Source: Branchiostoma floridae (taxonomy: Eukaryota > Chordata > Leptocardii > Amphioxiformes > Branchiostomatidae). Taken from it: a DNA stretch of 64,000 bases. Under the pieces are notes generated by a model. The model made no database searches, was not told where the DNA came from, and worked only from the letters and a program-made list of their open reading frames with translations. How positions within the stretch are numbered: the stretch's first letter is position 1; each line of letters starts with the position of its first letter. The stretch covers positions 3,083,545 to 3,147,544 of the forward strand of contig NC_049996.1 of assembly GCF_000003815.2 (NCBI RefSeq), read 5' to 3'. The translations under genes and the position numbers were made by a program. Below, piece after piece: positions 1-64,000 of the stretch.

Positions 1-985
1 GTTCATAATTGACTAACGTACACGTGTTACAAGTATAAAATTCCAATCATTAGACATAAAGCGGCTTTGCAATTTTTACATAAATTATGCAAATAAGTTC
101 CTCATTACCATATTTGGTATCTGCTTATATTCCATCCATCATAATTAATAAGTGTTACATTTATTGAAGTCCAGTTATTGGTAATAACGGTATTATACAA
201 TTTCCTCATTAATTATGCAAATAAGGTCCTCATTTGCATAACATGTATATCATTATGAACACCTTTGCCTAAGCTGCCTGCACCCCTAAAATGATGCCAA
301 TCCGTCAATCCTTTCTGCAGTTATCCACTTTGGAATGTCTTGACAAAAACGCCCCTGCAGTTCCGAAATTACATGTTAGGGGGCTGCAATCTGCCCCACA
401 TTGTCATGTCACTGCAAACTACCTACCACCCAAATGTCAAGACTATATCATGTCCGGGACAAGAGATACATTGAAAAAACTGCCATGATAGAATGTTCTC
501 ATTAATTATGCAAATTTACTCCCATTTTGCATAATTGGTATCTTATCTTGTACAACATTGTCTAAGGTACCTACATACCAAAAATCATGAAAATCCATTG
601 TTCCCTTCTTGAGTTATCCTCTTCAGAAGTTTTTGACAAAAATGCCCCTGCTATCCCAAACCTAGTCGGTAGGAGGCCAAAACTTATGTCACTTATTCCT
701 GAGCACAAGAGCTATCTAACGCTCAAAAATCGTGACCATAGCATGTTCAGAACACGAGATAGCAAAACCAGAAGTTGCGCTGCAGTACCAAGGGAAGCCG
801 CTAGGGGGCCCAAAATCTAATCACTTCTAGCTTTCATCGCACCCCACCAACACACGAAGTATGAAACTAATCCATCCAGCCGTTCTTGAGTTATCTTGTT
901 GACAGACAGACAGACAGACACACACACACACAAACGCTGGGTAAAATATAGCCTCCATGACATTTCATGGAGGTAATAAGAAGTG
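1..985. repeat. Dispersed AT-rich repeat with recurring ATTATGCAAAT blocks
   Basis: This stretch is made of a sentence-like repeat seen many times in the window: blocks with ATTATGCAAAT, then a 'ccaaaaatcatgaaaatcca' type block, then 'cttgagttatc', ending in a CAGA/CACA run and a hairpin (cctccatga..tcatggagg, 952-973). Related copies lie at about 15900-16700, 17030-17400, 18400-19000, 33600-34080, 37240-37980 and 48590-48830. The short ORFs inside are not coding-like. The family is not identified. Confidence 0.7.
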
Positions 986-3056
986 TAGCATATCCTTACG
1001 GTAGATACGATTAGATCAGTGACAGTTGATCACGACAGTACTGTCAAAAACAACTGTTCAGCCTGTCCGTCTGTAGCACTCTTGCCAAGGCGATGTTTCA
1101 ATTACTATCCAGTATGTGATTATAGCGCTATCGCAAACTCAAAACCATCACAAACTCTCAATTTTTCCCTATCATTACGAACTTTAATGCATTTACGGTA
1201 AAATCATAAAAAACTTAAGATAAACGACATAACTGACAGCTCCACCCTTTCCCAGCTCTCCTTAAAACCAACCACAAAAACAGACCGATTATCTGTAACT
1301 ACAGGTGTGATAAGACAAGTGACCTGTGCCAACCCTCCCCCAGGGTTCTACCTGAGTAACAAAGACAAAGTGTCATTACTGCATTCTTGCCATTTTACAA
1401 ATACATACCACCTCTAGTACAATGCTAAACTTTCTTCCAATACCGAGGTTTACAGGGATCAAATTGTCAATGAACACTGTCGCCTTCTTTAGGATTAATC
1501 AAAGTTCAAATAAATCAGTACTGATCCTGAAGAAGGTGGCAGTGGTCGTTGAAAACTTGATACGTGTATAACAAGTTGTGTTGGAAGAAATTTTAATATT
1601 ATACTATGATTACTACCAACACTGATGCTTCTATATAAAAAAAACATAAAAGAACCCAACAAACTGATTGAGAAGAGTAGAGGGGACCCGGAGTGCTTGG
1701 CAAAACGCTTGAGTAGAGGTGTACATACATGTATACACATCTGATGCCTTGATCAAAGGTCAGGTTTACTGTAAATCGTGAAAAATTTGTTTTAAGTTCG
1801 AATTTTTGCGGTAAACTGTCAAGTTAAACACCTCTACCATTCTGCTCTGTTCTGTATTACATTATATAAACTGCAGGTGTTTTAACCAAACGCCCCTTTT
1901 CCCGTGCTACTGCTAAAAGAAGTCCCCATGAACTTAAACCAATTTACAGTACTTATGTTGTCCCCATTTACTATCTTATTGTCAGCGTTGTAGTCTTGAA
2001 ATTCATTTATTTTCAAACAGGTTTACAGGTGTTTAAATAGATTGCATGTTTTATATACAGTGCTAAGATATTTTATAGCTATAGAAATTTACAGTTCCTG
2101 GAAGATTAATATGTAAAAAATGAAGTTTAGTGTTGTGTTCTGTTGTCCTGCATTGTGTGTTATTGTTTGACAGTGTCCTGTATTAGAATCATGTGTATCA
2201 TGTAATATTCTCACACAGAAATTTACATCGACATAGAAAGTTTCCCATATTTTCCCATTTTATTCAAGATCTCACCACAGCTGGACAAAGTCAAGGCTAA
2301 GAAAGAACTAGTTAACTTTTTTATAATTTTCCATGCATTAAATGATTCCTTTGATAATTCCTTGCAGCTAAGACATCGTTCACTTCACACTTACGAAATT
2401 GAAGCAAATTAAACATTGAATCGTTTCAGAAGTTTTCTAACCACTTTTGATAGCCACAAACGGATTAGGAGCGTTCACATTCAGTTGCAAAAGATGATTC
2501 GGTTTGAGTCATCTTAATCGTGTTCGATGTTTAATCTGCTTTTGTTTCTTTTTAGTCTGAATTTGGATATGATGTAACTAGAACAGTTTATAACAAGGTT
2601 ATTTTTATTTACTCATATTTTAAATTAGATGGGCATATTTAGCTTTCAACGGTCTATATAACAGTTTGAAGAATCATAGTAAAAATTACAGATTTTGCTT
2701 AGCGTCTGCAGTACATTCACAATTTACTGCGTTTTAGTCAAGCTCTCTCTCACCATATACGGTTGGAAAGCACTCTTCAAAAACTTCATCATACATTTGG
2801 TTGTTAAAGTAGAAAACTCTGACTGCTTAACGCAGTAAGTACAGTAGAAGCCAGTTAATTGCAAAACGGATTACCGCACACTTCTGTTAATTGCACAGAA
2901 TAAAAAAAAAATCCCGTCGTGGTGCAGGCCAGCTGGATAACTTCGCGTTGTTGCACCATCCGGGTAATTGCACGAAATGCGCTGGCAAATGGGGTGTGCA
3001 ATTAAACGGCTTCTACTGTAATTGCGCAATGCACTGTTGGCTAGGAAGTTGACTCC
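986..3056. other. Noncoding stretch, no gene seen
   Basis: No exon-like segment was found. About 1200-1400 resembles the duplicated repeat at 6405-7020. About 1520-1640 ('gatcctgaagaaggtggcag') is shared with 11125-11230 and looks like the 3' end of a dispersed element. The remainder is AT-rich with no clear structure. Confidence 0.5.
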
Positions 3057-4227
3057 CTACTTCTTGGCTTGTTCGTAAACCCACCATTCGACCTTGGTCA
3101 GTTCAGGCAAGGCCGGCCCTAGACCCCAGAACACCTCGAAATGCACTGTTGGCCCAGGCAGTTTCGGCTGACCAGAGCCACCCAAATCTCCGACAAAAGC
3201 CTGGAATGGAAGAATATTATTAAATTGACCTTGACTTTTGTCTTCCCAAGAAGTCCACACATTGCAAATATCGTTACAATCCATCTAGAAATTCTTATGT
3301 TTGATGCTGACCACAAATTTCAAGAAACACAAACAGGCACACCCAAAACAATACATTCATTTGTCTCGAAGGATTGGTCAAATAATGGCATATACAGCAA
3401 GATGACCTTACCAGTATACTGTAGTTTGTCCCTGCGACAACTTGTGTCTGGTACGAGAGCGGTATGAACGCCTCGAACGCTTTGCCGTTGTTGAGAGTCT
3501 TCTCCGCCTCACCTCGGAACTACAAGGCATAGTAAATAGTAATTGTAATAAGACAAATACGATGAACTTTATTTTAAGAATGGGTGAAATGCCATTAACG
3601 TAGCTCTTTTAATTAATTGATGCTGTTCATAATAATATGCGGCAACTTGAAGTTAAATGGGAATTAACAGCAAAATATACGTCAGCTCGAAATACATTTT
3701 CTGCATACCTGCACAGGTGCAGGTAATATTGGAAATTACCTACACAAGACAAATTTTACCCATTTGATATTTAGGAAGTATCGATCGTACTAAAATATAA
3801 ACCACTGTCATTATTTCTTTTATATTTCATAGGTGGTAAAAGTCAATGCAGCTACTAAAAATCCACATACGCCTACATCATAGTACATGTATTTATAAAC
3901 CCATTACATGGACCAGTGCAGGTTATGTGCAGGTAGACACCAGAAATACCTGCACAGCTCCAATTTTACCTGCACTACCTGCATGTGCAGGTGGTATTTT
4001 GAGCCCTGTCACGTACATATATAACATATATGCACATTTTAGTTATTAAAGTCAAACAAAGAGCTGCGAAAATTTGAGGGTTCTAAAATTTACCAGAACA
4101 AGGAGGGCCCGGGCGCGGTCAGTTTCAACCTGGTCAAAAGCCGTCCAAGGGCCCCAGCCTCCCGGAACTCCAGTTTTCGGACCTCCTTTACTCATCGTGT
4201 TGAAAGTGGCTGGGTCTAGGATTTCAC
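3057..4227 (-). CDS. Cystatin/stefin-like cysteine protease inhibitor
   Basis: Three coding exons on the minus strand join in phase 0: 4094-4195 (from ATG 4195; the exon extends to 4227), 3412-3519 and 3057-3200 (stop TAG). All junctions are GT-AG. The product is 117 aa. It starts MSKGG, like the glycine-containing stefin N-terminus, and has QVVAGTNY at about residues 60-67, the QxVxG papain-clamp motif of cystatins. There is no signal peptide from this start, so a cytosolic stefin-type inhibitor of papain-like proteases is inferred. The C-terminal exon (ending WWVYEQAKK) is unlike human stefins and only loosely offers a tryptophan loop. The frame stays open upstream of ATG through 4227 and could continue into a candidate exon near 5362-5410, so a longer N-terminus is possible. 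The family call rests mainly on the central exon. Confidence 0.65.
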
Positions 4228-5097
4228 CTGGAAAAAAGAGATAGAATGAAGCTGAAAGGTCACCATTACAGACCTACACAGAACGAGGATTTTCATGCCA
4301 TTCAAGATGGCTTGCAAAAGTAAGTGTAAGAAGCCTGTATCTTGGGAAATGTTGGCATTTTGGAGCTGGAAAATTCCAAAATGGAGGGTCAAGATTTCAA
4401 ACTATCCCCACTTCCCATGTGACGCCTTGGCCCTTCGGGGCTCAAAATGGGAAAATATTTTGGGGCGTCGCCCTCAAAAACTTGCGAAAAACCCTTGAAT
4501 GTATATTTTTAATGTAATGGTCTAGCGGTAAAGTTTGGCCCTGAAAAGTCAGGAGATGGTGTTTCAGAGGGTCAAAGTTTTTTAAAACATTTTTGCCGGA
4601 CCACGGACATGGTGAAAATATGTTTAGGGGTGTCACCCTCGAAAACCTTTTTCGGTAATAGAAATGACATTTACTTAGTCTGCCAACAAAATTCGCCTCT
4701 CAAAATACAGGGAAAACATTTCGAAGAGTTATGATTTCAAATGTTCTCGAGAGAAGCATACCCCAGACCCCAACCCCACTCCTTCGGCGCTCCATATGCT
4801 AATGTTACCGCCGCTGCCACTGCTTGTAGCTGTGTGTTACAACTGCCAGAGCCTTGTGATTTGTGTGTCAAACTACCCACGCCTTGCCTGGATTTTAGAT
4901 TGCCATGTCCAAACAATTCCCCCAAAACTGACCCCTTTGGTTTTCTGTATAACAAAGTTGAAGAAATCTCCTCTAGTTTTTGACGGTTTAGAAAACGGGG
5001 CCTCCCTCGATGACATTTAATCAGAACATAATACTTTATCGGACAATGTGTAGCACGTACTTGCACGCAGAATTCTATATCAAACGTAAGTAAATTT

Positions 5098-5249
5098 ACC
5101 GGTGGCATAAGACAGTATCAAAGCCTTCAGACAGTATCAAAGTCAGCCAAGCAGTATCCAATAGCCACAATTGGCTTATAAATGGATGCTTTTCGGCTGG
5201 CTTTGATTGTAGCTGTCTGTAGGCTTTGATACTGTCTTATGCCACCGGT
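5098..5249. mobile_element. Palindromic MITE-like element (152 bp)
   Basis: Long terminal inverted repeats: accggtggcataagacagta at the left matches the reverse complement of the right end, and the arms share 'gacagtatcaaagcc'. It has no coding capacity. It lies between the cystatin coding exons and the candidate upstream exon. Confidence 0.75.
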
Positions 5250-5361
5250 AAATCTGTTTGGAGATTATATTAAACAAACAATCTTGTTTAACTGCTACTG
5301 ATAAGTTAAGTTACATACATAATGTGAAACTTGTCTGGAAAATTCAATCATTTGAAACTTA

Positions 5362-5412
5362 CCGAAATTCAAGAAGTGCGATGTGTTCACTTCGGTGTCT
5401 CGCTCTCAAGTG
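5362..5412 (-). other. Possible upstream exon of the cystatin-like gene
   Basis: On the minus strand, a good donor (TTTCG|GTAAGTTT, exon end 5362) closes a short open segment. Joined to the acceptor at 4227 it keeps the cystatin frame (..HFLNFGEILDPATFNT-M). An in-frame TGA lies just upstream and no ATG is seen. It is therefore either a 5' UTR exon or a coding exon with an undetected acceptor. Confidence 0.3.
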
Positions 5413-5569
5413 TGCGAGTCGTCAGGTGGGATAGAGCCTAAATTGCAGGTGAGCTCATGATCTATGCAACGACCTTTAAGGTGTGGTGACTTTTTTTAAG
5501 GTGTGGTATGATGTCATGCTTCAAGAATTCGTATGATGCAATACCACTTGGTTGGTAATATGACGTTGG

Positions 5570-5925
5570 CAAATTTTAGAGGGAAAACTTTCTACCCCAA
5601 TTAGCCGGAATGGTTTGATCCACTTACAATGCGAAGGACGCCTACCGTTTACTTTTACGTGCTCAGCGTGTGGCTTTCCCAAACACGGAACCTCTATTTA
5701 ACGTCCTATCCGAGGGACGGCCCTAGCTAGCCGAGGCTATGTACTCATTTAAGCTATTTAAAGCCAAAGTAACCCATAGATCATTGTGATGCGTCGGGTA
5801 CGCATTTACACCTGAGTTAAGTGAGGAAAGTAGAGTCCTTCCCAAGAAAAGATCAGTGACATGGCAGGTTTCGAACTCGGGACCTCTTGGGCCTTTGCCT
5901 AACGCGCTGCCGATTGTAAACGCCA
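5570..5925 (-). mobile_element. tRNA-derived SINE (minus orientation)
   Basis: Read on the minus strand, it begins with a pol III A-box-like segment (ggcagcgcgttaggc) and a B box (gagttcgaaacc, about 5870-5881). The body ends 'ggatcaaaccattccggc..ttggggtag'. The same body occurs at 26480-26745 and 59265-59410, which supports a SINE family. Confidence 0.7.
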
Positions 5926-7534
5926 CCTTATCTCACTAGATTCGGACTGTTCATACAAGATTTGCGAATCGGAATCCGGATCAAATACGCGTTTGGGTGA
6001 ATCCCGATTCGTAAATCCATGGCGGACATGTCGGAATGGGATCTTGTTGAAATGTCGTGCTTGTCCGTTTGAAGTTGCCGTGTGCGAATTAGTCAAGGTG
6101 CTCTATGTCGTTAATCACATCAGGTGATGATGATGATGATGGCTGCTTCTTCGTGTCCGAAGATCATTGGGAAGGTAGTCCTCGGTCTCCCCTGCACGCT
6201 CTCATGTGGCTATGTAGTCCAATCCTCGACCCGCACCTCCTGGTGCAGGATGGGCAAATGAAGCCCTGTGCAGATGGAGGCTGGTCGGCCACAGCTTTCC
6301 TTCGGATAGTGCACCAACTAATCTACCAAAAACAAAGACCGTGTGCACCACAACAGATGAGACAAAGACTCAAACTTGTAGGGAGTTATATACATGTACA
6401 TACCTTCTTATATAGTGTATGTGTGCTGAGCACAAATATATTGTTTGTAGAGAATTTGCGAACAAAAATTGTCGACCAGAGGACGACATATGACAATTTG
6501 CGTTTCTGAGATTACAGGCACGACGTTAGGAACGATTAAGTGACCCCTGCGTATATTAAGTCATCAAACACATAAGAAGTGACAAGATAAATGACATGTC
6601 TGACGGCCCAACCCGTTCACACTGATTATGTGTAATTACCTGTGCGATGAAATAAGTGATCTGTTCCAAACCTACACCAGGCTTGTACGTTAGTAAAATT
6701 GGTATAACTTTGTATATAGTGTGCTGAGCACAAATATTTTGTTTGTAAAGAATTTTCAAACAAAATTATCGACCAGAGGACGACAGGCGACAGTTTAAAT
6801 TTCTCTTAGATCACCGACACGACCATCAAGTGACCCCTGTGTACATCAAGTCATCAAACACGTAAAAAGTGACAAGACAGCTGACAATTGCCACCCATAT
6901 TTATAACCAATTACAATAACAGACCAATTATGTGTAATTACCTGTGCGATGAGACAAGTGACCTGTGCCAACCCTACCCCAGGCTTGTACTGTAGTTGCA
7001 CTTGAGTAACCCCTGGAAACAAGGACCGATTGTCCTCACTGCATTTTTATCTATCAGCCTAATAGTATGATAAAATTTTGGTAGAGATAAGGTACTCTTT
7101 CTTAAGTCATATACATGTAGGTTGATTGTAGTGCATGTAAGTTCCATGTGGTTTTATGTTCCCAGTTTGTTTCACTGCGAACTTTGGATGCACTGGTTCA
7201 TGATCACCCAACCTAAAAAATTGGGTGCACCACACACAGTTTTGGAGCATTGAAAATTTCGATGAACCCAAATTCCATCTTCAAATTCTTATCAAGTACT
7301 ATGACGGACATTCTATTATCATTTCAACATTTCCACGTCAAGAATCTGGTGTATACTAGTATACTTTTATGTCTTTATTTGTAAACCTACAAAAGTATTT
7401 ATAGAAATAAATTGGGTGCGCAGAACTCATTTTGTCCAACACACGGTCTAAAAGCGCCCCTAGGCGGCTAGTATGTAAAGTGCACCGTCTAAATAGTTGA
7501 ATGGCCAAGCATCGAACATTCGGTTCTACTTCGG
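5926..7534. repeat. Noncoding stretch with a 300-bp tandem duplication (6405-7020)
   Basis: The block 6405-6700 ('gtgctgagcacaaatat', then 'cgaccagaggacgaca', then 'cacataagaagtgacaagat') is repeated at about 6715-7020. Part also matches 1200-1400. The ORF at 6105-6509 rides on a GAT run and has no family resemblance. Nothing gene-like was found from 7021 to 7534. Confidence 0.55.
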
Positions 7535-7535
7535 G

Positions 7536-8443
7536 GGTTTTCTAGAACGGGGTTTTCGGAAAAACCTGTCCAGTCTGGAATGCGGAAAACCCTGTCCAGT
7601 CTGAAAAGAGGGTCTGCATGGGGGTATACATTGTAAGCTACTAAATACTAGTTAACAACAACATCTTTTATCTTTAATATGGCTAAGCACAGAAATATCA
7701 TCACTTGAAGTGTGACACAATGTCATACAAAAATCATAACAAAAATCATCATTGTTACTTCTGTGCATCATATAAAAAAACTTCTACTCTTTAAGTCTTT
7801 GAGACTGAACATGTGCTATTAGCCTTACGGCATAATTTTGCAAATAAAACACATTATTTTTAAAAGGATACATAGTTCTATATAGCTCACAACTTTTACT
7901 AGGGTTTGAAAAATGCCATATCGGCTTTATTGTAGTGCATTGTAAGATATATGTAATGTTGTGTACTAAAGTCGTGTTGATATTGAAACCTTTCACAGTC
8001 ATTCTATTAAACCAGGATTTAAACAGACCAGCTCTCAAAATGAGTGCTGCACACTTATCATTTAAAGAAAACCTTTCAAAGCCTGTCTTTGTAATGTATT
8101 GCCACTATTTAACAACCCGAAATTGACAGACACTCACTATCCATTGTTTGATGGACAATGGGTGTAATTCTCTCCCCCTCATGTCCTACCAGATAAGTGT
8201 TAATTGGGTACTTTGCATTTGACAGAACTGACTTTGTGTGCATGCATATTGCACCTTCGGGTCACTCATTATGCTGCTGATTCTATAGTTATGTGTATCA
8301 GTTCAGTATAAGTGCTGTCTGAAGTAATAGTTTTAAGCATTGCCAGGAACCCCTATGCAGACCCTCTTTTCAGACTGGACAGGGTTTTCCGTCCCATTTC
8401 CCTGTCTGGACTGGACAGGGTTTTCCGAAAACCCTCTAGAACG
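7536..8443. mobile_element. Non-autonomous DNA transposon, about 0.9 kb, long TIRs
   Basis: Terminal inverted repeats of roughly 90 bp: the left end (ttttctagaacggggttttc, 'acctgtccagtctgg', 'gaaaagagggtctgcatggg') is mirrored at the right (8350-8443, 'gcagaccctcttttcagact' to 'ccgaaaaccctctagaacg'). The interior is AT-rich without a transposase. Each arm carries a short internal duplication of the 'cctgtccagtct' unit. Confidence 0.75.
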
Positions 8444-10430
8444 ACACAGATCACATAGAACGCTAAGACACAGCGCACGCCGGGTCACGGCTTATCCCCT
8501 TGCATGGGTCTGTGGTGCAACGAAAAGACCTTCTTGACTTGCATATTCAGTTTATACTTTTTCATATCTACAAGATTTTTCCAGCACAACCATGCACATA
8601 TTTTGTGCGTTGCGAAACTACATCTGGCACTATGACTTTTGTAACATTAGCATTTTTTGTCCAGTTTATTTGTGCTTGTCTGTTTTACAATTCACTTAGA
8701 TCCAATTATCTAATTCCACAATGTGATAGTCAATTTCATTGCCTTTGCAATGATACCAAAGTCCCCCTGTTGATGTGAGGATCAACGAGTTTATACCCAA
8801 AAATTGCGTCGACAACACGCTGGGCGACCTCGTTCCTCGGTAAAACGTATGGGGTAAGAGTCTTCAACAGAGTGAACATTTTCTATGCCACTGCTATGTT
8901 AGTCACCAGTCGACATTAAGTCATATATCAAATTAAAGCTAAGGTTTCTGGGAACCAACACACAGGTCTCAAGAGGGATAGAGAATTTGTCACGAATGCA
9001 ACGCTGTCACAAACATGCAGTCAAGTACCATGGTTACTTCAATGCTAAGAGACCGACTCACCAAGTAGAACGCACGAGGAGCCTCGTTTCTGTAACGGAG
9101 TTAATAATTTCTATTGGCGTACTGCGTTCCCCTGTACTCAAGCTATAATTCAAATGAAAACCATGGTTTCTAAAAATCAGCTCACAAATTTTTTAATGAT
9201 TTTTCATTAACTCTACGTGCTTACAACGCCGCATCCTCCTACGCAAGGACATCCAACAGCCAAACTGCCTGTCTGGATGTGCCCTGCTCTTTCAACCGTC
9301 ACCCTTAGTTCCTGACCACCCTGCTTATAAATATTAATGAGGTTATCCTTTTACATGCGAGACAGCTTGTGAAAACGGAAAGCCTATTCTCTGATTGGCT
9401 GACAGCTGGTTTGGGGGGGGGGGGGACGTCCACAGGAACTAAGAGTGACAGTTGAAAGAGCAGGGCACATCCAGACAGGCAGTTTGGCTGTTGTATGTCC
9501 CTGCATAATCCACACAGGCAGTTTGGCTGTTGGATGTCCCTGCATAGGAGGATGACAACGCCGTTACAAATTTGACCTCGAAATTCCATGGTTGCCCGGA
9601 GAGCGACAACGCGCAGAGGTAGGGCGGTTGTACGAGGCGGCTGAATACAGCCTATTTTTGCTCTATGTTCGACACAAGTAGAACTGGCAATATGAAACAA
9701 ATTAAACTATTAACTCATGCATAATGATAAACAGTAAATCCTTTAATAGACGTATTTTTGTTTCAGAAGATTGTGTAACAAACATTCTGGCATAGATGCT
9801 ACTGTCACAATTCATGAACTTGATATAAAGTAAAATACATGTACATCAATTAAACCACTCGTTCGTTATCTTAGATGCAAATAATCTATTTTTGGCAAAT
9901 CAGACATAGATTTCTGAATATATGCTTGGTATAAAAAGTATCATGAACTTGTGCATCATGATTAAATGAATTTGTATCGCTACGAGTTTTAGTCGCTTAG
10001 CACTTGATCCACGGCTAATATGATTTTTGAAATCATCCATTGATTTTATATTTAAGATTAGGCATAAATTGATATCAGGATTTTGTGTGAGACGTATATC
10101 TAAAGCACAGTATCGAAAGACAGCATAAAAAGAAGCCTTGCAAAAATACACAAGTAACAAAACAGCACCAATACAATTAATTGGGTTGTCTTTGTTTTAT
10201 TACATTCCGAGTGCGAGTCTCTGGAATATTGCCGTGGATATTGTTTTAACTGTTGTATTAGACTTTGTAACACAGTGGTGACTATCCTCTTTTGTTATTT
10301 CTTCGCAATCATGAATTGGACCTTGCCAAAATCTTAAAGCCACATTGATGCCACAGTGGTTACCAATCGACTGTACTGCTAGATTCTCCTGCTGTTTGTT
10401 TGTTTGTTTGTTTGTTTGTTTTATTTGGAT
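8444..10430. repeat. Noncoding stretch holding an inverted repeat (9230-9556)
   Basis: The left arm 9230-9314 and right arm 9431-9556 are inverted copies sharing 'ggacatccaacagccaaact' and 'ggatgtgccctgctctttca'. The right arm contains an extra tandem copy of about 33 bp. A poly-G run lies in the loop. The remainder is AT-rich with no exon signs. A GTTT microsatellite lies at 10393-10420. Confidence 0.6.
10420..10425 (-). terminator. AATAAA polyadenylation signal for the minus-strand sushi gene
   Basis: The reverse complement of tttatt lies 33 nt past the stop codon at 10459. A second copy is near 10196-10201. Placement fits a short 3' UTR, but use is inferred. Confidence 0.4.
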
Positions 10431-10458
10431 CTCCATGATACTACTAAATGTAGTATCA

Positions 10459-12241
10459 CTATTCTTCCTGGAGCCCTAAAGCTGTGATCTTGTCCTTATT
10501 CTCATCAGCCATCATAATAAAACTCATCAACCTCGCCACTGCAGCATCGCACTCCAGCGGTTCCCCAGACCATTTACCTTCCTCGCAGGTGATGCTGTAG
10601 TCTCCGTCCGCTCTAGAGAAACCTTCCTTGCACGTGTAGGTGCAGGTCTCTCCGTTGTGGTAAGGCGGCATACATCCTTCTCGCGAGGTGCCCTCCGTGT
10701 CATAATCCTCCGGATACTCACATCTGACTGAGAGACAAGATATTATACCATTCATTCATCTAGCCTGACTAAAATCGCGCCCCTAGCGGCCGGCCCTAAG
10801 ATTGCCGCCTCCCTAGGAGGGGGGAGGGGGTCATTAAGCCCAGCCGGCGAGAGCTTGTGTAAACACAGGCTATCATTCATCGAACCATACCGTTTCACTG
10901 GAAAAAGTCAGAATACTGGATACTGAACAGACTTTATAAGAGGTATAAAGGAGACTTTATACATCAGGGCACACCAACCATCACTAAACAGAGACGATGG
11001 GTGATATAAACATCACGGGACACTTGACCAGTTGCTGACGTCACGTATACGCAAGATCACGTGTCAATAAGGTCACGTGTTTGTAACTCTCGCGAGTTTA
11101 CGTTCGGAAGTGACTGCTCATTATTGATCCTGATGAAGGCGACAGTGGTCGTTTAAAATTTGAACCGTATAAACGTTTGTTTTGGAAAAAAGTTTAGCAT
11201 TGTACTACCAACACAGATGAGCTTCCATTATGATTCATGAATACATTTGTACTATAATGCTAATTTTTAGTAGGCACTATTGTATGTTTTCCCAAGTTGT
11301 ACAGGGAAATAACTGTCTTTACCTTTTGCCTGATTTCTCGAAAAGAATGGCAGAACTTACGATCCTTGCATTCCAGCGCTTTTCCAGACCACTCGTGGCC
11401 ATCACAGGTCCTGCTGGTATTACCTGACTCCTGTCTGTGGCTGTTCCGACACGTGAGCCTGCAGATCTTCCCCTTGTAAAACGGGGGTACACAGTCTGTC
11501 CGCTCGCAACCCTTACACACAGGAGGGAAGCTACACGCTACAGGATATGGTGGAAGACATGGTGTAAAACACAACATCTTTTTGCCTAATAACAGCAAAC
11601 TTTTGAGCTGTACCTGAATTCCAATGTATTTCTGCTATTCAATTTTTGTGATGTATGATAACTTTGGTTTCTTTATATTTTACCTCTGACCTCTGCTTAT
11701 CATTTTATGTTAAATTCTCTGCAATTGTTGTCAAGTTTTCTTCATTGCATGTATTTCATTTGTATCTTGCATGGCTCCAGGAAGAGTAATCTTACGATGC
11801 ACACAAATGCCAAAAACAAACAAGGCGTTGAAGATACCATTATACGTTGACATGCACTCAGCACTTGCTCTATACTAGTAGCAACATCGAAGCTTATATT
11901 TGCCCATTACACGATTAGGCAAAAGACAGATATAGATATACAAATAAACGATAAGAGAAACACGACTGCTACCACTTACGTAACGTAGTGAAACTGTATT
12001 TCTGTCGAAAGAGAATTGTACTATGAATAAAGGAAAGCAGTAAGCAAGGCTACAGGTGCAATACAATAATATCGTGTGCATCTATATTTGAGAAGCCTTT
12101 TGTACTTTATACATAGGTCTTGACAATTTAAAATGGCAAGTGTAGAGAGTTGGTAAGTTGTTATTACAAAATATTACACATTTTCGTGTGCCAAAATTAC
12201 GTCCATGAAAAATGGAGGTATAGTTTTTGGTGTGTCTTTCT

Positions 12242-12308
<67 letters not shown>

Positions 12309-12481
12309 TGTCTGTCTGTGTGTCCAGATATTTGTGGTCAGCATATCTTTAGAACCTCTAGAGGGATTGTAACGATATTTGACGTGTACGTACCGAGTGT
12401 GGGCTTTGCCTCAAACTGCCACACTAGATCTGCTATCAGCACCAGGGTCAGCAACACTCTCACACTGCAGTGAAGAGACAT
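10459..12481 (-). CDS. Secreted protein with two cysteine-rich sushi (CCP) modules
   Basis: Exons 12394-12481 (ATG 12481), 11361-11537 and 10459-10727 join with phase-1 GT-AG introns to give 177 aa. Residues 1-27 are a signal peptide (MSLHCSVRVLLTLVLIAD core). Module 1 covers about 31-86 and module 2 about 91-148. Each ends with the sushi pattern TC..G.WSG..LEC (W79, W141). Besides the usual four sushi cysteines, each module has an extra pair, GC/DC.PP[FY]..G..C (C45/C55, C107/C117). Module 1 also has C37 and C40. The tail after 149 includes ADENKDKIT, weakly like a broken EF-hand loop. Sushi modules are extracellular protein-interaction folds, as in complement regulators; ligand unknown. Exon 1 and its promoter are inverted-duplicated relative to the plus-strand paralogue at 15575. 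Confidence 0.75.
12206..12390. repeat. (GT)n microsatellite inside a dispersed repeat
   Basis: A GT run of about 55 bp (12247-12306) follows the hairpin 'tccatgaaaaatggaggtat' and precedes 'atatttgtggtcagcata'. The same order of blocks occurs at 27798-27910, so the microsatellite belongs to a dispersed repeat. It sits at the edge of exon 1 of the minus-strand sushi gene. Confidence 0.75.
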
Positions 12482-15400
12482 GAACAATCATACTGCGGAA
12501 GTTGAGGCTGCTAGTATCATTTCACAGCATAAACATGATATAGCTGGTGTTAAAGTAATGACTCTTTGTTCCTATCTAGGGGTAAGGGCTAAAAATGACG
12601 ACTTACACCTGCCGAACGACATGTGCTGGGACTGCCAATCTTGGCCAATGCCACTAAAAATGCAAATAAGTCTCATGAGGACTTTAACCCTATTCAGACC
12701 GGGCTTTTTTGGTCATCCCTGGGCCGGGGGGGGGGGCTTTTGAGGCCCTCCACTTCTAAGTCCTCTAACTCTTGAACGACGTGCCGTAGGCCCGCCAAAT
12801 TTTCAGGACGTAATACCGACATAATATTTGACGATTATTTGACGTTTAACGTTACGTTGACGTAAGATGACGTAATTATGACGTCATCAATTTGATTATA
12901 TTGGCCGGACCCATGAAAAAAGGTATTCTCAGACAACTTCAAGTTATACTACAAAAATGTAACAACAAGTGCAGGTAACAGAATAATAATGTTTTTTACG
13001 ACTTTTATTGCCAATAGCAACATCGATGACGTCATAATGTCAGATGTCAACATCGATGACATCTAAGATACGAGTTTGGCTCCGCCATATTATGTCCACT
13101 ACCTTGAATTTTTAAAACTACTTTTTTTGCAACAAATTATCACAAAGGGCAATGGAAATAGACTAAATTCATTCATTAGATGGTTTTTGATGAAAAAATA
13201 CCAGGTAGTTACAAATTTTAAGGGATAATTAGCTTGTTATTCTTGAACTGGCCATACGGTCCGCCATCTTGGATTTTGGGCTAATGACGTCATCAAATTA
13301 GCATAATTTATGCATATATAATTATGAAAGATATGCTAAATAATATAACATTTTATTTATGTAACAAAATAGCAGTAATATAGCAAATAAATGTGAAAAA
13401 TACATTGTTAGAACCAAAAATAGTGATTTTTGGCAAAACTGCCTGTCAGCAAACGGTTGCCATGGCAACACGAAAAAATGGAAAATTTGTCAAACTTCGT
13501 AAAGTTATTGCCAACAATATTTTAGGAAAACTCACCAAATTTGGTGGCTTTAGCGTAAGCCGTTCTGGCGTTATAGGGCATCGAAGTTGGCGCAGGCCTC
13601 AAAAGCCCCCCCCCCCCCCCGGTCTGAATAGGGTTAAATTATGCAAATATATACTTTCGAAAATAATTTGCCCCAGGCATTGTTCTCTCTCTCAGGAACT
13701 TGTGCTGTGTGTTTGTGTGTGCAGTTGAGTGTTGAATGTCAGCATTCTTTAATGGTACATTCCACAACAGTTAGCAATGATTCTTTCCATGGTCTGTAAG
13801 GGGGGAAAATCATTTATCGGACAGAAAACTAGATGTACAGTAGCTTCTTGTAATATAGAAGTCTGCATCGACGAATAAACTAGACTTGTGACTCTTACTG
13901 TAACTCTTACAGAAGGGAGCTGAGGAGACAACAAAACACACTGTCACTGAGCTGTAGTCCACTTTTGTTGGGGCACATTCATGCGGAATTATTGCCCCAC
14001 GGTACATAGTTTCCTTCGTGACATGCAGTTCTGAGCTAGACAGTTTCTTCTGGTTAGAACTGGATATAAGAACATTCGAGGCGTACACCAGGCATAGGGA
14101 AACATATTTGAGTCTAGATCCTTTTCACACAGAGGAGATATTCTGTTTTATGCGTATCGAACACTATGGGCAGGTGATCTGGTGTGTACGTGCGTGTATT
14201 CTCTCTCGTATATCTTCTTTCACTGTAAAAGTAACCTTTACTCAAACGGCCTGTATGTAGACAGCTTCACGTACACCGAGCATTATTGAAACTTATTAAA
14301 TCTCCCATTGTTACCAAGACAAAGGCAAACTCAAACATAAAATGTATAAATGTCTGGTAAATGTAAAGGTGTTCTACATACCGCATCATGGTGAAGTTGA
14401 CGCGAGTGTTTCAGGTTCAGGCGGTCTGACCTGTATCGTGTCTTTCGGTGCTATCTCCGTTTCCTGATGTATACGTCATATGCAAATGTATCTCATTGTT
14501 ACATTTGCATATGACGTATACATCAGGAGATAGCACCGAAAGGCACAGAACACTGGTCAGACCGCCTGCACCTCCTCTGAACTTCACCATGATGCGGTAC
14601 GTTGGACATCACATTTAACGGACATTTATGTCATGTTTGAGTCTGCCTTCATATTGGTAACAATGGCAGATTTCATAAGTCACTCAATAATGCTCGGTGT
14701 ATGTACGAATGTCAATTTACAGGCCATTTAAGTAAAGGTAGTGTAAGAAGATATACGTGAGAGAATGCACGCACGTACACACCAGGTGACCTGCCCATAA
14801 TGTTTTACCCTATAAAGGATATAGACTCCAATGTATGCTTCACTGTGACTGGGGTAAGCCTAGAATGTTCTAATATCCAGTTCTAACCAGAAGAAACTGC
14901 ATATATCTAGCTCAGAACTGCAAGTCACAAAAGGAACTATGTACCGTGGGGCAATGTTTCCGCATGAATGTTTTCCAACTAAAGGGGACTATGGCTCAGT
15001 GGCAGTGTGTTTTGTTGTCTCCTAAGCCCTCTTCTATCAGAATTACACTTAGAAGCACAGGTCTTGTTTATTTGTTTATACAGACTTCCTTATTACCCGA
15101 ATCTACGTAAAATGCACGTTTTTGCTTTTTTTCCAGCAACTTCTGTTGTCTGGTTCCAAAGGTGAAAATTCTTCCCTACAAGTTTAAAACTAAAGGTATT
15201 TTTCATTGACCTTGCCAATGTGCAATTGATTATGTCAATTGACTTGTGGCTCTGTTGATAATACAAATTATGTCCAAATTTGCATATTCCGCATCTCATT
15301 GTATATGCATACCGACTGTCATGGAAATTCTTTGTTTCGTTCGTTTAGTTACCCTCCTTAGATTATGTTTACATAAATACAGCTGCAGTTTCAGAGAAAG

Positions 15401-15672
15401 CTGCTAGGGAGCCCCAACCTACAAAATTTCTTCCTTACATCCAAAGAGCTATCTGTCAGCAAAACTATCCGACAATATCATGTCTGGACAAAAGCTACCA
15501 AAAAAATGTCAGATATATTATGTTCATACAGTGAATTGATACTAGTAGCCTAAACTTCCACAGTATCATTGTTCATGTCTCTTCTCTGCAGTGTGAGAGT
15601 GATGCTTACCCTGGTGCTGATAGCAGCTCTGGTGTGGCATTTTGAGGCAAAGCCTCTTTCATGTACGTACAG
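12394..15672. repeat. Large inverted duplication (palindrome) joining the sushi gene pair
   Basis: Left arm 12394-14490, right arm 14500-15672, 9-nt loop at 14491-14499. The innermost 28 bp (14463-14490 and 14500-14527) are perfectly complementary. Further out the match continues with indels: 'cttctggttagaactggata' at about 14048 against its complement at about 14875, 'acaacaaaacacactg' at 13930 against about 15010, and finally the two signal-peptide exons. The left arm is longer because of the 946-bp element at 12688. The arms end within about 10 bp of the exon-1 donors. Confidence 0.85.
12688..13633. mobile_element. piggyBac-like non-autonomous element, 946 bp, TTAA flanks
   Basis: Flanked by TTAA at 12684-12687 and 13634-13637. 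The ends are inverted: CCCTATTCAGACCGGG at the left and its complement at the right. A TTAA duplication with CCC..GGG termini is the hallmark of the piggyBac superfamily. Poly-G and poly-C tracts lie just inside the ends. There is no transposase ORF. It interrupts the left arm of the inverted duplication, so it inserted after the duplication or was lost from the other arm. A shorter relative is at 62384-62762. Confidence 0.75.
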
Positions 15673-18600
15673 AAACACTGAAGTTCATATGACATTAGGC
15701 CACAGCAAGTAAATTTTATGGATGGCATCCACGTTTTCATTGATTTTCGCCTGATTTCAGAGAAAGAAAGAATATTTTGTCTACCACACTAGTGTCACTT
15801 TACTACACTATATATTTCGCTTCTTGAATACAGGAATGAATGATTTGTTGTCTGCGCTGCCATGTGTTGTCACTTCAATTCTTGTTGCAACGTTTATGGT
15901 GTCTATCTCATTATTTTTGCAGTCTGCATTTAGGGTGTTAGATAGCTCTTGTGGTCAGGAAAAAGTGACATAACTTTTGGCCCCTAGCGGTTAGTTTTGG
16001 AATAGCAGGGGCATTACTTCTGAAGGGAATAACTCAAGAAGGGAACAACGGATTTTCATGATTTTTGGTATGTACGTGCCTTAGAAAATGTTGTACAAAT
16101 TAAAAGGCTGGATATGTAAAATAGGAGTTAATTTGCATAATCAATGAGAATAATCTATCATACCAGTTTTTCCAATGTATCTCTTCTCCCGGACATAATA
16201 TGGTCATGACATGTGGGTGGTAGATCGTTTTCAGCGTCAAGTGGGGCAAGTTTCATACGCCTAACATTTGGAACTGCAGGGTCATTTTTGTCAAGACATT
16301 CCGAAGAGGACTGCAGAAAGGAACGAGGGATTGCCATCATTTTAGGCATGCACGAAGCTTAGGCAAGGTGTACATATTGATAAAATATGCAAATTAGGAC
16401 TTAGATTGCACATTAATGAGGGCATTGTAGAATTCCATTGTTTTCCATAACTGGACTTCAATGAATGTAACACATGTGATTTATGATATTGATGAAACAT
16501 AAGCAGATACCAAATATGCAAATGAGGAACCGATTTGCATAATATGTGCAAAATGGCAAAACTGCTTACTGATTAATGATGGTAATTTTATACTTGTGAC
16601 ATTTGTACGTTAGTGAATGGTGAACATCGCCATGCATAAATTATGTAAATGTCATTTGCATAAACTTAACAAAAGATCTCAATATTTTATGGAGGTATGA
16701 GGTCGCCGAACTCTAGTTTACTATGTCTTCCGTCATGTCCTGTATGTAGCGGACTGTTCCCAGCCTTCGTATGGGACAAACGTCAAGCTGATAGGCTGTA
16801 AGTGGCCATACGACAAGGGAGAGACTTGCGAGTTCAAGTGGCGGCACCACTACACGTGGAAGTCTGGTGATACCATCAGGACCTGTAACGGCGGCCCTAC
16901 GTTCGATAAACATTGGTCTGGAGAACCGATGTACTGCAAGAAAATTGTAGACAGTAAGATCCGCCATGCGTATTTATCTGTCTGTCTGTCTGTTTGTGTG
17001 TTTGTCTGTTAACAGCATAACTCATGAAGCCTTGAATGGATCCTGATGATAGGTTGGTAGGGGTCAAGGAAAAGGTCAAGTTTGATAATGGTCCCCCTAG
17101 CGGATTCCTATGGTACTGCAGCAAAATTTTTATTTTTGATAACTCTTGTTCTGGACATGCTGTGGTTGTGATTTTTGAATGGTATATAGCCCTTGGGGCT
17201 GTAAGATTGAGCCCCCTAGTTTTTTTTTAACTGCATGCGCCGATCTAGTTTGAAACTTGTAACCGTTGCGAGAATAACTAAGAACGTGTTGACTCATTGT
17301 AATGATTTTTGGCATATAGATAGCTTACGGAATGGCTTTCATAATGAAATACTAATTATGCAAATCAACACCTAATGTGAATAATCAATGAGGAAAGTTA
17401 AAAAAATATACTACATTCAATGAGAATACTCTCTAACTTGGCACATCTGTAAACTGAGAAAGGGAGAAATGTCAATAGATGTCCCCTTCCCCTTTTAGGT
17501 CCCCTTCTTTTCAACCTGTTTATTAATGACCTACCCAAAGCTATAACCCGCTGTAAAGTAACATTATATGCGGATGATACAGCTATATTCTTTTCAAGTA
17601 ATGACCCCAGATGTATAGAAAGCACATTAAACATGGAACTTAAACAAATTACTTCCTGGTTTAAGTCGAATCGACTTACTCTTAACATCAAGAAGACAAA
17701 GTGGATGCTTATGGGCTCCACTAGGAAAACAAATTCTACTCCTGATTTGGAGATCAAGATTAATGGTGATACCTTGGAAAGGGTTAGCTCTTATAAATAT
17801 CTGGGTGTCATACTTGATTCTAGCTTAAGTTTCACTGATCACTTGGATGAAGTGTGCAGTAAAATGTCACAGCGCCTAGGACTATTAAGACGCCTACGGC
17901 CTTATCTCTGCACTGGTGTAGCAAATTTGTTGTATAAAACCCTTGCTCTACCACTCCTTGAATATTGTAACGTGGTATGGGACAACTGCAGTGCAGCCAA
18001 CAAGCAGCGTCTCCAAATCCTCCAGAACCGGGGCGCACGAATCATCCTCCGACGTGAGCCAAGGTCGAATGTTGGGGAGCTGCATCAGGCACTGGGTTGG
18101 AGTCTGCTGCAGGAGCTAAGAACTCGGCAGATCTACATTATGGTGTACAAATGCCTTCATGGCCTAGCACCCAACTACCTACTCAATACATTTCGTTTCA
18201 ATAACCAAATCCACAGTCATAACACCAGACAAGCACAACTCCTACATAAACCTAACTACACTTCAAGAGCAGGTCAACGCACATTTGCATACAGGGCAGC
18301 TGAAATATATAATACACTTAAACCTGAGACAAAACAAGCAACTACTCTTAAAACCTTTAAACAGTCTCTGATATCATAACGCTGACATCTGACCTCTGAT
18401 CCCAAAGTAGTTAATGTTTACATAGTTAATGAGGAAACATTACTGGCGTTCTCTGCAACGATAAGACTTTCGTACATTGGACTTATGCCTCTTAGATAGA
18501 AAGGATGATCAACCGAGACAAATTATGCAAATCAACATAATGAGATATTGATTATGCAAATCAGCAGCTAGTTTCCATAATTGTTGAGGAAAGTTTAGAA

Positions 18601-19496
18601 ATCCACTGCAGTTCATGATAGAATTTTGTCAAATATATAACTGGGAAAGAAAAAAAAAATGTCAATAAATAGCTTATATGCAAATGACGAGCTCATTTGC
18701 AAAATTATTTGAAAAATATCATAATTCCAGAGTGGTACTGATAGTATACTTACTTCATACTTAGAAGCTTAGTGAGGGTCAACATTATTAGACATAATCA
18801 TGAAAATTAGTTTATTATTTACATACTTAATGAGGAAACACAAAGTGGCCTTTCATACTTTAGATTTATGCCTCTTGGATGGAAAGGCAGATCAACCGAG
18901 ACAGATTATGCAAATCAGGACCTTACTTGCATAATTGAATGGAAAAATACTTCACTCGAAGAGATCCAAACCATTTGGCGAAGAAATGAGGTCGTGGAAC
19001 TCTAGTTCATTGAATAAAGAGACTCTTTCTACACAACAATTGCTTTATTCATACCAAAATTTCGATCGGTGACCGTCTGTCAGTTAATTCAGGGCAATTC
19101 TGACTGGTTCACATTGCACTACAGCACAGGTGTCACTGCTCATAGTTCAGATGTGGCCCCGTAACGTAAAGTATTTACATGTATATATATGCGGTCCAAG
19201 ACGCCAAGGAGTGTAATATGTACATAACCGTTGTCAATCAACGGCGAATATGATGTAATGTTCAGTTTTCAATAAATAAATCTTGTCTCCCAGACGGCCG
19301 ATGCTTGAGATTAGGATCCGATTTAACACCTTCCCTGTACAACATCTTGCGAGAAGGATGTGAGCCGCCTTACAGCAACGGAGACACCTGCACCTTCACA
19401 TACAATGACGGTTACATTAGAGTGACCGGACACTACAACATCACCTGTGTGAACGGCGACTGGTCTGGCAGGCAGCTGGCCTGCGCTCGTCCGTAG
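15575..19496 (+). CDS. Secreted two-module sushi-like protein, paralogue of the 10459-12481 gene
   Basis: Exons 15575-15662, 16750-16953 and 19294-19496 join with phase-1 GT-AG introns, giving 164 aa. Residues 1-27 form a signal peptide nearly identical to that of the divergent neighbour (MSLLCSVRVMLTLVLIAAL). Module 1 is about 32-92 and module 2 about 101-161. Both keep GC/KC..P[Y]..G.TC and the TC..WSG..C end (W85, W154). The position equivalent to sushi cysteine II is W60 in module 1 and Y134 in module 2, while the minus-strand paralogue has Cys at both. This leaves five cysteines per module, an odd number. Function would be extracellular binding; ligand unknown. Intron 2 carries a truncated LINE (17490-18379). 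Confidence 0.72.
15690..16700. repeat. Dispersed repeats in intron 1 of the plus-strand sushi gene
   Basis: 15700-15740 is a terminal block ('ggccacagcaagtaaatttt..atggatggcatcc') shared with 53766-53800. From about 15930 to 16700 there is a minus-oriented copy of the 1-985 repeat family, with several ATGCAAAT-type blocks, ending 'gaggtcgccgaactctag'. Confidence 0.65.
17490..18379 (+). pseudogene. 5'-truncated non-LTR retrotransposon (LINE) reverse transcriptase
   Basis: One frame is open from about 17490 to TAA 18379. It contains the RT block LGPLLFNLFINDLP, the catalytic YADD box (LYADDTAIF, about 17566-17592), a thumb region with SYKYLGVILDSSLSF, and the C-terminal tail typical of jockey/CR1-type LINEs (ending TLKTFKQSLIS). 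The endonuclease and the first RT blocks are missing, as expected for 5' truncation on insertion. It sits in intron 2 of the sushi gene in the same orientation. The remaining frame is intact, which suggests a fairly recent copy. Confidence 0.85.
18380..19000. repeat. Dispersed AT-rich repeat copy
   Basis: Repeated ATTATGCAAATCA blocks and 'gcctcttggatggaaagg' occur twice. It ends 'ggcgaagaaatgaggtcgtg', 'gaactctagttca', a terminus also seen inverted at 35795-35830. Part of the 1-985 family. Confidence 0.6.
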
Positions 19497-20145
19497 TAAC
19501 CTCTACCAGGCTTCGCGGATCCTGGTCAAATACAATCAAACTACCCAAGACGAGCAAGCGGTCGATTTAGTCAGGTGAGAAGAGTATCGACTCACAACAT
19601 GCCCGATGCATAGTATAGATGGTTTCCGTTGTGTCAGTAAGGCCATGTTGATTTGATTATATGGATGACATCCTCTGGCAGCCCCAGAATTGGTGCGAGC
19701 GAGCGAAAAAAAAAAAAGTTTGGCAAAAAAAAAAGTTCTCTTTATTATGAAATCTAAGTGGCCGGGAAGGTACAACAAATGACTAAACACACAAAGTATG
19801 GTATACCAAACAAGAACTTTATTTTTGTTTTGTTTGACTGGCATGCTGCATTTCCTGTCTAACTTCCTCTGACATCTTGTTTTCCTCTTATGGCGCTGTC
19901 ATTCTTCAGGTGCCTACAGAAACACAGTATGAAAAGCAACAATTATGTATCAACCCTTCTGATGTATACATTTCTTCAATAGTTTACAACATGTAGTTTT
20001 ACAACTTACAGTGTACATGATAGACACAAATGTAAATGGAAAGGCTCAGCACTTCAGATGGAATGGAGCATGTAGGATGAAGGCTTTTCAACTTAGCACT
20101 TGGTGAAAACAGTAATGAAAAAGTTAGATCAAATAAAACACATGC
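19497..20145. mobile_element. Noncoding stretch with a terminal fragment of a TIR element (19643-19850)
   Basis: 19640-19675 (aggccatgttgatttgatta, 'tatggatgacatcc') plus the following poly-A and 'gtttggcaaaaaaa' match 34822-34960. The opposite inverted end is not seen here, so it is truncated. No exon was identified in this interval. Confidence 0.5.
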
Positions 20146-20153
20146 CTTAGTTG

Positions 20154-21517
20154 TCATCTTCCGCCTCTCTTCTCCTTTTCATCTTCTTCTTTCCTCGTGT
20201 CCTCTCCTCTACTCCTGCAGATTTGCACACCTACAAAAACGCAAGATGGGATAAATCATTGATTGAATTTTGCAATACATGGATGCCACTACAAATATCT
20301 GAAATTCAAAATGTATTTAGCTCCAGTTTTAGACATGTTTGTGGAAAGATGCATCATCTATACACATGTATTGGTACCTGGATATTTAACCTTCATTAAT
20401 AAACATGTAGCTACTACATAAATCAAGTTTTATGTTGAGAAAGCACACTAATTCAGACAAAAGCACAATGAATGTAGGCAAAGTATCATCTTCACAAAAA
20501 CTGTACATTGTAAAATGACATGTAACTAAAGACTTAAAACCCACCTGACACACTGGATGGATCGTCTGGAATTGCTTGGCCTTCTCCAAAGAATGGGGAG
20601 TGTCTCCCCACACTGCCAGCATACCAGTGGGAGGATTGACCTTAATGCAGCTGGAGCCTTGAGTCTCGCAGAATAGTAGTAGGGCTCTACTGGAACGGCA
20701 CATGATAGGGCCCTGCACAAAACAGGTGTCAAATGAGACATTAATACAGTATCAAACTTGATTGAAAAAAAGACATTTGTCTATGAAACTATAAAAGTAA
20801 AAATAACAGTCATACCCATTCAAAAAGGGTTACTATATCAAGATGGTCTTCTTCCTGTATCTTTCAAGTCAAAGTCTAGTTTTAGGTCCTATTAAGTCCT
20901 TGTGATGAGCTACAATTGTAGCCTCAGAATAACAACATTGTCAACCAACATAAATTCAATGTACGCTATAACTCACCGGCTCACATAACAGCTCTCTCTC
21001 AGATGATCGTCTGGTATCCATGATACTCCACAGGTGTACATGGAGTCCTCCTTCAGACTCCAAGTCCTTCTTCTGTGCTGTGGTGAGCGCTCATTGACAG
21101 GAATCTCCTGTTAATAGAAGAGTCCAAAATTTGTTATCAGTCGGTTTAGTGCCTTTATACTGACTAGATAGCTTAGACATCCTGTCAATAGACTAAAAAA
21201 AACAGTGCTGTAGTCATTTATGCATAAATGTACCGAATGTGAAAATTTAAAATACCCTCGCCCCCCCTCCCCTACTAGTAGTTCAATCCAAAACTGAAGG
21301 TAACAATGAAATTTTAATCACCTCAAAGCAGACTTGGGCCGCGGATCTTCATCAGTCTTTCCACTGGCCGTCTTGTCCACCTCGATGCGGACAAAACATC
21401 CGAATTGTCGGCAGGCATGCCCAACCTTTAGGCCAGCGTAGACCTCGACATCTCTTCCGACTTTTTCTTCATTGGTTCTTGAAAGAAATTCGCTGAAGTT
21501 CACCGGCCTGAACTAGC
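20154..21517 (-). CDS. Candidate multi-exon gene, product and frame unresolved
   Basis: Four minus-strand segments have exon-like edges: about 21322-21517, 20977-21107 (acceptor AACAG, donor CCG|GTGAGT), 20545-20712 (acceptor GTGCAG, donor CAG|GTGGGT) and 20154-20214 (acceptor CTGCAG, then lysine/arginine/glutamate-rich to a stop). A phase-consistent chain exists through the last three (..ESCYVSR / ALSCAVPVEPYYY / SRGEDTRKEED). However, segment 20545-20712 is also open in a second frame (GPIMCRSSRALLLFCETQGS) that looks at least as protein-like. The 5' segment does not join in phase with its apparent donor and has no ATG. I do not recognise a family. Short unspliced shadows cannot be excluded. 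Confidence 0.25.
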
Positions 21518-22116
21518 CTGGGTACCATCCTATTTCTACCGGGGTTCCCTACACTCACTTCCCTAAAAAATTGAGAACTTCCCGAAGCAGACTCCTAACA
21601 CAGACGATGCAACATGGCGGCCAGACATTGCTTCGCTCTTGAAACCAGCGGATTAACTCCAAATAACGGTTAAATACTTATGACTTGCTGCGTTTTTTAA
21701 GTTCATAAATGCATAAGCAATGTATCCAGGGTACCCCACAATGTCGTTGTCCCATGTACATTGCATATCATAGCCGTCTGAGGTCTTTTGAGGCTGTTTG
21801 AGGTGTTTAGGCAGACCGTCGCACTGCGACCGGGGGGTGATACCCAAACACTCAAAAGATGGTGCAAAATACTTTTTCTGCTTAGCACATATGAGGAAGA
21901 GTTTGGGACTTAAACACACATTAGATCGGACTAGCCCCCCGTTTTTCATAAAAGTGTGGCCCAAGGGCTACAGAAATCGAGATGTGCACAGACATCTGTT
22001 ACAGACGCACGGGCAACGTTAACTTTATGTGAACAAGTGGTCGACCAGAATTTACTGTATATATTAAAATGTTGTTAGGTTTGTTGGCTGCACAATGTTG
22101 GCTTACCTTACCTTAG

Positions 22117-22365
22117 ACCTTAGGTCTTCCCGTGCCGTAAGGCACATAAGGCAGCAAGCTTCCATCGTCCTCTGTCGTTTGCAGCCATTTCTGCCTGTAC
22201 CCAAGGGATGCCAGCTCTTTTCAGATCCTCAGTGAAAGTCCTTCTCCATGTATTTTTGGGTCTGCCTCTTTTCCGTTTTCCACCTGTAGGAATCCAAGTC
22301 ATGGCTGTCTTGGAATACCTATGGTTCGGTAGGCGCAGGATGTGCCCTGCCAGGCTGCACAATGA
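22117..22365 (-). pseudogene. 3' end of a LINE, endonuclease/RT C-terminus
   Basis: The 80-aa minus-strand ORF has the recognisable retrotransposon tail GHILRLPNHR, KRKRGRPKNTWRRT and WKLAALCALRHGK, typical of the C-terminus of animal non-LTR reverse transcriptases. The rest of the element is absent. It lies next to the assembly gap. Confidence 0.75.
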
Positions 22366-22452
22366 TATTATAAGACTAGTGTACTAGTGTACTAAATTCA
22401 TAAATGATAACAGAGGGTGAGCAACACCCCCCCCCCCCCTAAATGAAAAATG

Positions 22453-22552
22453 NNNNNNNNNNNNNNNNNNNNNNNNNNNNNNNNNNNNNNNNNNNNNNNN
22501 NNNNNNNNNNNNNNNNNNNNNNNNNNNNNNNNNNNNNNNNNNNNNNNNNNNN
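22453..22552. other. Assembly gap (100 N)
   Basis: Exactly 100 unknown bases, so the size is probably nominal. It follows a poly-C run (22429-22440) and removes the 5' exons of the Ig receptor gene. Confidence 0.98.
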
Positions 22553-24786
22553 CCGCGCCGGGTAAGCCACTCAGTTATCCATCGGACCTGACGTACATAG
22601 CCATCCAAGGAGACAGCCAACCGGATAGTGGTAGCTACCGATGTACAGTGTCACCCCAATCCTACCCGAAGGAGACGCTGCGTATGTGGATACGAACTTG
22701 ACTGTCATCGGTGAGCACCATACGCCTTATCTACTTTGTTTTCCAGTCATATGCATGCGTTTTGCGATTATTTCGTCTTTATCAACAGTAGAGTAAATTT
22801 TACAATTTTCCCTACTGCAGTTCAACCCGGGACGGCAACTACTACTAGTACTACCCAAAATGGTCTAATGACTACTGACGGAAGAGGTGAATTATGAACA
22901 TATTTGTTGACGAAATATTTTACCGGTATGTCTCGATCGTGGACTTCTATCTGCGCTCAAAATTCCATCGTCTATAACTCGATACAACCGATTAGGCATT
23001 TTTTTTTACATTTTTTCAAACTAGTTTCTTTTCTCAATCCTCGAAAAACAGGTAGTAGTTGTAGAAAATTGATAACATAAAAACTTCCAATGCATTTACT
23101 TTTTTCTAGGACTGACAACAACTACCATCGGCCAAGCTGTAACAAATCACTTACCAGGTACTGAATGATGTAAACATTATGATCGCTTTGAATATGATAT
23201 TGCCATGGATTTCATGTTTCATTTTACATTATTTCCAACTATAGTTTGTTTTCTCTCCCAATCCTCGAAAAAAGGCAGTAGTTGTAGAAAAGTAAAATTG
23301 ATAACGTAAAAATTACCAATGCATTTACTTTTTTCTAGGACTGACAACAACTACTATCGGCCAAGCTGTAACAAATCACTTACCAGGTACTGAATGATGT
23401 AAACATTATGATCGCTTTGAATATGATATTGCCATGGATTTCATGTTTCATTTTACATTATTTCCAACTATAGTTTGTTTTCTCTCCCAATCCTCGAAAA
23501 AAGGCAGTAGTTGTAGAAAAGTAAAATTGATAACATAAAAATTATCAATGCATTTACTTTTTTCTAGGACTGACAACAACTACTATCGGCCAAGCTGTAA
23601 CAAATCACGCACCAGGTACTGAACGATGTAAACATTATGATATTGCCTTTAATAATATTGCCTTGGATTTCATGTTTCATTTTTACATTATTTCCAACTA
23701 TATTTTGTTTTCTCTCCCAATCCTCAAAAAAAAAACGCAGTAGTTGTAGAAAAGTAAAATTGATAACATAAAAACTACCAATGCATTTACTTTTTTCTAG
23801 GACTGACAACAACTACTATCGGCCAAGCTGTAACAAATCACTTACCAGGTACTGTATGATGTACACATAATGATATTTCTTTGAATAGCAACTTGTTCTT
23901 AATTCACAACTAAGACATCATATCAGATGTGATAAAGCAATGTTAACTTAAATGTTATTGTGACTTTGTATGAATTTGTTATACTGTTGGCAATTTGCAA
24001 AAACGGTGAGTACTTTATGCAATATACAAAACACAAAACATATACCAGCATGTAGGCAAAGTCTGGATAATTTTGCCTGAGCTGATAGACCGAACGACCG
24101 TTTCACCGTACCAAGACCAAAATAGGACACTTATGGTTACTATGGCGCGCAAACGTAAAAAAAAATAAATAAAAATAAAAACTTTTAAAAGATGAGGAAT
24201 GTAGTATTTCTATAAATTCTGCTATTTTGTAGTTGTTTGTAGCATTTCTATAAATTTTGCTATTTTGTAGTTGTTATTTTTTTTATAAATTCTGATAGAT
24301 TGCAGTTGCTCGGGAGCTGGAACAGTAGCGGGTGCTGCAGTCGGCTGTCTTGTTGCCGGACTCCTGCTAGGGGTCGCTGCTACACTGCTGATTCAGCGTT
24401 CAAGGAAAGCTCCAACAGGTAATATTATCAAAAGTGCGTCATCACGTTTCTTGTATTTCTAGCTCTGCAAAAAGAAAATTTGCGCTATAAACTATGAACA
24501 TTATCTTTCAAGGCATCTGATTTAATTGGTACATCTTTCTTATTACTGGTTGCAAAGGATCCAATTGTTGATTAGCTGACACTAATTTTTTTACAACTTG
24601 CAAGATGATGCGTACCAGGAAGAGTATGTGGACGTCCGAACACCCAATAGGGCGGCTTCTCAACGCTCCGGAACTGGAAATGTAGACTACGAAGTTCCCA
24701 TGGAACCGCACGTCTCACTGCCGCCTCCTAGCGACCATTACCAGGAACTACAGCCAGCGGTCTACCAGAGTCTGCAAAAAAACTAA
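22553..24786 (+). CDS. Ig-domain type I receptor with repeated-exon stalk and tyrosine tail (5' part missing)
   Basis: Exons: 22553-22710 (end of an Ig V-like domain, DSGSYRCTVS), 22821-22886 (Thr-rich), four 48-nt exons at 23110-23157, 23339-23386, 23568-23615 and 23801-23848, 24299-24418 (transmembrane) and 24605-24786 (tail, stop TAA). All introns are phase 1 with GT-AG. Each mini-exon encodes GLTTTTIGQAVTNHLP or a near copy, giving a probable O-glycosylated stalk. The TM exon has VAGAAVGCLVAGLLLGVA, then a basic QRSRK stop-transfer. The tail has five tyrosines: AYQEEYVDV, VDYEVP, HYQEL and VYQSL. The last two are tandem YxxL motifs four residues apart, closer than a classic ITAM. An immune-type surface receptor is inferred. 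The signal peptide and most of the Ig domain lie in or before the gap. The Ig exon has an apparent 1-nt frameshift near 22676-22682. Confidence 0.72.
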
Positions 24787-25213
24787 ATAACATTGTAGAA
24801 AGTACTCCTTTTACCAGGGCATGATTTCTCTTGGTCTGTGAATTGAACAGAAACAGATACGGTCGCACTACATGTAATTTGTACTTTTGGTTCTTCAATT
24901 TGCCATCGCTTTACAGAGATACTAGTACTATATACATGTAGGTTGTATGTAGTCGAGCCGTGCTGTTATTGGGCCATGGGATACGCCACAAAATTTTATC
25001 ATTTCGATATTTCTTATGCAACTAGATGAAACCTGTATTATTGATTATATGTACCCTTATGTTTACAACTGTCTGAAGAAGCGAGAGGTTGAACCTGTAC
25101 ATACTAGCATGCAGTGAGTAGACTCTGTAGATGTAGAAATACAACACTTTTCTTACATCAAATTGTGCCTTATCGCTATGACCTGTACTTAGCTTGTTTG
25201 TGCATAAATGTAC

Positions 25214-25219
25214 AATAAA
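25214..25219 (+). terminator. AATAAA polyadenylation signal of the Ig receptor gene
   Basis: It lies 428 nt after the stop at 24786 and is followed by a CATT microsatellite (25228-25252). Use is inferred from position only. Confidence 0.4.
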
Positions 25220-25448
25220 ATCCTTCCATTCATTCATTCATTCATTCATTCAACGTGCATTTTCAAGCATATCATTTATTTTGAAATAATAAAGAAGTAC
25301 AAAATAGAAATCAAAGAAGCATTGTCGTTTGTGTTTCATATATGTTTTAAATGCCTGAACATTAGACTTTTAATAGTAGCAAGTCTTTGTGAATCTTTGT
25401 ACATGTATTTTTGATTCAGTTATCAACTATTATCTTTGCCTTTTCAGC

Positions 25449-25574
25449 TTCGAAGCCGCGCACCCGGAATTTTTCCGGCGGGAAAATGACGTCACGGAAC
25501 AGGTGTCAGGCGAATCCCTTATCGGCACGTCAGCACTTGTGGTTGCCAATGGCAACATAAACAAGAACGACTGA
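25449..25574 (+). other. Possible terminal exon or DNAJC22 promoter-proximal sequence
   Basis: After a good polypyrimidine tract and acceptor (ccttttcag|C), a 42-codon frame runs to TGA 25574 (FEAAHPEFFRRENDVTEQ..NKND). A second frame is open to about 25561. The phase does not match the receptor's upstream exons in the first frame. The sequence is CpG-rich and contains two TGACGTCA-type sites (about 25487 and 25680), so it may instead belong to the DNAJC22 5' region. Confidence 0.2.
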
Positions 25575-25858
25575 ACACGATGCAACACGATAAACGTAAC
25601 ATTTCCCCACGTGTAATTGAGTTATCCATAGAACGCATTCGATTGGTCACCAATGATTGACTGTTTCGCACCCCTGCACTGACGTCATGTTTTATGCAAA
25701 TCAGTTTCGCATCCGCTACTACGCCTGCGCACCGCGAAATTTGCCGAGAGATTTTCACTTCCGGGTTGGTACTACAAGATCCCGCGTAGCACTTTCAGCG
25801 TGTTATACGTCTTAAACTCAGCTTCTTGCACAATCTTGAGACTTTAGAAGTATCCTAG

Positions 25859-28800
25859 ATGGCCAAGAGTATTGTCTTGACTTATATCTTGTGGCTCATA
25901 GGCGGATTTTTCGGGCTACACCATTTTTATTTGAGGAGGGATCGGCAAGCCTTTGTATGGTGGGCAACTTGCGGTGGTATCTTCGGTTTAGGTAAGACAA
26001 CAACATCCACCTGTTTACTTTAACAATAAGTTATTGTGTTCATAGCTGTTGTATCCCTTTTTCGTAAAGACTTTATGCTATACAGGTATGCTAGCTAGTT
26101 CTTTCCGCATATGGATATGGCACGGAATTCTATGTTTTCTATAAATATTTTATGACATAATTGTACACGAGTTGTCTACCTGTCTTCCATATGGGTCATA
26201 ACCATATTAAGTTTTGGCATTAAATCTTTAAGTTCAAAAATGACTGGTAAACAAGGCATTATAGTATTAAGAGTATTTGCTATATATTTACTAGTGCAAA
26301 GTTGTGAAGGTGGCAAGAAGTTTGTACATAATACTACATTGTAGTAATTTTTATTTTGCTGTAAAAATTATTGTTTATCTTATAGCATGGATCAGTACAC
26401 CTCATGAGAATATCTGACGTTAAATTCTTTGCTTTTCATTATTATAGAATTCAGTACAGGTCATAGAATGTGGCTACCATTTGGTAGGGCATTTGTAACA
26501 GGTAACGGGTAGGACATTTGTTGAAGGACCCACAGGTCCTGGGTTTGAATCCCCTGACATGCTATTGACAATGAGCCTTTGGGAAACTTTTTACCAAATT
26601 CCCCAGTAGGTGTAAATAAGTACCTGTAAAAAATTAAGTAGAAGTCCCATGTTTGAAGCCACACCTCAAGCACTTTAAAGATCCCACTACTTTATCGAAA
26701 TGAGTTAGGGGTCCTTTCCGGTATAATTGGATCAAATAAATCTGTCCGGATATGCAGCTTGTACTATTCAGTACAAACCTGGTGTGTCACGCCATGAGGC
26801 GGTTTACCAAGTACACAATACAGACAAACAAAAACAACAATACAAACTGTCTAGTACTGTCAAGTTGCACACTACTGGTCACATCTTAGGTATCACACTA
26901 CTGTTCCACCGAGGGTCTCATATTACAGTTTTACAACACCAGTGTTCCAGGTTGGTTTCGTGACTTATGGAGAATTCCCGATTATGTGAACGGCTACGGA
27001 GACAAAATTCAAGGACTCACACTACAGTTCCACCCAGGGTCTCATATTGCAGTTTTACAACACCTTTACTGCTTTGTGTTCCAGGTTGGTTTCGTGACTT
27101 ATGGAGGATTCCCGATTACGTAGGCTATGCGAACGGCTACGGAGACAAATTCCAAGTGGTGGAAAACAGAAGACGAAACAACCTGAAACCGATCTTCAAT
27201 GTCGTACGGTTTGGAGGTTTGTCCTTCGATCTTTCTACACTACTTACTATAATGTAGATAAACATTTGTACATTTTCACAGTGTGATTTGTGTGTTTTTC
27301 ATAAAACTCGTACAAATTTTATAAAATTGACCTGCAAATGCTTTAATAAGCACCCCTGCAAAAGGTCTGCCATCAGTGATTTAAAAAAAAAAACAATTTT
27401 AGAAAACTGTCCTTGCTAGACATTCTGGTTTATTACATGCTTGAAAAAAGCATGTACTGTTTCTGGTAGGGATCTTTGTGATTCCGGACCGATATCTCTA
27501 GAACCTCTGGATGGATTGCGATTTCCTTTGCTATGGGGATAGAGTGTGTGACCTATTGTGCTATTAAGTAGATTAGAAGTTTGCTGTTGTTTTGTGGTTC
27601 GTTTTTTTTTTAATATTTACACCCCTTTTCCTGATATGGAGTGATCTGGCCTCATTCCCTCTGTCTCAACCTCCTTGGGGACAGCTAGCAGCTGTAACAT
27701 GTGTTTTGAGTTTTCAGTAGCATGGGAGTGTGTGGAAGGGTCGTTTCCAGTGCTATATCTCCAGAACAGAACGTGTGATTGTGATGATATTTACCTCCAT
27801 GAAAAATGGAGGTATAGTTTTTGGTGTGTCTGTGTGTGTGTCTGTTTGTGTTTCCACATATTTGTGGTCAGCATAACTTTAGAACCTGTTGATGGATTGT
27901 AATGATATTTGGTATTTGGGTAGGTGTTTGGAAGACGAAGGTCAAAGTCAATTTTGGATCCCCTGGTGTGTGACCTTGGTACTGCAACAGAACTTGGATT
28001 TTTGTATCTTTTGACATGGATATGCTATGGTCTTGATTTTTGGTGGCACATAGCTTGTGGTGTAAGTGTAACAGTGGTGTTCAAGGACTGCTAAACCGAA
28101 GACGCCTAACGGCTTAAGCCTTTCGGCCGAACGGTTTGCACGTTCGATTTGTGATCCGGCTGCCCGGGTTCGGCGCGGGTTCGAATCCCGGGAGCCGGGG
28201 TGTTGTTTCTTTCTGTTCTTACTCGCCCCTGCCAATTTCTACACTGGTTCCCACGCCGGCCCTGTGATTAACAGGCTAGTATGTGCCACACAGGGATGTC
28301 GATCTCGGAGATTCGAGGACGAATCTTGAAAAGAAAAGGGGGAGTAGTGTAACAGTGGTGTTCAAGGACTGCTAAACCGAAGACGCCTAACGGCTTAAGC
28401 CCTTTGGCCGAACGGTTTGCACGTTCGATTTGTGATCCGGCTGCCCGGGTTCGGCGCGGGTTCGAATCCCGGGAGTCGGGGTGTTGTTTCTTTCTGTTCT
28501 TACTCGCCCCTCGGGTTGTTTCATAAGGAAGAAGTGTTGTATGTTTGGGCCCTCTAGCAGCTTGCTCTAGAACTGCTGGGGCATTCTGGTCAAAATCTTC
28601 CAAGGAGCAAAAAAGAGCAACTGTGACCATCGCTGTCACCTCTGTATGGTGTGAACCATTATATACACATTGAGATACAATGTATGTGCCAGGTGCAGGT
28701 GTAGCAATAGGAAATAAAAATGAAATGGTGAGGACACCAGAAAGGTACATAGTTTTGGATCTCACTGTTTACCATAGGTAGATATATAACTTAAGAACAA

Positions 28801-31800
28801 TGATGGAATAATTTTGCCAAACGTCAAACCATATCAACCCCCACAACACACCATACGTACCATCACAAAACAAAATATTTCAAGCAGGTTTGAGTTTTCA
28901 GACTCTTTTTAGTAACTGGTTACATTGCAAAATACTACTAGACCTACTGTAATCCACTTTGTCTTCTCGGTACCAAACTTTCACGGTCTGAGAAAATTTG
29001 ACTTATTCTCGGAACTTAATGTTCACTGTCGCGGCAAGTGCACATAATACAGGCTGTGAATTATTTGTTATCGGTAATGATAAGTTCACGTTACAGTCGT
29101 CACTGTGAAAACAGTGAACATAACAGTACATTGAAAAAATCAGGAATTACAGTATTATTATTTCAATAATAATTACTTCTGTCAATATCGAAAGTGTGTT
29201 AATATTGCTAGTACTTAAAAGTGGGTTGATATTACTTCAAATTTGGTAAATATTAGTACTTCATGTTACTTAAAAGTCAGTTAGTATTGCTTAATATCAC
29301 GTAACAGTGGGTTGCTTTGGAAGAGTGTTGGAATTTTTATATTTTGCACTGTCTCACTGTAGCCGACATAACCAATAGGAGAGAGACAGGTCAGATGACT
29401 TAGAGATTACTCCTTATATTTCCAGGGTTCTCGTCAGAATTTTTTAGTATAGTGGAGGAGCTGGCAAAAATAACCCGAACCAATTGCAACATGCTGCGCT
29501 TTCATGAAAATGGGTTTATTTTGCAATGACAGAGGGTGTCAAATACTACAAGTATATTATTATTAGTGATCCCTTTGTTGTGAAGTGGCAAAACAACTAT
29601 TATTTTGATCATAACCCATTCACAAGTTTTTGCAGGCAATGCTGACTGGAAAAGTGATGCCATTTGGCACAGAAATCTGTGAATTTTCATTAATTTTAGC
29701 AAAGCTAGCCAAGAAAATAGGAAAGAAACACACTAAATTTTAGAAGTAGTATAGTGGAGCTGGGCAAGGAGTATAGTGGAGGGCCTCCGTTATTCCCTCC
29801 TCTGGGGAGGACACTGATTTCACACACGTAATACTTCTCATTGTAGCACTGATCATCATTCCACTTGTAACCTCTTGACCACTCAGCACATTCCTCGGTA
29901 GAGCTTCCATCATCCGGTTGCCCGGGCAACCAGTTGGACCAACCGGTGAGCTCGGTACCGTCCTCCCACATCCAAGTCCCCTCTTGTTCTTGGTCAGTCA
30001 GTCCAAACCAGACTCTTGAGCCAGGAAACCTGGTCTTCAGCTGATTGACCAGTAAGGTGTTTGTTGCCTCGTCCTTGACCAGAGCCAGGTGACCGCCTGT
30101 GGTTTGACAGGTGGTCTTGGCATCGTTGTACGTCTTTGTGTCGTTAGAGAAGTAGAAGTACCTCTCTTGCACCTGTTGGATTGAAAATTAAAGAATCATC
30201 AATTTTGACTCAACAAAACTATGGTAGCTGAAAATGCACTGCTTAGCAACCTTTGGGCAATAGCCCAGGCTGCTGTAGTGATTGTACAAGGTGTGTGGCC
30301 CAAGGGCTATTAAAATAGAGATGGGTGCTCAGTCTTATTATAGATTGACCTGCTGGGCCCTGTTTGTCTTGAGAGTGTTGACTTCTTTCTGCAAAGTTGT
30401 TTTTATGAACCAAATATTGTAACGCTGATTCACCTTTATCTGTTGGGTAACCTATATCTGTTGCTTTTGAAAACTAAAAACAGGGTTATTGGGGGATATT
30501 ACATCAACGGATGTTGGGTTCAAATTGCAATATTTTCAGTATGTTGCAGTTTAAAACTACCACCTATTCCCTAGATGTACCTAAATACCCTGCTTTGAAT
30601 AACAATGGATAAAGGTTATCCCGTGGATAAAGGTGAACTAGTTTTAAATAGAAACTTTTTAGTATGGTAGTGTAGTGAGGTGAGGTGGTGAGGTGAGTCG
30701 TACATCCTAAATGTCATAGCCTGATTGAAAATCATAAACAATTGTGCAAGCTAATGTTATCATGCCATAACGAAGCAGACTTGCCTGGCTGGCCACTGTC
30801 TGGTTAGTTGGTTCCTGCTTGTCCCCATAGTTGTTGACATGAACGACAGGGTTGCACACACATTTCTCTTCAGAACTCCTACCCAGACACTGCCAAGTTG
30901 GCTGCCCTGAAACCAAGTGCACGGACACCAGGACAGCAATAACTACAATCACACCCATGTCGTAAAAAAATTACTTTGTTCGACAAGGATTACAACCAAG
31001 CTCAATAGCAGTAAGGTCTTAGAAGTAAATGCCCTTAACATTACAAGGAAGTGACACCTGATATTCCGAAATGTTGTTGACACCGACGGTAAAGAATAGA
31101 GGGTGACTCATGTGCACTTGTGCCTAGTCAACCATCCACATGGTCTGTAGCCAAACCTGGCGCAGGCAAACTGACTTGCAGTCAAACATTGAAAACTACA
31201 TTTACATAGTTAAGACCCTCAGTCTACTTTTTATATCATGTACTCGTTACTTACCCAACCTGCAACCACTTTCTTTACAGTCCCCATGGGGCATTCACAT
31301 CCTAACTGAACAACCAAAATTGATTGACAGTGGCACACAAGCAATTTGTTTTACATCCAAGCATTGCCAGCCCAGCCCCCCCCCCCCCTTAATTTCATGT
31401 AAAGCATTCCAAGGATCCTTACATTTAGGTCCTTTAACTTTTAAGAGAACAACATAAACAATAGGTGACCTCATGGCAAAATAAATTTTGTCAAACATAT
31501 GATTAATAAATACGTTCTCTATCAAGACAATCTGATTTTTTATGCCTTTGTATTTTTCAGGTGAGATGGCACTGGGGATGTATTTCGGCTTCCTCGCCAT
31601 GTGTGCCATTCCTGAGGAAGTTTACCAAGAGGGTTCTGCTGCACAAAAAGCCGTTTGCTACGGTATCGTAACCATGGCTACCACCGTCGGCGTCTACGTC
31701 GTGAGCAACATCGGAGAGGAGACCACCGAGCTTGGCGACATTCTCACGTACGCGAGCGTTCCCGCCATTTTTATGTTCACCAAAGCGCCTGAGAATGCGC

Positions 31801-33582
31801 CCACGTGGATTGCAGTCGGCGCTGCTATTGGCTGCATGTACAGAAACAAGTACAAGCCACGGTCGCAACCGAAGTCGGGGCTTTGCCGCCGTCTGACGAC
31901 GCTAACGCTCGCAGGTATGCTCATTTTCGCAGTCTGGGGGTCGTTCCTGTACCACAACGCGTCGGTGACAACGAAAGATGGCGAAACGATCAAGCTACGG
32001 GATTCCATCGACAACTTCTTCACGTCGCCGGCCTGGTTGCAGTTTAAGAAGAATCTGTGGGAATTGTACGACTACGGACAGACCCATGGTTGGGACAAGG
32101 TGTGGCAGCAGTTTGTGGAGTCTTTAGACCCGACAGGAGAAGCGAATGCACTACAGGTAAGCACGAACATGCAAATTACTGCAAAATGTTCATAAATTAA
32201 CATATCATTAACATCTGTGGGAACTGTATGACTTGGGACTGACCCATGGTTGGGACAAGGTGTGGCAGCAGTTTGTGGAGTCTTTAGACCTGACAGGAGA
32301 AGCCAATGCACTCCAGGTAAGCACAAATATGCAGATTTCTGCAAAATATTCATTCATTGAAATAAGACATGCATGTGAATGATAGTTCAATGCAATGAAT
32401 GCAAGTTAAATGGTTGAATGTTGGTTCCTTTCACAAACAGTACCTCAATTTCAATAATTGTCCTTTTTCTGAGTCATCACGTACCACTTTTCTTGGCAAT
32501 TTCAAAGTTCCTCGCAAAACTCAGTCATACAGTAGACACATACTGGGACAATTTCTATTGTGATTCCAATATATGACTGAAGGATACACATGTGAAACCC
32601 AACGGAAAACATAGCTAATATCCATGACCAATTGCTCCACCCACAGAAACATAAGGACCTGTCAGCCTGCTGTCTGCTATGCTCTCCTCCTAGGAGTGAT
32701 TGATTACCATGAAACTCATGAGAAACACACTGAAATCACAGTCTCTAATTGACGATAAGGAAACCTTTCGAATATCCATCCTCTAAGGCACACATAAGGA
32801 ATTCTCTGTAAAAAGGAAAAATACACTCTCTGAAAAAAGGGAAAATACACACAGGAGATATTTCCTCTTCTGCTGGGTGTGTTTCTTCAGTGTTTCCCAG
32901 TTTTGACTATTGAACTGAGCTTTACAAGTTGTTAAGTTCTTTTGCTTCAACTTGTTTCAGGTACTGGGAGTAGACAAGAATGCGAGTCAGGAGGAGATCA
33001 CCAAACGTTACCGTAAGCTAGCTCGGGAATGGCATCCCGACAGACACAAGGAAAACAAGGAGGAGGCACAGGAGAAATTCATGGAGATACAGAAAGCTTA
33101 TGAGGTAACTTTTATTATTAGTTTTACACTAAATCATTTTGAGTGTGTGTACACTGTAGACAAAGGAAAACCACTAGCCTTGGTACCATCCAAATAGTAG
33201 TTAACTCCAACGTTTATTATATACTATATACAGTCACTTCTTGCTCTGACTTTCTCATACACTATATACAGTCGCTTCTATGCTATTCCGTCTTAACATC
33301 TCTTATGTTTGGAATCGTCCCTATTTTGGACAAGGGTGCTGATTGGCCTCAACACATTAGCAAATTAAGGGTTCAAGCACTTGTTCGAACAGGCACTCCA
33401 ACACCCGAAACGCCCTCCATCTGCTTGGTGTTGGAATGATTTGTTTGTTTGAGCCAGGAATAAACATTAACGTTCTTGTTTGTTTGTTTATTGAACAGAC
33501 GCTGTCAACAATCAAGAAGAAGCGAGAGAGGAAGAGTTCTCAAAAACGTTCGAATGCTGATGACTTTGACCACAGGTTCTAA
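25859..33582 (+). CDS. DNAJC22: DnaJ homolog subfamily C member 22 (TM2 plus J domain)
   Basis: Five exons: 25859-25991, 27085-27216, 31561-32156, 32961-33104 and 33499-33582, all GT-AG, phases 1,1,0,0, giving 362 aa (human protein about 340). The N-terminus has a TM2-type signature ([20 protein letters not shown], about 15-34), then [13 protein letters not shown]. The long exon 3 contributes several transmembrane segments (89-287). The J domain is split between exons 3 and 4, with HPD at 312-314. The C-terminus is basic (KKKRERKSS). This order, TM2 and multipass region first and J domain at the C-terminus, is diagnostic of DNAJC22, the orthologue of Drosophila Wurst, which binds Hsc70 and acts in clathrin-mediated endocytosis. 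Two decoy partial exon duplications occur (26940-27005, 32210-32330). Intron 2 holds a lectin gene on the other strand. Confidence 0.93.
26480..26745 (+). mobile_element. tRNA-derived SINE in DNAJC22 intron 1
   Basis: B box 'gggtttgaatcccc' (about 26538-26551). The body has 'aggtgtaaataagtacctg', 'aagcactttaaagatccc' and the end 'ggtcctttccggtataattg', 'gatcaaata'. Same family as 5570-5925 (-) and 59265-59410 (+). Confidence 0.7.
26886..27150 (+). repeat. Tandem duplication with a partial copy of DNAJC22 exon 2
   Basis: Unit 1 (about 26886-27008) and unit 2 (about 27017-27155) share 'gttccac', 'gggtctcatatt', 'cagttttacaacacc' and then the exon start 'ttccaggttggtttcgtgac'. Unit 1 includes an acceptor and the first part of exon 2 but lacks the 'gtaggctatgc' codons and has no matching donor, so it is a decoy. 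Confidence 0.85.
27798..28066. repeat. Hairpin-started dispersed repeat
   Basis: Begins with 'cctccatgaaaaatggaggt' and a GT-rich run, then 'catatttgtggtcagcataa' and 'tgtaatgatatttggtattt'. Related blocks occur at 12208-12385 and in reverse at the end of the 1-985 copy and at 36150-36190. The inserted element 28067-28511 interrupts it; its continuation is seen from about 28512. Confidence 0.6.
28067..28511. mobile_element. Pair of 164-bp direct repeats with tRNA-like boxes (TRIM-like or SINE dimer)
   Basis: Two nearly identical 164-bp copies, 28067-28230 and 28348-28511, are separated by 117 bp. Each starts TGTAACAGTGG, carries an A-box-like 'ggccgaacggtttgcacg' and a B box 'gggttcgaatcccggg', and ends 'cttactcgcccct'. 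The second copy is immediately preceded by a purine tract (gaaaagaaaagggggagtag), as a retroelement LTR would be. A miniature LTR element is one reading; two tandem tRNA-derived SINE monomers is the other. No full tRNA cloverleaf could be folded by eye. Confidence 0.6.
29515..29520 (-). terminator. Possible polyadenylation signal of the lectin gene
   Basis: The minus strand reads AATAAA, 185 nt past the stop at 29705. Assigned by position only. Confidence 0.3.
29705..30958 (-). CDS. C-type lectin-like protein with hydrophobic C-terminus, nested in DNAJC22 intron 2
   Basis: Two exons, 30785-30958 (ATG 30958) and 29705-30172, join in phase 0 to give 213 aa. The intron is GC-AG with the exact consensus CAG|GCAAGT. 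Residues 1-18 form a signal peptide ([17 protein letters not shown]). A short cysteine-containing linker (C24, C33, C35) follows. The C-type lectin domain spans about 62-177, with C80, C153, C167 and C175, and the Ca2+/sugar motifs QPD (143-145) and WND (162-164). QPD predicts galactose-type binding in this family. After the domain, residues 196-213 are hydrophobic ([17 protein letters not shown]) with no basic tail, which suggests a GPI-anchor signal. The gene lies wholly inside DNAJC22 intron 2 on the opposite strand. The domain call is firm; the sugar preference is inferred. Confidence 0.85.
30429..30640. mobile_element. MITE with 'ttcacctttatc' termini, in the lectin intron
   Basis: The left end 'ttcacctttatctgttgggt' is inverted at the right as 'atcccgtggataaaggtgaa'. 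A second copy is at 44554-44787. Non-coding. Confidence 0.75.
32046..32345 (+). repeat. Tandem partial duplication of DNAJC22 exon 3 end
   Basis: 32048-32190 and 32214-32355 share the last ~110 nt of exon 3, its donor (caggtaagcac) and flanking intron ('atgca..tctgcaaaat'). The downstream copy is open in the exon frame and keeps the donor, but I see no acceptor before it, so it is probably a pseudo-exon. Several substitutions separate the copies, including YGQ to LGL. Confidence 0.88.
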
Positions 33583-34821
33583 TGCCTTAGGGAAGGACCC
33601 TTACATTTACGTGGTTAATGTTTTCTTCTCCCTAACTCTCTCATTTCATGATATTCATTATGCTAACACTACTACATAAAAAATCATGGTGACAATCCCT
33701 CAGCCCCTTCTTGAGTTATTTTTTCCAAAGAGTCTTAAACCAAATCGGTCACTGCAGTTCCAAAAAAGACGTCAGGGGGCCCAAACCTACACCACTTACT
33801 CTCTGCCTTAAACTTAGAATATATATGGCCTCCTTAACTTAAGTCAATATTGACCATGGTAAAATCCTTATTGATATCAGCCCTAGTATGACTGTGGCCA
33901 AGCAGTCCTATACCAGAATGACAGTCTGCCACATAGGGCACATGGAGCTTTAAAGAATGTACCACTAAAAGATTACAACCATGTCCAGGACACTAGATAT
34001 CAAAAGCACTAGTTTCCACTGCAGTACCTTAGTGAGCAGTTAGGGGCCCACATCAAACTTAACGTTTGTTTGCCTTATCCATATGCAACTATCATGGTTA
34101 TTCTGAAAATTCATTCCCACAACAATTGGTGTATATGGTAGTGACTATCACTGCTTCTATAGCCCTTGGGCCACACAGCTCTGCAAGTACTATGGCAAGT
34201 ACTAGTCCACAGGTAGTTGTGCATGCTCAACTATAGGTATGCTTTTTCCCAAATGCAGAATGCTATAAACACAATGCACCATTATCAAAGTGTTGACTTT
34301 GTGTGGAAGTTTAATACCATGGTAAAATCAAATGCAGTCTTTTGCAGGATTTTGAGACCACTTTATTGGTAGGATATTAGCGATGATTTTTTGCAATTAT
34401 ATTTGAAATAGTCTGTATTCATAAACTTTCATTATGATACAATGTATCAAGTTTTGAATTCTAAAGTGAAACATTCTGGCATGTATGATACACATTCTTT
34501 GATACAAAACTAAGTGTTGTGTATGATATAGTTTTAAAAGGTAGATAATAGGGTTAAGTGCTGAATATTTGTGATGATAATGTTTGAATATCAAATGATA
34601 ATCAAGTGGTGACGCACACATATCATGTACACATTTTATTTATCACCTGAAGATGCCTTAAGACCAAAATTTTGCGATTTTATGCAGAACTTTTTCAGTC
34701 AAAATGCTGCTACGAATAAATGGATGGAAAGAATTACTTTGCAAATAGTTCTGCAAAACACCTATAGAATACAAAGTTTGCTTCTCAACTGCATAATCAT
34801 TCTTGACAATCAATATCTCTT
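33583..34821. other. DNAJC22 3' flank with dispersed repeat copy, no further gene seen
   Basis: 33640-34080 holds fragments of the 1-985 repeat family ('aaaaaatcatggtgacaatc', 'cttcttgagttatttt'). 34150-34180 has the 'agcccttgggccacac' block, found inverted at 21958 and 30297. The remainder is AT-rich; part is presumably DNAJC22 3' UTR, whose end I cannot place. Confidence 0.45.
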
Positions 34822-35176
34822 GAATTTAGGCCATGTTTATTTGATTATATGGATGACATCCTCTTAAAGCCTCAAAACTGATGCAAGTTTGGCAAAAAAA
34901 AGGTGCCTCAGTTCTGAAATCTAAGTGGTCAGAAAGGTTGAACAAATGACTCAACACACAGAGTATAGAATAACGAAACACATATTCTTTATCCTCTTTC
35001 ACTTTGGCATTGACATTAATGTATTCTATTATACGAAATTCGTTTTTAATTTGCAGCTCGTTATGGCTTGTCTTGCAGCTGCTTTGTACAATTTGCAGTT
35101 TTTATGATTTTTTTTTAACAGATGATTACTTATGTGCAGTGTCATCCATAAAATCAAATTAACATTGCCTTTTTAG
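34822..35176. mobile_element. TIR element, about 355 bp
   Basis: Left 'aggccatgtttatttgatta', 'tatggatgacatcc' and right 'gtgtcatccataaaatcaaa', 'ttaacattgcct' are inverted repeats. Related ends occur at 19640, 39210-39250, 15700, 53766 and 54805. Confidence 0.65.
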
Positions 35177-36816
35177 GATGAGGTAATAAGGACAGTATAT
35201 AACTGGCTAAGCACTAGGTACTTTTATTATCTTAAGCACAGAATTTTCCGAGTTTAAGGGACACCATGTTTCAATCCATATATTTCAGCTTTTATCGTAG
35301 GTATATCTTTTGGGAATACTTTTAAATATTTCCCTTCAACCAAGGTATTTATTGACATAGACATAACGTTACGGATTTAGATGTTTGCGAGTAATTATGA
35401 ATTTCTAATTTACACATTTGAATTGATTGTTTGCATCTGATTTTTAAAAGATTAATGATGTAGAAATGAATGGAATTTGGAATATAATGTGGTTTTTATC
35501 AATATTATTTCCCTTTTAAGTGTGAGATGTACAAAATCGTACCATTTGAGATTACTTTCATTTATTTTCCTTGAGAAATGTCATAGTTTTCTAGTGTTAT
35601 TGCAAAAGTTGTATTTTGTTTCCCATGAGCCTTTGCTTTTGCAAATGGCAATATTGTGGTAACGAGATTTTCAATATGTAAAAGAAGTACTCTATTTTGT
35701 TGTTTTAAATTAAAACATTAAATGGTGAAACATACTCAACTTGTGGTGTGTCATTTGTTGAAAGCAATGTAGTAAGATTCAAGCAAAGATACTATGAACT
35801 AGAGTTCCTCGAACACATATCTTCGCCAAATAAACCATTTCTATGGAAGATCGTTCTTCTTGAATGATTAATGTGTATACGTCCATATGTTATCTAGTCA
35901 CATGTAGTGGTTGGTTGGATTATGAACATTGTGAGTAGATTAGTCTATTCTGTTGGTGTACATAATGCAGCAAATTTTTGGCGATGTGAATGAATGTCTT
36001 TGCATAATCAGAACAATTTGTACAATGAGGTTACTGTTCTATTTTGTGTTGTCATAATTACTTTCGGAGAGCTGGTTATGTTTTGGGTAGCGTTCGTATG
36101 TATGTATGTATGTATGTATGTATGTAGAAACCAGCAAATTGAAGACCGGTTGAATGGATTGTAGTGATATTTGGTATGTGGGTAGGTCTTGGAAACCTGG
36201 AAACCACAGGAACACGCCGATAATTGCATTCGTCACTCACCAAACCCCGGCCACTGTTGGTCCTTCCAATTTACGGACCTTTTTAACTCACCAAGGGTCA
36301 TCTAAGGGTCATAAGTAAGGATTGCTACGACCCCCGCCTTGGTGAACGTTTCTTTCAATCTCATGAAAATAGAAAGTAAAGTTTTGCAGTCGCGAGTTAA
36401 GTCAGAGGTATTTTACAGAGTCCAAGGTTATGATTTCTGCGACTGTCCGATGACAGCCGCCTGTCACCTTTGGCGATTTGTATTTCTCGCAATGATGTCA
36501 GTTCTTTCTAGCCGACCTTTCCCTTACAACATGACATCTCTGTTAAGAGTTGAGGAACGCGTGGATAATTGACGGTGACCCTTTTGACCTAAGTGCTGTT
36601 CTGCAACATGTTGGGTTTGTCTTGTCCCAGCACTTCAGTTTATTTATTTTACCAGCAGTAACACTCAGGTACATAACAACCTGTTTTTCAGGCAATGCTG
36701 GGTAAACAAAATACAATTTAAAACTTTGCAATATTACAATAACACATACAATAGTGCATAACCACAAAAACGACATATCAAAACTCACAATTTCACTTGT
36801 CATTTCCATCTAGACC
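35177..36816. other. Noncoding AT-rich stretch
   Basis: A TATG microsatellite (36098-36126) sits in a repeat block related to 27880-27920 ('ttgtagtgatatttggtatg'). 35795-35830 has the inverted repeat terminus 'aactagagttcctcg'. ORFs at 36339-36572 and 36543-36809 have no recognisable content. Confidence 0.45.
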
Positions 36817-37090
36817 TCACAGTTCCTTGATAAACTTAACCAGTCCCAGAGTCTTGCGGTGCTTCAGTGACAGTTTGTTCCACAGTTGGGGGCCAAAAGA
36901 TTTTAAGCTTCCCTCGTAGCACTTCAGGCTTGCTACGGGACAGTTCAACTAGTGAGGGTCCCAGTCAGCGAACATTTTAACAGCCGTGCGGGTGCGAGCT
37001 CTTATAGTTGGTGGTGACTTCCACCTGAACATTTCAGATATGTACAAAGGGGCTTTTCCTCGTACAGCATTGAAAACTGTGGCCAGACTG
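36817..37090 (-). pseudogene. LINE reverse transcriptase C-terminal fragment
   Basis: Read on the minus strand, one frame gives AVRGKAPLYISEMF, then an internal TAG, then GSLKSFGPQLWNKLSLKHRK and LVKFIKEL before TGA. This is the standard tail of jockey/CR1-like RTs ('FGPxLWNxLPxxLR'). The internal stop and short length show it is dead. Confidence 0.7.
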
Positions 37091-37239
37091 ATTTTTTTCC
37101 GCCCGATTTTTCCGCCCGCTCCCTTGACCTACTTCTTCTCTATTTTTAGACATCTATGGGTCGATTCAAGTCCTTTCAGGTGACTCCGTCACAAGTATTT
37201 TTCAACCGTTATAGAAGTTTCCCTAAGTAATTATATTGA

Positions 37240-37990
37240 ATACAGAGTGATTTATATAATTTGCATCTCATTATGTTGATAATCATCCAAAGTACCTACA
37301 TACCAAAAACAAAAAATATCCATCAATCCCCTCAGGAGTTATCCATCTAAAAAGTTACGAAATATAAGACCCACTGCAATTCCAAACAAGCTGCTAGGGG
37401 GCCCAAAATTAGACCATTGACTCCTAGTACCAACAGCTATCCACCAGTAAAAAATCATGAACCTGGCACTTCTGGAAAATTTAGGCGCAAACTTTGATGC
37501 TCACTTGCAGTACCAAAACAATTTGCCAGGAGGCCCATTATCGAACTTGACCTTCCTTTCTGTGTCCCCTACCTATCAACCAAATATCATTAGCATCCAT
37601 CAAGAACATCTCGAGTTATCTTGCATACAGACAAACGCACTTACATACAAAGCCAGCTACAGCACCATAGGTTAAAGGTAGCTAAACCATTCTCGCACAT
37701 GACAATCCTTTGCACAACCGCTACAGACCTGCCAAATATCGTGGAAATCGCCCAGCTACATTTTGACTTATGCTTCCCGAAAAAACACCCAAAAAAATAC
37801 CAAGCTCGCTAATGTACCATAGGAAAACGCCAGGTAACCCATTTTCGAACTAGGCATGCCTTTTAACAACCGCTACACACCTGCAAAAAATAAAAAAGTT
37901 CCATCCACAATTTCTCGAGTTATATCCTGTTGACCTACATACAGACCCAAGTCGGCAAAAACATAATCTTCTTGGCGAAGCTAAAAATAA
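37240..37990. repeat. Dispersed AT-rich repeat copy
   Basis: Recurrent blocks 'cctacataccaaaaac', 'aggagttatcc', 'gctagggggcccaaaat' and 'tctcgagttat', then 'cttggcgaagctaa'. Same family as 1-985. The ORFs inside are fortuitous. Confidence 0.6.
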
Positions 37991-38278
37991 CATAGAAACA
38001 TCTATAATAAGAGCTATCTGCCATTGAACAATACAGTTTTCAATTTTTGTTCTATCACGTACATTTTTGTTCTATTTTGTAATCTACTTAACTACATTCT
38101 ATGACATTTATTAAGTTTATTTGCAAGTTCTTGCCCGAGGGCTAATTGCAACATGAAGCATTATACAGAAGATATAGTAAACATACATAAGATAAAGTAA
38201 TTTGGTGTAGATAACAATGGTGACAAGTGTAAACAAGTGACTATTCTATCAATGATATTGACTGCTGAGAACTACAAT

Positions 38279-39006
38279 CTACGCATTTGGGGTTTGACTT
38301 CTTTTCTTGAAGCAGTGGAAGACTAAGTACCCCACTTTTTCTATGATGAGTGGGTTATGTGACGTCAACAGCTTTATAGTTTTGTTTTCGTCGGTAAGCG
38401 TTTGGAAATTTTTGTGTGTTTTGCGAACCTCTTCAAATAACTCCATTCTTTCCTGGTCATTGGAGAGGCAGTTAGAAATAAAATGTATTTCGTCTTCCAC
38501 CGGTTTTGCAATACAATGGGTACAAGTTCTTTCGCCCACAGGTAGCTTTTTGTACTGCCCTCTCTCAATTTCAAGGGGGTGGGCGCTAATTCTAAGTTTG
38601 CACATTGCCGATCTGACCTCGAAATTAACTAGTGACGTTAAATAAGTTTCCATTGAGTATCCCTTCTTTAGTTTCTTAAAGAATCTTAACTTACCATTAT
38701 CTATAGATAGTCTATGAGAAAATGCCTGGATATATATATCTTCCAACCTTTTTCTTAACGATGTACATATATGCTTGTTGTCTAACTGTGAGTACGTAGA
38801 GTTCCATAGGAAAGAGTAACCAGTATTGTCTAGAATTTCCTTTACGTGTTGTGACCAGCATTTCTTACGGCTGTTACTCGGTATAAATTGCTGACAGAGT
38901 AAAGCGTCTACTTGTAAGGGATGTGTTGAGATGTCCAACTGTTTGAGACGTAGCCAGTACTTAACTGTACGCATGGATATGTCTATGTCTATTGGGTACA
39001 TTCCAA
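38279..39006 (-). pseudogene. C-terminal fragment of a retrotransposon polyprotein (Zn-knuckle tail)
   Basis: A 240-aa frame with LRISAHPLEIERGQYKKLP followed by CTHC-x8-DEIHFISNC, a zinc-finger-like tail frequent at the C-terminus of LINE reverse transcriptases in invertebrates. The start (ELGMYPIDIDISMRTVKYW) also resembles that conserved tail region. The frame closes with a stop upstream, so the RT core is missing. Assignment is by recalled family pattern. A host gene exon is less likely given length and repeat context. Confidence 0.6.
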
Positions 39007-41027
39007 GCTCTGCTCTACTTAGTTAGCTATGTTACTTGAATTTATGTATCCGTTTCCCAATATTCTTTTCTTTTTAATTTAATTTATGTATCCGTTTCCC
39101 AAGATTCTTTTCTTTTTAATTTACGCATATATTTGCTCATTTTGTAGCTGCTTAGTTTGATTTACAGCATGGTCGAAAACATTTTTTTTTAACGGATAAA
39201 ATTGATGCCCGCGTTGATGTCATCCACATAATCGTATAAACATGGCCTTAATGGCCTTGCATTGGATGATTTCACCCAACAAGATCATGACCTAGAGGTC
39301 AATGCTGTAGCGAATGGTGGAAAAGTACCAGTGACAGTTAATGATGAAGATTTGCCATTTTTTAAAATTTCAAATCTAGTCTCTCCAACAGCTTTTAACC
39401 GTCTTTAAACAGTCTTTATCGTTTCACAATAGTTTCTTGCCCATTTCAGGGAATCTGAGTTTGCTAGACCGATCCTATAGCCCCGCCCACCAGAATTAAT
39501 TAAAAACAGACAGACGAAGAGTCACTCACTCATTGGCCGAAACGCTAACTGGCATTCTCTCATTGGTTGAACTGTTAATTGTGATTGACAGCAGTATCGG
39601 TCTATACCAAACCGCGAATTTTGTTGCATGTGTACAGCCGGAAAAGCCTTGTACGTGACAAGGTCAAGAAAACATCCGTCGAATACAATCTCAGAGCTTC
39701 AAAGACAACTTTACCGCCACAAATCTAACCACTCTAGTGTTACCAAACACACAGAAGGATTTAATTCTGGGGAAATCCCACTTGTCGAACTTGAAATCAA
39801 ATTCTTTCAATCAACTTTAGGAAGTCCCTAGGAATCATATTTGGTACACGCTTGCTGAAGACAAGCAAAGACATTTTCAATCTTTTATGTGAAGTTTCGA
39901 CTCCGTAACTACATACGTTAGGCCAATAAATGTACAAACGTATATGTTTCCGTAGCGGTTTACAAAAAAAAGAATGCATTGTTACAGTAACATATTTGAA
40001 CGATTAACTTGTACATTATGTCAGTGCACCATTTACATGGCGGACGTCCATATTCCTGTAGTCATAAACTTTACTTTAGAATAAACTGAATTTTAATGTT
40101 ATTGTATTGGTTGATTTATCATTCGTTCATTCATTTATTCATCGCAATACAATCGATTTGAAAGACCTACACCTACCTACCTACCTACCTAGTCCCTTGA
40201 CCTCCAGGTCGTTGGGGGGACAAGGTAGACATGAAGATCGAGACCTACAAACAGTTGCAAAAACATGATACTCGAGCAGATGTGGCAGTTTGTTCGTTGT
40301 TTTTGTTTTGTACTATTTTTCTTTTTTACAGCGTAACACAAACTGTAACTGTAACTTTAAAAAGCACTCCCTTCAAAAACGACATAACACGGTAAACCCC
40401 GTCTGTTACATTTGCTTGAAGATTAACAAAAACATGCGTTACAGCCTGAACCGTACATCTGCTTGGAGATCATCTATCGCGCAGCTGGTTGGTTATCTAC
40501 AGGGGGTTGTCCGCACTTGCCTCACGTGTCAGTGCGAGAGGAAAGAATACCCGCGTCCTGGGACATGTTTAATTTCCTAGAATCCACATCAATCAACGCA
40601 GCCTCCCTTAATTTCCTTACAAGACCAAATATCAACAGGGAAGGTTCATTTTACAGATGTCATGGGATGCAAACAGGTGTAAGCGCCACTCCTGCACCTG
40701 TTGAGGAATATATAACGGATGGTCCCTGAGGACTGGAGTTACCAAAAGTAGTTCCAAGCCCCAGAGATAGGAAACACGCGTTGCTTCCACTATCAGGAAA
40801 GGAAAGAGGGGAAATTTAATGTCCAGACGCTTGGCGTTCTAGACGTTTGCCGCCCCTACTGGATACTTGTCGGGCCTTTTGACGGCATTTTTGACCGTTT
40901 CCTGCAAAAACACAACCACTGGGATTTGAGAGAAAACCCAACTGGCACGATTTGTGTGGTGCGCACAGTTCAACATTTTAACAGCTCTCTGTCTGGATTC
41001 GTTGTGAACAACCTAGGACTAGCAAAG
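39007..41027. other. Noncoding stretch upstream of the C1q gene
   Basis: 39205-39250 carries the inverted terminus of the 34822 family ('gatgtcatccacataatcgt'). Two near-identical 45-bp copies lie at 39040-39120 ('tttatgtatccgtttcccaa'). An ACCT repeat lies at about 40168-40190. ORFs at 39628-39831 and 40290-40729 show no family content. 40706-40713 (aatatata) is the only TATA-like site at a sensible distance from the C1q start. Confidence 0.45.
40706..40713 (+). promoter_or_regulatory. Possible TATA box of the C1q gene
   Basis: The motif aatatataac lies about 320 nt before the start codon in GC-richer sequence. This is inference only; no initiator was confirmed. Confidence 0.2.
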
Positions 41028-49587
<8,560 letters not shown>

Positions 49588-49627
49588 CCACTGCCCCCCT
49601 CCCCCACCGTTTTATATGATGTGCCTG

Positions 49628-49658
49628 AATAAATGACTAACTGTACTCTCTGAATAAA
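49628..49658 (+). terminator. Polyadenylation signals of the C1q gene
   Basis: AATAAA at 49628-49633 and again at 49653-49658, 41 and 66 nt after the stop. The distance implies a very short 3' UTR. Confidence 0.6.
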
Positions 49659-49675
49659 AATAAAAGTAGCCTTTA

Positions 49676-50030
49676 CTCTACTCTACTCTACTCTACTTTG
49701 CGTAACTCTGCTCTACTATACAGTAGTACTCTACCCAACCGTCTACTCTACTTTGCTCTGCTCTGCTCTGCTCTGCTCTGCTCTACTCTACTCTACTCTG
49801 CTCTACTCTACTCTACTCTACTCTACTCTACTCTACTCTACTCTACTCTACTCTACTCTACTCTACTCTACTCTACTCTACTCTACTCTACTCTACTCTA
49901 CCCTACCCTACTCTACTCTACTCTACCCTAATCTAATCTACTCTACTCTACTCTACTCTACTCTACTCTACTCTACTCTACTCTACTCTACTCTACTCTA
50001 CTCTACTCTACTCTACTCTACTCTACTTTT
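49676..50030. repeat. (TACTC)n pentanucleotide microsatellite, about 350 bp
   Basis: A near-perfect ACTCT/TACTC repeat with some TGCTC variants at 49752-49780 and single CCCTA or TAATC variants. It opens all three frames and makes spurious proteins. It starts about 20 nt after the second C1q poly(A) signal. Confidence 0.95.
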
Positions 50031-51930
50031 ACACTTTCACTGACTTTCTCTTCCCATATGTGCCTCAAATAAAGAAGTAACTAATTAATATTTTCTACCT
50101 CTAATTCATAGTATTGAACTATAGCTTAAAGCTCACTTTGTACAGAAGAAAGAAAAAGTTGTAGTTTAGATTGTTTTAGAAGAAAGCAAAGTTGGGCGGT
50201 GCCATTTTTTTAAGCTCACCAAATTTGAAAGTCATACCTGCCGTCATTTAGTGAAGTGAAAAGCTGTGTTATATTTGATTTAATATCATAGCATCTTTAC
50301 TTACAAAAATGCATTTTAATGGGCATATACAACTAGGTATATTCTATCTATTAAGTGATATTTGAAATATTGGCCGATAGAAATTAGATGCCGATAAAAA
50401 TGGAACCATTTGGGGCCGATAGAATGATGAAAGGCAATAATGATTTCGTAAATAAGTCTGACTTGAATGTATTATCTGTGAGTTGATAAAAAGTATGTTA
50501 CCGTAAAAGTTCTTGAGAAACATTATGTGTTCGAAAGGGTCAGTCATTGTACATGTAGCGCCTAATAAAACCATTTGGTGCCTCTATTATTACCGCCTGT
50601 TTTGTTGGTCTCATTTCTTGCACAAAGCGCGTATGTCATTGGTTGATTGAAGGGATGGATTTTCTTAGCCCACTTCTCGACTTCGTGCACTTCCACTACT
50701 GTTTACTAGGTGGTGTTATTGTATAGGCCATCTCGCAGCACATTGCTATTTGGTGCCTCACAAACAGTTAATGGGTACCGTGAAAAACATATTACCTTCT
50801 AAACTAGCAAAGGATTGATAAAACGGATATAATGCTGATTTACCAAGGAAAGCCGCCAGGAGGCCGAAAGTGGGATTCTGCATTCGTCGTCACACATTCA
50901 CACACACGCACACACACACACACACACACATACACACACGCACACACACACACGCACACGCACACACACACAAGCGTGCATACACCACGGATGTTTATCT
51001 AAGTTATATTCTAACTTACTTGCACACAGACACTCCCCTAGTTAAGGAGGTAATACGTACATATAATGTTATATACATTATAAGTATTCCACTGTCTCAG
51101 TATACAAGAAATCGAACCCAAAACGTTACAGTATAGAGTTAGCTTTTAGACTAGTTAGAGTAGACGCATTATATACTGTTGTACATTGTTCATTTGTCTC
51201 CTTTCGTGTTACCTTTTAACAATTAGCCCTCGGGCATGAATTTGCAATAAACTTTATGACTACATAGAAGAAGACAGTATGTCTAATTCACACTCAGGGG
51301 CAATTTGCCAACGTTTCATTAGCAGACGAGAGCCACTTGCTACTAATATCAATAATGAAAGAGAATTGAGTCACAAGGGATGTAAACCATTTTTCCAAGA
51401 AATCTGAACACATTAGATGTATTTTGTCTGCCCTATTGGGACCATATCGCTATAAATGAACCGTTAATTTGAACCACGATGTCGTCATTATTGTCAACTC
51501 ACGTACAGTTGTTTCAAACACGTTTGACATGCTTGTCTGATTATTTGGGTGAAAATTAGTGTCAGTTGATTTTTTCATCACGATTTTTCTGTAAGAATAT
51601 TTTCTGGAACTAAACAAGATAAAAAAAACGCTCCCCTGAGCAAGCTATCCATACCTACACCACTTCTTCCACACATCACCCCCCCCCCCCCCCAAAAAAA
51701 AAAAGGGTTTAAAAAATTTTAAAGGCGGGGGGGTTGGTGGGGGACTAAAGGGAGGCGCTAGGGGGGTTATTACTCAATTTGGCCTTAGTTTTCCCAACCA
51801 CTACCCACCTACCAAATAACATAAGGATCCACTGTTCACAGCTTCTCGAGGTATGCTCGAGTCAAGCACACAGACAGACACATGAAAACGGCACCCAAGA
51901 CATAACCATTGGCGAAGGGAATGACATTGT
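50031..51930. other. Intergenic stretch, no gene seen
   Basis: (CA)n at 50890-50970. 'gccctcgggcatgaatttgc' 'aataaact' at 51226-51255 recurs at 59944-59980 and inverted at 38128, a dispersed element end. Poly-C next to poly-A at 51678-51705. About 51740-51910 is a repeat fragment of the 1-985 family. Confidence 0.5.
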
Positions 51931-51942
51931 TTAGATTAGGAA

Positions 51943-52400
51943 ACCGGTACAGAAAATTCAGGTTCAGGTACGGTCCAGGTCTAGAGGATCAGGTCCAGGT
52001 CCGGACCTGAACCTGGACCTAATATCATATATGAAAACTTGTGAATGGGCGATACTCAAAGGGATGTCCCATTTTGCTACAAAGGATTCTGTCTGGTGGA
52101 GTATCCGACGTCCATTGGCATTGGTGTTTAAAATCCTATCTTCATGTAAACAACATTAACTGTATCAAACCGAGTTTGACTGTAGCAGCCTGGTAAAATG
52201 ACTATCAACTCTCCCCTCCTTAGCTCTTGTTCTTTTCTTGGACCTGTAAGCCTCAAAACACTTGAACTACTGTTAGTATAATCTATTCATTTTTTAATCG
52301 GTCCAACATCCAGTCTAATGATTTTTTTTCAGGTCCTGTTTTTCTGGACCGGTCCAAAAAGAAGAAAAAAACGGTTTTGTACTGGTACGCTGTGCTGGTA
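51943..52400. repeat. Dispersed element with 'caggtccagg' palindromic ends
   Basis: Starts 'accggtacagaaaattcagg', then a clustered 'ggtccaggtc..ggacctgaacctggac' palindrome, and ends 'ggaccggtccaaaaag'. Copies: 58380-58625 (same start, then interrupted) and 60230-60715 (inverse orientation, ending 'ctgtacctaggcccaccc'). Confidence 0.6.
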
Positions 52401-53089
52401 CCTACGCCTAGATGGCTCTATAGCTGGCAGTGATACAACTTTGCTGAAAAAACCCTAATCATACCCATTCATCATTGTTCATGGGGGAATTTCTCAGTCT
52501 GCCGCCTGAATATAGACTCGCCAACGTGATTGACAGCTCAAAAGGACGACCTGTTGCGCATTTTGGCGCCATCCTGACAAGTTAATAAAGCTGTGTGCGA
52601 GAGGCAAGACAGAAGGTGACCAAAGAATCTCTCACCAAGTCGAAAGTAATCTCATTATTGATTAAATCAACTTTTCATTCCGCCCTCACTGACAACGTAT
52701 TCTCGTAGGCGGGAAGACTTCTATGGGACCGTACCATGTACGTATGTGACAGGGGACACCTTTGTAGCTCGTGTTCTTTCCTAAAGCTATTTCCTTTCAA
52801 TTTTAGTGATGTAAAGAAATCTCAAAATGTCAGCACACGCTACGGATGTGTTTGAAACAAGAGGCATCAAAAGAATATATCTATTTAGATCTTTTGTCCG
52901 AGAAGATTAGGTTTCATTAGCGTTTGTTAGCGGTGTTTGCGGTTTAGCAATGTAACACAAGAAGCCATGGATGAATCGCTGTGAGAAATTTTTACGTGGT
53001 TTGGTTTGGACACATCAAAGAAGTTATATTATATGCCTTCGGTGGCTTTTCTTGTAGTTTTTGTATCTCTTTATGTTGCTAAGGTGGGA

Positions 53090-53380
53090 TTGTATACATG
53101 TGGAGTAACTGCGGAGTGTTTGACTCAGACGTGTTCGAATCCTGTAGTCACCAGATGCCACCAATGTTGTGCCCTTGGGAAAGGCTTTCCTCACTTCAAC
53201 AAGATCCAACAAGGTGCAAAAATGGGTACCTGACTTCAATGTTAGGGAGGTAAAAGGCAGTGGAAGGAGAGGGATGGGCTCCACCTTCCAATACCATGTC
53301 TTAAACACAGTGGATAACAACCCACTGTCCCTTTATACGGCCTCAAAAAGGCTTTGGCACTACCTTTGTCTTGTTCACAC
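53090..53380 (+). mobile_element. tRNA-derived SINE, second family
   Basis: B box 'gtgttcgaatcctg' (about 53130-53143), followed by 'tgcccttgggaaaggctttc' 'ctcactt' and 'aaaaatgggtacctgacttc', a body common to animal tRNA-SINEs. The ORFs at 53006-53459 are by-products. Confidence 0.65.
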
Positions 53381-53439
53381 AAAAAATGCACACGAACCAA
53401 CGCCGCCATATCCACAGCAAATTCTTTGTCGTGAAATGT

Positions 53440-53765
53440 ACGTCTGTGCAATGACGTGACTGTAATACATTTCTATATACCAGGATCCCCTGTGGACCTG
53501 ACAATTACTTCGATGTATGCACACAGCCTGATATGTTGACAGCTACTAAAGGTGTTATGATTACTTTGTCAAACATAAATCACACAAAACAACCACTACA
53601 AATTCTTTTTCACAAAACATAGTACATCCGTTCGACGACGTGACCGTAATACATTTCTATATACCGGGCTCCCCTGTGGACCTGACAATTACTTCGATGT
53701 ATGCACACAGTCTAATGTGTTGACAGCTCCTATTAAAAGGTGCTATGATTACTTTGGCAAACGTA
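53440..53765 (+). repeat. Tandem duplication, about 185-bp unit
   Basis: Both units contain 'gtaatacatttctatatacc', 'tcccctgtggacctgacaat', 'tacttcgatgtatgcacaca' and 'gttgacagct'. First at about 53452-53580, second at about 53634-53760. Confidence 0.85.
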
Positions 53766-54203
53766 AAGGCCACAGCAAGTAAATTCTATGGATGTCATCT
53801 TCTTCAGACTCCAAATCGAATGCTAGGGCGCAAAAAAAGCAAGATGAGCAAGACATAAGATGATTAAGTTTTCAAAATAGAGACGATAAACATTGTGACA
53901 AGAATTGAAGTGACGAAACGTTGTATCACAGCCAACAAGCTTTGTATACGTAACTGTTATATAAAATAGATTGCAAAATGGCACTCGTGTGGTAGATTTT
54001 TGAAGCGACAAAACATTGTATCACAGCCAACAAGCTTTGTAAATGTAACTGTTATATCAAAATAATTGCACAATATGACAACAAGCTTTGTATATGTAAC
54101 TGTTATGTCAAAATGATTGCACAATATGACACTCGTGTGGTAGACTAGTATTGCTTCGCATACCAAGTTGGCAACTACATGTGCGCTCGTGCACTCTAGC
54201 TCA

Positions 54204-54393
54204 TACCCCCCTCACATTAGGCGACAATCGATCGGACGACGAGTCTGCGAGCTCTAAATTACGAGGAGACATGACCCTGACGGGAAGGGGGGACTCTGTC
54301 ATTTCTTCGTCGGCTGCAGGGTCATGCCTCCTCGTAATTTGGAGCTCGCAGACTCGTCGTCCGATCGATTTTCGCCTAATGTGAGGGGGGTAT
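54204..54393. mobile_element. Near-perfect palindromic MITE, 190 bp
   Basis: Arms of about 85 bp: 'tcacattaggcgacaatcga' 'tcggacgacgagtctgcgag' at the left and the complement at 54320-54385. The loop is around 54290. Very few mismatches, so it is young or hairpin-maintained. Confidence 0.85.
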
Positions 54394-54412
54394 AAGGGCG
54401 CGGTCATGTTTG

Positions 54413-54603
54413 GTCGTGCGATCGTCGTGCGATTTTGATGCCATACTCCGGATTTTTAAGCAGGCCGTGACATATTAAAGCAACCACAGACATGGATCCA
54501 AAACAGCATTTTGTGTACCAAGGCATTTGAACTTTGCAGGAGACGTACATTTCTGTCCTCCAAAATATACCCTAAGCTAGCTATCGTGCGACGATCGCAC
54601 GAC
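54413..54603. mobile_element. Second inverted-repeat insertion, 191 bp
   Basis: Left 'gtcgtgcgatcgtcgtgcga' and right 'tcgtgcgacgatcgcacgac' are inverted with three mismatches. It begins 20 bp after the preceding palindrome, so the two may be one composite. Confidence 0.65.
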
Positions 54604-54835
54604 CTATTTGACCGAGACCTAAGACTACCACACTTGATTAGATTCTACAACTACGAACTACACTCAAGTACTTTCACCACTATAATTATTATACTCAAGG
54701 CTACTACGATAATATCGCTTCAAGCAAAAAAAGCTATCATACGACATTGTTTCGACTTTTGAAATTGTTATTCCTTTTGAAACAGGAGAAAATAAATGCG
54801 TGCCGATGTCATCCATAAAATTTTGCTTTTCAAAT

Positions 54836-55067
54836 CAAGCAAGGCGCCGGTCCCCTCATTTCGGTAGATCTGTTCCAAGTAATGACGACTATCATATCAT
54901 ATTAATAACTTCCTCTCGTTACATTCAAACTAATGATGTATCACAAAGGCTTTGCGTCTGTCTCTGTGTCTTCTTATGAGTTTATTCATAATAAAATTAA
55001 GGCACGTCTTGGATCATAGTATTGCACAAATTTATAGTACTAATTGTGATATATTTTGAACATCTCC

Positions 55068-55099
<32 letters not shown>

Positions 55100-57267
55100 G
55101 ATATAATGATATACAATGTACTTATTGTTCAATCTTTATAAATATTATGATATAACAGTATATAATATGTATATTATTAAATATTTTCTAGTTTGTTTTT
55201 TCTGTCAATTCATTTTAGTGACAATGAATAAGAGTGATAGATGTCACTCAAAACGTCAGAAAGTAAATTTCCATTTTTTTTTCAATCTGATATAGTATAG
55301 ATTTAATTGCTTTTAATAATTGTTTCCAGGATGTCTAACCTTCATAAACGTATAGCAGACTTTAAAATTTTGGAAAGGCAACTGAAACACAAATCTGACC
55401 TTTCCGTAACCTTTCCTTAACCTTTCCGTATTTACGGGAATGGAACCCGGGACACTTGGTTTTTAAAGGACGCAGTTTACGAGCTTGTTTTGACAGCGAG
55501 TGGTAATAACGTCCATAAATTCAGTCGAGAAAAGCAGGCGCTCACATTACAACGGACCTTTAACATTTAAAGGTGAGCATACCTACAAACTGGTAACGAT
55601 GCCTAACAAAAAGTCAGGACGCATGGAGTCCTGTCAGTCATTCAATCATTTGGAAAACCAAACAAGTTCGAGCCCAAATACATCGTTTAAGGTTGGACAT
55701 TCACGTAATGAGTTACTCAAGCAACTGTATAAGATTTGTAAAATGTCAAATGCAGATTCTTTTTCTACCATAGTCTTTTTACGTTTTTTGTATGATACTG
55801 TTGTACATCTGTAAGTTAAATGTTGCCTTGCATACGTTCTTACTTCTTGTCATTACCTCCAAAAGGTTATGAAACACTCGCATATCGTATTTGCCAGTCA
55901 CCGACTTGGCGACTACCATTTCAAATGGCAACGGCCGTTTACAAGACGAACACTACATTCGCCCCCCTAGTGGACGTTATAGGACAGTGTCAAGTTACAT
56001 AAAAGCATTAGTGTCCATAAATTGCCTGACTCCTAGAACAATATTTGCAACCGTCGCCATAGTGTTGTAACTCGAGTATTCGTTGCCGGAAGACTTCCTC
56101 ACTTCATATGATGCAAGTTTTTTGTCAGAGGTTCGTATATATGTGTAGCCACCTTGGGCTAGAATTTAAGTAGCAAAAAGAACGCTTTGTTGTACTCCTT
56201 GAAGTGGCTAGTGAAAAATAGGACAGCAACTTTCATACATCTGAGCAATACAGACAAATTCATATTCCTTATGACTTTCGACAAACCTTTGACTGTAAAA
56301 CATATCTGTTCGTACATTTTCAGTATCACAAAGAAGCGAGAAGAAGTCGAACTCACTTGGTAGATTGTAGTATTATTCATTACTGTTTCTGTAACAGTGT
56401 CTATTTTACGGGGAAGTGTTGCTATTCGCAACAATTTGATAAAAAGTCCTTTGGGTATAATTATTGAAATGCTCGTAACTCTTGATAGAATTGACGGATT
56501 TTGATGCTCAAAATGCAGATAAAGATGTGACAAATCAAGAAAACGTATCAAACAAGACCCCATATGCAGGCTGAACAAATGCCTGATTTTGGAAAGTAAA
56601 CAGTGTCATTTTTACGCAAAATCACCCCAAAAATCAGCCTTTTAAGACTCATAACTTCATAAAAATGTAAAATACTGACAAAAAACCTAATCCTTTGTAA
56701 TTTCTGTGGTATGATTCACATGTAAAGCAATTTTCAATAGAAATCATAGATATTTTAGATATATATCCCGTCCTTTTCAATAAAGGACCAAACGGCCAGG
56801 TCAATTTGGATGACGTCACTTGGTCACGTGATAACAATAGGAAAGCTGTGCATGACAACTGGTTATCATGGCTTAAACTTTGGTTCTTGCTAATCAAAAT
56901 AATTCATGATAGCACTTGTCCCTCTCGGTGGTACCAAAAATAACCTATCGACCACAGCGTTTGTCGATTTTGTCAAAAACTAAATAGACGAATATAACTT
57001 TTATTATTTCATGCCGCAAATATCCTAATATACCTAATTCACTATAAATAAGTCTATCATCCTATATACAAAGCTTTACCCCAATGGACTTGAATATCAA
57101 ATTCAATCACATAATCGCATGTGACAGCGCCTGCATGGTATGCATAGGAAGATAAAATAAAGGATGCTACAATGATTGTAAAAACTAAATATGCACTCTT
57201 AGACTAACCTTATGGAACTGCAGTTATGTACTAGTAGATCATACAGTTATCTTTAAAATTATTGTGC
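54836..57267. other. AT-rich intergenic stretch
   Basis: CT and TA microsatellites at 55065-55100. The 139-aa frame at 56159-56578 (-) has no recognisable motif, no supporting splice sites and AT-driven composition. Nothing else was seen. Confidence 0.45.
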
Positions 57268-57273
57268 TTTATT
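57268..57273 (-). terminator. AATAAA polyadenylation signal of the MFS gene
   Basis: The minus strand reads AATAAA 31 nt beyond the stop codon (57304-57306). Another AATAAA overlaps the stop itself. Consistent with a short 3' UTR. Confidence 0.5.
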
Positions 57274-57303
57274 GTTTCATACGCTCTTTGTCATTATTAA
57301 AAT

Positions 57304-60300
57304 TTATTGAACGGAGACGTCGTCATTGGCGTTGTGAAGTGCTTTCTCTTCCTCTTCAGTTGCTGCTCTCCTGTGTAGCAAAGAGTCAATATTAGACACT
57401 TGCAGGAAATTGAGAAAACACACAGTGTAATTGATCATGATAGCATCCATCCTTTCAAATTGCTACACAGTGCACCTAGGTCGGTAAGTAAGTATCGACG
57501 AAGACCAGCAGTTGTTGTTTTTCATTGGAGGTTGGTTGGTAAACAGAAACATTTTATACACAAGGATGATCTTAATTAAACGTTTAAAGGCAAGACTGTC
57601 TTGCTCTTTGGATGGAAATGTTTCTTCGTTCTAGGTATTTAACAGTCATTGCACAAGAAAACCAGGCAGGGGTCCGAAGATGGGTGCTTGCCAAATCGGC
57701 TCATACTTTGTATGTGTTGTATGTGTAATAGGTATTTGAACAACCATGTAATTAAAACCTTACGGCTTTTTTTCCATTATGGTGTTCTGGGACCCCCTCA
57801 GAGACCATCAAAAAACGTATAGCTGAAAATTACTAAAGTTGTGGAGGCTATTCTGATAAATCTAATGAAAATACGAACATGGTTCCTTAGTCTTAAAGAC
57901 CAAAAGTTGAAGACGAAGCAAAGAAATTACGAGGGTGTACTAGGGGGTTACCAGACCTACTGAAAGCAGTTTTAAATATATGAATTTTTGTCATTTTAAG
58001 GGACATCATCTGCTATTTGCATTGGCTCTGATGTATAGTTTTAATGTTGCTGGAGAGAGGAAAATCCACTTCTTTAAAACAATTCTCTTTTTGGGATAAC
58101 GGAAGCCGTGAGATGGGGGTCTTCCGACTGGTTTTGCCTGATTTTCTCGCGCAATGGCTCTTTGATATATTGATATAGTTTCATATCAACCTTGCGTCCA
58201 GCGCCATCTTGGTTCTCATGCGAGACTCCTCTGTGATTGGATACAGCCAGACGAACAGCAAGACTATGACGTAAGCAGCAGGGGGCGTGCCAGCCGCAAG
58301 GTACCGGAATGCCTGCTTGACGATGATTGGCTGGACCTCGTTATCCGCGTTATAATTGACGGATCTGTATTAGGGTTGGGTACCGGTACAGAACATTCAG
58401 GTCCAGGTACGGTTCAGGTCCAGAGGATCAGGTCCAGAGGATCAGGTCCAGGTCCTGAACGTTACTGTGAAAACTTTTGAATTGGCGATACTCAAGACAA
58501 TGGTCCGTTTCGCTACTAAGAATTCGGTTTGGTAGAGTATCTGACGTCCACTGGCTTTTCAGAATGTGATTTTCATGAAAATGACACTAATAACTTCGAC
58601 CAAGTTAGACTGTTGAAACTAGAAATGAGTTTTTTTTAGGTGGTAGATAATGCCTACAAAAATGCAATATGATTTGGGGACCTTGACTTTTTTTTGCTGT
58701 TGGTATTATTTGCATGCTAAACAAAGGAATCTTAAGTTAGGTCATTAGAAACTTAGCTTGCAAGCTATTCAAATCATGTGCGGGCACACTACGCATGAGC
58801 GGACGACAGGAATTCTGGGTAATATGTCAAAGGTGAATGCCCCATGAACGTTAAAACTCCGCCTTTTTTTAGGTGCCATTACGTAAATATTCCGCCATTT
58901 TGCAGACGCCATTACGTTTCGGACATTATTATGCAAATCGCAACAATGGTCGAAACCAGACTGGGCCTTCACCTTTGACCTATTACCCAGGATGCCTGTC
59001 GCCCGCACATGCGTAAAGTGAACTCTGCGAAAGAGATTATCCCAGAAAACCTACTGTAAGATCCAGTTGAAGACAATACCGCTGATGATGCTTACGACAT
59101 GGCCCAAACTGTTCCAAAGGGAGTAAAAGACAGACGCCATCTTTTTCCCTGTCTTGAGCTCAAAATCGTCGATGACATCTGTCTGCATAACGCTGTGATT
59201 GTGAGTATATCAACATCTTACGATTTGTTTCTGAGAGTGACAAGGAACATATAAGTAAGGGGAGATATAGGATGTTGAATGGAGGTCCCGTGTTTGAGGA
59301 TTACCACACCCCGAGCACGTAAAAGAACTTGTCAAAAAGAGTAGGGGTCTTTCCCGGTGAGTGGATCAAACCATTCCGGCCAAAATGGGGTAGGGAATTC
59401 CCCGAGCAGCCTTCGTAGCCCCTGCTTTGCTTTTTAGTCAGTGAAGTCAAGCTTGCCTAAGTTTAGTGTTTCTGACTTAGGGAGAAGAGATGTTGCTATA
59501 CAGTTATCGCTATGGACCGCTCTTCATCTTCATGATGGTAACATCAGGCTCAACGAGTGTAATAAAAAAATACTTGCCTTGATATAAGACCAAGAGTGCC
59601 ATCTCCTATCCCACCCCAGGCACTCACAGCATACATGAACGGAACTAGTGCGGTCCCGAGCATGTCGTCGGTGGCTAACAGGAGAGCAGCGTTGTGCGGC
59701 AGTAGGAAGACCTAAAATCACGTGGATCAGTATGGAATCAATTTATCTCCATCCATGATATCCATTTTAACATCACTAAACCCACACATAATAGAAAAAG
59801 TGGGATCTTTCGTCTTCCACTGTCTTCGAAAAAGGAGTCGAACCCAATAACCCAGGATCTAGAGTTAGCTTTTACTAGTTTTAGACTAAAGTAGACACTT
59901 GTATTATTGTATTTTACACTGTTTAAATTTATGTTACCTGCAATTAGCCCACGGGCAAGAATTTGCAATAAAACTTGATATGATATGTTCCCAGTTAGGC
60001 CTACGTCACATTTCCAAACCGGGGCCCGGCCGGATAGCTCTCGGGAACGAAATGTATGATACAAAAGACACCAAACTTCAAAAGACCTAGAGAGAATGGC
60101 CGTGGGCATCAATTGTGTATATATCTACATATACATTTCCATTTTTTTCGTTTCCACAAATTTATAAACAGCCCAGCCAGGCCCTGATTTGGAAATGTGA
60201 CGTTAGTCTTTGGGGTGAAACCCGTTTTTTTTTCCTGTTGGACCGGTCCAGAACAAACGGACCAAAAAATCAGTGGACCGGATTTTAGAGCGATTAGAAA

Positions 60301-63300
60301 ATGAACAGATTATACCGGCATGCTTTTGGTCCGTGAGCTTACCGGTCCAAGAAAATAACAAGATCGAAATAAAGGAGGGTTGATGGCTATTTCTATCAAG
60401 TCTCCACAGTCAAACTTGATTTTGATTATTAAAAGGGGCTATTTACATTTATAGAAATCTTTGTTGACACGACAAAAGTACAGCGACTTTCGTAAGGTCT
60501 ACATGTATAACAACTACTTACAGTACATGACGACAGGATTCTAAATCGCCAGTGGAGGTATCTTAATAGAATCCTTAGTAGCGAAAAGGTCCATTGTTTT
60601 GTGTATTGCCTATTGACATATTTTCAAAAACAGTTAGGTTCAGGTCCGGACCTGACCTGATTCTCGGGATTTTGACCGTGCCTGTGTCTGCATTTTCTGT
60701 ACCTAGGCCCACCCCTACTCATAGTACTTGACCAGGACAGAAGTCAAACACGTACGAATGATATGGGAGAATTCTTTGTACTTTACTTTGTATTAGTATA
60801 CATATTAGCTTCTAATTGAAGTTCTGCTTCCCATCGCCAAATGTAGCCGATGTAGGTGGTACTTTTGCGGCGAGAACACGATCCCAAACGGGATGAGGGG
60901 GGATACAAACTTCATTTGGGGTTGTGTTCTCGCCGCAAAAGCGCCACCTACATCGGCTACATATCGCGACAAGAAGCAGAACTCAAGTCAGAAGCTCTGA
61001 GGAAGGTGTCTGAGAGACATCGAGTGATCGGAACGTAAGCAAAGTAAGTACATACTACACATTAAAAGAATTTTCCGATGTAATAACTTCTACCAACCTA
61101 ATGGTCCATTCAATCCATTGTCACATTGGAGTAGCTGGCTAGATAAAGGTGATAAAGAAGTCACTTACAAAAATCCCCAGGCATAGTACTTTCTTCCGGC
61201 CGATTCGACGCATAGCTATATTCCATATGAATGTTGACACAATTGAAGATACCTGAGAGTGAGTGAAACAAGAGATAATTAGGAGATATCAGTTTCCATT
61301 TTGGGGCTGATTGTTTAAAAGGATTTATCGGTGATGTGAAACACAATTGTATGTCAAGTTTGTTATCACGTATATTCGTTCTATTACAGTCACCCAACAC
61401 ATTCAATGTTACAATTAGTTCATGGGCTAGGACCCCAAATTTCACATATCATTCCCCTTCGGACTGGCAGATTCTCCTTCTTATTTTTGAATATCAGAAG
61501 GCCTGTGGTATAAATTTTGATGGGATAGCCATTCTGGTATGGTAGCTTTCCACCGGCTATCAGCCTTCAAACTTATCATCCCCTAAATGATCTGGAAATT
61601 TCGTGTCTTAAACAAGTGGGAGGGGCAAAAAAACAATATTTTCCATGAAAATTTTAGGCTAGTAGAACCTGCTAAGAAGATCATAAAAATATAAATTGAT
61701 ATTCGATATCATGATTCAATGTGGTTCTTTGCTACAATACACCTATTTCCAGATACGTTGGCCAGCATGGATTTTCCGAAGTCATAGAGGGCCATGCACA
61801 AAAACGGTAAATACAAAAAAAGTAACAATAGAAAAATGTCAACAGTTATTCGGTAATGAAAATGATTGAGCAAATATATGAAAGATAAGATGTAATGATT
61901 ATGGCTAACTATTAATCAGAAATGTAAATGAATAACTAAAGTATGTATTCATGTCACGTCGTTCCACGTGTTATGTTTTAAATTGAAAATTGAAGCAGGC
62001 AGATACACCCGAATTCCTCCTGATGATAAAATGTGTATCTTTTGTAATAAGAACTACACATATATAGAATATTAATATGAAGAATACAGGTATAAGTTAG
62101 AGCAGAGATGTTTCTGCTTATTTGCTGCATTTAGCCCATTGGGGCATAAATATGAAAAAAAATTCATTGTCATTTAATGTAGTGAATCTTCGTACCGTAT
62201 ATACGATGAGAATGTAGAACACCTGGTCACCTAAGTCGAAGGTATACTGCAGCGTCAATGTACCATAGGTCTGCTTGGCCTGCAAAACATAAGAGACACG
62301 TAAGGAAGTAAGCTCTATCTATAACATGAAGTTATGACGTCTTGCGTTGTCTTGTCTTTCTGTCTTTCTTTATCAGACCTTAACCCTATTCAGATCGGGG
62401 GAGGGGGCTTTTGATGCCTGCGCCAACTTTCATGTCACAGAACGATAAAATGGCTTACGCTAGAGCCACCAAATATGGCGAATTTTCCTTAGATTCAGTT
62501 GGGAACAATTTCGCAAAGTTTGACTTTGCAGTTTTGTTCGAATACCCTTTTCCATGGTCTCAGACAATACAATCAGAATAATGACGTCATGAATACTTAC
62601 GATAAATTTTTTAAAGTCTTCCGATATTGTGTCTACAACTTTCTCTGGAAATTTGAAGTCCATATAATAAGTCATTTTAGAGTTACAAGAGTTAGAAAAA
62701 ACGGGCCTCAAAGCACCCCCCCCCCGTCCAGGATTCACCCCAAAAGCCCGGTTTGAATAGGGTTAAGAATCTAATCTACGACAGCAATCTCGGAAGTCGA
62801 CGGCAAAGAGAGAATGTAGCCAGTTTCTAAGTTATTAGCTATCGAGAGGCATCTTACAAAATCTTTGACTTTGTTGACTTTCGATGGCTGCATTTTTTCA
62901 TTGTGTCTCTTTATTTGAAATAATAGAAAACGTTATAACTTACACCAAGGCCCAGAACCAACAACACATTGATTACAGCCATGGTTAGGAAAGGACGATG
63001 GCGGACCATCTCTTTGATGTCACTAACGGGGAAACATGACGATCGGTGAGGCCTCTTCATATCTGAAATAAAATATACTTGCTGCTGCTTATCGAGATAT
63101 GAGTATATTCAATATCTGCCTGCCACTCAAAAATCATGACCATGCCATGTTCAGACTGCTAGAGAACAAAACCAGTTCAGCTACAGTACAATAGAACCTC
63201 AGAGAACCCACGAAAACCCTGTGTACACTACATGACACAAATTCCTAACGAAATAAGCAATAACTATCGAGTTGTCAACCATTCGTAGTCTTCAAGCAGA

Positions 63301-63648
63301 ACCTTCGGTGCTTTAGAGATAGTATCAAAGCTGGCCAAGGAGTAAAGCCGGTTAAAGGGAGTCAAACGGGCACCGATGCTGGCTATACTCCTTGGCCAGC
63401 TTTGATACTGTAGGGTCTGCTTGGCACCGTAGGGTCTGCTTGGAGACTAAACCATTCGCAGCTAAATCTACGCAGTGACACCCCCCCCCCCCCAAACACA
63501 CACACACAAAACACATATACTCTCACATTGATACATTTAAAGTTTTCTTTATCATACCCCTCCTCTCTGGAACACCAAAAATCGCCGACAGTCCGCTTAG
63601 CACAAAGATGACTGCACCAACAGCTCCCGCCACCATGTATGCTGTTTT
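57304..63648 (-). CDS. MFSD2-like / GPH-family sodium-coupled transporter, 3' eight exons
   Basis: Minus-strand exons: 63558-63648, 62944-63062, 62196-62279, 61169-61252, 59578-59711, 59055-59192, 58191-58364 and 57304-57370. Phases agree at every junction and the frame is open, giving the last 296 aa. Seven introns are visible; one (after 59578) uses a GC donor AG|GCAAGT. Landmarks: TM segment YMVAGAVGAVIFVLSGLSAI; DIKEMVRHRPFLTM; the central MFS loop AMRRIGRKKVL; QTDVIDDFELKTGKK, matching the 'DVIDDF' signature of MFSD2 and bacterial melibiose-type carriers; last TM AAGTPPAAYVIVLLFVWLYP; acidic tail ending DDVSVQ. MFSD2A imports lysophosphatidylcholine with sodium; whether this member shares that substrate is not shown. 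The first half lies beyond the right edge. Confidence 0.82.
58380..58625. repeat. Copy of the 'caggtccagg' dispersed element, MFS intron
   Basis: Starts 'gtaccggtacagaacattca' with two tandem 'aggtccagaggatc' units, then 'gcgatactcaagacaatgg' and 'gagtatctgacgtccactgg' as at 52050-52115. It begins 15 bp from the acceptor of exon 58191-58364. Confidence 0.65.
58786..59020. mobile_element. MITE with about 50-bp TIRs, MFS intron
   Basis: 'cactacgcatgagcggacga' 'caggaattctgggtaatatg' 'tcaaaggtgaa' at the left pairs with the right end 'ttcacctttgacctattacc' to 'gcgtaaagtg'. It ends 35 bp from exon 59055-59192. Confidence 0.78.
59265..59420 (+). mobile_element. SINE 3' body fragment, MFS intron
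   Basis: 'gaggtcccgtgtttgaggat' '..gagcacgtaaaagaac' and 'gatcaaaccattccggccaa' match the body of the 5570-5925 SINE. The tRNA-like head is not seen, so it is truncated. Confidence 0.6.
60003..60203. mobile_element. MITE, third copy of the 45181 family, MFS intron
   Basis: 'acgtcacatttccaaaccgg' 'ggcccggccgg' at the left; 'ggccctgatttggaaatgtg' 'acgt' at the right. Confidence 0.75.
60230..60715. repeat. Inverse-oriented copy of the 'caggtccagg' element
   Basis: Begins 'cctgttggaccggtccagaa' and ends 'ggttcaggtccggacctgac' .. 'attttctgtacctaggccca'. Together with 58380-58625 it flanks three MFS exons in opposite orientations. Confidence 0.65.
60842..60961. mobile_element. Palindromic MITE, 120 bp, MFS intron
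   Basis: 'tgtagccgatgtaggtggta' 'cttttgcggcgagaacac' pairs with 'gtgttctcgccgcaaaagcg' 'ccacctacatcggctaca', one mismatch. Confidence 0.85.
62384..62762. mobile_element. piggyBac-like MITE, 379 bp, TTAA flanks
   Basis: TTAA at 62380-62383 and 62763-62766. The termini CCCTATTCAGATCGGG and the complement of CCCTATTCAAACCGGG match the 946-bp element at 12688 in inverse orientation. 'gcttacgctagagccaccaa' near its left equals the complement of the other copy's right. It is an internally deleted relative. Confidence 0.78.
63291..63445. mobile_element. MITE with 'caagcaga' ends, MFS intron
   Basis: 'tcaagcagaaccttcggtg' and 'caccgtagggtctgcttgg', with inner arms 'agtatcaaagctggccaagg' 'ag' and 'ctccttggccagctttgata' 'ct'. 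The right terminus is tandemly doubled. A CA/poly-C run follows at 63481-63510. Confidence 0.78.
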
Positions 63649-63829
63649 CTGCGCAGAAGACGAATAAGTGTCGGATTGAATGTTAACTCTGTCCTCAAAA
63701 CTCCATTCTTTTTTAACAATGTTGGTGATTGTCTGGATATTATAATAAAGGTGCTCTATGTAAAATTAGGTCAAAACAAAAAGCAAACCAAAACTATGAA
63801 CGGGCAAGCAAAAGTTATGAAACATATAG

Positions 63830-64000
63830 CCTTCAGCTCTTCTTATATACCAAGGCTGGTCACCATTTGGAATCAGCTGAGTCCTGTCCTCCGTAATATT
63901 GGGGTTCAAGCCACTGAAAAGTCTAACATCTTGACATTCAAGCGATCGCTTGTGAGAGCCACGTTTGTGAGATTTGACACCCAGTTCAATATCGACGTCC
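63830..64000 (+). pseudogene. LINE reverse transcriptase C-terminal fragment, cut by the window edge
   Basis: The frame gives SSYIPRLVTIWNQLSPVLR, then NILTFKRSLVRATFVRF, the usual LINE RT tail (T.WN.L....R...  ..FK..L). It runs to the end of the window without a stop. It lies on the strand opposite the MFS gene. Confidence 0.65.

Follow-up and report, generated by a model that had tools for sequence, protein, structure and literature searches.

We have found in the lancelet Branchiostoma floridae a tandem array of four exon-like segments of 48 nt, located 229, 229 and 233 bp apart and repeated together with their introns, that probably acts as the constitutive stalk spacer of a single-pass Ig-type receptor and would have been amplified by unequal exchange. 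The array lies in a stretch of 64,000 nucleotides of contig NC_049996.1 (hereafter the window, position 1 being its first letter). The initial annotation of this stretch had placed four tandem 48-nt exons at 23110-23848 with the same spacing, and these coordinates proved to be exact. TRF agrees, reporting an array at 23035-23874 with a period of 229, 3.7 copies, 93% matches and a score of 1421, far above chance. The predicted features of the gene and of the array are the following.

22453-22552, no strand: assembly gap of 100 N that abuts the partial Ig exon on its 5' side
22553-22710, + strand: Ig-domain exon of which the 3' part is present (..DSGSYRCTV..), with the donor GTGAGC
22821-22886, + strand: linker exon, 66 nt, phase 1-1, Thr-rich, VQPGTATTTSTTQNGLMTTDGR
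about 23003-23887, + strand: whole span of tandem homology (intron tail, four exons and intron head), from TRF and self-BLAST
23110-23157, + strand: stalk exon copy 1, 48 nt, GLTTTTIGQAVTNHLP
23158-23338, + strand: array intron 1, 181 nt
23339-23386, + strand: stalk exon copy 2, 48 nt
23387-23567, + strand: array intron 2, 181 nt, differing from intron 1 at 2 positions
23568-23615, + strand: stalk exon copy 3, 48 nt, GLTTTTIGQAVTNHAP
23616-23800, + strand: array intron 3, 185 nt, more diverged than array introns 1 and 2
23801-23848, + strand: stalk exon copy 4, 48 nt, equal to copy 2 in sequence
24299-24418, + strand: transmembrane (TM) exon, 120 nt, phase 1-1, DCSCSGAGTVAGAAVGCLVAGLLLGVAATLLIQRSRKAPT
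24605-24786, + strand: cytoplasmic tail exon, up to the stop, with YVDV, YEVP, YQEL and YQSL
25214-25219, + strand: AATAAA, candidate polyadenylation signal

All four stalk exons share TTTACTTTTTTCTAG directly at their 5' side and GTACTG directly at their 3' side, and the acceptor, the donor, the length and the frame are kept in 4/4. Each of them codes in phase 1-1 for the peptide GLTTTTIGQAVTNH(L/A)P. The copies had been described as encoding one and the same 16-residue Thr-rich unit; the phase was correct and three of the four peptides are identical, but copy 3 has an A in place of the L. Because the exon lengths are multiples of three, the frame is intact at any number of units, as had been proposed. 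With 48 nt and flanking introns in phase 1, each unit would thus add 16 Thr-rich residues without disturbing the frame, and the four exons would lengthen the 22-residue linker by 64 residues, probably O-glycosylated. When the array unit was searched against the whole assembly (513,431,437 bases in 431 contigs; all the match counts given here are lower bounds), at least five matches were found, 5/5 inside the array itself and none elsewhere, and the 64-kb window had no Rfam matches at the gathering threshold. On these results and the self-BLAST we reject a dispersed repeat, a transposon or an RNA element.

The four stalk exons are in frame between the partial Ig and linker exons on one side and the TM and tail exons on the other, and the predicted spliced chain from the linker to the stop is an open frame of 186 residues. 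This chain, together with the family matches of the TM and tail exons described below, agrees with the suggested receptor stalk, the units being located between an Ig fragment and a TM segment with a tyrosine tail. The open TM exon, whose hydrophobic segment we recognized by eye, and the open tail exon provide a single TM segment and a cytoplasmic tail, as expected in an Ig-superfamily membrane receptor. A PDB search with the linker-to-tail protein gave three weak matches (best E 0.31) that we have taken as chance. The 47-aa Ig fragment, with its apparently broken frame, matched Ig chains in PDB (neurotrimin with E=0.0001 and polymeric Ig receptor with E=0.004; 2/15 matches had an E of 0.001 or better) and none of the Pfam families. 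The tyrosine motifs of the tail are YxxL/V-like. The ITIM consensus is (S/I/V/L)xYxx(I/V/L), and EEYVDV, VDYEVP, DHYQEL and AVYQSL each miss one of its ends. The ITAM consensus is YxxL/I-x6-8-YxxL/I, and here the arrangement is YQEL-x4-YQSL, with a spacer of 4, so that neither motif is present in its strict form. In the mechanism that we propose, the array would be the spacer that sets the stand-off of the Ig domain from the membrane, and the signalling would be done by the tyrosine tail. The linker and the repeat exon have a 12-base local match whose score was reached by 28/2000 shuffles; as both are Thr-rich, we do not claim homology between them. Just upstream of the acceptor of the TM exon (24200-24275) there is also a 38-bp unit in two copies plus a weaker third.

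The Ig exon lacks its 5' part, the remainder being in or beyond the 100-N gap. Reading the three frames by eye we found that the frame apparently shifts by one base near 22670, before the donor, a feature absent from the initial annotation; we kept the sequence as assembled. With this break next to the gap, the copy in the assembly may have lost its function or may have been put together wrongly. Nothing else speaks as strongly against a functional gene in this assembly, although an error of sequence next to the gap would explain the break equally well.

The TM and tail exons belong to a family in this genome. The tail exon had at least 38 matches at E<=1 and the TM exon at least 20, the own locus being included in both counts. 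We aligned the tails of 8 paralogs with this gene, choosing the rows by motif searches from a larger set of matches. YQSL was found in 8/8 and YQEL in 7/8 (the other having YQEP) with the same spacing as here, and the joiner between both motifs is RP(A/S)(V/I) in the paralogs and QPAV in this gene. Compared with these 8 paralogs the tail gave dN values of 0.26-0.35 and dS values of 0.91 or more (saturated in one), and the TM compared with 5 paralogs gave dN of 0.28-0.38 and dS of 0.79-1.33. Values of dN lower than dS would report the past of the lineage, not the state of this copy today. The paralogs at C2 (4.46 Mb) and C3 (14.42-14.46 Mb) have a similar TM with an AGAAVGC core, and the tail core YQE(L/P)-RPA(V/I)-YQSL appears in the C2 gene and in the three genes of the C3 cluster with aligned tails.

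We have examined the region before the TM in the five closest TM paralogs, by eye and with a script, and each of them has one or more Thr/Pro mini-exon candidates in phase 1-1, with lengths of about 30-57 nt. That of the C2 paralog has 36 nt and was found by eye, having been missed by the filters of the script. Of the four genes in the C3 cluster, one has candidates of 33 and 48 nt, another has four (57, 39, 36 and 30 nt), a third has a single one of 30 nt, and the remaining gene has two, the longer of about 39 nt (or 33) and the other of 33 nt. These candidates differ among themselves, and the script also gave false ones (27 nt in an intron of this very gene, pieces of Ig exons). Within the 1510 nt that precede the TM match, TRF found arrays with a period of at least 40 at 2/20 loci, this gene (229 x 3.7) and another one (42 x 2.4), one of the 20 stretches containing 100 N; the C2 and C3 paralogs had none of such a period there. 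An array of the 229 type was absent from the 1.5 kb upstream of the TM in the other 19 TM loci. Weaker self-similarity over at least 60 nt (about 68-85% identity) was present upstream of the TM in 12/19 of them, among which there may be older duplications. With candidate mini-exons in the paralogs and the array at this one of the 20 TM loci, it looks as if a single mini-exon of a modular stalk had recently been amplified in tandem.

The stalk donor CAG/GTACTG has a U1 pairing of -7.1 kcal/mol, a value that only 2 of the 106 remaining + strand GT sites in this gene region equal or improve. The other donors gave -7.0 (linker), -8.1 (TM) and -8.3 kcal/mol (Ig), the value for the consensus being -11.6 kcal/mol. 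The stalk donors agree with the consensus from -3 to +3 only, so that some skipping of these exons is possible. The four exons could then be cassettes used in varied combinations, with shorter and longer stalk isoforms as a regulated output, an arrangement to which both the partial donor match (-7.1 vs -11.6) and the in-frame character of every combination of 48-nt phase 1-1 exons would lend themselves. However, the splice sites are practically common to all four, so the sequence distinguishes no copy, and we regard regulated choice among them as rather unlikely. From these practically identical sites we infer the normal inclusion of all four exons, that is, a constitutive spacer.

The array had been presented as young or homogenised, and the divergence among its units bears this out. 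In pairwise alignments, units 1 and 2 differ at 3/229 sites (1.3%, 95% interval 0.27-3.8%), units 1 and 3 at 13/227 plus 4 gaps, and units 2 and 3 at 12/227 plus 4 gaps, the last two comparisons corresponding to 5.3-5.7%. As judged from these values, units 1 and 2 are the youngest step in the history of the array, and the whole appears to be young or homogenised, although the divergence of the units does not tell recent duplication from gene conversion. Between units 1 and 2 there are 2/181 differences in the introns and 1/48 in the exons. The claim that introns are as similar as exons stands for these two units, and by a Fisher test the difference was not significant in 5/6 exon pairs; the exception is exons 2 and 4, which are identical while their flanking intron has 10/115 differences (p=0.035, uncorrected for six tests). 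With 1/6 pairs at p<0.05 before correction, the exons are not clearly more conserved than the introns, and we do not claim from this comparison that the repeat exon has been under purifying selection.

The lack of a significant difference in divergence between introns and exons in 5/6 pairs also suits a different picture, in which the array would be a non-coding 229-bp tandem repeat within an intron of a decayed receptor gene and the open frame a leftover of the ancestral exon. Owing to the frame break of the Ig exon and the adjoining gap, decay is the main threat to the stalk spacer, and the self-BLAST found the window rich in short direct duplications. Against it, splice sites, length and frame are intact in 4/4 copies, the linker, TM and tail exons are open, and the dN of TM and tail is well below the dS with the paralogs, even if this reports the past of the lineage. 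On balance we consider decay improbable, and the stalk spacer the preferred explanation.

The intron 3 carries the traces of how the array may have started. In the multiple alignment it differs from intron 1 or 2 at 18/181 aligned positions, with 2 gaps each. It begins with 39 nt that can be aligned to the intron following copy 4 and closes with a tail that can be aligned to the intron preceding copy 1, about 21 nt between these two parts aligning to neither; the introns upstream of copy 1 and downstream of copy 4 are themselves homologous only in part to the array introns. A chimeric intron of this kind is what a tandem duplication should leave at its junction when its two breaks fall within introns. 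We propose that one intron-exon-intron segment would have been duplicated head to tail, with both breakpoints within introns, and that unequal exchange between near-identical units would have raised the copy number, the latest event involving units 1 and 2. The chimeric intron and the graded divergence (1.3% vs 5.3-5.7%) are what a true duplication should leave, and distinct changes are found in distinct copies; all this makes it very improbable that the array is an assembly artefact, either by allelic copies set head to tail or by a miscount next to the gap. Such an artefact would be favored by the 100-N gap, which ends 558 bases before copy 1, by the apparent indel in the Ig exon and by the extreme heterozygosity of lancelets, as described in the part of the source cited here (PMC4284660). 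The exact copy number could be wrong.

The divergence between units 1 and 2 can be compared with that between alleles. In the parts of the sources cited here, the alleles of the diploid Chinese lancelet genome have a SNP rate of 4.39% (PMC4284660), SNPs plus indels reach 6-7% in the amphioxus genome (PMC2632668) and wide presence-absence variation is reported in a lancelet pangenome study, which names resequencing sets of 41 B. floridae and 99 B. belcheri (PMC12373286). The probability of finding 3 or fewer differences in 229 sites is 0.009 at 4.39%, 0.086 at 3% and 0.33 at 2%. Alleles may thus typically be older than the duplication or than the last homogenisation of these units. As the divergence of units 1 and 2 is below the 4.39% allelic rate, copy-number polymorphism is plausible. 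More tentatively, and with the balance somewhat against it, alleles might vary in how many 48-nt exons they carry, and hence in stalk length by steps of 16 residues. An invertebrate chordate would then have, in a receptor with a tyrosine-rich signalling tail, a population-variable stalk 'ruler' convergent with the hinge of IgG3, and the stalks of the family might generally consist of interchangeable phase 1-1 mini-exons.

The hinge of human IGHG3 is rich in Cys and Pro. According to the part of PMC8674132 that we cite, the alleles of this gene have two to five hinge exons, four being the commonest number, in a repeat element of about 200 bp; the hinges have 32, 47, 62 and 77 aa for 2-5 exons, that is, steps of 15 residues, and the alleles with 2 and with 5 exons come from a single individual each. 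The similarities are the short repeated exons for an extended spacer in an Ig-superfamily protein, here a putative one, and the unit of about 200 bp; the lancelet array likewise consists of equal-length in-frame exons repeated together with their introns, and is known from one assembly. IGHG3 differs in being an antibody heavy chain; its copy number is polymorphic in this source, while that of the lancelet array may be so, and we claim no homology. In the BG genes of the chicken (butyrophilin family) there are many 21-nt exons whose number varies by gene and haplotype (cited parts of PMC5938342 and PMC4046983). They encode single-Ig-domain membrane proteins and, like the gene described here, belong to a multigene family and have tiny exons in series, but in those sources the 21-nt heptad exons encode a cytoplasmic coiled coil, whereas here the exons have 48 nt and would encode an extracellular stalk. 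Lancelets have a larger share of 1-1 phase internal exons than the other species examined, and their Ig domains expanded almost wholly via 1-1 phase exons (PMC4284660). That expansion is genome-wide with emphasis on domain exons, whereas we describe one short spacer exon repeated four times in one gene.

A description of the array was not found in the titles and abstract beginnings of the literature on amphioxus Ig-domain/ITIM receptors and on tandem exon duplication. The array fits the known design of spacer-making by exon repetition and nothing in it is categorically new; the frequent short direct duplications in the window make it less surprising. It offers a clean and young case, in a receptor family from outside the vertebrates and with paralogs that can serve as controls, of a spacer probably lengthened through the amplification of an exon. 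Should copy number vary among individuals, one could test directly at this locus whether stalk length is under selection.

Other repeats were observed among the relatives of the tail exon. In one of them (L029:1563-2096, on C7 at about 16.845 Mb) the tail itself is amplified, with a 114-nt unit repeated 4.7 times in one open frame of 219 residues with repeated YQEL/VYQ-type motifs. On C192, a contig of 376 kb, tandem partial copies of a membrane-protein exon, which we take to be polycystin-like, are located upstream of a tail-like exon with a period of about 123-125 nt (L020:11-775). The same contig has two tail matches with identical scores (125434 and 231524) that may represent a haplotype duplication in the assembly.

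Within the window, a second tandem duplication with coding sequence is found at 32053-32364 (offset 160, 88.8% identity over 152 nt). It repeats the end of a coding exon and its donor, apparently in the next gene, and no acceptor was evident to the eye in the second copy. To this apparent next gene would belong a TM2 domain (25859-26020, Pfam PF05154) and a DnaJ-like exon recognized by eye at about 32962-33104. A direct duplication with 98.2% identity over 166 nt joins 28065-28230 and 28346-28511, with a spacing of 281 nt. The window also contains a C-type lectin domain on the - strand (29708-30187, PF00059, E=3.6e-24), a reverse transcriptase fragment on the + strand that is probably a LINE relic (17453-18376, PF00078, E=1.7e-13) and a (TACTC)n run of about 70 units at 49674-50027.
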